This document shows positions 1-39,959 of a stretch of DNA of 39,959 nt, piece by piece (the first letter of the stretch is position 1; each line of letters opens with the position of its first letter). The DNA is from Bacteroidales bacterium. GTDB lineage: Bacteria; Bacteroidota; Bacteroidia; Bacteroidales; UBA10428. The translations under genes were made by a program, and so were the position numbers. The DNA is taken from the NCBI GenBank assembly GCA_016938235.1, contig JAFGVA010000236.1, forward strand, positions 1 through 39,959, read 5' to 3'. The notes under the pieces were generated by a model. It was not told the origin of the DNA and searched no databases. It saw nothing but the letters and a program-made list of their open reading frames with translations.

Positions 1-139
1 ACGATTATTTAAGCTAAAAATCTTATTTAAAAAACTTTATAAAAATTAATTACTTAAAAAATTTGGATTACAACATAGAAGTTACAATGAACTTAGATGT
101 GAGAACTGAGTCTCGAATAACCATCTAACCCCCAGTGTT

Positions 140-475
140 TTATATCCGCGTGTTAGGTGTAGGCGTTATGAGTTCAATGCTATCCTTACTTATTTCTTGA
201 ATAAAATCATCGCCCTCATAATAGTATCTAGTCGGATATGGATGTGTCTCAATTATTGGGTATTTAATATTAATCTTTGAGTATAATTTCAAGTTGTCAA
301 AAACATTATCACCAAACTGATCAGATATAAGCAATAAATCAATATCAGACCACTCATGTGTCATGTCTCTCGCTGCTGATCCAAATAGTAGTACTTTATG
401 AAAAGTCAATCCATTAGCTTTGCAGTCATTTAGAAATGAATTAGCTGTATTTATTGCAGATTCTCTAGTAACCAT
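140..475 (-). CDS. MNT-type nucleotidyltransferase (antitoxin-like)
   Basis: A 111-aa minimal nucleotidyltransferase of the polymerase-beta fold. The signature GSx10DxD is intact (GSAARDMTHEWSDID, about residues 32-46), so the metal-binding aspartates of an active enzyme are present. In MNT/HEPN pairs this partner usually acts as the antitoxin, by adding nucleotides to the HEPN toxin. The HEPN gene lies 41 bp upstream on the same strand, which supports one transcript. The last codons overlap a 15-base inverted repeat (152-166) that recurs at 901-915. The family call is solid; the toxin-antitoxin role is inferred from pairing. Confidence 0.85.
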   Translation of the reverse strand: MVTRESAINTANSFLNDCKANGLTFHKVLLFGSAARDMTHEWSDIDLLLISDQFGDNVFDNLKLYSKINIKYPIIETHPYPTRYYYEGDDFIQEISKDSIELITPTPNTRI

Positions 476-915
476 AATCTTAAATTTTGTGTTGAATCAA
501 GAATCGAGACAGTAAACTACTCATTACAAATATTATGCATCTTAGTCAGATAATCAGGATACCGACCTTCTAATTGAAATCGGTTTAAGTTTAACAGGAA
601 TTCACTCTTTTCGTCATCAAGTTTAATCGGGGTAAAAGAAAGCAAATAAATCAGGTTGTGAGATCTGGGAGGAACATTTGACTCATTATGAAGAATCCAT
701 AATGCTTTACATATCTTCTCAATCACCAGATGAGCAAAAAATAAAGATTGCAAATAATTCTTGCCTTTGAATAAAGTATCTACCGCAGTCCAATCATCTT
801 CAGCTTGTGTTAACCAAAAATCTATATGTTCCTTTTTTGTTCTCATAAATCAAAGATAACTCTCTTTTTGATGATTCGAAATCTTTGCAGAATGTTTCCC
901 ACGCTTACACCTAAC
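152..915. repeat. 15-bp inverted repeat flanking the HEPN/MNT pair
   Basis: GTTAGGTGTAGGCGT at 152-166 is the reverse complement of ACGCTTACACCTAAC at 901-915 with one mismatch (14/15). The two copies bracket the HEPN/MNT genes, one inside the 3' end of the MNT gene and the other just upstream of the HEPN gene. This could mark the edges of a transferred cassette. The sequence resembles the RYYYAAC/GTTRRRY ends of integron attC sites, but a complete attC structure is not evident. Confidence 0.4.
517..846 (-). CDS. HEPN domain protein (toxin-like partner of MNT)
   Basis: A 109-aa all-helical HEPN-domain protein. It has the conserved segments FFAHLVIEKICKALW, PPRSHNLIYLL and NRFQLEGRYPDYL, typical of HEPN proteins paired with small nucleotidyltransferases. 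It is the first gene of the two-gene unit. HEPN proteins of this class are often ribonucleases with an RX4-6H motif. I do not see a clean copy here (only RSH in the conserved loop), so RNase activity cannot be asserted. It may be a toxin neutralised by the MNT partner, or a substrate-binding subunit of the nucleotidyltransferase. Confidence 0.8.
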   Translation of the reverse strand: MRTKKEHIDFWLTQAEDDWTAVDTLFKGKNYLQSLFFAHLVIEKICKALWILHNESNVPPRSHNLIYLLSFTPIKLDDEKSEFLLNLNRFQLEGRYPDYLTKMHNICNE

Positions 916-1143
916 TTGCAAATTGGTTAACAAAATATACAATTTAGTACCAAATGTAAAATATTAAATTGTAGATGTCAAATGAGATAAAATGTCAATA
1001 AGAAATCGAGTGGATTCAATGAATCTAACTAAGATGGAAAAGTTAAAAAACACCATCTGTATATTGAAAAATAAAAAAGCAATTGAGTTTTGTTATCTCA
1101 CTAATAACTTCACTTCAATTGCTTGTTTTATAGTTTATTAAAG
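916..1143. other. Intergenic region with no gene seen
   Basis: AT-rich non-coding stretch between the HEPN gene and tRNA-Arg. The only structure I see is a pair of 9-bp inverted arms, AGCAATTGA (1078-1086) and TCAATTGCT (1115-1123), separated by 28 bases. They could form a weak hairpin downstream of the leftward-read tRNA. Confidence 0.4.
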
Positions 1144-1215
1144 TGATCCCACCGGGATTCGAACCCAGATCATCAGAACCGGAATCTGACATTCTATCCA
1201 TTGAACTATGGGACC
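1144..1215 (-). tRNA. tRNA-Arg (anticodon CCG)
   Basis: The minus strand folds into a complete 72-base tRNA. Acceptor arm GGTCCCA pairs with TGGGATC (one G-T pair) and is followed by discriminator A. The anticodon arm is TCAGA-TTCCGGT-TCTGA, giving anticodon CCG, and the T loop carries GGTTCGAATCC. CCA is not encoded. It decodes CGG. Confidence 0.93.
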
Positions 1216-1273
1216 TAATATTTAAATAATATATTTTACAGCATTTCTTTCTACATTTTATCATATTCATTTA

Positions 1274-1352
1274 ATAATCGGAGCGAACCCAGATCATTAG
1301 AACCAGAATCTGATATTCTATCCTCCCGATAGTTATCGGGAGAACTATGGAA
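1274..1352 (-). pseudogene. tRNA-Arg remnant interrupted by a palindrome
   Basis: A decayed second copy of the neighbouring tRNA-Arg on the same strand. It keeps CATAGTTC, GGATAGAAT, most of the anticodon arm and the start of the T arm (GATCTGGGTTCG). The anticodon loop now reads TTCTGGT, the anticodon stem has a mismatch, and the 3' acceptor side is lost. In the D arm the bases AAT of the intact gene are replaced by an 18-base hairpin, TCCCGATAACTATCGGGA. It cannot fold as a tRNA and is probably a duplication remnant hit by a small palindromic element. Confidence 0.75.
1323..1342. repeat. Palindromic element CTCCCGATA-GT-TATCGGGAG
   Basis: Two 9-bp perfect inverted arms separated by 2 bases, sitting inside the tRNA-Arg remnant. 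The same core, CCGATAACTATCGG, recurs inside the palindromic element at 21662-21677, so this looks like a dispersed repeat and not a local hairpin. Confidence 0.7.
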
Positions 1353-1437
1353 TAGGTGGCAAATTTAATATTTTTTTGAGAATAGGAACTAATTTATCTG
1401 TTCCTTTAAAATTAAGAAGCGATAGGGGGTTTATAGA

Positions 1438-1467
1438 TTTGTAAAAAGAAAAAAAAAACTAATTTTG
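1438..1467 (+). promoter_or_regulatory. Predicted Bacteroidota promoter for the SPOR/amidotransferase genes
   Basis: TTTG at 1438-1441 and TAATTTTG at 1460-1467 match the Bacteroidota -33 (TTTG) and -7 (TAnnTTTG) elements with an 18-base spacer. The start codon follows 24 bases after the -7 box. Confidence 0.5.
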
Positions 1468-1491
1468 CAGCGTATTTCTCATCCACATTAA

Positions 1492-1947
1492 ATGAAGCTT
1501 GTCGGTATCATATTGACTTTGTTTTTCTTCAGCTCTTTACCTGTTTTAGGACAAGTGAAAAATATTATTGAAGAGGTAGAGTCTGTGAAAAAAGATGAAG
1601 GACATGTTAAAATTATCCAGGATGAAAATATCTCAAAACTAATTGAAAGATACCAGTGGGCCCAAAGTAAACAAAATGGAATTCTTGGGTACCGTATTCG
1701 TATTTTTTCCCAGTCAGGCCCAAATGCCAGCTCCGAGTTTGAACAGACAAAAGCAAGGTTTACAAGTTCCTATGACGATGTTGAGATTCATCAAAGCTTT
1801 GATTATCCATTTTATAAAATCTATGTTGGTGATTTCAGGACACGCTCTGATGCAATGAAAGTTTTAGTAAGAATCGAGAAGCAATTTCCTGATGCATTTA
1901 TAGTTCAAACAAAAATAAACTATCCAAAATTAAAATTTAATGAGTGA
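1492..1947 (+). CDS. SPOR domain-containing exported protein
   Basis: A 151-aa protein with a signal peptide (about residues 1-21, hydrophobic stretch ending VLGQ) and a C-terminal SPOR domain (about 60-145: YRIRIFSQSG, FEQTKARF, FYKIYVGDFRTRSDAMKVL). SPOR domains bind peptidoglycan lacking stem peptides, usually at division sites. The protein is therefore expected to be periplasmic or, if lipidated, membrane-attached, but I see no lipobox cysteine. Its stop overlaps the start of the next gene by 8 bases, implying translational coupling to a purine-type enzyme. That partner gives no clear functional link. Confidence 0.85.
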   Translation: MKLVGIILTLFFFSSLPVLGQVKNIIEEVESVKKDEGHVKIIQDENISKLIERYQWAQSKQNGILGYRIRIFSQSGPNASSEFEQTKARFTSSYDDVEIHQSFDYPFYKIYVGDFRTRSDAMKVLVRIEKQFPDAFIVQTKINYPKLKFNE

Positions 1948-3841
1948 TGCGATTAAGCACGAATGTGGGATAGCTTTCATACGCTTACTTAAGCCCCTTG
2001 AATATTATCAGTTAAAATATGGTACATGGCGTTACGGTTTAAACAAATTGTATCTCCTGATGGAAAAACAGCACAACAGGGGACAGGACGGCGCCGGAAT
2101 AGCAGGAATAAAAATTGATGTTCAACCCGGATACGAGTACCTTAACCGCCTGAGATCGATAAATCCATCAGCAATTAACGACATTTTCCAGGGAATAAGA
2201 AAAAATATAAGCGACATTGAGGATAAAAACCCGGGATTAGTAAAAGATATTCCCTGGCTTAAGCTTAATCTTCCGTTTGCATCTGAACTTTTGTTGGGGC
2301 ATCTGCGGTATGGTACTTACGGAAAAAATAACATTGAGAACGCCCACCCTGTAGTAAGGCAAAATAACTGGAGATCAAGAACCCTTTTAATGGCCGGCAA
2401 CTTCAACCTTACAAACGTTGATGAAATTTTCAGCCACCTTGTTGACCTGGGTCAGCATCCCAGGGGAAAAATTGATACTGTTACAATGCTCGAGAATGTT
2501 GGTCACTTTCTTGATGCTGAAAACCAGAAACAATTTAACATATACAAAAAACAAGGCTATAGTAACCGTGAAATTTCCAGGCTTATTGAAACCAATCTTG
2601 ATATCACATCAATTTTGCGTGAGTCAAGTAAAAAATGGGACGGTGGTTATGCCATAATGGGAGCGATTGGTCATGGCGATGGTTTTGTTATGCGCGATCC
2701 CTGGGCTATCAGGCCAGCTTTTTATTATTACGACGACGAAATTGTTGTTGCCGCTTCTGAACGGCCAGTAATTCAGACCGTTATGAATCTGTCTGTTGAG
2801 GATGTTAATGAACTCGATGCTGGCAGTGCCCTCATTGTTAAACGTGACGGTAAAGTTAGTCTTGAAAACATAAGGGGCCCATACGAAAGAAAAGCCTGTT
2901 CATTTGAACGCATCTATTTTAGCCGTGGTAGCGATAAAGACATTTATCGCGAACGTAAAAAACTTGGAGAGTTGCTTACACCTGCTATCGTAGATGCCGT
3001 AAAAGACGAAATGGAAGATACCGTTTTCTCCTTTATCCCAAATACAGCCGAGACTGCATTTTACGGAATGGTAAACGGAGTTGAACGACACATGCAAAAC
3101 AGGGCAAAAAGAAGAATTCTTGAATGTGGCAAAGAAATAACAGAAGAAGAAATTGACAAGATAATTTCGGTTAAACCACGAATTGAAAAGGTTGCCCTTA
3201 AAGACATAAAACTCCGAACATTTATTTCACAGGACGAGGGCAGAGACGACCTTGTTGGTCACGTATATGATATTACCTACCGAACTATCCGCAAAGGATT
3301 GGACAACCTTGTGGTTATTGACGATTCAATTGTTCGGGGTACTACCCTAAAGTATAGTATTATTCGTATTCTCGACAGGTTAAAACCAAAACGAATTGTA
3401 ATAGTATCCTCATCCCCTCAGATTAGATATCCCGATTGTTATGGCATAGACATGGCCAGACTTGGCGACTTTGTTGCCTTCCGGGCTGCCATCGAACTAT
3501 TGAAAGAAAACGGGAAAGAACATATTATTAACGAAGTATATAAGAAATCGAAGGAACAGGAGTCTCTGCCAAAAGAAAACATTAAAAACTACGTTAAAGA
3601 AATTTACAACCCTTTTACCCAACAAGAGATTTCGAATAAAATTGGCAGCATGCTCAAAACTCCTGAAATAAATGCTGAAGTTCAGATTGTTTACCAGACT
3701 ATTGAGGGTTTACATGAAGCTTGCCCCGATCATAAAGGAGATTGGTATTTTACGGGTAATTACCCCACTCCCGGCGGAAACAAAGTAGTAAATCAATCGT
3801 TTATAAACTTTATTGAGGGTATTAATGCACGTGCTTATTAG
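1940..3841 (+). CDS. Amidophosphoribosyltransferase-like class II glutamine amidotransferase
   Basis: A 633-aa protein with an N-terminal Ntn glutamine amidotransferase domain and a C-terminal phosphoribosyltransferase domain. The nucleophile would be Cys9 in HECGIAF, followed by the HNRGQDGAG motif. The PRPP-binding motif VVIDDSIVRGTT is at about residues 458-469. By family it makes 5-phosphoribosylamine from PRPP and glutamine, the first step of purine synthesis. It is longer than classical PurF (about 470-510 aa) and belongs to a long form seen in Bacteroidota, so I leave the symbol blank. It may be a second paralogue. purN lies convergently downstream, a loose purine link. Confidence 0.85.
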   Translation: MSDAIKHECGIAFIRLLKPLEYYQLKYGTWRYGLNKLYLLMEKQHNRGQDGAGIAGIKIDVQPGYEYLNRLRSINPSAINDIFQGIRKNISDIEDKNPGLVKDIPWLKLNLPFASELLLGHLRYGTYGKNNIENAHPVVRQNNWRSRTLLMAGNFNLTNVDEIFSHLVDLGQHPRGKIDTVTMLENVGHFLDAENQKQFNIYKKQGYSNREISRLIETNLDITSILRESSKKWDGGYAIMGAIGHGDGFVMRDPWAIRPAFYYYDDEIVVAASERPVIQTVMNLSVEDVNELDAGSALIVKRDGKVSLENIRGPYERKACSFERIYFSRGSDKDIYRERKKLGELLTPAIVDAVKDEMEDTVFSFIPNTAETAFYGMVNGVERHMQNRAKRRILECGKEITEEEIDKIISVKPRIEKVALKDIKLRTFISQDEGRDDLVGHVYDITYRTIRKGLDNLVVIDDSIVRGTTLKYSIIRILDRLKPKRIVIVSSSPQIRYPDCYGIDMARLGDFVAFRAAIELLKENGKEHIINEVYKKSKEQESLPKENIKNYVKEIYNPFTQQEISNKIGSMLKTPEINAEVQIVYQTIEGLHEACPDHKGDWYFTGNYPTPGGNKVVNQSFINFIEGINARAY

Positions 3842-3875
3842 TGGTCTTATAATTCAAAAACTACATAAGCACAGA

Positions 3876-4448
3876 CTAGTTGCTTTTTAATATTACCTGC
3901 TCAATAACCCTTGGAAAATGCTTGTACTCAAGCTCATGAACTTTCCGTGCAACATCATCCGGTGTATCGGTGGAATCGACTTTACATTTAGCCTGAAAAA
4001 TAATATCACCCTCATCATATCTTTCATTAACATAATGTATGGTAATACCCGATTCCTGTTCATTATTATCTACAACCGCCTGATGAACATGCATGCCGTA
4101 CATTCCTTTACCACCATATTTTGGCAACAATGCAGGATGAATATTGATAATTTTATTCGGGTAGGCCTTAATTAGATTTTCAGGAATAAGCCATAAAAAA
4201 CCGGCTAAAACAACAATATCAATTTCCTGCGATTTTAGGTAATCCAAAACTTTATTCTCGTTATAAAAACCCTTACGGTCAAAAACAAAAGAATTTACAT
4301 TCAAATTTCTTGCTCTTTCCAGCACAAATGCCTTCAAACTATTGCATAATATGCATTTAACATGTGTGTTTTTACTGTTTTGAAAATATTCAATGATGTT
4401 CTGAGCGTTACTTCCCGAACCCGATGCAAAAATAGCTATGTTACTCAT
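3876..4448 (-). CDS. purN: Phosphoribosylglycinamide formyltransferase
   Basis: A 190-aa GAR transformylase, the usual length for PurN. It moves a formyl group from 10-formyltetrahydrofolate to GAR, the third step of purine synthesis. It has an N-terminal substrate-binding loop FASGSGSN and the catalytic block INIHPALLPKYGGKGMYG with the expected Asn and His. The late loop GITIHYVNERYDEGDII supplies the catalytic Asp. It is transcribed toward the amidophosphoribosyltransferase-like gene with 34 bp between stop codons, and diverges from acpP. Confidence 0.95.
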   Translation of the reverse strand: MSNIAIFASGSGSNAQNIIEYFQNSKNTHVKCILCNSLKAFVLERARNLNVNSFVFDRKGFYNENKVLDYLKSQEIDIVVLAGFLWLIPENLIKAYPNKIINIHPALLPKYGGKGMYGMHVHQAVVDNNEQESGITIHYVNERYDEGDIIFQAKCKVDSTDTPDDVARKVHELEYKHFPRVIEQVILKSN

Positions 4449-4540
4449 TTATTGAGTCTTTAGTATATGTTGATATACGACATTAAGTGATATGACAGTA
4501 CAAAAAAAACTAATTTAGAATTATTAATTCACATTTTTTG

Positions 4541-4571
4541 TTTGTTTTTTTTGAGATATTGCATTTCTTTG
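4541..4571 (+). promoter_or_regulatory. Predicted promoter for acpP-fabF-rnc
   Basis: TTTG at 4541-4544 and TTTCTTTG at 4564-4571 fit the Bacteroidota -33/-7 pair with a 19-base spacer and one mismatch in the -7 box. It lies about 45 bases before the acpP start. Confidence 0.45.
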
Positions 4572-4615
4572 CAGCGATAATTTTTTAACCTAAGTATAAA
4601 TTAAAATCTAGAATT

Positions 4616-4852
4616 ATGTCTGACATTGCATCTAGAGTACAAGCAATTATCGTTGACAAGCTTGGTGTTGACGAAAGTGAAGTAACACCTGAAGCAAGTT
4701 TCACAAACGACTTAGGTGCTGACTCTTTAGACACAGTTGAACTTATTATGGAGTTCGAGAAAGAATTCAATATTGGAATTCCTGATGATCAAGCAGAAAA
4801 GATTGGCACTGTAGGTGATGCTATAAGCTACATCGAAGAAAATGCAAAGTAA
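4616..4852 (+). CDS. acpP: Acyl carrier protein
   Basis: A 78-aa acidic protein with the classic ACP four-helix sequence. Ser37 in [11 protein letters not shown] is the phosphopantetheine attachment site. It carries growing acyl chains in type II fatty acid synthesis in the cytosol. fabF begins 35 bp downstream on the same strand, the usual acpP-fabF arrangement, and rnc follows, so all three probably share a transcript. Confidence 0.97.
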
Positions 4853-4887
4853 GTAATTAATCTCTTTACAAATTTTATTCTTAAAAT

Positions 4888-6141
4888 ATGGAATTAAAAC
4901 GCGTTGTTGTAACCGGCATGGGTACCATTAATCCCTTAGGAAACAATATTCAGGATTATTGGGAAAACCTTAAAGCTGGAATCAGTGGTGTTGGTTTAAT
5001 TACACGTTTCGATACCACTAATTTTAAGACAAAATTTGCTTGTGAGGTTAAAAACTTCAACCCCCAGGATCACTTCGACCGGAAAGAAGCAAGGAAACTT
5101 GACTTGTTTGCCATGTATGCCTTGGTAGCAAGTGAAGAAGCAATTAAAGATTCAGGACTTGATCTTGAGGCTATTGACCTTGATAAGGCCGGAGTGATCT
5201 TTGGCTCGGGTATTGGAGGTTTTGGTACAATTAAACAGGAATTGATGGAATTTGCACAAAATCCAACAGTACCCCGTTTCAACCCCTTCTTTATTCCAAA
5301 ACTCATTATTGATATTGCGGCAGGTCAAATATCTATGAAATATGGATTTCGCGGACCTAATTATGCTACAGTATCAGCATGTGCTACTTCTACAAATGCA
5401 ATAATCGATGCCTACAATTACATTCGTTTAGGCAAAGCAAACGTATTTATCACTGGAGGCTCCGAGGCTGCTATTAACGAACCCGGAATTGGTGGTTTTA
5501 ATGCCATGCAGGCCATGTCAACCAACAATGAGGAATATGAAACCGCCTCGCGACCTTTCGATGTTTCGCGCGATGGTTTTGTGATGGGCGAAGGTGCCGG
5601 AACACTTATTCTTGAAGAATATGAACACGCTAAGAAGCGTGGAGCTAAAATATACTGCGAAGTTGTTGGTGGAGGCCTGACTGCAGATGCTTACCATTTA
5701 ACTGCACCTCATCCCGATGGTATTGGAGCAGCTAATGTTATGAGAGTCGCTCTCGAAGATGCAAATATTAAACCTGAGGAAGTTGATTACATTAATGTTC
5801 ATGGTACAGCAACCCCTCGTGGAGATATAGCAGAAACATTGGCAATTAAAGATGTCTTTGGCGATCATGCCTATAAATTGAATATTAGTTCAACAAAATC
5901 GATGACAGGTCACTTATTGGGTGCTGCAGGTGCCGTTGAATCCATTGCTTGTATTAAAGCAATAAACTATGGAATTGTTCCTCCAACAATTAATCTGAAA
6001 GAGCTTGATCCTGAGATCGACTCAAAACTTAACCTTACTATAGGTTCAAGCCAAAACCGTGAGGTAAATGTCGCTCTTTGTAACACATTTGGTTTTGGTG
6101 GACATAATACCTGCGCCGTTTACAAAAAATTATCTGAATAA
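4888..6141 (+). CDS. fabF: 3-oxoacyl-ACP synthase II
   Basis: A 417-aa beta-ketoacyl-ACP synthase II, full length for FabF. It condenses malonyl-ACP with acyl-ACP in fatty acid elongation. It begins KRVVVTGMGTINPLG. The nucleophile is Cys165 in VSACATSTN, and the two active-site histidines lie in NVHGTATPRGD and STKSMTGHLLGAAGAVE. The glycine-rich end NTFGFGGHN is present. It follows acpP directly and precedes rnc by 3 bp, a common bacterial grouping. Confidence 0.97.
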   Translation: MELKRVVVTGMGTINPLGNNIQDYWENLKAGISGVGLITRFDTTNFKTKFACEVKNFNPQDHFDRKEARKLDLFAMYALVASEEAIKDSGLDLEAIDLDKAGVIFGSGIGGFGTIKQELMEFAQNPTVPRFNPFFIPKLIIDIAAGQISMKYGFRGPNYATVSACATSTNAIIDAYNYIRLGKANVFITGGSEAAINEPGIGGFNAMQAMSTNNEEYETASRPFDVSRDGFVMGEGAGTLILEEYEHAKKRGAKIYCEVVGGGLTADAYHLTAPHPDGIGAANVMRVALEDANIKPEEVDYINVHGTATPRGDIAETLAIKDVFGDHAYKLNISSTKSMTGHLLGAAGAVESIACIKAINYGIVPPTINLKELDPEIDSKLNLTIGSSQNREVNVALCNTFGFGGHNTCAVYKKLSE

Positions 6142-6144
6142 ACT

Positions 6145-6879
6145 TTGCAACTCCTCTTAGAGAATTCGGAAAAGAAAATTCTAAAACCAGAAAAGAAGAC
6201 AGTTCAACAATTCAAAAAGATTATTGGTTTTAAACCACGTCATACAGAATTGTATCATCTTGCTGTAATTCATAAATCAGCAGCGAGCAAAGTATATCAT
6301 AACCCTAAATTAAATAACGAACGCCTTGAATTCCTTGGCGATGCCATACTTGATAGCATTGTGGCCGAACACCTTTACTATAAATATCCCGATCGGGACG
6401 AAGGTTTTCTTACTCAACTACGATCAAAAATTGTAAACCGCGAAACCCTTAAACGCATCTCTATCAAGCTTGGACTGGCAAACATGGTTGAAGCCAAAGT
6501 AGCAAACGATAACCACAAATCGGTATATGGCGATGCTCTTGAAGCTATTATAGGGGCAATTTACCTTGACAAGGGATATAAGAAAACAAAAAAATTCATT
6601 CTTGAAAGAATAATAGACCACCATATCAATCTAAAAAAGCTTGCTGAAACTGAAATTGACTTTAAAAGCAGAATAATTGAATGGGGACAGAAAAACAAAA
6701 AAGATATTAATTTTACCTGTCAGGAGGAATCAAATAAAGATAACCGGAACCCTCAATTTATTTCACACCTGCTAATTGCCGATAAAATAATCGGTATGGG
6801 TTCGGGAACATCAAAAAAAGAAGCTGAACAAAATGCTGCCAGACAGGCGCTTAACGATTTAGACACAACAAGTAATTGA
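6145..6879 (+). CDS. rnc: Ribonuclease III
   Basis: A 244-aa RNase III, which cuts double-stranded RNA in rRNA processing and mRNA turnover. The N-terminal catalytic domain has the signature NNERLEFLGDAILDSIV (about residues 56-72) and the second acidic cluster in GDALEAIIGAIYLD. A C-terminal dsRNA-binding domain spans about residues 170-240 (GSGTSKKEAEQNAARQAL). I use the TTG start at 6145, 3 bp after the fabF stop. In a type II CRISPR genome this enzyme may also process crRNA:tracrRNA duplexes, although many II-C systems can do without it. Confidence 0.95.
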   Translation: MQLLLENSEKKILKPEKKTVQQFKKIIGFKPRHTELYHLAVIHKSAASKVYHNPKLNNERLEFLGDAILDSIVAEHLYYKYPDRDEGFLTQLRSKIVNRETLKRISIKLGLANMVEAKVANDNHKSVYGDALEAIIGAIYLDKGYKKTKKFILERIIDHHINLKKLAETEIDFKSRIIEWGQKNKKDINFTCQEESNKDNRNPQFISHLLIADKIIGMGSGTSKKEAEQNAARQALNDLDTTSN

Positions 6880-7292
6880 GCAAGAAAAAACATATATTAA
6901 TCGACAATTATTCCGAAGAAATATCTGCATTGGGAATAACAACTTCTGAATCAATACTCTCACTGATACTTGAAATAAATTCGCTCCAGGATTATACATT
7001 TATAATTGAAAAATCAGTTCAAAGTCCAAAATCGGCGTTTTCTTTCCCTCACGCAATTTCATTTTTAGATGAATCAACAAAACTTCGCCTGATTAAAATC
7101 AAGCACGAGGGACAATTTCTTTTTCCTTCGGTAAAAACATTCGACTACATTATTGTCTGCACAGGTGAAATTGCAGAGAAAACAACATCGGAGCTTTCAA
7201 AGAAATTGAAATTTTTGAAAAATATTCCACTTGTTGTGCCAGTTGAGATTAAGAAACTAACAAAACTCAAAGAAATTTTAAAAAGCCAATAG
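6876..7292 (+). CDS. IPExxxVDY family protein (divergent)
   Basis: A 138-aa protein starting at a TTG that overlaps the rnc stop by 4 bases. Its position directly after rnc, its size and its layout fit the uncharacterised Bacteroidota IPExxxVDY family. The family motif would correspond to FPSVKTFDY here, retaining only the P and the final DY, so this member is divergent. There is no signal peptide or membrane segment, so it is probably cytosolic. Function unknown. Confidence 0.6.
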   Translation: MSKKKHILIDNYSEEISALGITTSESILSLILEINSLQDYTFIIEKSVQSPKSAFSFPHAISFLDESTKLRLIKIKHEGQFLFPSVKTFDYIIVCTGEIAEKTTSELSKKLKFLKNIPLVVPVEIKKLTKLKEILKSQ

Positions 7293-7311
7293 ATTTCATT
7301 TACTGTTCTTA

Positions 7312-7375
7312 TGAGTGATATATATCACTCACAAATGGTTGCTCATATCACTCTTTGACTGTAAATATTTACAGT
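7312..7375. promoter_or_regulatory. Two perfect palindromes upstream of the hybrid kinase
   Basis: TGAGTGATATATATCACTCA (7312-7331) is a perfect 20-bp palindrome and ACTGTAAATATTTACAGT (7358-7375) a perfect 18-bp palindrome. Between them CATATCACTC partly repeats an arm of the first. They lie 43-106 bases before the next start codon. Neither is GC-rich or followed by a T-run, so operator sites or a 5' UTR fold are more likely than a terminator. Confidence 0.5.
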
Positions 7376-7417
7376 TCCTATCAGCTATCTTTAAAGATTA
7401 CCTAAAAATAGCTGCAT

Positions 7418-9451
7418 ATGCTGCAAGTAAAAAACCTAATCACCCTATTAAACCGTAACGAAGATTGGATTCTCTCCCGTATTTTATACTATGCCAGGGA
7501 ATTTAATCACTCTATTTATTCTACTCTGATTAATCATTCATGGCGACAAACCGTATCAGGATTTTCACAAATTATTTCTCAATTCGAATTTAAAAACACA
7601 GAAGGGTTATCGCACGAAAAATATTCGAATTTTGAAGAGAATAAATTTCAGGGGCTGGCTCGTGAGGAGGCAAGCCGATGTTTAGACAGGGGAATAGCTC
7701 CCCAGGTTTTCATGGCTTTACTAAAGATTATCCGTAATATACTTAACGAACTTGTTCAGGATTCAAGAATCAATTCAAGCGAAAAAAATAAGTATAATAA
7801 TTTTCTGTATTCATGTTTCGATAATTTCGAAATTGCCTATATCGAAAGCTATTATAAGCTTCAGACAGTATTTGCTCATTCAGAAATTAAAAAAGAACCC
7901 CGAAACGAACTAAAAAAATTTAAAACCATTTACGACAATCTTCCTACCCCGCTATTAATAATTGATTCATTTCACAAAATTGTCAGATACAACAAGGAAG
8001 CCGAAAATACATTTCCATTCCTGGTTTCAGGCAAAAATAACAGCCTGAATGGTTCTATTCAGTTCGAAGGTGGTGATACATTAAGTACAAAAATCGACGA
8101 ATTTTTTATTTCGGAGCAAAAAGACACTTCCATTGAGGCAACTCTGAACTATAACAACAAAACCGGATACTTCCTTGTAAATTTCAGAAAATACAACCTG
8201 TCAGACCACATCATGGTATGTTTCCTCGATCTTACCAAATGGAAACAGGTAGAAACAAACCTTAGGAATGCCAAGGTAAAAGCCGAGAACTCAGATAAAC
8301 TAAAAACAACTTTTCTGGCAAACATGAGTCATGAAATAAGAACACCCATGAATGCTATTGTTGGATTTGCAGAATTATTGTCTATGTCAAATCCTTCAAA
8401 AGAAGAACGGGAAGAATACCTGAACCTGATAAAGAAAAGCAGCAATGACCTCTTAACAATAATTGAAGATGTAATTGATATTGCCAAAATAGAATCGCAA
8501 CAACTTAAAATTGTACATAAGAACCTCAAATTGTATGATTTGTTTTCGGATCTGAAACGAATTTACGATGAGATATTATACAAACACGATAAAACCAATA
8601 TTAAACTGACCCTGAGGATTCCGGAAGCTGAGAAAAATTTAATAATACATACAGACCCCAAACGCCTGAAACAGGTTTTATCGAACCTTATTGGCAATGC
8701 AATAAAATTTACTGAGGAGGGTCATATCGAATTTGGATATAAACTTGCAGAAAATAAAATAGTTTACTTTTATGTAAAAGACACTGGTATTGGGATACCA
8801 AAAGAAATGCAGACAAAAATTTTCAACAGGTTTATTCAGGTTGAAGAATCGTTTGATAAAAATATAAATGGTACCGGATTAGGCCTGGCGATTAGCAAAA
8901 ACATTATTAACCTCATGGGAGGAAATATCTGGGTTTCATCAAAACCGGCTAAAGGTTCCAATTTTTACTTCTATCTACCCTATTTAAAAGCTATTCAACA
9001 TACTGTTCTGAAAAGTCCGGTTGATTTAATCCGGAATGAAAACCTGGATCTGAGTAATTACACAATACTGGTTGCTGAAGATGAAGAAGCAAATTTCTTT
9101 TTCTTAAAGGAATCGCTTAAAAAAACAGGAATTAATATCATTCGGGCAACCAACGGACTAGAAGCGATAAACCTGGCAGAAAACACCAACAACATCGACC
9201 TGATATTGATGGACATTAAAATGCCGGAAGTTAATGGTATTGAAGCTTCAAGATATATCTCGCACATTAAACCAAACCTGCCCATTGTTGCTCAAACAGC
9301 CTTTGCCATGGATAATGACAAAAAAACCTGTTTAGACGCAGGTTGTTTTGATTATATAAGTAAGCCGATAAAGAGAGATAAACTGATTGATATTATTATT
9401 AAAGCTCTGAAATCGAGAGAAGTAGATTACCATAAAAGTATTAGCCATTAA
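7418..9451 (+). CDS. Hybrid sensor histidine kinase/response regulator
   Basis: A 677-aa soluble hybrid kinase with no membrane segment. The N-terminal helical domain (about 1-155) resembles RsbR-type sensory domains, though that is tentative. A PAS-like domain follows at about 165-285. HisKA has the H box FLANMSHEIRTPMN with His305. HATPase_c spans about 400-530 (NLIGNAIKFT, DTGIGIP, GTGLGLAI). A C-terminal receiver domain (about 545-670) has phospho-acceptor Asp599 in LILMDIKMP. The signal is unknown. It stands alone behind two strong palindromes, with a hairpin terminator about 40 bp downstream. Confidence 0.92.
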   Translation: MLQVKNLITLLNRNEDWILSRILYYAREFNHSIYSTLINHSWRQTVSGFSQIISQFEFKNTEGLSHEKYSNFEENKFQGLAREEASRCLDRGIAPQVFMALLKIIRNILNELVQDSRINSSEKNKYNNFLYSCFDNFEIAYIESYYKLQTVFAHSEIKKEPRNELKKFKTIYDNLPTPLLIIDSFHKIVRYNKEAENTFPFLVSGKNNSLNGSIQFEGGDTLSTKIDEFFISEQKDTSIEATLNYNNKTGYFLVNFRKYNLSDHIMVCFLDLTKWKQVETNLRNAKVKAENSDKLKTTFLANMSHEIRTPMNAIVGFAELLSMSNPSKEEREEYLNLIKKSSNDLLTIIEDVIDIAKIESQQLKIVHKNLKLYDLFSDLKRIYDEILYKHDKTNIKLTLRIPEAEKNLIIHTDPKRLKQVLSNLIGNAIKFTEEGHIEFGYKLAENKIVYFYVKDTGIGIPKEMQTKIFNRFIQVEESFDKNINGTGLGLAISKNIINLMGGNIWVSSKPAKGSNFYFYLPYLKAIQHTVLKSPVDLIRNENLDLSNYTILVAEDEEANFFFLKESLKKTGINIIRATNGLEAINLAENTNNIDLILMDIKMPEVNGIEASRYISHIKPNLPIVAQTAFAMDNDKKTCLDAGCFDYISKPIKRDKLIDIIIKALKSREVDYHKSISH

Positions 9452-9490
9452 GGCATTTATCCATTGTTTGTAATTCTTTTATAAATGAAA

Positions 9491-9510
9491 AAGAGGGCCA
9501 TTGCCCTCTT
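9491..9510. terminator. Hairpin terminator after the hybrid kinase
   Basis: AAGAGGGC-CATT-GCCCTCTT is a perfect 8-bp stem with a 4-base loop, 39 bp after the kinase stop. It is preceded by an A-run, and only CTT follows, so it is a modest intrinsic terminator. The rest of 9452-9733 shows no gene; TATTTTTG at 9719-9726 could be a -7 box for the next gene. Confidence 0.6.
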
Positions 9511-9733
9511 CTTACCCTAACCTATTAAAAACCTATGAAAAGAATCAGAATTTAATCTGATATATCTTATAATCGTATTCACAATAATCATACCACTCTT
9601 TCAAATTTCATTTTTTTTGATTGTTTCTTCCTTAACAAAGGTAAAGTTTAACTATGTTAACAAGTCTCAAGCATTGTTAAAGTTTGTTAATCAGTACCTG
9701 AAATAATATCTCTACCTTTATTTTTGTGTTGAT

Positions 9734-11248
9734 ATGCAGAAGAAAACAATTATATTATTAAGTATGCTTTTTGGCGGAGTTATTTTGTGCCTGGTGGGCG
9801 TTCAGCTTTACTGGCTTAAAGAAGCATATACAATCAAAGAAAAGCAGTTCGACCAGTTAGTTCTTAAAGCCCTTTCCGATGTAGCTTTAAAAATTGAACA
9901 GGAAGAAACCTACAATCTGATCATTGATGAGGTATACACTAATCCGGAGCAACAACAAAGTGTGCCCTCACCTATTAACGACACTCGTAATATACCAGCA
10001 GACTCCACCTTATCGGCACGAGATACTATTATAAATTACCATTCAATAAAATCTGTTAACAACAACGACAGCCTTTTAGAGTTAATTAAAAAACAAATTG
10101 CCAGTTTACCGGGTCAAAATTCGAATAACCCTGAACTAATTAATAAACAAAACTACCTAACCAGGGTGTTATTGCGCATGTTCTCACATAAAAAAGACAT
10201 CGAAAAAAGATTATCGTCAAACGAACTGGAAGCTGTTTTGGATGAAACACTCCGGGATTACGAAATTGATATTCAATACCAGTATGCTGTAGCAAAATGG
10301 AGTTCAGTTATTGTTTATAAATCTAAAGAGTTTGACCCGGAGAATCCGCAATCGACCTATCGTGTAAAGTTATACCCCGAAGATTTTTACAACCAGGAGA
10401 ATTTTCTTTACCTGCATTTCCCAAACAGAAGAAACTATATTATTAAATCACTGGGCTTTATGGGCCTTTCAACAGGCATTATTACGCTTATCATAGCTGT
10501 TACTTTTGCTATTACACTGGTTCTGATTTTTAAAGAAAAAAGAGTTTCGGAGGTAAAAAGCGACTTCGTAAATAATATGACCCATGAATTAAAAACGCCC
10601 ATTTCAACAATCTCTCTGGCTTCTCAGATGCTCGCTGATAAAGGCATTCCAGACAGTGCTAAGAACATTTCGAAAATTTCGGATATTATAAAACAAGAAA
10701 GTAAAAGACTTGGTTTTTTGGTAGAAAAAGTGCTTCAAATGGCTACAATCGATAAAGGAAAACTGGTTCTGAGAGATAAAGAAGCCGATATGCACGATCT
10801 GATAGAATCTGTAGCGAGCAATTTTATACTTATTGTTGAAAACAGAGGTGGATTACTTATTCCTTCTTTACATGCCGAAGAAAGCCTTGTGATGATAGAC
10901 AACACCCACATGACAAATGTGATATCGAACCTGCTCGATAATGCAATAAAATACACAAAAAACACCCCTGAAATTTTTATAGAAACCATATCAAGAGATG
11001 GATATCTCGAGGTATCTGTAAAAGATAATGGTATTGGTGTAAGTAAGGCAAACCAAAAAAGAGTTTTTGAAAAATTTTACAGGGTACCTACCGGTAATGT
11101 TCACGATGTAAAAGGATTTGGACTGGGGTTAAGCTATGTAAAAAAAGTAATTGAAGACCACAATGGCACAATTGATATTGAAAGTGAACCTGGAGTAGGA
11201 ACTACCATCACTTTTAAACTACCACTAATAAAAACAAACAACAATTAA
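9734..11248 (+). CDS. rprX: Sensor histidine kinase, RprX-like
   Basis: A 504-aa membrane histidine kinase. TM1 is at about residues 5-27 and TM2 at about 238-265, enclosing a periplasmic sensor region of about 210 aa. The H box VNNMTHELKTPIS has His284. The ATPase domain carries NLLDNAIKYT, DNGIGV and GFGLGLSYV. The cognate OmpR-type regulator starts 1 bp after the stop. The pair resembles Bacteroides RprX/RprY, and the regulator's sequence is the stronger basis for that name. A possible TATTTTTG -7 box ends only 7 bases before the ATG, so the mRNA could be almost leaderless. Confidence 0.85.
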   Translation: MQKKTIILLSMLFGGVILCLVGVQLYWLKEAYTIKEKQFDQLVLKALSDVALKIEQEETYNLIIDEVYTNPEQQQSVPSPINDTRNIPADSTLSARDTIINYHSIKSVNNNDSLLELIKKQIASLPGQNSNNPELINKQNYLTRVLLRMFSHKKDIEKRLSSNELEAVLDETLRDYEIDIQYQYAVAKWSSVIVYKSKEFDPENPQSTYRVKLYPEDFYNQENFLYLHFPNRRNYIIKSLGFMGLSTGIITLIIAVTFAITLVLIFKEKRVSEVKSDFVNNMTHELKTPISTISLASQMLADKGIPDSAKNISKISDIIKQESKRLGFLVEKVLQMATIDKGKLVLRDKEADMHDLIESVASNFILIVENRGGLLIPSLHAEESLVMIDNTHMTNVISNLLDNAIKYTKNTPEIFIETISRDGYLEVSVKDNGIGVSKANQKRVFEKFYRVPTGNVHDVKGFGLGLSYVKKVIEDHNGTIDIESEPGVGTTITFKLPLIKTNNN

Positions 11249-11249
11249 T

Positions 11250-11939
11250 ATGGAACAATTAAACATTTTGCTTGCTGAAGATGACGAGAACCTGGGTTCT
11301 TTATTAAAGGAATACCTTATTGCAAAGGGTTATAATACCGACTGGTATGTTAATGGAGATATTGCATACAAACACTTCATAAAAAACCATTACGACATCT
11401 GTATATTAGATGTAATGATGCCAATAAAAGACGGAATTTCACTGGCAAAAGATATTCGGATGTTAAATTCAACCCTCCCTATAATTTTCCTTACCGCAAA
11501 ATCGCAAAAAGAGGATATCCTGGAAGGTTTTAAAGCGGGTTGTGACGACTATATAACAAAACCATTCAGCATGGAGGAATTGGTGTTTAGAATTGAGGCT
11601 ATTCTGAGAAGGACACTCCGCCAACCTTCAAAACAAAGTGAGTTTACTATTGGCAAATACCATTTTGATGCCGACAAACAGCTGCTCAAAACAGGAAATA
11701 GTGAACAAAAACTGACTACAAAGGAATCTGAACTTTTGAAACTCCTCTGCCTGAATAAAAATATGGTGCTCGAAAGGAACTTTGCACTTAAAACCATCTG
11801 GATTGACGATAACTATTTCAATGCCAGAAGCATGGATGTATACATTGCAAAACTCAGAAAATACCTGAAAGAAGATCCTGCAATTGAGATTATGAATATC
11901 CACGGAAAAGGTTTTAAATTAATAGACAGAGCCGAATAA
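11250..11939 (+). CDS. rprY: Response regulator transcription factor, RprY-like
   Basis: A 229-aa OmpR/PhoB-type regulator. The receiver domain (1-120) has acidic residues AEDDE, phospho-acceptor Asp54 in CILDVMMP, and the switch residues in FLTAKS and DDYITKPF. The winged-helix DNA-binding domain (about 130-228) contains LTTKESELLKLL and RSMDVYIAKLRKYL. The receiver closely resembles Bacteroides RprY as I remember it (AEDDENLG, KEDILEGFKAGCDDYITKPFSMEEL). It is phosphorylated by the kinase encoded immediately upstream. Confidence 0.87.
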   Translation: MEQLNILLAEDDENLGSLLKEYLIAKGYNTDWYVNGDIAYKHFIKNHYDICILDVMMPIKDGISLAKDIRMLNSTLPIIFLTAKSQKEDILEGFKAGCDDYITKPFSMEELVFRIEAILRRTLRQPSKQSEFTIGKYHFDADKQLLKTGNSEQKLTTKESELLKLLCLNKNMVLERNFALKTIWIDDNYFNARSMDVYIAKLRKYLKEDPAIEIMNIHGKGFKLIDRAE

Positions 11940-12053
11940 AAATATCAAATCATTAGCAATAGCCAATTTATAAACAGTATTGTCCTGTTTATCAAATAAA
12001 GGTAACTTTTGCCTTTTAATATCTTTAGCTTTGTAGTTATATAAAGAAAATAT

Positions 12054-12398
12054 ATGTTTCAAGCGGGATATAAAAGAAGTTCGATGATGATTAGTCCAGT
12101 TAATCTGAGTAACATTGACATTCAAAATGTTGAGGAGTTACGCAGGCTTTTTATACAATTAATGAACAATCCCAGCCGAAAAATTATAATCGATTTCAAA
12201 GGTATTCAGCACATTGAATCTAAGTCTTTATTAGTAATTGAACACTTGGTTAAGCTTGCTGAAAGTAGAAATGTGAGGCTCGAATTTATTCATATTGAAA
12301 ACAAACTCAGCGACTTGCTTAATACCGTACCTTTAGTTTTAAAATACATCAAACCCTCTATTATTCTGAAAACTTACAGAATGAATAAAGCTGTTTAA
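12054..12398 (+). CDS. STAS-like domain protein
   Basis: A 114-aa protein resembling STAS/anti-sigma-factor-antagonist folds: a beta strand RKIIIDFKGIQHIESKSLLVIEHL followed by alternating helix and strand. The usual phospho-acceptor context (D-S/T-S-G) is replaced by IESKS, so regulation by serine phosphorylation is uncertain. The start may be at 12054 or at the Met codons at 12084/12087. TAGCTTTG at 12026-12033 is a candidate -7 box without a convincing -33 partner. Its stop overlaps the stop end of the convergent plug protein gene by 4 bases. Confidence 0.6.
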   Translation: MFQAGYKRSSMMISPVNLSNIDIQNVEELRRLFIQLMNNPSRKIIIDFKGIQHIESKSLLVIEHLVKLAESRNVRLEFIHIENKLSDLLNTVPLVLKYIKPSIILKTYRMNKAV

Positions 12399-14752
12399 TT
12401 TAAGCCTGTTTCAAAACTTTGAGAAAAGGGGCTGCCATCCGATTTAACTCCTTCAAGCTTTAAAACTAACTTTTCGCCTGTAATTCCCTTTGAAAAACTA
12501 ATTTTCACCATTTCATTATCTGAGAAATTAAACTCCGGAATCCAGAGCAAAGTACGGGGTAGCCCGGTTTGCATAATATTAACGCTGTTGTTTATAAAGA
12601 AATTTCTTTTGCGCTGGTAGCCAAAAAGCGTAAATTCTATTTCGCCATGTGTCATATACATCCCCCGTTTTGTATATACGGCAATTACTCCGTTTCCGCC
12701 TCTAACCCCATAAGCTGTTGTTGAAGGTCCTTTTAAAATCTCTACCCGGTCAACGTCGTTCATCATAATCTGGTTAAGCACTGAAACATCTGTAGGTACA
12801 TCATCAACCAATACCAGGGGATCGGTGCTGCCAAGAATTGTACTAATCCCTCTAATAATAATATTGTTCCCTGTAATTGCAACTCCAGCAACCCTCCCAC
12901 GCATGGCATCGAGTACAGTCATGTCTGAGGGAACTTCTTCACCGTAAAGTATAAAATCGGGCCGACCATGTATTTGGGTTGCGTAATACGCATTAAGCTC
13001 CCTTTCCTTTTCTAACATTTCTTTTCTTGCCTTTTTATTTTGCTCAATACGATAGGCTTTATTATCACGCAACGACTTTTCGGTTAGAAAGAAATCCCCG
13101 TAATATTCGGTAAGTTTTGGTGTTTTATCACCTTCCAGATTAATCAAAACACCTTTTCTACCACTGCTTTTCCGCGCAATAATTTTCATTTGTAAGGTGT
13201 CATAAAAATTAAACCCGACAAAATGAAAGCGCCCATCATCTCCTGTTTCAATTTCATAAACATCATTATATCTATCTTTCACTTCAAGTGTTACTTTTGC
13301 CTTTCTAACAGGTATCGACAATATTTCTGAAACAACCTGACCTTTAACTTCAATCCCGTTTTCAGGTCTAAGACCCGGAGCATCTGAAAATTCGCCTGCA
13401 ATTATATCCCAATCCGGTTCTGACAGGTTGCCGGCGCGAACAATTAATTCATTCAGACTATCTGAAAATAGTTCTTCAAATGGCAGGGCATCTAAACAAA
13501 AGTTATCCAATTCAGAATTAAAAAAGTAATCTTCATAAAAATTGTACCTGTCCGGGTTATACTCATTATTACTTGTTATTACCGACAAGGAAGCATTTTT
13601 TAATTCAACCCCATGTTCCTTTCTAATTTCAATAAAAACCGAATCGGAGGTCATCCTTGAATTAATGCTAACAGTGGGTAATATTTCCGGTAACTTAAGG
13701 GTACTAATTTTTGTTTCTAATTCCAATCTGTTCGATAAAACTGCAAACTGTATAATACCATCGGGGAATTGTTCTTTAGAAAAGGATATATCAGATTTAT
13801 CCCTTAAATCGGTCATCCCTGAATAATAAATTCGGTTATTCGCAAAAGCAATAATGTAATACCGGTTTGCACTCGGATCATTGCTAATAATATATGGTTT
13901 CTGAATTGATAAAATAATAGAGTCTTTTGTTTGTTGTATTTCTGAAAGCAAACCCTCCTTTTCTGCCGGTGGTAAAGTTCCTGTCCACTTTTCACCATCA
14001 GCTGCTATGAAGCTCACTTTGTGTTTTTCATTTTCTAAGGGAGTATATTTAAAACTTCCATAGCCATGTCGGCTCTCTCCAAGCAATAAATATTTTTTAC
14101 CATCGGTTTTTTTTATTTTTGCAGTAACATCAATCGGTTCACCAAAAGGGTTTGAAGCCCTGTAAAACACCTCGTTCGAAATGCCCGCAACCGGCTTACT
14201 GCTGCTTATAAAAAGTTCCACAAAAAGTTTCTTTTTTTCTTTTTGTATTTTTCTTAGTTTGCTCCTGTTTTTTCGGGCTGTTTGGCTCGAAATATTATAG
14301 CTATGTTTAGGATTATATACCGAGAGGTTTTGGCTGTAAAAAAAACCCGGATTTTCTCTTGTCATTAAATCGGTAAATGCTCTAAGCTGGTATATCCCCT
14401 GCTCTAATGAATCTAAGAGTTCAAACGAAGCTTCGGCATAACCTTCATTAATTTTAACCCTGAAAATATCAGCTCGAATTCTGGAAGGGGACCATACTTC
14501 TATATATAAATTCTGACTGATGGTATCTAAACCAGGTAAATCTCCACTAAAAATATAAGCTTTCATCCAGATATATTCGCCGGTCTGGTAGGTGTCTTTA
14601 TCAATATGAAGATACACTTTTTGTTTAGGCCTGTTCTCATTATACCATTCGGCTCCTTTCTTAATTGTTTCAAAAGGACCTTGAACTCCTTGCTGTGCAG
14701 GTAGCAAAAAACTCAAAAAGAGGAGTATTATTAACCATTTAGTCCGTTTCAT
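12395..14752 (-). CDS. Exported MG2/CarboxypepD-like protein with TonB plug domain, no barrel
   Basis: A 785-aa exported protein. The signal peptide is at residues 1-20. An alpha-2-macroglobulin MG2-like domain follows at about 40-150 (KVYLHIDKDTYQTGEYIWMK). A carboxypeptidase-regulatory-like beta domain (about 475-560) contains VKGQVVSEILSIPVRKAKV. A TonB receptor plug domain (about 610-695) contains DAMRGRVAGVAI, NIIIRGIST, VDDVP and VEILKGPSTTAYGVRGGNGVI. Only about 85 residues follow, far too few for the 22-strand barrel of a receptor. Similar plug-only proteins are frequent in Bacteroidota and may work in surface-protein assembly. Function unproven. Confidence 0.8.
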   Translation of the reverse strand: MKRTKWLIILLFLSFLLPAQQGVQGPFETIKKGAEWYNENRPKQKVYLHIDKDTYQTGEYIWMKAYIFSGDLPGLDTISQNLYIEVWSPSRIRADIFRVKINEGYAEASFELLDSLEQGIYQLRAFTDLMTRENPGFFYSQNLSVYNPKHSYNISSQTARKNRSKLRKIQKEKKKLFVELFISSSKPVAGISNEVFYRASNPFGEPIDVTAKIKKTDGKKYLLLGESRHGYGSFKYTPLENEKHKVSFIAADGEKWTGTLPPAEKEGLLSEIQQTKDSIILSIQKPYIISNDPSANRYYIIAFANNRIYYSGMTDLRDKSDISFSKEQFPDGIIQFAVLSNRLELETKISTLKLPEILPTVSINSRMTSDSVFIEIRKEHGVELKNASLSVITSNNEYNPDRYNFYEDYFFNSELDNFCLDALPFEELFSDSLNELIVRAGNLSEPDWDIIAGEFSDAPGLRPENGIEVKGQVVSEILSIPVRKAKVTLEVKDRYNDVYEIETGDDGRFHFVGFNFYDTLQMKIIARKSSGRKGVLINLEGDKTPKLTEYYGDFFLTEKSLRDNKAYRIEQNKKARKEMLEKERELNAYYATQIHGRPDFILYGEEVPSDMTVLDAMRGRVAGVAITGNNIIIRGISTILGSTDPLVLVDDVPTDVSVLNQIMMNDVDRVEILKGPSTTAYGVRGGNGVIAVYTKRGMYMTHGEIEFTLFGYQRKRNFFINNSVNIMQTGLPRTLLWIPEFNFSDNEMVKISFSKGITGEKLVLKLEGVKSDGSPFSQSFETGLN

Positions 14753-14991
14753 AACCGATTAACACATATTAATTTCCCATTTAAATAAAGACAACCAGGT
14801 ACTTAACTTCCCTTATTTATTTCGAAAATAATTGTAGAAATTATTAAAAATTTAACTGATATACACGTTTCAACAAAAATTAGAAAGTCAATACAGCTAC
14901 CCCTCCCTTCTTAACTTACTGAATAAGAGGTTACTTAATCTGTTTTTACCTTAAAAAGGATTGATACAGCACTTTTTTTATGATATAAAGC
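14753..14991. other. Intergenic region with no gene seen
   Basis: AT-rich spacer between the divergent plug-protein gene and the leucine leader. I see no ORF or strong hairpin in this part. It should hold the promoter of the leftward plug-protein gene. Confidence 0.4.
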
Positions 14992-15021
14992 TTTGATAAA
15001 TGATTTTTATCAGTAAATTTG
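14992..15021 (+). promoter_or_regulatory. Predicted promoter of the leucine operon
   Basis: TTTG (14992-14995, with a flanking T-run) and TAAATTTG (15014-15021) form an exact TAnnTTTG -7 box with an 18-base spacer. Initiation would fall near 15028, about 10 bases before the leader peptide start codon. Confidence 0.6.
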
Positions 15022-15038
15022 CATGCTCATAATTTGAT

Positions 15039-15104
15039 ATGAAGAATTACACAAGCATACTATCTATTATTCTCTTACTCGGTATTATTATTTTACAGGG
15101 GTGA
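15039..15104 (+). CDS. Ile/Leu-rich leader peptide of the leucine operon
   Basis: A 21-codon ORF (ATG 15039-15041, stop TGA 15102-15104) starting MKNYTSILS. It contains 6 isoleucine and 5 leucine codons among 21, clustered at positions 7-19. Its stop codon lies inside segment 2 of a downstream attenuator (15101-15110). This is the standard layout of an amino-acid leader peptide: stalling at Leu/Ile codons when charged tRNA is scarce controls read-through into leuA. The sequence gives the ORF, its composition and the hairpins; regulation is inferred from those. Confidence 0.8.
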   Translation: MKNYTSILSIILLLGIIILQG

Positions 15105-15171
15105 GAATGGTGTGCATGTAATTGTAAAATTATAGGGGGCCATTCTCACAAAGGATGGCCCTCACGTTTTT
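15101..15171 (+). promoter_or_regulatory. Transcription attenuator of the leu operon
   Basis: Two mutually exclusive hairpins are visible. Antiterminator: GTGAGAATGG (15101-15110) pairs perfectly with CCATTCTCAC (15140-15149). Terminator: 15135-15145 (GGGGGCCATTC) pairs with 15153-15163 (GGATGGCCCTC), allowing two G-U pairs, followed by a T-run at 15167-15171. A ribosome at the leader stop codon would cover 15101-15110 and let the terminator form. A ribosome stalled earlier on Ile/Leu codons would leave it free to form the antiterminator. Confidence 0.8.
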
Positions 15172-15230
15172 ATAACAAATTAGAATGAACCGACTAATAA
15201 AAACATTGTTACTTAACTCGAATACGCTGC

Positions 15231-15245
15231 TCCCCCGTGGGGGGA
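15231..15245. other. GC-rich hairpin in the leuA 5' leader
   Basis: TCCCCC-GTG-GGGGGA is a perfect 6-bp stem with a 3-base loop, downstream of the attenuator and 61 bases before leuA. There is no T-run, so it is not an obvious terminator. It could stabilise the transcript or mark a processing site. Confidence 0.4.
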
Positions 15246-15305
15246 TAATTTTCTATTGGCAAAACGATTTTAAGTAATTCTATTATCTACACAAAATTTA
15301 AAACA

Positions 15306-16805
15306 ATGAGCGATAAATTATTCGTATTCGATACAACACTTCGTGACGGGGAACAGGTTCCCGGTTGCCAATTAAACACGGTAGAAAAAATTGAAGTTGC
15401 CAAGGCTCTTGAAGAACTGGGAGTTGACATTATTGAAGCCGGATTTCCTATATCAAGCCCGGGTGATTTTAAATCTGTTGTTGAAATTTCAAAGGCAGTT
15501 AAAAATCCAACAATTTGTGCACTTACACGTGCAGTTGAAAAAGACATCGATGTTGCTGCCGATGCACTTAAATATGCAAAAAAAGGCAGAATACACACCG
15601 GAATCGGAACCTCATTCTATCATATTAAGTACAAACTCAATTCTAACGAAGATGAAATCGTTGAAAGAGCTATTGCTGCAGTTAAGTACGCAAAAAAATA
15701 TGTCGAAGATGTTGAATTCTATGCTGAAGATGCCGGTCGTACTGAAAACGCATACCTTGCAAGAGTAGTGGAAGCTGTCATCAAAGCAGGAGCAACAGTA
15801 ATCAACATTCCTGACACCACCGGATATTGTTTTCCTCATGAATTTGGAGAAAAAATAAAATACCTGATGGATAATGTTTCAAACGTTGACAAGGCTATTA
15901 TTTCAACACATTGCCACAACGATTTGGGCATGGCTACATCAAACACACTTTCGGGAGTGCTGAACGGAGCCCGCCAGGTTGAAGTTACCATTAACGGTAT
16001 AGGTGAAAGAGCCGGAAATACTTCTCTTGAAGAAGTTGTTATGGCCATCAGATCGCGCAAGAATATTGGCATTGATACAAGCCATATTAATACCAGAAAT
16101 ATTTATAAAACAAGCCGACTAGTTTCATCATTAATGAATATGCCGGTTCAGCCAAACAAAGCAATTGTTGGTCGTAATGCGTTTGCACATTCCTCAGGAA
16201 TTCACCAGGATGGTGTTTTGAAGAATCGTGAAAACTACGAGATTATCGATCCGGTAGAAGTTGGTATCAGCGAATCAAGCATTGACCTTACGGCAAGAAG
16301 CGGAAGAGCTGCATTAAAACACAGACTGCAAATTCTTGGGTTTACTTTTGAACCCGAACAGTTAAACAAAATCTATGAAGCTTTTCTGGAATTAGCTGAT
16401 AAAAAGAAATCAATTAATGATGAAGACTTACAGGTTTTAGTAGGAAGTAAACATTTAGGTAAAAAAAATGCAATTGTACTTAAACACCTTCAAGTACTTT
16501 CAGGAGCCTCAATAATTCCAATGGCTACGGTATCGCTTGAGATTAAGGGAGAATCGTTTACCGCTACTGAGCACGGCAATGGGCCAGTTGATGCAGCCTA
16601 TAAAGCAATTAAAAAGCTGGTTATGCATAAAATAAGGCTTGAAGAATTCCTTGTTCAGGCGATTACAAAAGGCTCTGATGATTTAGGGAAAGTTCATGTT
16701 CAGATTGAGAACCAGGGAAGAATTTACTATGGATTTTCTGGAAATACAGATATTATTACAGCATCGGTTGAAGCATTTATCGATGCGATAAACAAAATTG
16801 TCTAA
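15306..16805 (+). CDS. leuA: 2-isopropylmalate synthase
   Basis: A 499-aa LeuA that condenses acetyl-CoA with 2-oxoisovalerate, the committed step of leucine synthesis. The TIM-barrel domain begins [16 protein letters not shown] and carries the metal-binding HCHNDLG motif plus [13 protein letters not shown]. The C-terminal regulatory domain (about 370-499) is the site of leucine feedback inhibition in this family. It is the first structural gene after the attenuator; leuC starts 17 bp downstream. Confidence 0.95.
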
Positions 16806-16822
16806 TCAAAAAATCAAATACA

Positions 16823-18220
16823 TTGGGAAAGACATTATTTGACAAAGTGTGGGATGCGCATGTCGTATCCGAGATTGAAGGTGGACCAAGTGTTTTATAT
16901 ATCGACAGGCACCTTATTCATGAAGTAACAAGTCCACAGGCATTTGCCGGACTAAGCGAAAGAGGTATATCGGTTTCTCGTCCGGAGCGCACAATTGCAA
17001 CTCCTGACCACAATGTGCCTACAATTAATCAACATCTGCCAATTAAAGACGTTTTATCTGCTACCCAGGTCGAAACGCTTAAAATGAATACCGAAAAGTA
17101 TGGCATTCGTCATTTTGGACTTAATCACCCTTACCAGGGAGTGGTTCATGTTGTTGGTCCGGAGTTGGGTTTAACGCTACCTGGAATGACAATAGTTTGT
17201 GGAGACTCACATACGGCTACACACGGTGCATTTGGAAGTGTTGCATTTGGTATTGGAACAAGCGAGGTTGAAATGGTACTTGCATCGCAATGTATTCTTC
17301 AGCCAAAACCTAAAAGAATGCGAATCAATATCGATGGTGAACTTGGTAAAGGAGTTACCGCCAAGGATATTATTCTTTATATTATTGCGCAAATTTCTGC
17401 AAGCGGTGGCACTGGATATTTTATTGAATATACCGGTTCTGCAATCAGAAATCTTTCTATGGAAGGAAGAATGACTGTTTGTAACATGAGCATTGAAATG
17501 GGGGCTCGTGGAGGTCTTATTGCGCCAGATGAAGTTACTCTTAATTATATCCAAGGAAGAGAGTTTGCACCAAAGGGAGAAGACTGGGATAAACTTGTTG
17601 AGTACTGGAAAACCCTGAAGTCGGATGACGATGCCAGATTTGACTGGGAACTTAACTATAAAGCAGAGGATATTGAGCCGATGATTACCTACGGTACAAA
17701 TCCGGGTATGGGCCTGGGTATTACTCAAAGTATTCCAACGCTCGACTCTATTGAACCGGCTACAAAAACCAGCTTTGCTAAATCTTTAAAGTACATGAAC
17801 TTCGAAGAAGGATCTGCAATGATCGGTAAAAGAGTTGACTACGTTTTTGTTGGAAGCTGCACCAATGGCAGAATAGAAGACCTTAGAGCTTTTGCCAATT
17901 TTGTGAAAGGACACAAAAAAGCTGAAAATGTAGTTGCCTGGATAGTTCCCGGCTCAAAACAAGTAGAGAAACAGGCAATTGAAGAAGGTATTGATAAGAT
18001 ACTTGAAGAGTCTGGTTTTGAGCTTCGCCAGCCTGGTTGTTCTGCTTGTCTTGCAATGAACGACGATAAAGTACCTGAAGGCCTTTATGCTGTTGCAACA
18101 ACAAACAGGAACTTTGAAGGACGCCAGGGACCAGGCTCCCGTACAATGCTTGCCAGTCCATTAACAGCAGCGGCTTCTGCAATAAATGGAGTGGTAACCG
18201 ATCCAAGAAAGTATTTATAA
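16823..18220 (+). CDS. leuC: 3-isopropylmalate dehydratase large subunit
   Basis: A 465-aa aconitase-family large subunit that with LeuD isomerises 2- to 3-isopropylmalate. Cluster-ligand cysteines lie in [13 protein letters not shown] and [11 protein letters not shown], and the substrate motif HTATHGAFG is present. I use the TTG start at 16823 because [15 protein letters not shown] is the usual LeuC N-terminus. leuD follows 41 bp downstream. Confidence 0.96.
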
Positions 18221-18261
18221 GTTGAACAAAATCTGAAACTCAGATATAAAATATATTAAAC

Positions 18262-18864
18262 ATGGCAATACAAAAATTTACAACACTTCGTTCGACATGT
18301 GTGCCATTACCTGTTGAAAACGTTGATACTGACCAGATTATACCTGCAAGGTTTCTGAAAGCTACTTCTAAAGAAGGCTTTGGCGATAATCTTTTCAGAG
18401 ACTGGAGATACGACAAACAAAATAAACCTATTGCTGAATTTGTTCTTAACAACTCCAACTATTCGGGTTCGGTGCTGGTTGCAGGAAAAAACTTTGGCAG
18501 TGGCTCTAGTCGCGAACATGCTGCATGGGCAATTGCTGGCTTTGGATTTAAGGTTGTTATTTCAAGCTTTTTTGCTGACATCTTTAAGAACAATGCCCTT
18601 AATAATGGCCTGCTGCCGGTACAAGTTTCAGCTGAATTTCTTCAGAAAATATTCGATAGTATCGAGAAAGACAATAAAGCTGAAGTTGAAGTTAATCTTG
18701 AAGAACAAAAGATAACTCTTATTTCGACCGGAGAAACTGAAAGTTTTGATATAAACAATTACAAGAAAACCTGCCTGCTTAATGGCTATGATGATATTGA
18801 CTTCCTGTTAAGCAACAAGGAGAAAATTGAACAATTCGAGGCAAACCGAAAGCTTGCTCTATAA
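18262..18864 (+). CDS. leuD: 3-isopropylmalate dehydratase small subunit
   Basis: A 200-aa small subunit, normal length, supplying the swivelling domain of the LeuCD enzyme. Typical motifs are [29 protein letters not shown] and [17 protein letters not shown]. It completes the dehydratase encoded with leuC. A 93-111 base gap, depending on the next start, separates it from the citramalate synthase-like gene. Confidence 0.96.
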
Positions 18865-18975
18865 AAAAAATATGAACTACCCCGAAAGCTCTTAAGAAAG
18901 TGTAAAGAAAGAGAGCCTGGGGGCAGTTTCTATAACTATTCTCAAAGAATAAATCAATTGACCAAAGAACATCCC

Positions 18976-20490
18976 ATGAATATAACAATAATGGATACTA
19001 CCTTGCGTGACGGGGAACAAACCTCAGGTGTATCTTTTACATTCGATGAGAAGCTCAGCATGGCCAAGCTTTTGCTCGATGATTTAAAAGTTGACCGACT
19101 TGAAATTGCCTCAGCAAGGGTTTCTGAAGGAGAATTGGAAGCGGTAAAAAAAATTGCTGCATGGGCTGCCAAACAAAACGATATCCATAAAATTGAGGTT
19201 CTGGGATTTATTGACGGGAATACCTCCATCGACTGGATTAAAGGTGCCGGCTGTAAGGTTGTTAACTTATTAACCAAAGGCTCACTGAAACATGTCTCTG
19301 AACAGCTCAGAAAATCGCCTGAAGAACATATTGCCGATATCAAGTCTGTAATTGAATATGCTAAGCAACAGGGTATAAGTGTGAATATATACCTCGAAGA
19401 CTGGTCAAACGGAATGAGAAATTCTCCCGAATATGTCTTCCAGATTCTTGATAGTCTTAAAGATCAACCTATTGATCACTACATGTTACCAGACACACTA
19501 GGAATTTTAAACCCTGATGATACCTTCAGGTTTTGTTCCATGATGAAAGAAAGATATCCTAATCTTACTTTTGACTTTCATGCTCACAACGACTACGATT
19601 TGGCAAGTGCCAATGTTTATTCAGCTATTAAAGCCGGAATCAGTTGTATTCATACAACGGTAAACGGCTTAGGTGAAAGAGCCGGAAATGTGCCTGTAAG
19701 CAGTGTTATTGGAATCGTAAAAGATCATTTTAATTACACCATGTCTGTCGATGAAAAAAAGCTGAACATGGTAAGTAAAATGATTGAAACTTATTCAGGG
19801 ATAAGAATACCGCCTAATAAACCACTTATCGGGGACAATGTTTTTACTCAAACCAGTGGTGTACATGCCGACGGTGACAAAAAAAACAACCTTTATTTTA
19901 ACGACCTTCTCCCTGAACGGTTCGGACGCAAACGGGTTTACGCCCTGGGTAAAACATCGGGGAAAGCTAATATTGCCAAAAACCTTGAAGCCCTTGGCAT
20001 TGAACTTGATTCGGAATCGATGAAAAAGGTTACCAAAAAGATTATTGACCTGGGCGATAAAAAAGAAACCGTTACCCAGGAAGATCTTCCTTATATTATT
20101 TCTGATGTGCTTCGAAGTAAATCAATCGAAGAGAAAATTAAAATACTGAACTTTTCGCTTTCAACAGCAGCCGGATTAAGACCGATAGCATCACTAAAAA
20201 TTAAGATAAACGGAAAATCATATGAAGAAAACTCCGTTGGTGACGGGCAATACGATGCCTTTATGAAAGCCCTGAAAAAAATATATGCTTCTCTGAATAA
20301 AACCATGCCAAAACTGGTAGATTATGTGGTTTCAATCCCTCCCGGTGGAAAAACCGATGCTTTGGTTCAGGCTGTTATTTCCTGGAAACTCAAAAACAAA
20401 GATTTTCGAACCAGGGGACTTGACCCCGACCAGACAGTTGCTGCCATAATTGCGACCATGAAAATGCTGAATATCATAGAAAACAAATAA
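18976..20490 (+). CDS. cimA: Citramalate/2-isopropylmalate synthase-like enzyme
   Basis: A second LeuA-superfamily enzyme. I prefer the ATG at 18976 (504 aa) over an upstream TTG at 18958 because [18 protein letters not shown] gives the normal family N-terminus. The TIM barrel has [11 protein letters not shown] and [13 protein letters not shown], and a C-terminal regulatory domain covers about 370-500. Its distance from leuA and its place between leuD and leuB suggest (R)-citramalate synthase, feeding LeuCD and LeuB to make 2-oxobutyrate for isoleucine. That would fit a leader rich in both Ile and Leu. Substrate cannot be proven from sequence; a second isopropylmalate synthase is the alternative. 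Confidence 0.65.
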
Positions 20491-20503
20491 AACAATTTTA
20501 AAA

Positions 20504-21559
20504 ATGAACTTTAAAATAGGAGTACTAGCCGGCGATGGTATCGGACCAGAAATTGTTGAGCAGGCTAAAAAAGTATTAGATGCTGTTGCTAAGAAATACA
20601 AGCATACATTTAATTATACGGCTGCACCAGTTGGTGCCACTGCTATTGATCAAACAGGTAATCCATATCCTGAAGAAACGCACCAGGTATGTATGAATTC
20701 TGATGCCGTTCTGTTTGGAGCAATTGGCGACCCAAAATACGACAACGATCCGAAAGCAAAAGTAAGGCCCGAACAAGGTCTTCTTGCAATGCGCAAAAAA
20801 CTGGGGCTTTATGCAAACATTCGGCCGGTTGCCACTTTCCCTTCACTTATTAATAAAAGCCCATTGCGTACCGACATAGTTGAAGGTGCAGATCTTATTG
20901 TTATCAGAGAACTTACCGGGGGTATCTATTTTGGCGATAAAGGTCGTTCAGAAGACCTTAAAAAGGCTTTTGATACCTGTACTTATACAACCGAAGAAAT
21001 TGAACGAATAGTTGAACTGGCATTCTCCTATGCACGGAAAAGGAATAAAAGGCTTACTGTAGTTGACAAAGCAAATGTACTGGCTACATCCCGACTCTGG
21101 AGAGAAACCGCACAGGCAATGGAAGCCAAAAATAAAGATGTGGAAGTGGACTACATGTTTGTGGATAATGCTGCCATGCAACTTATTCAATGGCCCAAAA
21201 AATTTGATGTTATCGTAACCGAAAACATGTTCGGAGATATTATTTCTGACGAAGCCAGTGTAATTACAGGCTCATTAGGATTACTTCCATCGGCTTCGGT
21301 AGGAATTCACACTTCAGTTTTTGAACCGATTCATGGTTCATATCCGCAGGCAGCCGGAAAAGATATCGCGAATCCTGTAGCAACTGTCTTATCTGCAGCA
21401 ATGCTTCTTGAATCTTTAGATCTTTTAGAAGAAGCACAAGCAATAAGAGATGTTGTAAACAAATCGCTTGACGAAGGTATTGTTACTATTGATATTGCCG
21501 CTGATGGAAAATCTTATAAAACATCAGAAGTTGGCGACTGGTTAGCAAAGAATATTTAA
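20504..21559 (+). CDS. leuB: 3-isopropylmalate dehydrogenase
   Basis: A 351-aa LeuB, an NAD-dependent oxidative decarboxylase giving 2-oxoisocaproate. It starts [18 protein letters not shown]. The substrate arginines lie in the [21 protein letters not shown] block, followed by [10 protein letters not shown] and the metal-binding [11 protein letters not shown]. It is the last gene of the operon, 13 bp after the cimA-like gene, and is followed 21 bp later by a strong terminator. Confidence 0.96.
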
Positions 21560-21580
21560 AAAATATAAATGCTGAGAGCA

Positions 21581-21620
21581 AAAAAAAGAGGCTGTCCAAA
21601 AAAAGACAGCCTCTTTTTTT
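21581..21620. terminator. Strong bidirectional terminator after leuB
   Basis: AAAAAAAGAGGCTGTC (21581-21596) pairs with GACAGCCTCTTTTTTT (21605-21620) across an 8-base loop. The GC core plus flanking A- and T-runs suit both directions. It separates leuB from the convergent ExbD gene. Confidence 0.9.
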
Positions 21621-21644
21621 TATAATAAGTACATCCAAAGGATG

Positions 21645-21738
21645 CGTCATTTCCAGCTTGTGCCGATAACTATCGGCCAGGAATCTCCTGCCAAATTCGG
21701 AGATTGCCGGCTTCTGCTTTGCTACGCCAAGAATGACG
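21645..21738. repeat. Dispersed palindromic (REP/MITE-like) element
   Basis: A 94-bp element bounded by CGTCATT (21645-21651) and AATGACG (21732-21738). It contains nested inverted pairs: GCCGATA-AC-TATCGGC (21662-21677) and AATCTCC/GGAGATT (21682-21688 and 21699-21705). The first shares its core with the palindrome inside the tRNA remnant at 1323-1342. It has no ORF. It looks like a non-autonomous repeat of the type moved in trans by a transposase, though the mobiliser is not shown by the sequence. Confidence 0.65.
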
Positions 21739-21774
21739 GTGGTTTTGTATTTCTTTTACACTGTCTTTGTTTAT

Positions 21775-22377
21775 TCACTCTCCCGTTAGATTTGGTTCAG
21801 CTTCTGAAATGCGCATAGGATATACTTCACTGACTATATCCTGTTTTTCTTTACTTAGGTCATTAAAGCTGTTCCTGTAATTCCGGTTTGAAAATTCATC
21901 CCTCAATTCATTGTATGCAGCAGTTAATTCATTCTGTACAGCAACATATGTATTGTAACTTGTACCTCTGTCGCTTTGTAATGAAATAAGATGGTTGCTT
22001 GTTACATCAACACTACCAATACCTTTTAGAACTATTGTTTCTTTCTTCGGTAAATTGGCTAGATTTTCTGCATTTGAAATAAATTCTTTGGCTTTTCCCC
22101 TCAACTGATTTAAGGGTAATAACTCCCCCCGAACCATAAGCTGATTATCCCTGTTTATCCAAACCTCCATTATATCTCGTTTATGAAGTGTAACAGGCGC
22201 CGGATCTGTAGTCATCTGGGGTAATTTTCTAAGAATTCCCAAATCGGTTGACATGGTAGTAGTAACTAAAAAGAAGATAAGCAGCAGGAAAGCAATATCT
22301 GCCATTGAGCCTGCATTAATCTCTCCTGCTGAACCTCGGGAAAGACTTCCGGTTACATTTTTAAAAGAATTGTACAT
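21775..22377 (-). CDS. exbD: ExbD/TolR family biopolymer transport protein (third copy)
   Basis: A 200-aa ExbD-like protein with one N-terminal TM (MADIAFLLLIFFLVTTTM), whose Asp is the proton-relay residue, and a periplasmic domain. It is a paralogue of the ExbD at 22989-23567, sharing EINAGSMADIAFLLLIFFLVTTTM, VNRDNQL-like and YPMxISEAEP segments. It lies downstream of a terminator hairpin (22445-22476), so it may be expressed separately or by read-through from the ExbB operon. Confidence 0.9.
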   Translation of the reverse strand: MYNSFKNVTGSLSRGSAGEINAGSMADIAFLLLIFFLVTTTMSTDLGILRKLPQMTTDPAPVTLHKRDIMEVWINRDNQLMVRGELLPLNQLRGKAKEFISNAENLANLPKKETIVLKGIGSVDVTSNHLISLQSDRGTSYNTYVAVQNELTAAYNELRDEFSNRNYRNSFNDLSKEKQDIVSEVYPMRISEAEPNLTGE

Positions 22378-22444
22378 AACACTTTATATTAATTGTTTTA
22401 ACATAAAGTGTTATGCAAAATGTCTGCCATTTCGTTTAAAACAT

Positions 22445-22476
22445 AAAAAAAAGGAGCCTTATCAGACTCCTTTTTT
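22445..22476. terminator. Terminator between two ExbD genes
   Basis: AAAAAAAAGGAG (22445-22456) pairs with CTCCTTTTTT (22467-22476) around a 10-base loop. A-runs and T-runs on both sides make it usable by the leftward exb operon, which would end after the ExbD at 22506-22985. Confidence 0.75.
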
Positions 22477-22505
22477 ATATATTCAAATAAAATTATTTGC
22501 TTTAC

Positions 22506-22985
22506 TTAGCGGCCTCCCAAAGGATCGCCCTTAAGAGTAGAGTAGTTAATTTTCAAGGCACTTGCCCTACGAAGTTGCTGTTTAACATCGGTAACAATAC
22601 CCATCTCCGTTTTTCCGTCAACTTTCAATGACACAGTCATTTTTGATTGATCAGCCTCATCCATTGTTTCGCGTTCAGCTGCAATAAACTCACGAATTTG
22701 GTCCGGATCTGCAAAAGCATCATTTAACTGAATTTGAGTTACATCGCCATAAATCCTGGTTTGGGTAGGCTTTCCAATATAGATATAACTTACCAGCGAC
22801 TTGTTTTCAAGTTTCTTAACTTCGGTAGCTTTTGGTGCATGAATACTAACTTTCAGATCGTCCTGCTTCATTACGGTAGTAACCATAAAGAAAAACAATA
22901 ACATAAAAACGATATCGGGTAAGGAAGCTGTAGATATAGCCTGAATCTTATTTTTACCTTTCTTTTTAAATCTTCCGCCAGCCAT
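22506..22985 (-). CDS. exbD: ExbD/TolR family biopolymer transport protein
   Basis: A 159-aa ExbD with a single TM segment near residues 20-40 (SLPDIVFMLLFFFMVTTVM, with the conserved Asp) and a periplasmic domain. In ExbB-ExbD complexes it sits in the inner membrane and couples proton flow to TonB-type energy transfer. It starts 3 bp after the preceding ExbD gene and is the shorter, more distinct of the three copies. Confidence 0.92.
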   Translation of the reverse strand: MAGGRFKKKGKNKIQAISTASLPDIVFMLLFFFMVTTVMKQDDLKVSIHAPKATEVKKLENKSLVSYIYIGKPTQTRIYGDVTQIQLNDAFADPDQIREFIAAERETMDEADQSKMTVSLKVDGKTEMGIVTDVKQQLRRASALKINYSTLKGDPLGGR

Positions 22986-22988
22986 AAT

Positions 22989-23567
22989 TTATCCTCCTAC
23001 GTTTTTAGGTTCAGCTTCAGAAATCTTCATCGGATAAATATCTTCAACAACTTCCTGAAGATCTGCTTCCAAATCATCGAACTTTTTGCCCCATTTACGC
23101 AACGAATATTCATCACGAAGTTCATTGTATGCGGCAGCAAGCTCATTCTGAACAGCAATATATGTTTCATAAGAAGTACCCCTGTCGTTTCTCAGTGAAA
23201 TAACGTGCTTAGCTGTTACTTCCATAGGTCCGACTATTGGGAACTCTTTTATTTCCTTAGCAGGTAAATCCGGATCGTCTGTCGGGTTAATAATAAACTC
23301 TTTTGTTGCTTCTCTTAAATCCTTAATATTCATTAACTCACCTTCAACAAGTAGTTGATTGTCGCGGTTAACCAAAACCACAAAGATGTTTCTTTCTTTA
23401 ATCTGAACATCATCTTGCTGAGTATTTTCTTCCGGCATGGGAGGAAGTTTCCTCACAATACCAGAGTCTGTATCCATGGTGGTTGTTACAAGGAAAAAGA
23501 TAAGTAACAAGAATGCTATATCGGCCATCGACCCTGCATTTATCTCCTGTATTTCTCTTTTTGCCAT
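22989..23567 (-). CDS. exbD: ExbD/TolR family biopolymer transport protein
   Basis: A 192-aa ExbD with an N-terminal cytoplasmic tail, one TM (MADIAFLLLIFFLVTTTM with the key Asp) and a long periplasmic region ending ISEAEPKNVGG. It is followed 3 bp later by a second, different ExbD, so the ExbB unit may use a mixed pair. Its nearest relative here is the copy at 21775-22377. Confidence 0.92.
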   Translation of the reverse strand: MAKREIQEINAGSMADIAFLLLIFFLVTTTMDTDSGIVRKLPPMPEENTQQDDVQIKERNIFVVLVNRDNQLLVEGELMNIKDLREATKEFIINPTDDPDLPAKEIKEFPIVGPMEVTAKHVISLRNDRGTSYETYIAVQNELAAAYNELRDEYSLRKWGKKFDDLEADLQEVVEDIYPMKISEAEPKNVGG

Positions 23568-23608
23568 AAAATCAAATATTATAATTACACGCCATGCGTG
23601 CTAAATTA

Positions 23609-24034
23609 TTATTTAAAAGCTCTGTATACTTCTGAAACAACAATGGCTAATAACGAAACTACAGCTAAAATTGCAGTCATTATTAAACCAGTATCAACAA
23701 TCCGGGCTGTAGTAGCAGTTACTTCTTCGCCCTCAGGAATTTCGCCTGACGATAAGAAATAAGAAATTGCTACAAGCACAACAGTAGCAATAATTGCTAC
23801 AAGTGCACCTTTTAAAGCCTTTGGATGCGATATTAATTGAATCAGAGAAAATGCAAGTGTAATGATAACAGCTATTATAAATAGCACTCCTGCCCATGCC
23901 AGGTTAAGTCCTGTAAATACTGAAGCTGCTTCGCCGTTTTCGGCAATTTCTGTTGGTCCTAAAAAGAACATTAATGCTAAAACAACAGAAATCGCGGCAA
24001 GTATATACAATACTATCGTTGAAATCTTTTGCAT
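23609..24034 (-). CDS. Small membrane protein of the exb operon
   Basis: A 141-aa protein with four predicted TM segments (about residues 7-25, 43-68, 76-96, 112-137). The TM2-TM3 link is short and the TM3-TM4 link is acidic (SSGEIPEGEEVT). It sits 7 bp after the ExbB gene and 41 bp before the ExbD gene, so it is probably an accessory part of that inner-membrane complex. I do not recognise a named family. Confidence 0.7.
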   Translation of the reverse strand: MQKISTIVLYILAAISVVLALMFFLGPTEIAENGEAASVFTGLNLAWAGVLFIIAVIITLAFSLIQLISHPKALKGALVAIIATVVLVAISYFLSSGEIPEGEEVTATTARIVDTGLIMTAILAVVSLLAIVVSEVYRAFK

Positions 24035-24041
24035 AGTTTAA

Positions 24042-24854
24042 TTACTTTTTAAGGTTATATTTTACTAAAATATCCATGAATGATATTGATGCGTCTTCCA
24101 TGCGGTTAACCAAAGTATCAATTTTCGATAACAGGTAGTTGTAGAATACTTGCAGGAATACAGCAACGATAAGACCAGACACTGTTGTAATAAGTGCCAT
24201 ACCAATACCATCGGCAACAAGAGATGCGCTTACATCACCAGCTTCCGCAATTTTATCGAATGCTTGAATCATACCAAGTACTGTACCCATGAAACCAAGC
24301 ATAGGAGCAATAGCGATGAAAAGTGAAATCCAGCTAAGGTTCTTTTCTAAAAGACCCATCTGAACACTACCATATGATATGATAGATTTTTCAACCATTT
24401 CAAGGCCTTCGTCAATACGGTCTAACCCCTGGTAGAAAATACTTGCAACCGGTCCACGAGTGTTACGGCAAACTTCTTTAGCAGCCTCAATTCCGCCTTC
24501 TTCAAGAGCGCCTTCTAATTTAACCAATAATTTATCGGTATTTGTGGTAGCAAGGTTTAGGTAAATAATTCTTTCGATAGCAAGTGCTAAACCGAAAATT
24601 AAACAAAGTAATACGAAACTCATGAAGACGGGTCCACCTTCGATGAATTTAGCTTTTACTGCCTGGTGTGCTGGAACAGTTTCGGGTTCTGATACTTGTG
24701 GTGCAGCAGCAACGGCTGGAGTAGTATCAGCAACAATTGAGTCCTGTACAGCTACAGTATCAACAGTTCCTTCCTCAGCTTGCGCCTTAACAACATTTGA
24801 TACTCCAAAACTTAGTATCCCAATTACAGCTAAAAATGCAAATAATTTTTTCAT
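24042..24854 (-). CDS. exbB: MotA/TolQ/ExbB proton channel family protein
   Basis: A 270-aa ExbB/TolQ-type protein. An N-terminal signal-like segment (about 1-24) is followed by a Pro/Ala/Thr/Val-rich linker, a TM at about 73-95, and the conserved MotA/TolQ region with two TMs (about 172-235) containing APMLGFMGTVLGMIQAF and GIGMALITTVSGLIVAV. With ExbD it makes the proton channel that energises TonB-dependent transport. It is the first gene of the leftward operon. Confidence 0.93.
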   Translation of the reverse strand: MKKLFAFLAVIGILSFGVSNVVKAQAEEGTVDTVAVQDSIVADTTPAVAAAPQVSEPETVPAHQAVKAKFIEGGPVFMSFVLLCLIFGLALAIERIIYLNLATTNTDKLLVKLEGALEEGGIEAAKEVCRNTRGPVASIFYQGLDRIDEGLEMVEKSIISYGSVQMGLLEKNLSWISLFIAIAPMLGFMGTVLGMIQAFDKIAEAGDVSASLVADGIGMALITTVSGLIVAVFLQVFYNYLLSKIDTLVNRMEDASISFMDILVKYNLKK

Positions 24855-25025
24855 GACTTTAATTTATTAGTGTTTCCTTCTTTCTTTTATTTAATAGTTA
24901 TTAATATAATGCAACAAAAATCGTTCCTGAAACTTTCGTTTTTATGAAATACAAAACTCACTGCACTTCTCCATAACATCCATTCGAAAATTTCAATTAT
25001 AAAATCTTCTTTCCGTGTGGTCTTG
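24855..25025. other. Intergenic region with no gene seen
   Basis: AT-rich spacer upstream of the exb operon. No ORF or strong hairpin is visible; it should contain the exb promoter on the minus strand. Confidence 0.4.
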
Positions 25026-25113
25026 CGGAGAGTCAGGGATTCGAACCCTGGAAGCCCTTTTGGAGCTTACACACTTTCCAGGCGTGCGCCTTCGACCACT
25101 CGGCCAACTCTCC
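25026..25113 (-). tRNA. tRNA-Ser (anticodon GGA)
   Basis: An 88-base class II tRNA on the minus strand. Acceptor GGAGAGT pairs with ACTCTCC and is followed by discriminator G. The anticodon loop CTGGAAA gives anticodon GGA. There is a long variable arm (AAGCTCCAAAAGGGCTT) and T loop GGGTTCGAATCCC. It reads UCC/UCU. Confidence 0.95.
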
Positions 25114-25179
25114 CAACTCAACTGCCTGATTTAAAAATTTTGGTGCGAAAATTACTAAAAAAAATTTAATTGCAAGGCC

Positions 25180-26214
25180 TCAAATGGTTATTTCTCCTCG
25201 TATCGACCTATTTAAATCCATTATAATTTCATTGCGGCTCATTTTTTTACCAAACAAATACATCAATTTGGTCACTGCTGCTTCGGTTGTCATATCATAA
25301 CCACTCACCACGCCTGCCTTTTCCAACTCAATACCAGTCTCATACATTCCCATCTCAACTTTACCTTCGGCACATTGGGTAATATTAAGTATTACAAGAC
25401 CCCTATCTAACGCTTTTTTTATCTGTTCGATAAACCACCTGTGGTTTGGTGCATTACCCGAACCATATGTTTCTAAAACAACGGCCTGAAGTTCACTGAT
25501 ATTTAATACAGACTCAACAACTTTTTCACTTATCCCGGGAAATAATTTTAAAAGAGCTACATCGGTTGACAGTTTAGTGTGTATGTTAAATTTGTTTCTG
25601 CCATCCGGAATATGAATAAAAGGCGTGTTGTATCTTATGTGCACACCCACTTCAGCAAGTGCAGGAAAATTATATGACTGGAAAGCTTTAAACTCTTCAG
25701 CATTAAACTTTGATGTTCGATTTCCCCGATACAGTTTATTTTGAAAAAATATACAAACCTCGGGCACATTGGGGGTATTGCCTTTTCTTGCCGAAGCCAG
25801 TTCAATTGCAGAAATAAGATTTTCTTTAGCATCGGTACGGATAGAACCTATAGGCAATTGAGAACCGGTAAAAATCACAGGTTTATCAAGGTTCTCCAGC
25901 ATAAAACTTAAAGCTGAGGCTGAATATGCCATGGTATCGGTTCCATGTAAAACAACAAACCCATCGAATATTTTATAATTTGTTTTTATGATTTCTGCCA
26001 ACTTAACCCATTGTTCGGGGTCGATATTCGATGAATCTATTGGTGGATTAAAGGTGTGTGATGTAATCTGGTGATTAAATCGCCCCAACTCAGGTATTTC
26101 ATCCAATATATGATTAAAAGGAAATGGTTTTAATGAACCATTTTTAGAATTCCTAACCATTCCTATGGTTCCACCTGTGTAAATAATTAAAATGTTTGGA
26201 CGATAAAACGTCAT
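25180..26214 (-). CDS. ansA: Type I (cytosolic) L-asparaginase
   Basis: A 344-aa asparaginase that hydrolyses asparagine to aspartate and ammonia. The first catalytic Thr lies in IYTGGTIGM near residue 14, and the second catalytic set in VLHGTDTMAYSASAL. There is no signal peptide, which supports the cytosolic type I form. Its start overlaps the end of tatD by 4 bases, so the two are translationally coupled. Confidence 0.92.
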   Translation of the reverse strand: MTFYRPNILIIYTGGTIGMVRNSKNGSLKPFPFNHILDEIPELGRFNHQITSHTFNPPIDSSNIDPEQWVKLAEIIKTNYKIFDGFVVLHGTDTMAYSASALSFMLENLDKPVIFTGSQLPIGSIRTDAKENLISAIELASARKGNTPNVPEVCIFFQNKLYRGNRTSKFNAEEFKAFQSYNFPALAEVGVHIRYNTPFIHIPDGRNKFNIHTKLSTDVALLKLFPGISEKVVESVLNISELQAVVLETYGSGNAPNHRWFIEQIKKALDRGLVILNITQCAEGKVEMGMYETGIELEKAGVVSGYDMTTEAAVTKLMYLFGKKMSRNEIIMDLNRSIRGEITI

Positions 26215-26978
26215 ATTTTAAATAATTTGCTTGCATTATCTGTAGTATGCCGGGCAACCTCTTCTATTGTGCTGCCTGACAATTCAGCAATTTTTTCGGC
26301 GATAATGGGAATATAACAGCTTTCGTTTCGTTTTCCCCTATATGGAACAGGTGCAAGATACGGAGAATCTGTTTCGAGCACAATATGATTTAAATCAATT
26401 TTTGAAACAACCTCAGGCAAATGTGAATTTTTAAAAGTCACCACGCCCCCAATGCCTATATAAAAACCCATTTCAATAACCTGATGTGCTTGTTCGGAAT
26501 TACCCGGAAATGCATGAAAAATACCTTTGTAACCCTGACAATTTATCATTTTGAGAACTTCCAGTATCTCACAGTAAGATTCCCGTGAGTGAATAACAAT
26601 GGGCAAATCTTTTGCGAGTGCATACCTTACTTGTTTTTCGAAAGCCACCTTCTGTTCCTCAATAAAAGTTTTTTCCCAATATAAATCAATTCCAATTTCG
26701 CCCACACCGTAATTTCTCTTCTCGCTTAATGCAGTAAATATATTGTTTAACTCATCTTCAAAATTCTCTTTAACATGGGTTGGATGCAAACCAATCAGCG
26801 GCTTAAACAGTTCATTATCCTTCTCGGCTAACTGACACATTGGTTCAACAGATTCAGAATCGATATTTGGGAGTATAATCTTGTTTACACCTGCCTCGAG
26901 CGAACGGCTAATGCATAAATCAATATCGTTATCGAATTGTGAAAGATACAAATGTGAATGAGTGTCAATAAAATTCAT
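26211..26978 (-). CDS. TatD family metal-dependent hydrolase
   Basis: A 255-aa TIM-barrel metallohydrolase of the TatD DNase family. Metal ligands are visible in FIDTHSHLY (HxH), GEIGIDLYW (Glu), VIHSRES and IFHAF (His) and ETDSPYLAP (Asp). Such enzymes act as 3'-5' DNA exonucleases or D-aminoacyl-tRNA deacylases. It is downstream of dprA (67 bp gap) and overlaps ansA. Confidence 0.92.
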   Translation of the reverse strand: MNFIDTHSHLYLSQFDNDIDLCISRSLEAGVNKIILPNIDSESVEPMCQLAEKDNELFKPLIGLHPTHVKENFEDELNNIFTALSEKRNYGVGEIGIDLYWEKTFIEEQKVAFEKQVRYALAKDLPIVIHSRESYCEILEVLKMINCQGYKGIFHAFPGNSEQAHQVIEMGFYIGIGGVVTFKNSHLPEVVSKIDLNHIVLETDSPYLAPVPYRGKRNESCYIPIIAEKIAELSGSTIEEVARHTTDNASKLFKI

Positions 26979-27045
26979 CGGAGCTTTTTCAGCGAAGATA
27001 GGCTATTCTTAACTTTTAGACGAATGACAAGAGGGAAAATTAGTT

Positions 27046-28146
27046 CTAAACTAAAACGTAATTCTTCCCCGGAAGGGATCTGACAATTCCTTTGAATTCG
27101 AGGTTCAATAACAAAGCCGAAACTGTTGCAACAGGCATCTTTGACAGGTGGGACAAATCGTCTAAACTCATATTTTTCGAATCTTTTAATAATTGAAAAA
27201 GCGCATCTTCCTGGGGAGGTAAATCAATAAACATTGATCGTTGAATCGGAACCGCTTTCGCTGCAATGTCCCATCTCAAAAATTTCACCATATCTTCTGC
27301 TGATTCAATCAGGGTTGCCAAATTACTTTTTATAAGCTTGTTACAACCTCGTGAATATTTATCATTTGTGCGTCCCGGAAAAGCAAACACATCCCTGTTA
27401 TATGAATTAGCCATATCAGCAGTTATAAGTGCTCCGCCCTTTTCTCCCGATTCAACTACAACAGTTGCATCTGTCAGACCTGCAATAATCCTGTTTCTGC
27501 TAACAAAATTACCCGGATCTGGTTTTTTATTGTGCTGAAATTCTGAACAAACACATCCGTTCTCCAAAACACCCTGCAAATACCGCTTGTGCAGGCTTGG
27601 GTAAACTTGCTCAACACCATGGCCAAAAACAGCAATGGTTTTCAATTTTGCATCCATTGCGGCTTTATGTGCTGCAATATCAATTCCGTAAGCAAATCCG
27701 CTAACAATTATTGTATCAGGTGCTAAAAGTTTCAAATCTTCGATTAATTTGCTTGTTAGTGATTCGCCATATTCTGTTGCCCGCCGGGTTCCGACTACAC
27801 TAATTAATTTTTCTGAATTAAAACAGTTTTCACCTTTATAAAACAGCAATATTGGAGCGTCATCACATTCCCTTAACCTGTATGGAAAAAGTTTGTCGAG
27901 ATAAAACAGGTACTTAATATCTTTTTCTTCTATTGATTTGAGCTCCAGCTCTGCATTTTGCAACACTTCAGAAATATTAATCCCGTTGAGAATAGCTGTT
28001 CCAATACCCGGCACCTTACTTAAAGTAGATTTCTTTTCTTTAAATACTGCTTCGGGACTGCCCAGGTATGAAACAAGATTTCGTGCCAATCTTGGCCCGA
28101 CCTTAGGAATCATGGACAATGCAATATGATAGAGGGAGGAACTCAT
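27046..28146 (-). CDS. dprA: DNA-processing protein DprA
   Basis: A 366-aa DprA. An N-terminal helix-hairpin-helix part (MIPKVGPRLARNLV, KVPGIGTAI) leads into the Rossmann-like domain (about 75-285) with SVVGTRRATEYG, VSGFAYGIDIAAHKAAM and GGALITADMA. A C-terminal winged helix (about 300-366) follows. It binds single-stranded DNA and loads RecA during natural transformation. The upstream membrane protein gene ends 9 bp before its start. Confidence 0.95.
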   Translation of the reverse strand: MSSSLYHIALSMIPKVGPRLARNLVSYLGSPEAVFKEKKSTLSKVPGIGTAILNGINISEVLQNAELELKSIEEKDIKYLFYLDKLFPYRLRECDDAPILLFYKGENCFNSEKLISVVGTRRATEYGESLTSKLIEDLKLLAPDTIIVSGFAYGIDIAAHKAAMDAKLKTIAVFGHGVEQVYPSLHKRYLQGVLENGCVCSEFQHNKKPDPGNFVSRNRIIAGLTDATVVVESGEKGGALITADMANSYNRDVFAFPGRTNDKYSRGCNKLIKSNLATLIESAEDMVKFLRWDIAAKAVPIQRSMFIDLPPQEDALFQLLKDSKNMSLDDLSHLSKMPVATVSALLLNLEFKGIVRSLPGKNYVLV

Positions 28147-28155
28147 TCCCTGAAA

Positions 28156-28635
28156 TTATTTTTTAGAAATGTAGTTATTAAGAATTTTTTTAAGAGTTGT
28201 TATTTCTTTTTGGCTTAACAAGCTTAAACTAACCGGAGGATATTTAGCCTCTTTATCTTTATAACTTCGATAAAGCACAACCTTTTTTTTACCAAATAAG
28301 CCATTTTCAATTTCATAGTTTGAAAACTCCTTCACTGGAATCTCAATCGAGTTTTTCTTGCGATTAAAAAACCCCAGTGAAAAATATCTTAAGATTATAA
28401 ATTCTTTGCGAACGGAGAGAAAAATATAATTGTATTCCATCAGACCCTCAATGGTGAGATAAATAACATACAAGCCTGTAATAATTAAGGCCCAGTTGTA
28501 TTTACTTAGCCCAAAATAAAGCTCAGAGGGTTTTCCCCAAACCAAAACAATTATTACAATAGCTGCATAAACAAGAATTGTAATCATTCTTCGAAGTTGA
28601 GTGCTTATCACTTTTTTCTGAGTATCGATAATCAT
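28156..28635 (-). CDS. Two-TM membrane protein of unknown function
   Basis: A 159-aa protein with two TM segments (about 16-34 and 46-64). A cytosolic C-terminal domain of alternating strands (FLSVRKEFIILRYFSLGFF, SIEIPVKEFSNYEIENGLFGKKKVVLY) resembles bacterial PH-like membrane domains. It has no enzymatic motif. It heads the unit with dprA, tatD and ansA. Function unknown. Confidence 0.65.
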   Translation of the reverse strand: MIIDTQKKVISTQLRRMITILVYAAIVIIVLVWGKPSELYFGLSKYNWALIITGLYVIYLTIEGLMEYNYIFLSVRKEFIILRYFSLGFFNRKKNSIEIPVKEFSNYEIENGLFGKKKVVLYRSYKDKEAKYPPVSLSLLSQKEITTLKKILNNYISKK

Positions 28636-28729
28636 AAAGCTGGTTTTGAATCAAATTTATATCTAAACGGTTAATTGAACAAAACTATTTTAACTGATCA
28701 GGTATTTCATTTAAAACGATTTCATATGG

Positions 28730-29176
28730 CTATCTCTTTTTTTTAAAAAAATCTGTCATCAACTTGCTGCATTGTTGCTCCATAATACCAGATAAAACCG
28801 AAGTTTTTGGGTGTAAAAGGGGTTGATTTATTAAAGAATAGCCCCTTTTGTTATCAATAGCACCAAAAACAATTTCTGAAATCTGTGACCAAAACAATGC
28901 CCCTGCACACATTACACAAGGCTCAAGAGTAACATATATGGTGCATGTGTCGAGATATTTGGCGCCTAAATAATTTGTTGCTGCTGTTATTGCCTGCATT
29001 TCGGCATGAGCAGTAACATCGTTCAGCGTTTCGGTTAAATTATGAGCTCTGGCTATTATTGTGTTTTTTGCAACCACAACAACACCAACAGGCACTTCAT
29101 TTTTATCAAAAGCTTTTTGAGCTTCTTTTAAAGCTTCTTTCATAAAATACTCGTGCGAAAAGATTTCAGCTTCCAT
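28730..29176 (-). CDS. tadA: tRNA-adenosine(34) deaminase
   Basis: A 148-aa cytidine-deaminase-fold enzyme converting A34 to inosine in tRNA-Arg(ACG). The zinc and catalytic motifs are HAEMQAI (TAHAE, with the proton-shuttle Glu) and PCVMCAGA, with the second and third zinc ligands. Its length matches TadA and not longer guanine deaminases. It diverges from aspS. Confidence 0.92.
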   Translation of the reverse strand: MEAEIFSHEYFMKEALKEAQKAFDKNEVPVGVVVVAKNTIIARAHNLTETLNDVTAHAEMQAITAATNYLGAKYLDTCTIYVTLEPCVMCAGALFWSQISEIVFGAIDNKRGYSLINQPLLHPKTSVLSGIMEQQCSKLMTDFFKKKR

Positions 29177-29250
29177 AAAATTGAATTCTATCAGTTATTA
29201 GGCGTAAATTTCTTTTTATCTTCGTGGCTTAATTCAAAAATAGCTATAAA

Positions 29251-31008
29251 ATGTACAGAACACATACCTGTGGTGAGTTAAATATTTCGAACGCTAATAC
29301 AAAAGTTGTATTAAGTGGATGGATTCAGCGTTCACGCGATTTAGGAGGAATGACTTTTATTGATTTGCGCGACCGATACGGAATAACCCAGTTGGCGTTT
29401 AATATGGACACCAACAGTGCTCTTTGCGAACAAGCACGGAAACTTGGAAGAGAGTTTGTGATACAGGTAGAAGGAACAGTTGCTGAAAGACATAGTAAAA
29501 ACCTTAAGATTCCAACCGGCGAAATTGAGATCATAGTTGATAAAATTATAATTCTTAATAAGTCAGAAATACCTCCTTTCACAATTGAAGAGGATACTGA
29601 CGGAGGCGAAGAAATCCGCATGAAATACAGGTATCTTGACCTAAGAAGGACTCCCATGCTCAATGCGTTAAAACTTAGGCACAAGATGGCCCAGGAAACC
29701 AGAAAATACCTAAGCAATGAAGAATTCATGGAGGTGGAAACTCCTGTTTTAATAAAATCTACACCTGAAGGTGCAAGAGACTTTGTAGTACCATCAAGAA
29801 TGAATCCCGGTGAGTTTTATGCCTTGCCACAGTCGCCGCAGACATTTAAGCAATTGCTTATGGTAGGTGGTTATGACCGCTATTTCCAGATAGTAAAATG
29901 CTTTCGCGATGAAGATTTAAGAGCCGACCGACAACCTGAGTTTACACAAATTGACTGCGAGATGGCTTTTGTTGAACAGGAAGATGTTTTAAATACCTTC
30001 GAAGGCCTTATTAAACACATGTTCAGGGTTGTAATGAACGTAGAACTTGAGGGCCCTTTTCCAAGAATGAGCTACGACGAAGCCATGAGCAAATACGGAA
30101 ACGACAAGCCGGATATAAGGTTTGGAATGAAAATACGTGACCTTTCTGATGTAGCAAAGGGTAAGGGTTTTGTTGTTTTTGACAATTCGGAATTTGTTGG
30201 TGGCATTAATGCCAATGGCTGTGCTGAATACAGTCGGAAACAACTCGATGAACTTACCAAATTTGTTACCAAACCACAGGTTGGTGCTAAAGGATTGGTT
30301 TGGATAAAATACAACGAGGATGGAACTTTCAAATCGACGATTGATAAGTTCTTCACCGAAGAAGATTTTAAACTATGGGCGGCTAAATTTAACGCAAAAC
30401 CAGGCGATTTAATTTTAATACTTGCCGGTGCAAAAGCTCAAACCCTTTCGGCATTGGGAACCTTGCGGCTGGAAATGGGAAGTCTTTTAAACCTTTTAGA
30501 CAAAAAAGTTTTTGCTCCACTCTGGGTAGTTGATTTTCCATTACTTGAATGGGATGAAAATGCCAAACGTTTTTTTGCTATGCATCACCCCTTTACTTCA
30601 CCAAAACCCGAAGACATTGAGAAGCTGGATTCAAATCCGGGCGATGTAAGAGCAAATGCCTATGATATGGTAATAAACGGCGTTGAAGTTGGAGGTGGTT
30701 CAATTCGAATTCACGATCAAAAACTTCAACAGAAGATGTTTAAAACCTTAGGTTTTTCTGACGAAGATGCTGAAGCACAATTTGGATTCCTGATGAATGC
30801 CTTTAAATATGGTGCTCCACCTCATGGAGGCATTGCCTTTGGATTCGACAGGCTGGTATCGTTATTTGCCGGTCTTGATTCGATTCGCGATGTTATTGCC
30901 TTCCCTAAGAATAATAACGGACGTGATATTATGATTGATTCTCCGTCGAAAGTTGCAAAAGAAGCGTTGGATGAACTGAATTTAGAATTAAAAAAGAAAG
31001 AAAAATAA
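29251..31008 (+). CDS. aspS: Aspartate--tRNA ligase
   Basis: A 585-aa class II aminoacyl-tRNA synthetase charging tRNA-Asp. It has an N-terminal OB-fold anticodon-binding domain (about 1-105), motif 2 [18 protein letters not shown], an inserted bacterial-type GAD domain (about 290-400), and motif 3 [15 protein letters not shown]. The long bacterial form with GAD domain is intact. A terminator hairpin lies just downstream. Confidence 0.97.
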
Positions 31009-31011
31009 TAT

Positions 31012-31034
31012 AAAAGGGAGTGAATCACTCCCTT
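31012..31034. terminator. Bidirectional terminator between aspS and the M56 gene
   Basis: AAAAGGGAGTGA (31012-31023) and TCACTCCCTTTT (31025 onward) form an almost perfect inverted repeat with A/T flanks. It serves two convergent genes and lies just before the leftward gene's stop. Confidence 0.75.
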
Positions 31035-31039
31035 TTCTT

Positions 31040-32347
31040 TTACTCTTCAAAATAATCCTCAGGATTTACCCTTTCCCCGTTTTTCAGCACTTCGTAATGT
31101 AAATGCGGTCCGGTAGACAGGCCTGAGCTGCCTACAAGGCCGATTACATCGCCTTGTGAAACTTTATCACCTGTATTCACCTTGAATTCCTTAAGGTGGG
31201 AATAAAATGTTGTATAAACATCATCATGCTCAATTACAATTAAATTTCCATGCCCCTTTTTAAATTCAGCATTAAGAACTGTTCCTGAAGCTGTTGCAAT
31301 TATTGGCGTACCCTCTTTTGCTGCCAGATCAACTGCATTATGCATAATTTGCTTCTTGCTTATTGGATCAATTCGCATTCCAAAACCTGATGTAATTTTA
31401 TATTCACCCTTTATCGGAACAATATCCGGTGGATCTGAAAAAGTAGTTTTATCGATTTTTACTTCTTCGGTTAAAGATAATCCGGAGAAACTCATTGCCA
31501 GCAAGGCAATTAAGGGAACTACCAAAATGTAGATCCAGCAAACTTTTTTATGTGTTTTATTTTTTGTGATCATAATAATTCGTTTTTTCATGGTTCGCCA
31601 ATAAAAATGACTTGCAATACCAGCATAAACCGATCGGCCGGCAACCTCTGCCATAAATCTCAAATAATCGGATTTTATAACTCCCTGTTTGAGAACAGAT
31701 AAATCGGCCAGGTATTCGTGGTTTTGCATTAATGCTCGTTTAAAAAGAAAGACAAAAGGATTGAACCAGTTGAATACAAAGAATAATTCAACTAAAATGA
31801 TGTCTATTGAATGTAATTGCCTGGCATGTGCATACTCGTGTTTAAGCACCGCTAAAAATGAACTCTTTTGAATTTCTTCTTCGGGTATAAAAATCCACTT
31901 GTAAAAAGTAAATGGAGTTTTAACCTGTTTCCCGGTATAAAAGAAGATTCTGTTCTTAATACTACCTGAGCAATTTCTAAGAAGCTTTTGTATCGAAAAA
32001 ACACTCCGGATAAATCTCACCGCAAATGCCAGTGTTACAATTATATATAGAAACTTCAATAGTTTAGCCCAACTAAATTGCGAATAAGAAGAAAGCTCAT
32101 TTTGAGTACCTGCTAACTCCGGATTGTATTCAGGAATAAATCCATAATAAAAATCAGCATGTATGGGTATCAAATATTCTTTAAAAGAAATGTGAATAAA
32201 AGGTATAACCGCAGAAAAAATAAAAGCAGAAAGTAAATACAAGCGGTTTAGCCTGTAAAAGCTTGTACGCTGAAACAACAATACATATATAAGATACAGG
32301 ATAGCTAAAGCTGCACCCGACTTAATAAAATATATGCCAGGATTCAT
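31040..32347 (-). CDS. M56 (BlaR1-like) membrane peptidase fused to an M23 endopeptidase domain
   Basis: A 435-aa fusion. The N-terminal half has TM segments (about 7-25, 37-52, 97-115), then the M56 zinc site HEYAH (170-174) with HEYLAD (210-215), and a TM at about 270-290. The C-terminal third (about 311-432) is an M23/LytM domain with ligands His336 and Asp340 (HNAVD), His384 (YSHL) and His415/His417 (GPHLHYE). M56 proteins sense beta-lactams or envelope stress and cut a BlaI-type repressor. M23 domains cut peptide crosslinks in peptidoglycan and here should face the periplasm. The gene overlaps the upstream BlaI gene by 4 bases. Confidence 0.85.
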   Translation of the reverse strand: MNPGIYFIKSGAALAILYLIYVLLFQRTSFYRLNRLYLLSAFIFSAVIPFIHISFKEYLIPIHADFYYGFIPEYNPELAGTQNELSSYSQFSWAKLLKFLYIIVTLAFAVRFIRSVFSIQKLLRNCSGSIKNRIFFYTGKQVKTPFTFYKWIFIPEEEIQKSSFLAVLKHEYAHARQLHSIDIILVELFFVFNWFNPFVFLFKRALMQNHEYLADLSVLKQGVIKSDYLRFMAEVAGRSVYAGIASHFYWRTMKKRIIMITKNKTHKKVCWIYILVVPLIALLAMSFSGLSLTEEVKIDKTTFSDPPDIVPIKGEYKITSGFGMRIDPISKKQIMHNAVDLAAKEGTPIIATASGTVLNAEFKKGHGNLIVIEHDDVYTTFYSHLKEFKVNTGDKVSQGDVIGLVGSSGLSTGPHLHYEVLKNGERVNPEDYFEE

Positions 32348-32727
32348 TTGTCCTTCTTTTTTAATTCATCAATTTCTTTATCGATCTGTTTTTTTATCGC
32401 CTCTAATTGGGTAAGACTCATTTGATTGCTGTTAGCAAAAAACGAAGCAAATTTTGCTACAGAACCATTAAAGAAATTTTTAATTAGTCCATTAAAGTGT
32501 GTGTTAAAATAGTGTTCCTTTTCAATTAGCGGATAATACTCATGAACCTTGCCATAAGTATTATGTGCGATAAAGCCTTTTTTTACCAGAACTCTTATAA
32601 CGGTAGAGATGGTAGTGTAGGCAGGTCGTGGTTCGGGAAACTGTTCAACAATGTCTTTTAAGTAGCCCTTCCCTATCGACCAGAGGTTTTGCATTACTTG
32701 TTCTTCTGCTTTTGTCAATTCTTTCAT
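32344..32727 (-). CDS. BlaI/MecI/CopY-family repressor
   Basis: A 127-aa winged-helix repressor (LTKAEEQVMQNLW, PAYTTISTVIRVLVKKGFIAH) with a C-terminal dimerisation helix. In this family the repressor is inactivated by proteolysis triggered by the M56 partner, which follows with a 4-base overlap. It has no CopY-type C-terminal metal cysteines. A -7 box TATATTTG (32739-32732, minus strand) ends only 4 bases before its ATG, so the transcript may be nearly leaderless. Confidence 0.92.
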   Translation of the reverse strand: MKELTKAEEQVMQNLWSIGKGYLKDIVEQFPEPRPAYTTISTVIRVLVKKGFIAHNTYGKVHEYYPLIEKEHYFNTHFNGLIKNFFNGSVAKFASFFANSNQMSLTQLEAIKKQIDKEIDELKKKDK

Positions 32728-32734
32728 GAAACAA

Positions 32735-32778
32735 ATATAACTATTTTTTTAATTGTATTACTATATTTATAGTTATAT
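32735..32778. promoter_or_regulatory. Candidate operator of the BlaI-M56 unit
   Basis: ATATAACTAT (32735-32744) and ATAGTTATAT (32769-32778) are perfect 10-bp inverted arms. Inside lies a compact dyad, ACTATA-TT-TATAGT (32760-32773). They overlap the presumed -7 box of the BlaI gene, as expected for autoregulation. AT-rich DNA weakens the evidence. Confidence 0.45.
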
Positions 32779-32938
32779 AATTATTTTATTAGTTATCGCA
32801 AGGTAAAACATAATTCTTTGCGGTTTAGGTATATTTTCATAAATTATGCTTCGATTCAGAAAAGTTAGGGAACACAAACAGAAAAGGATAGAATATCTGA
32901 ATTATAACAGCTAAAAAAACACAATACTGCTTACCAAT

Positions 32939-33021
32939 AAAAAAAATGCCCCGAAGATAGTCGAGGCAGCTAAATGTTTTCACAACGGAATAATCCTTAT
33001 TGTGAATTGCTTCAATTTGTA
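32939..33021 (-). ncRNA. tracrRNA of the type II-C CRISPR-Cas9 system
   Basis: Read leftward, divergent from cas9. The anti-repeat (33021 to 32999) matches the repeat at the window end over ATTTGTA (7 bp) and TTGTGAATTGCTT (13 bp), with CA versus TCG as a bulge between. It continues with AAGGATTATTCCGTTGTG and ends in a terminator hairpin (32947-32968, including one G-U pair) plus eight U (32946-32939). On the minus strand TTTTG (33056-33052) and TATATTG (33032-33026), 19 bases apart, would start transcription near 33020, just where pairing to the repeat begins. Length about 83 nt. Ends are predicted. Confidence 0.85.
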
Positions 33022-33060
33022 ATTGCAATATATCGAAAACTCTACAATAAACAAAACATT

Positions 33061-36000
33061 ATGAAAAAGATATTAGGACTGGATTTAGGAACAAACTCTA
33101 TTGGATGGAGTCTCATTGAACATGATTTTGATAAAAAGGAAGGTAAAATTCTGGGAATGGGGAGTCGCATAATTCCGATGAGTAAAGATATAATGGACAA
33201 GTTTGGTTCAGGCCAGAGTCACTCTCAAACAGCAGAACGTACTGATTATCGTGGAACTCGTCGTCTTTATCAAAGAGATAATTTAAGGAGAGAACGTTTA
33301 CATAGGGTTTTAAATGTTTTAGGTTTTTTGCCTGGGCATTACGTTGATTCAATAGACTTTGAAAACAGACTTGGGCAATTTTACAATAATAGAGAGGTTA
33401 AACTAAACTATAAGCCATTTGAAAGTAATGGGAACCTAGCTTTTGAATTTCTTTTTAAGGATAGTTTTCTTGATATGGTTTCTGAGTTTAAGGAAAAGCA
33501 CCCTGAGTTATTCCACCAAAAAGAAAATGGCGAAGAAGCTAAAATACCTTATGATTGGACAATTTATTATTTGCGAAAAAAAGCTTTAACCGAAAAAATT
33601 ACTGAACAAGAGCTTGCCTGGATTATTCTAAATTTTAATCAAAAGCGAGGCTATTATCAATTGCGAGGCGAAGAAGAGGAAACTGATAATACTAAATCTG
33701 AAGAATTTTATTCTTTGAGAGTATATGACGTAGAAGAAACAGAGGATAAAAATGCTAATGGGACATGGCATAATGTAATCTTGGAAAATGGTTGGATATA
33801 TAGAAGACAAAGCAAAGAATCACTTAAAAGTTGGAACGGAAAGATAAAGGAATTTATTATTACAACCCAATTAGATGAGAATGGTAATCCGAAAGTTGAT
33901 AAAGAAGGTGATGTGAAAAGAAGTTTTAGGGCAGTCGATTCTGAAAAAGATTGGATTGCAATAAAAAAGAAAACAGAACAAGATATAGGTAAGTCAGAAA
34001 AAACTGTTGGATTTTACATCTACGAATCTCTCCTAAAAAGCCCCAAACAAAAAATAAGAGGAAAGCTCGTTAAGACAATTGAACGTAAGTTTTATAAACA
34101 AGAATTGAATAAAATACTTGAGGTTCAAACTAAATTTCATGATAAACTGAAAGACAAAGACCTATATAGAGCTTGCGTTGAAGAACTATATCCAAGAAAT
34201 GAAGCACATCAGCAAAGTATTATCGATAAAGGTTTTGTATACTTATTCCTGAATGATATAATATTTTATCAGCGACCGTTGAAAAGTCAGAAATCAAATA
34301 TCGCTGGCTGTACATATGAAACACGGACATTTAAAAAAGATGTTGATGGCAAAAAGGAAATTGTAACCGAAGCAATAAAAGCGATACCAAAATCACACCC
34401 TTTATTTCAGGAGTTCAGGTTGTGGCAGTTTCTGCAAAATCTAAAAATTTATCAAAAAGAAGCTCTTATTGATGGTAAAACCCAGATAGATTATAATGTA
34501 ACTGATACAATGCTTGCAAATGAAGATGACTGGATTGCAATATTCGATTATTTAAATACAAGAAAGGAAGTTGAACAAAAGCATATTATAGAGCATCTTG
34601 TAAAACAAGGAAAGATTACTAAAAAAGAAAAAGATAATTACAGATGGAATTATGTAGAAGATAAAACTTACCCGGCAAATACAACAAAAGCACAATTTGT
34701 TTCCCGTTTAAAGAAAGTTGAAGGTGTAAATGCTGATGAAATACTAACCGATGATTTTCAGCAAGCCTTGTGGCATATTATTTATTCTATAACGGATAAG
34801 GCAGAGTTTGAAAAGGCATTAAAGAAATTTGCAGAAAAGAATTGCTTAGATGTTAATTCATTTTTTGAGGCATTTCAGAAATTTCCACCTTTTGATAGTG
34901 AATACGGAGCATATTCTTTAAAAGCATTAAAGAAACTTCTTCCGGTAATGAGAAGAGGAAAATACTGGAACGAACATGATATCTCAGAAGAAGTCATCCG
35001 AAAGGCAGAATCAATTCGGGAACGTTTAGATGCTGTCGGTTTTCAAAAAACAAAAATTGACGAAACTGTCAGTGATGATGAAGTACAAAAACAAGTTTTA
35101 CGGAGTTTTGCAGATTTTTCCGGTAAAAATATGGTGCAGGGGTTAAATACCTATCAAGCATGTTATTTGGTATATGGAAGGCATTCCGAAGCTGTAGATA
35201 CTACAAAATGGGAAATACCTGATAATATTGATGCTTATTTACAAAAGTTTAAACAACATAGTTTGCGAAATCCAATAGTAGAGCAAGTTGTAACAGAAAC
35301 CCTGCGAGTAGTTCGTGATATTTGGCAATATTATGGAAACGGTGATAAGAATTTCTTTAAAGAAATTCATATTGAATTGGGTCGCGAAATGAAAAATCCG
35401 GCAGATAAAAGAAAGCAAATTGCTGCCCGACAACAAGAAAACGAAAATACAAACCAGCGTATTAAACAAATTTTAACTGAGTTGATGAATGATTCTGCCG
35501 TAGAAGGTGATGTTCGACCACATTCCCCAAGTCATCAGGAAGTTTTAAAAATTTATGAAGAGGGTATATATCAAAATCCAAATGCTGATTATAAAAAAGT
35601 AAATCAGGATGAAATTGAAAAAATTCGCAAAACAGCAAAACCTTCAGCAAAGGACATTACCCGTTATAAACTTTGGCTTGAACAAGGCTATCGCTCACCA
35701 TATACAGGAGAAATGATTTCGCTTGGCAAACTGTTCACAACCGCATACCAAATAGAACATATTATTCCTCAAGCCCGCTATTTTGATGATTCGCTCAGCA
35801 ATAAAATTATTTGTGAGAGTGAAGTGAATCAACTAAAAAGCAATATGACCGCCTATGAATTTATTAAAGATAAAGGAGGCAGTGTTGTTGATTTGCAGCA
35901 AGGTAAAACAGTTAAGATATTTGATTTATCAACCTATGAAGAAAATTGCAATCAATATTTTAAGAAGAATAAAACGAAGTTGAAAAAACTTTTGTCGGAA

Positions 36001-37686
36001 GATATACCGGAAGGTTTTATTGAACGCCAAATGAATGATAGCCGGTATATAAGTAAGTTGATAAAAGGCTTATTAAGTAACATCGTAAAAGACGACGATG
36101 AGCAGGCCGCTACCTCAAAATATGTTGTGCCTGTTACAGGAGCTATTACCGATAAATTAAAACAAGATTGGGGTTTACACGATAAATGGAACGAAATAGT
36201 TGCACCTCGTTTTATTAGAATGAATGAAATAACGAAATCTCAGGATTATGGCTATTTTGATGATACAATTACTGCGTTTCGAATTACTGTTCCTGATGAA
36301 TTGCAAAGAGGCTTCAATAAAAAACGTATCGACCACCGGCATCATGCAATGGATGCTTTGGTTATTGCATGTGCAGACCGGAGGCATATACAATATTTAA
36401 ATGCATTAAATAATGAAAAGGAGAATTTTGCTTTAAGAGATTCATTATTATTAAAGAATAAAAATGATCATTACACCAAAACATTTCAGATGCCCTGGCA
36501 TAATTTCCCGAACAAAGCAAAAGATGCTTTAGAAAAAACAGTAGTTAGTTTTAAACAAAACCTAAGGGTGATTAACAAAACAACAAATAAAACATGGCAA
36601 TGGATTGAAAAAGATGGAAAGCTAAAAAAACAACTTGTTAAACAAACTAGGGGCGATAGTTGGGCAATCAGGAAACCTATGCATAAAGATACAGTATCGG
36701 GTAGGGTTAATATAAGAATTCGAAATACCGTTTCTTTTGCCAACGGAATAAAAAATTGGAAAAACCTTGTTGATAAAAATTTAAAATCCATTATTAATGA
36801 GTTAATTGACGAGGGAAAGGATACGAAAGCAATTGCTAACCATTTTAAGGACTACCCTTACCTGATAAATGGGGACCCAGTTAAACAGGTTGAAATTTAT
36901 ACTTATACTGCAAATGCTACTGCTACAAAAACAATGTTGACAGAAAACTTTACAAGAAAACAACTGGAAAGTGTTACAGATAGTGGTATTAAGAAAATTC
37001 TGGAAAATCACATTAAGAACTATATTGATGAAAAGGGAAATGAAAGATTCGATATAGCTTTTTGTACCGATGGTATTGCTGCATTAAATGAAAATATTGA
37101 AGAACTAAATAATGGAAAAAAACATCAACCAGTTTATAGTGTACGATTATATGAAGAAGGTAATAAGTTTAATGTTGGATATTCTGGAAATAAAGCAAGT
37201 AAGTTTGTTGAAGCAGCAAAAGGCACCAATCTTTTCTTTGCAATATATTGGAACGAAGAAAAACAAAAACGGGAATATGAAACTATCCCGTTAAATGTAA
37301 TTATTGAACACCAAAAACAAGTGGCTCATTTACCTAAAGAAGAGCGAACACCTGTTCCATTAAACAATGAAAAAGGCTTATTTTTATTTTCATTGTCGCC
37401 TAATAATTTGGTTTATGTGCCAACCGTAGAGGAAATAGAGAATCCTTCATTATTCAAACAAAATTCATTAACAGATGAACATTTGAAACATATTTATAAA
37501 ACTGTTAGTAGCAGTGGGACTCAATGCTTTTTTGTTCAATGCTGTGTTGCTGATACTTTAGCAAATAAAATAGAATTTTCCGCATTAAACAAAATGGAAA
37601 AGTCAATCGATGACATAATGATAAAAGATGTTTGCTGGAAACTTGAAGTAGACCGCATAGGAAATATTACAAAGGTAATTCGCTAA
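33061..37686 (+). CDS. cas9: CRISPR-associated endonuclease Cas9, type II-C
   Basis: A 1541-aa RNA-guided double-strand DNA nuclease. I start it at the ATG at 33061. The frame is open back to 32974, but that extension lies inside the tracrRNA gene, and MKKILGLDLGTNSIGWS is the normal Cas9 N-terminus. RuvC-I has Asp8; an Arg-rich bridge helix follows (RGTRRLYQRDNLRRERLHR). RuvC-II has Glu772 (EIHIELGRE). The HNH domain (YRSPYTG...YQIEHIIPQARYFDDSLSNK) has His900. RuvC-III has His1095 and Asp1098 (HRHHAMDALVIA). All catalytic residues are present. It is long for II-C, as in other Bacteroidota, with inserts in the REC lobe. The absence of csn2 or cas4 in view supports II-C. It is AT-rich compared with cas1. 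Confidence 0.96.
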   Translation: MKKILGLDLGTNSIGWSLIEHDFDKKEGKILGMGSRIIPMSKDIMDKFGSGQSHSQTAERTDYRGTRRLYQRDNLRRERLHRVLNVLGFLPGHYVDSIDFENRLGQFYNNREVKLNYKPFESNGNLAFEFLFKDSFLDMVSEFKEKHPELFHQKENGEEAKIPYDWTIYYLRKKALTEKITEQELAWIILNFNQKRGYYQLRGEEEETDNTKSEEFYSLRVYDVEETEDKNANGTWHNVILENGWIYRRQSKESLKSWNGKIKEFIITTQLDENGNPKVDKEGDVKRSFRAVDSEKDWIAIKKKTEQDIGKSEKTVGFYIYESLLKSPKQKIRGKLVKTIERKFYKQELNKILEVQTKFHDKLKDKDLYRACVEELYPRNEAHQQSIIDKGFVYLFLNDIIFYQRPLKSQKSNIAGCTYETRTFKKDVDGKKEIVTEAIKAIPKSHPLFQEFRLWQFLQNLKIYQKEALIDGKTQIDYNVTDTMLANEDDWIAIFDYLNTRKEVEQKHIIEHLVKQGKITKKEKDNYRWNYVEDKTYPANTTKAQFVSRLKKVEGVNADEILTDDFQQALWHIIYSITDKAEFEKALKKFAEKNCLDVNSFFEAFQKFPPFDSEYGAYSLKALKKLLPVMRRGKYWNEHDISEEVIRKAESIRERLDAVGFQKTKIDETVSDDEVQKQVLRSFADFSGKNMVQGLNTYQACYLVYGRHSEAVDTTKWEIPDNIDAYLQKFKQHSLRNPIVEQVVTETLRVVRDIWQYYGNGDKNFFKEIHIELGREMKNPADKRKQIAARQQENENTNQRIKQILTELMNDSAVEGDVRPHSPSHQEVLKIYEEGIYQNPNADYKKVNQDEIEKIRKTAKPSAKDITRYKLWLEQGYRSPYTGEMISLGKLFTTAYQIEHIIPQARYFDDSLSNKIICESEVNQLKSNMTAYEFIKDKGGSVVDLQQGKTVKIFDLSTYEENCNQYFKKNKTKLKKLLSEDIPEGFIERQMNDSRYISKLIKGLLSNIVKDDDEQAATSKYVVPVTGAITDKLKQDWGLHDKWNEIVAPRFIRMNEITKSQDYGYFDDTITAFRITVPDELQRGFNKKRIDHRHHAMDALVIACADRRHIQYLNALNNEKENFALRDSLLLKNKNDHYTKTFQMPWHNFPNKAKDALEKTVVSFKQNLRVINKTTNKTWQWIEKDGKLKKQLVKQTRGDSWAIRKPMHKDTVSGRVNIRIRNTVSFANGIKNWKNLVDKNLKSIINELIDEGKDTKAIANHFKDYPYLINGDPVKQVEIYTYTANATATKTMLTENFTRKQLESVTDSGIKKILENHIKNYIDEKGNERFDIAFCTDGIAALNENIEELNNGKKHQPVYSVRLYEEGNKFNVGYSGNKASKFVEAAKGTNLFFAIYWNEEKQKREYETIPLNVIIEHQKQVAHLPKEERTPVPLNNEKGLFLFSLSPNNLVYVPTVEEIENPSLFKQNSLTDEHLKHIYKTVSSSGTQCFFVQCCVADTLANKIEFSALNKMEKSIDDIMIKDVCWKLEVDRIGNITKVIR

Positions 37687-37690
37687 AAAC

Positions 37691-37741
37691 TATTCACCAG
37701 AGCTACTATGAGTTGCCCGGTGAATAAAACTCCAAACTCAT
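37691..37741. repeat. Overlapping inverted repeats between cas9 and the RAYT gene
   Basis: TATTCACC (37691-37698) pairs with GGTGAATA (37719-37726), starting 4 bases after the cas9 stop. A second pair, ATGAGTT (37708-37714) and AACTCAT (37735-37741), overlaps the RAYT start codon. The two pairings interlock, so only one can form at a time. This could be a REP-like end of the inserted gene, a weak terminator, or a fold that controls RAYT translation. Confidence 0.45.
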
Positions 37742-38441
37742 GCATTTCGAAAAAGAACATGTATACCATATTTACAACCAGGGCAATAACCGGCAGGAAA
37801 TATTTTTCAAGCGGGAAAATTACTTGTTTTTTCTCAGAAAAGTTCGGGCACATATGCTCCCCTATTGCGATGTTTTTGCCTGGTGCCTTATGCCAAATCA
37901 TTTTCACTTTTTGGTTCGGGTTAACGAGGTGGAACTGACTGTACGGGAAGCAAGCCAGGCTGTTACTCTGAGACCGGCAACGATTCAGGGTGTGACTCAA
38001 ACGGTAGCGAGTCTGGGCATGACTCAAAAACCGGTAGCGAGTCAGGGCGTGACTCAAAGTCACACCCTGACTAAGAAGAAGCTGCGCACATTCAACGACT
38101 CAATAGGCATTTTGCTACGTTCATACACCCGGGCAATTAACAAACAAGAAGGTACAACCGGCAGTTTATTCAGAAACGAAACCAAAGCAAGTTGTTTAAG
38201 CTGCCCTGAAGTGACCGTTCCGGAATTTCTCAGGCATTCCGGGCAAAAAGGCCCATATATATACGATAGCTCAAAAGAATACCTGAACGTATGTTTCAAT
38301 TACATACATCAGAATCCGGTTAACGCAGGATTGGTTAACAAACCTGCCGACTGGGAGTTTTCATCGGCACAAGATTACGCCATGCTCAGAAATGGCTCAC
38401 TAATAAACAAGAAACTGTCAAAAGAATATGAGATAACCTGA
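37740..38441 (+). CDS. REP-associated tyrosine transposase (RAYT, Y1/HUH family)
   Basis: A 233-aa single-strand DNA transposase of the IS200/IS605 TnpA superfamily, RAYT branch. It has HYHIYNQGNNRQEIFF-type start motifs, the HUH metal site MPNHFHFLV (His54, His56), a likely catalytic Tyr129 in LLRSYTRAINK, then GSLFRNETKA and NYIHQNPVNAGLV. The sites look intact. Residues about 78-111 between the HUH and Tyr motifs are a three-fold repeat (VASxGxTQ) encoded by DNA repeats at 37974-38060. It lies between cas9 and cas1, same strand, 53 bp after cas9 and 52 bp before cas1. It may be an insertion or a domesticated passenger; no role in CRISPR immunity is shown. Confidence 0.87.
   Translation: MHFEKEHVYHIYNQGNNRQEIFFKRENYLFFLRKVRAHMLPYCDVFAWCLMPNHFHFLVRVNEVELTVREASQAVTLRPATIQGVTQTVASLGMTQKPVASQGVTQSHTLTKKKLRTFNDSIGILLRSYTRAINKQEGTTGSLFRNETKASCLSCPEVTVPEFLRHSGQKGPYIYDSSKEYLNVCFNYIHQNPVNAGLVNKPADWEFSSAQDYAMLRNGSLINKKLSKEYEIT
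37974..38072 (+). repeat. In-frame tandem repeats ending in a hairpin inside the RAYT gene
   Basis: Three imperfect 28-30 bp units (37974-38001, 38002-38030, 38031-38060) share the pattern CCGGTAGCGAGTCAGGG followed by YRTGACTCAAA. Together they total 87 bp (29 codons), so the frame is kept. The third runs into a hairpin: AGTCAGGGCGTGACT (38040-38054) and AGTCACACCCTGACT (38058-38072), 14/15 complementary with loop CAA. The DNA resembles a REP sequence lying inside the gene of a REP-processing enzyme. Confidence 0.8.
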
Positions 38442-38493
38442 TAAACCAACCAGGCAGTGTTCTGTACAGAAAGTAATTATAAATAATTCAGCT

Positions 38494-39384
38494 ATGATAA
38501 AAAGAACATTGTTTTTCGGAAATCCCTGTTACCTAAAAAAGAAACAGGAGCAAATGACAATTGAGTATAAAGATACAGAAACCAAATCGGTACCTATTGA
38601 AGATATTGGTGTGGTTGTGCTTGATAATCAGCAAATAACACTCACCACGGCCCTGCTAATGGCTCTTATGGAAAACAATGCAGCAGTTATTACAAGTAAC
38701 TGGCAGCACCTGCCCGAAGGCTTATTGCTGCCCATGGCCGAACACCATGCATTTACCGAAAAAGTGCGTAGCCAGTTCGAAGCATCGGAACCCTTAAGAA
38801 AAAACCTGTGGCAACAAACCGTTCAGGCAAAAATAACAAACCAGGCAAACCTGCTTGATTCCATTGGTATACCTTCAGAGAATATGCATTATTGGGCCTC
38901 TCAGGTAAAATCGGGCGACCCCGATAATTACGAAGCCCGGGCCGCTGCATATTACTGGCAGCATTTATTTGCAGATAACCGGGTTTTCAGGCGCGGAAGA
39001 TTTGAAGCTCCCCCAAACAACCTGCTAAATTATGGCTATGCCATACTGCGTGGTGTAATAGCACGTAACCTGGTAGCCAGCGGATTAATGACATTCAGGG
39101 GCATTCATCACAAAAATAAATACAACCCGTATTGCCTGGCCGACGATATTATGGAACCCTACCGGCCCTATACCGACAAAATTGTTCTCGAAATATTAGC
39201 AGATACTGTTGAAATAGAGGAGTTAACAACCGATTTAAAAAGGCGCTTACTTATTATACCGGCTACCGATATAAACATCGATGGCCAAAACAGCCCTTTA
39301 ATGGTTGGGGCAGGGCGTACCACAGCTTCGCTAATACAATGCTACGAAGGCGTAATGCGTAAACTAGTTTACCCTGTGCTTTGA
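38494..39384 (+). CDS. cas1: CRISPR integrase subunit Cas1, type II-C
   Basis: A 296-aa Cas1, which with Cas2 inserts new spacers into the array. It has an N-terminal beta domain (1-80) and a C-terminal helical catalytic domain. Candidate metal ligands are Glu147 (NYEARAAAYYW), His205 (FRGIHHKNKYNP) and Glu221 (LADDIMEPYRP). Its length is normal for type II. It should share a transcript with cas2, which starts 33 bp downstream, and perhaps with cas9 through the RAYT gene. Sampled lines run near 50% GC, against roughly 30-37% in cas9. Confidence 0.96.
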   Translation: MIKRTLFFGNPCYLKKKQEQMTIEYKDTETKSVPIEDIGVVVLDNQQITLTTALLMALMENNAAVITSNWQHLPEGLLLPMAEHHAFTEKVRSQFEASEPLRKNLWQQTVQAKITNQANLLDSIGIPSENMHYWASQVKSGDPDNYEARAAAYYWQHLFADNRVFRRGRFEAPPNNLLNYGYAILRGVIARNLVASGLMTFRGIHHKNKYNPYCLADDIMEPYRPYTDKIVLEILADTVEIEELTTDLKRRLLIIPATDINIDGQNSPLMVGAGRTTASLIQCYEGVMRKLVYPVL

Positions 39385-39417
39385 AAGAGCAAATAAAAAC
39401 AGGAAATTTTCTCCTTT

Positions 39418-39759
39418 ATGAAAAACCTGGAGCGATTAAACCAATACCGAATTATGTGGGTGTTTGTTTTTTTTGATTTACCTACCGACACAAAAAAGGA
39501 AAGACGTGCTTATACACGCTTCAGAAAAATGCTTATTAACGATGGTTTTAGCATGTTGCAGTTCTCGATTTATATAAGGCATTGCAACAGCCGCGAAAAT
39601 GCCGATGTACATATAAAGCGGGTAAAAGTATCGCTGCCCGAACATGGCGAGGTAATACTGTTTACACTCACCGACAAACAATTCGGCATGCTCGAAATAT
39701 TTAAAAGCGCTGCCGAAGTAAAAAAACCCGAAACACCCCAGCAACTTGAATTATTTTAA
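39418..39759 (+). CDS. cas2: CRISPR-associated protein Cas2
   Basis: A 113-aa Cas2 with a ferredoxin-like fold. It starts with beta strand [10 protein letters not shown], carrying the conserved Asp20, followed by the helix with [11 protein letters not shown] and the strand-rich IYIRHC segment. It bridges two Cas1 dimers in spacer integration. The C-terminal tail [11 protein letters not shown] is typical of type II Cas2. It is the last cas gene, ending about 150 bp before the CRISPR repeat. Confidence 0.96.
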
Positions 39760-39764
39760 TAGTG

Positions 39765-39789
39765 AGCGGGTGACTTCGAGCCACTCGCT
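39765..39789. other. Hairpin downstream of cas2
   Basis: AGCGGGTG (39765-39772) and CACTCGCT (39782-39789) are inverted arms with one mismatch, 5 bp after the cas2 stop. The GTGACT and ACTCGCT words resemble those in the RAYT internal repeats, so this may be a related REP-like palindrome. Confidence 0.4.
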
Positions 39790-39809
39790 GAGACTTCCCA
39801 TCCAAAACC

Positions 39810-39844
39810 AAAAAAGCACCGGGAAAAACTCCCCGATGCTTTTT
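39810..39844. terminator. Bidirectional terminator between cas2 and the CRISPR array
   Basis: AAAAAAGCACCGGG pairs with CCCGATGCTTTTT across a short A/C loop, with one mismatch on this strand that becomes a G-U pair in the opposite transcript. A- and T-runs on both sides suit ending both the rightward cas operon and a leftward crRNA transcript. Confidence 0.75.
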
Positions 39845-39911
39845 ACCGACACAGTTTTTTTATCCTGTTTTCAGACACAAAAAGCTGAATCACTGAACGA
39901 TACTTTGCACT

Positions 39912-39959
39912 CTGCTGTGTCAAAGATCGTTAAAATACAAATCGAAAGCAATTCACAAC
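39912..39959 (-). CRISPR. First visible CRISPR repeat (array continues beyond the window)
   Basis: Read on the minus strand from the last base, the sequence starts GTTGTGAATTGCTTTCGATT and runs to about 39912, with CTTTG and ACACAGC near its 3' end. Size (about 46-48 nt) and the GTTGTG start fit type II-C repeats of Bacteroidota. Pairing with the tracrRNA anti-repeat at 32999-33021 supports it. Only one copy is in view, so the exact 3' edge is uncertain and no spacer can be defined. This copy would be the cas2-proximal, terminal repeat of a leftward-read array. Confidence 0.75.

Follow-up and report, generated by a model that had tools for sequence, protein, structure and literature searches.

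The operon at the contig end

The window, meaning the whole stretch of DNA analysed (39,959 nucleotides), is an entire contig that terminates within a CRISPR repeat. Close to this end, cas9, cas1, and cas2 lie on one strand with a RAYT gene lodged between cas9 and cas1 (Table 1). The first-pass annotation had read this gene order and strand, with gaps of 53 bp from the cas9 stop and 52 bp to the cas1 ATG, and all are confirmed. Profile matches place HNH, RuvC III, and bridge helix domains in the cas9 product; with RuvC and HNH in cas9, a type II cas1, and a cas2, the locus fits type II-C. A check for csn2 or cas4 finds no gene-sized frame other than the RAYT in the cas9-to-cas2 interval, and the contig ends in the array. 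The cas9 start listed is the most likely one; the upstream ATG at 32974 is disfavoured because the stretch ahead of 33061 contains a CRISPR anti-repeat, which matches the terminal repeat with a local score of 37 (300 shuffles: maximum 36, mean 20.8).

Table 1. Features of the cas9-RAYT-cas1-cas2 locus, in window coordinates
Feature	Position	Strand	Evidence or detail
Putative tracrRNA gene part, CRISPR anti-repeat	33000..33024	-	local match to terminal CRISPR repeat
cas9, 1541 aa, type II-C-like	33061..37686	+	RuvC_III, HNH_4, Cas9-BH; TIGR01865, E 7.2e-123
Degenerate REP-like hairpin, cas9-RAYT spacer	37692..37725	+	arms ATTCACC/GGTGAAT; DNA fold z -5.28
RAYT (TnpA_REP-like HUH/Y1 gene), 233 aa	37740..38441	+	H54xH56 and Tyr188
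Three in-frame repeat units, RAYT linker	37972..38058	+	GVTQ/GMTQ peptides; start-to-start 27 and 30 nt
In-frame REP within RAYT	38040..38072	+	TCAAA loop; arms of 14 nt with a single central mismatch; z -6.34
cas1, type II	38494..39384	+	TIGR03639, E 4.1e-87
cas2	39418..39759	+	profile match
Weak degenerate REP-like hairpin, cas2-CRISPR repeat interval	39765..39789	+	loop TTCGA; fold z -0.85, weak alone
CRISPR repeat, contig end	about 39914..39959		aligns with array repeat of locus L186, common end GAAAGCAATTCACAAC

The gene in this slot is a RAYT (TnpA_REP) that retains its catalytic motifs and, with the REP hairpins it carries, makes up a REP-RAYT unit. The earlier assignment to this family holds: the HUH motif (N53-H54-F55-H56) and the catalytic tyrosine (Y188) are present and invariant across 22 aligned subfamily-A rows, and the best Foldseek match of the predicted fold is the RAYT-REP structure 4er8 (E 1.5e-5, TMq 0.43, rmsd 7.4). 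This is the sole fold match at E < 0.001 as well as the sole PDB sequence match (E 4.7e-4), and identity to it is 12%; residues 78-83 and 86-109 of the prediction form a low-confidence linker. Its scores fall short of the curated family cut-offs, being 16.3 against 23 bits for Y1_Tnp (PF01797) and 53.2 against 80 bits for REP_Tyr_transpos (NF047646), with a best E of 2.8e-14. Among cas-linked RAYT rows (n = 35), HxH is kept in all and the tyrosine in 34; in locus L112, a phenylalanine replaces the catalytic tyrosine.

Recurrence beside type II cas1

In 36 of 141 type II cas1 loci, a same-strand RAYT precedes cas1, with cas9 beyond it in 35; eight of the 141 have no cas9 upstream. The 141 comprise 140 loci from the order draw plus one, counted after 13 short loci had been removed as duplicates of longer loci; the draw left out six of 146 cas1 matches (G091:C183, G222, G040, G025, and two of G278). 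A profile search of the 2.5 kb ahead of cas1, restricted to the same strand, finds 34 of these loci, in 23 family codes. The remaining two are L168 and L171, the latter with a third kind of RAYT that demonstrates how the profile overlooks other kinds.

Outside the order, a RAYT accompanies 12 of 72 type II cas1 matches, from ten further families, and its frame adjoins cas1 in all 12. No RAYT match was found on the same contig as any of 54 clearly non-type-II cas1 genes (46 outside the order; three weak Cas1 matches kept out), with 12/72 and 0/54 being lower bounds set by the class draw's subfamily-A profile and its cut at E 1e-20. The difference is significant outside the order (12/72 against 0/46, Fisher p 0.003) and over the entire draw (13/80 against 0/54, p 0.0016). 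A role as general cas1 partner is unsupported for other CRISPR types at this cut-off; among the genomes sampled, RAYT-cas1 adjacency is confined to type II. Judged from these sequences, the linkage of RAYT to type II cas loci is recurrent, type-specific, and beyond chance.

The slot is mostly the cas9-cas1 junction and sometimes that between cas1 and cas2, the RAYT lying on the cas strand, and at least three kinds of RAYT occupy it. In some loci, the RAYT frame touches a neighbouring cas9 or cas1 or runs into it: in L128, it begins 3 bp past cas9 and overlaps cas1 by 4 bp, and further tight fits occur in L140 (4-bp overlap), L141 (1 bp), and L112 (3 bp) and, among class-draw loci, in L323, L328, and L332. 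No junction of the order-draw loci holds an opposite-strand RAYT. Free RAYTs (n = 84) have no common neighbour, the largest recurring neighbour cluster containing five of 284 proteins.

The window being a draft contig, a single chance insertion or an assembly artefact might be suspected, but this is hardly credible: cas-linked RAYTs span 33 family codes in total and include loci in the one-contig genomes G234 and G331 as well as in two named strains, Perlabentimonas gracilis M08_MB and Marinilabilia salmonicolor MSL42. Chance insertion is rejected through this recurrence. Because the same arrangement recurs, the earlier suspicion that the window's RAYT is more than a chance event is upheld. 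The search of relatives that the first-pass annotation had proposed recovers the cas9-RAYT-cas1 order, albeit most loci are without it (105/141 in the order set and, at the chosen cut-off, 60/72 outside the order). That annotation had also reasoned that empty junctions in relatives, with a strain-specific RAYT bearing its own REP flanks, would indicate just an insertion; empty cas9-cas1 junctions do exist among the loci examined and REPs flank the gene's RAYT kin, yet the RAYT is not unique to the strain.

REP hairpins in and around the operon

With intra-RAYT copies counted, REPs number 30 per 100 kb in 33 RAYT-bearing loci versus 1.0 in 107 loci without RAYT. Sampled genome DNA is poor in them, with 0.5 per 100 kb in 400 kb of genome G234 and none of the defined form in 318 kb of the window's own genome, where a genome-wide REP system is thus unsupported. 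The REP core pattern (at most one mismatch) occurs at four places in this genome, two of them within the locus, while the other two, on reading, look like coding sequence without arms; the longer REP pattern adds one place, with three mismatches. REPs were chosen by pairing, and therefore, covariation of their arms is not independent evidence. A canonical GT[AG]G foot stands within 12 nt to the left of only 6 of 90 REPs.

In RAYT-bearing loci, REPs flank the gene upstream, in the cas9-RAYT spacer (16/34), and downstream, in the RAYT-cas1 spacer (12/34); the window has one degenerate upstream copy. They also lie between cas1 and cas2 (6/34) and after cas2 (10/34), two positions empty in all 107 loci without RAYT. 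Such placement would suit hairpins that are themselves the useful part, tuning the ratio of cas9 to cas1-cas2 mRNA or ending transcription before the array, with the RAYT as their carrier. This is improbable, however: loci without RAYT seldom keep a REP alone (3/107 in the gap), most RAYTs retain their frame and motifs, and a looser filter that keeps terminator-like forms yields hairpins after cas2 in 13/34 loci with and 15/107 loci without RAYT. In the latter loci, the looser filter also yields hairpins in the gap (7/107) and before cas9 (9/107); most hairpins that this filter yields are taken for terminators, and such forms are excluded from the REP position counts.

REPs also occur in frame within coding sequence. 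Six of 34 RAYT-bearing loci have them inside cas1. Within the RAYT frame itself, the REP scores better than all 100 single-letter shuffles in 32 of 38 cas-linked RAYTs (42 rows, four without a motif match being left unscored) and in 23 of 81 free RAYTs. The in-frame REP is no novelty, being already known for RAYT subclass 2.4 (PMC6006769).

Turnover, candidate explanations, and known systems

The Cas1 tree requires at least 19 changes of RAYT presence, and at least 12 by starred branches, when five RAYT-picked rows are left out and L168 and L171 are relabelled; with those five included and both loci labelled 'none', the minimum figures are 20 and 13. The trees are quick ones with SH-aLRT support alone and exclude RAYT frames below 100 aa, and the counts do not distinguish gain from loss. 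One Cas1 clade of 16 (SH-aLRT 100) has a RAYT in 14 members. Across 32 loci, RAYT and Cas1 distances correlate weakly and not significantly (Mantel rho 0.13; 355 of 2000 permutations as high), so strict cophylogeny or stable co-inheritance is unsupported. Nearest neighbours are shared in 6 of 32 loci (permutation mean 1.0, maximum 6), and agreement between the two trees appears only in close pairs.

On the RAYT tree, cas-linked proteins are scattered among those from other genome places, and the RAYT of the window differs in kind from that of its sister locus, L016. These results disfavour the ancestry link implied in the first-pass annotation, and with it a reading of the RAYT as a relic of the TnpA that accompanied IscB, the ancestor of Cas9. 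Kinship within the HUH/Y1 superfamily and the annotation's own argument are all that speak for such a relic, which is highly improbable: the scatter (on a tree of cas-linked and free RAYTs), the L016 comparison, and the coming and going on the Cas1 tree count against it, and the window protein has NHFH and YIHQNP in place of the IS200/IS605 subclass 1.1 motifs DH[VI]H and Y[IV]ENQ. Overall, the interpretation given there is partly supported.

Codon change in the RAYT is of a purifying pattern (pN/pS 0.19-0.49 over ten cas-linked pairs), and free RAYT pairs give similar values (0.17-0.30). In the closest locus pairs, the RAYT is less constrained than cas1 (0.30-0.49 against 0.10-0.18). Broken copies also occur: a decayed remnant in L093, an in-frame stop in L109, an insert-interrupted copy in L164, and copies split in two pieces in L188 and L333.

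It is quite possible that the unit is selfish or commensal, moving itself without benefit to CRISPR and persisting best in the cas9-cas1 junction, either because co-directional inserts are tolerated there and lineages exchange II-C operons or through a target preference. Two distant II-C loci of G234 differ widely in Cas1 (dN 0.53) but hold near-identical RAYTs (dN 0.06), and L186 has two units in tandem, separated by 701 bp and bounded by REPs. The high turnover on the Cas1 tree and the REPs within cas1 point the same way, as does the similarity of free and cas-linked RAYTs in REPs within 100 bp. Moreover, the junction hosts other genes in loci without RAYT, namely Bro-N (twice), a DUF6036/DUF2204 nucleotidyltransferase-like gene (twice), DUF6155, and a 23S-IVP protein together with an AAA ATPase. 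However, none of ten gap proteins tested matches a DDE transposase family, and inspection of the junctions by eye reveals no target motif. Selfishness also leaves unexplained why RAYT is absent beside other cas1 types, why no junction has it on the opposite strand, and why free RAYTs lack common neighbours.

The explanation tentatively favoured here is that an interchangeable REP-RAYT unit has repeatedly lodged beside cas1 and may be kept for a benefit to the II-C operon, plausibly in spacer acquisition. The RAYT would be co-expressed with cas1-cas2, would bind REP hairpins once these are extruded as single strands within the operon, and would cut beside them via Tyr188 before rejoining the ends. 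In the least certain step, either such cutting and rejoining or the presence of REPs would help the operon, most plausibly its spacer-acquisition module. Rather doubtful is a direct recruitment, in which an HUH single-strand nuclease was drawn several times, from different RAYT subfamilies, into II-C adaptation; it would nick and rejoin hairpins within the operon and leader or close to them, thereby supplying Cas1-Cas2 with free 3′ ends or opening a site for integration.

Spacer acquisition is less well understood for type II-C than for other Cas9 systems, and an HUH enzyme with kept motifs, found repeatedly beside cas1, is a concrete candidate adaptation or regulation factor. If recruitment is the true reading, Cas9 systems have once more taken up a relative of the transposase that went with IscB, their ancestor; a selfish unit would be an unusual mobile element, strongly biased towards a single junction of an immune operon. 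Both outcomes are testable in named environmental isolates. On present sequence evidence, the RAYT is a recurrent, unexplained partner or lodger of the type II CRISPR system and no one-off insertion.

A literature search found no description of a RAYT lodged in type II cas operons. According to Quentin et al. 2018 (PMC6006769), subclass 2.6 RAYTs resemble the window protein in coming from Bacteroidetes, in the motif YIH[QN]NP, in extra residues within the core, and in REPs without a GT[AG]G foot. They differ in their HUH motif (NH[LIV]H against NHFH) and in having structure copies elsewhere in host genomes, of which the DNA sampled here has almost none; in-frame REPs, present here, are called unique to subclass 2.4, and the word CRISPR is missing from that paper's main text. 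Subclass 2.4, as described there, shares NH[IFV]H and in-frame REPs between HuH and Y, whereas its tyrosine motif is YIxNNP against YIHQNP in the window, and neither GT[AG]G nor double-foot REPs are seen here. The Escherichia coli REPtron, comprising TnpA_REP and a REP hairpin, supplies the best fold match noted above, at the same low identity and TMq, but its REPs require a GTAG foot (PMC8266576). In Bacteroides fragilis II-C loci with extra ORFs, these accessory ORFs occupy the same part of the operon: the text of PMC5704556 places them between cas1 and cas9 and a figure legend between cas2 and cas1, and they encode hypothetical, RhuM-domain proteins, whereas here the extra gene is a RAYT. 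With its cas9-cas1-cas2 order, repeat, and anti-repeat, the locus otherwise resembles a type II-C system, to which it adds operon REPs and the RAYT that separates cas9 from cas1.

The RAYT and its neighbours in the type II-C operon

The window is one entire contig (G000:C126; 39,959 bp) from a draft genome 5.2 Mb in size, and CRISPR-cas genes fill its final 7 kb. A TnpA_REP-like HUH/Y1 gene (RAYT) lies between cas9 and cas1; the first-pass annotation gave the gaps around it correctly as 53 and 52 bp; cas9 most likely starts at 33061. The RAYT product matches the NCBIfam model REP_Tyr_transpos at E 2.8e-14, under the cut-off of that model, and its predicted structure (mean pLDDT 80; 119 of 233 residues at ≥90) has the RAYT-REP structure 4er8 as its best match.

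Features of the CRISPR-cas end of the window
Feature	Position	Strand	Remark
CRISPR anti-repeat	33000-33024	antisense	
cas9	33061-37686	+	
RAYT	37740-38441	+	
In-frame REP of RAYT	38040-38072		DNA fold z -6.3
cas1	38494-39384	+	
cas2	39418-39759	+	
CRISPR repeat	very end of contig		

Elsewhere, the same genome carries a second, non-type-II cas1 (G000:C174:7266-8120), whose contig has no listed RAYT, and a partial second RAYT (L004, at the end of G000:C129; 45% identity over 71 residues) that is cut by the contig end. Two window ORFs at 31040-32727 on the minus strand resemble, by reading only, a BlaI-type repressor and an M56/M23 peptidase-like sensor.

No RAYT in a cas operon came up among the titles and opening lines of abstracts listed; supplements, or a 2018 PNAS study that reportedly surveyed the neighbourhoods of CRISPR-linked genes, may mention one. 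The word CRISPR is absent from the main text of PMC6006769, and PMC8266576 uses it solely in connection with a dCas9 screen and the citation for that screen; RAYT, TnpA, and HUH are absent from the main text of PMC10910872.

Recurrence and specificity for type II cas1

The first-pass annotation held a RAYT inside a Cas9 operon to be worth testing as more than a chance insertion, and a search of related genomes for cas9, then RAYT, then cas1 shows that the arrangement recurs. Within the order, 140 of 392 sampled genomes have type II cas1 (146 matches); the 141 loci annotated comprise 140 of these matches plus that of G003, a genome from the window's family. In 34 loci spanning 23 family codes, the profile places a RAYT upstream of cas1 at a distance of ≤2.5 kb and in the same orientation. 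Adding L168, with a RAYT further upstream inside a 3.4-kb gap, and L171, with a third RAYT kind (MPNHIH...YIQQNP) between cas9 and cas1, brings the total to 36/141, and cas9 is visible beyond the RAYT in all but L150 (35/36). Outside these slots, the same profile gave three RAYTs or fragments (L090, L171, and L176) in about 1.24 Mb of fetched DNA, and no opposite-strand RAYT was found in any junction of the 141 fetched loci. L171 also has a main-kind RAYT upstream of cas9; its cas1 (genome G026; 3492-4667, minus strand) contains repeated in-frame REP-like inserts near the N terminus, with VETPYQGVS peptides.

In the class sample (385 genomes, 52 with RAYT matches), 72 of the 80 type II cas1 matches lie outside the order, and a RAYT adjoins cas1 in at least 12 of these—a lower bound, since matching used a subfamily-A profile at E 1e-20—ten directly upstream and two directly downstream, from ten further family codes. 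The RAYT frame was confirmed in 12/12, and cas9 sequence occurs within the 1.5 kb fetched in ten. RAYTs flank cas1 on both sides in L324, L326 has a second RAYT piece of 84 aa, and the frame in L333 is split in two. A RAYT lies between cas1 and cas2 in L324 and L334, and just after cas1, cut by the contig end, in L330. Among named genomes, 9/80 RAYT loci have cas9-RAYT-cas1 (some on the same contigs as order loci), including Perlabentimonas gracilis M08_MB and Marinilabilia salmonicolor MSL42. The one RAYT locus of the viral collection, L276 (IMGVR_UViG_3300033553_000531), has cas9-RAYT-cas1-cas2; its contig may be of bacterial origin and misclassified as viral.

Counting all types, 117/385 class genomes have a Cas1. 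None of the 54 clearly non-type-II matches (>120 bits and not among the type II matches) has a listed RAYT on its contig, likewise a lower bound. The contrast is 0/46 versus 12/72 outside the order (Fisher p 0.003) and 0/54 versus 13/80 in the whole draw including the window (p 0.0016). Free RAYTs, not linked to cas, have no common neighbour family: for 84 of them, with two genes taken on each side, the largest cluster was 5/284 proteins. For six free RAYTs lying close to other genes, the ten neighbours had metabolic, envelope, or regulatory assignments or none. Both this specificity and the absence of a shared neighbour for free RAYTs speak for function rather than a selfish REP-RAYT unit (REP being the RAYT's hairpin) with a strong niche preference.

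Where cas9 is seen without a profile RAYT (n = 100), the cas9-cas1 gap is ≤100 bp in 76 loci, with overlap in 28. Some filled loci have this tight spacing taken over by the RAYT, which shares 4 bp with the start of cas1 in both L128 and L140 and starts 3 bp past cas9 in L128, 1 bp past it in L141, and 3 bp past it in L112; L323, L328, and L332 are similarly tight. Cas-linked RAYTs retain HxH in 35/35 rows and the catalytic tyrosine in 34/35 (Phe in L112). For DDE transposases in cas clusters, a 2013 survey describes about half as opposite-strand and takes them as random insertions (PMC3936711).

Bro-N, nucleotidyltransferase-like, and DUF6155 genes also use the junction, as do RhuM-domain ORFs in B. 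fragilis (PMC5704556), and it is therefore an accessory slot, of whose guests seen here RAYTs are the commonest. Bro-N occupies RAYT-less L039 and L105; L103 and L163, also RAYT-less, hold a DUF6036/DUF2204 nucleotidyltransferase-like gene with a small upstream ORF, which could be a toxin-antitoxin arrangement.

Turnover of the REP-RAYT unit

On the RAYT tree (127 rows, 42 cas-linked), in which a second subfamily stands separate, the cas label requires 23 changes against a shuffle mean of about 35 (0/500 as low), with starred branches forcing at least three changes. On the Cas1 tree (134 rows, 36 with RAYT, leaving out five rows added for bearing one), the RAYT label requires 19 changes, 12 forced by starred branches; the shuffle mean is 32 and 0/500 reach 19, so this label is also clustered. 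A 16-member Cas1 clade (support 100) has 14 members with RAYTs, of two subfamilies, and L016, sister to the window on this tree (support 92), has a RAYT of another subfamily in the same slot. RAYT and Cas1 patristic distances are barely correlated (32 loci; rho 0.13, 355/2000 permutations as high); nearest neighbours are common to both in 6/32 loci versus 1.0 expected.

In genome G234, the Cas1 proteins of two II-C loci are distant (dN 0.53) and the RAYTs near-identical (dN 0.06), with different REPs flanking them; one RAYT is interrupted by an insert reading like an IS, and at the other locus two units stand in tandem, spaced at 701 bp, with REPs where they join. In L093, a decayed RAYT remnant lies between REPs. 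RAYT pN/pS is 0.19-0.49 in ten cas-linked pairs and 0.17-0.30 in six free pairs; between the most closely related loci, cas1 (0.10-0.18) is more constrained than the RAYT. REP-RAYT units thus move, give way to others, and disappear, but they return repeatedly to one place. This turnover and the weak cophylogeny with Cas1 favour the selfish unit, which we regard as a serious possibility, if somewhat short of an even one.

REP hairpins and a possible role

The RAYT frame holds a 33-nt palindrome (14-nt arms, T...A loop), which in the predicted model would sit in a linker of low confidence that joins the HUH core to the Tyr helix. It outscored all 100 single-letter shuffles in 32/38 scored cas-linked RAYTs versus 23/81 free ones. 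Excluding terminator-like hairpins, REPs lie in the cas9-RAYT spacer in 16/34 RAYT-bearing loci and in the RAYT-cas1 spacer in 12/34; they lie in frame within cas1 in 6/34 versus 1/107 RAYT-less loci, between cas1 and cas2 in 6/34 versus 0/107, and after cas2 in 10/34 versus 0/107. With terminator-like forms kept, hairpins after cas2 are common in both (13/34 and 15/107). With those in the RAYT included, 33 RAYT-bearing loci have 30 REPs per 100 kb versus 1.0 for 107 RAYT-less loci; no REPs were found in 318 kb of the window's own genome, and G234 has two in 400 kb.

Within 100 bp of the RAYT, there are 543 REPs per 100 kb for free RAYTs with an in-ORF REP versus 322 for cas-linked ones. Further out, cas loci are about three times denser than the surroundings of free RAYTs (15.1 versus 4.3 per 100 kb at 1-3 kb; 6.5 versus 2.1 at 3-8 kb). 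The REP-RAYT unit is thus general, with some extra REPs in cas operons. In four cas1 genes (L121, L127, L136, and L140), the REP positions nearly coincide (+372 to +399, counted from the ATG), suggesting that Cas1 has a tolerant loop there.

Sequence comparison establishes recurrence, specificity, strand, and REP crowding, together with catalytic residues that are mostly kept and, in some loci, a tight fit. TnpA_REP cuts at dinucleotides beside REP hairpins, yielding a 5′ phosphotyrosine and a 3′ OH (PMC8266576). By inference, the RAYT would be co-transcribed within the cas operon, would cut and rejoin REPs, and would benefit the operon. Such an enzyme might nick the cas2-leader region or open it up, or it might give Cas1-Cas2 free ends; so specific a role in adaptation is unlikely. 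The broader reading, of the RAYT as a useful accessory, comes close to an even chance. In-frame REPs, placed in flexible linkers, are already known for RAYT subclass 2.4, and REPs of subclass 2.6 lack a GT[AG]G foot, as do those here (PMC6006769).
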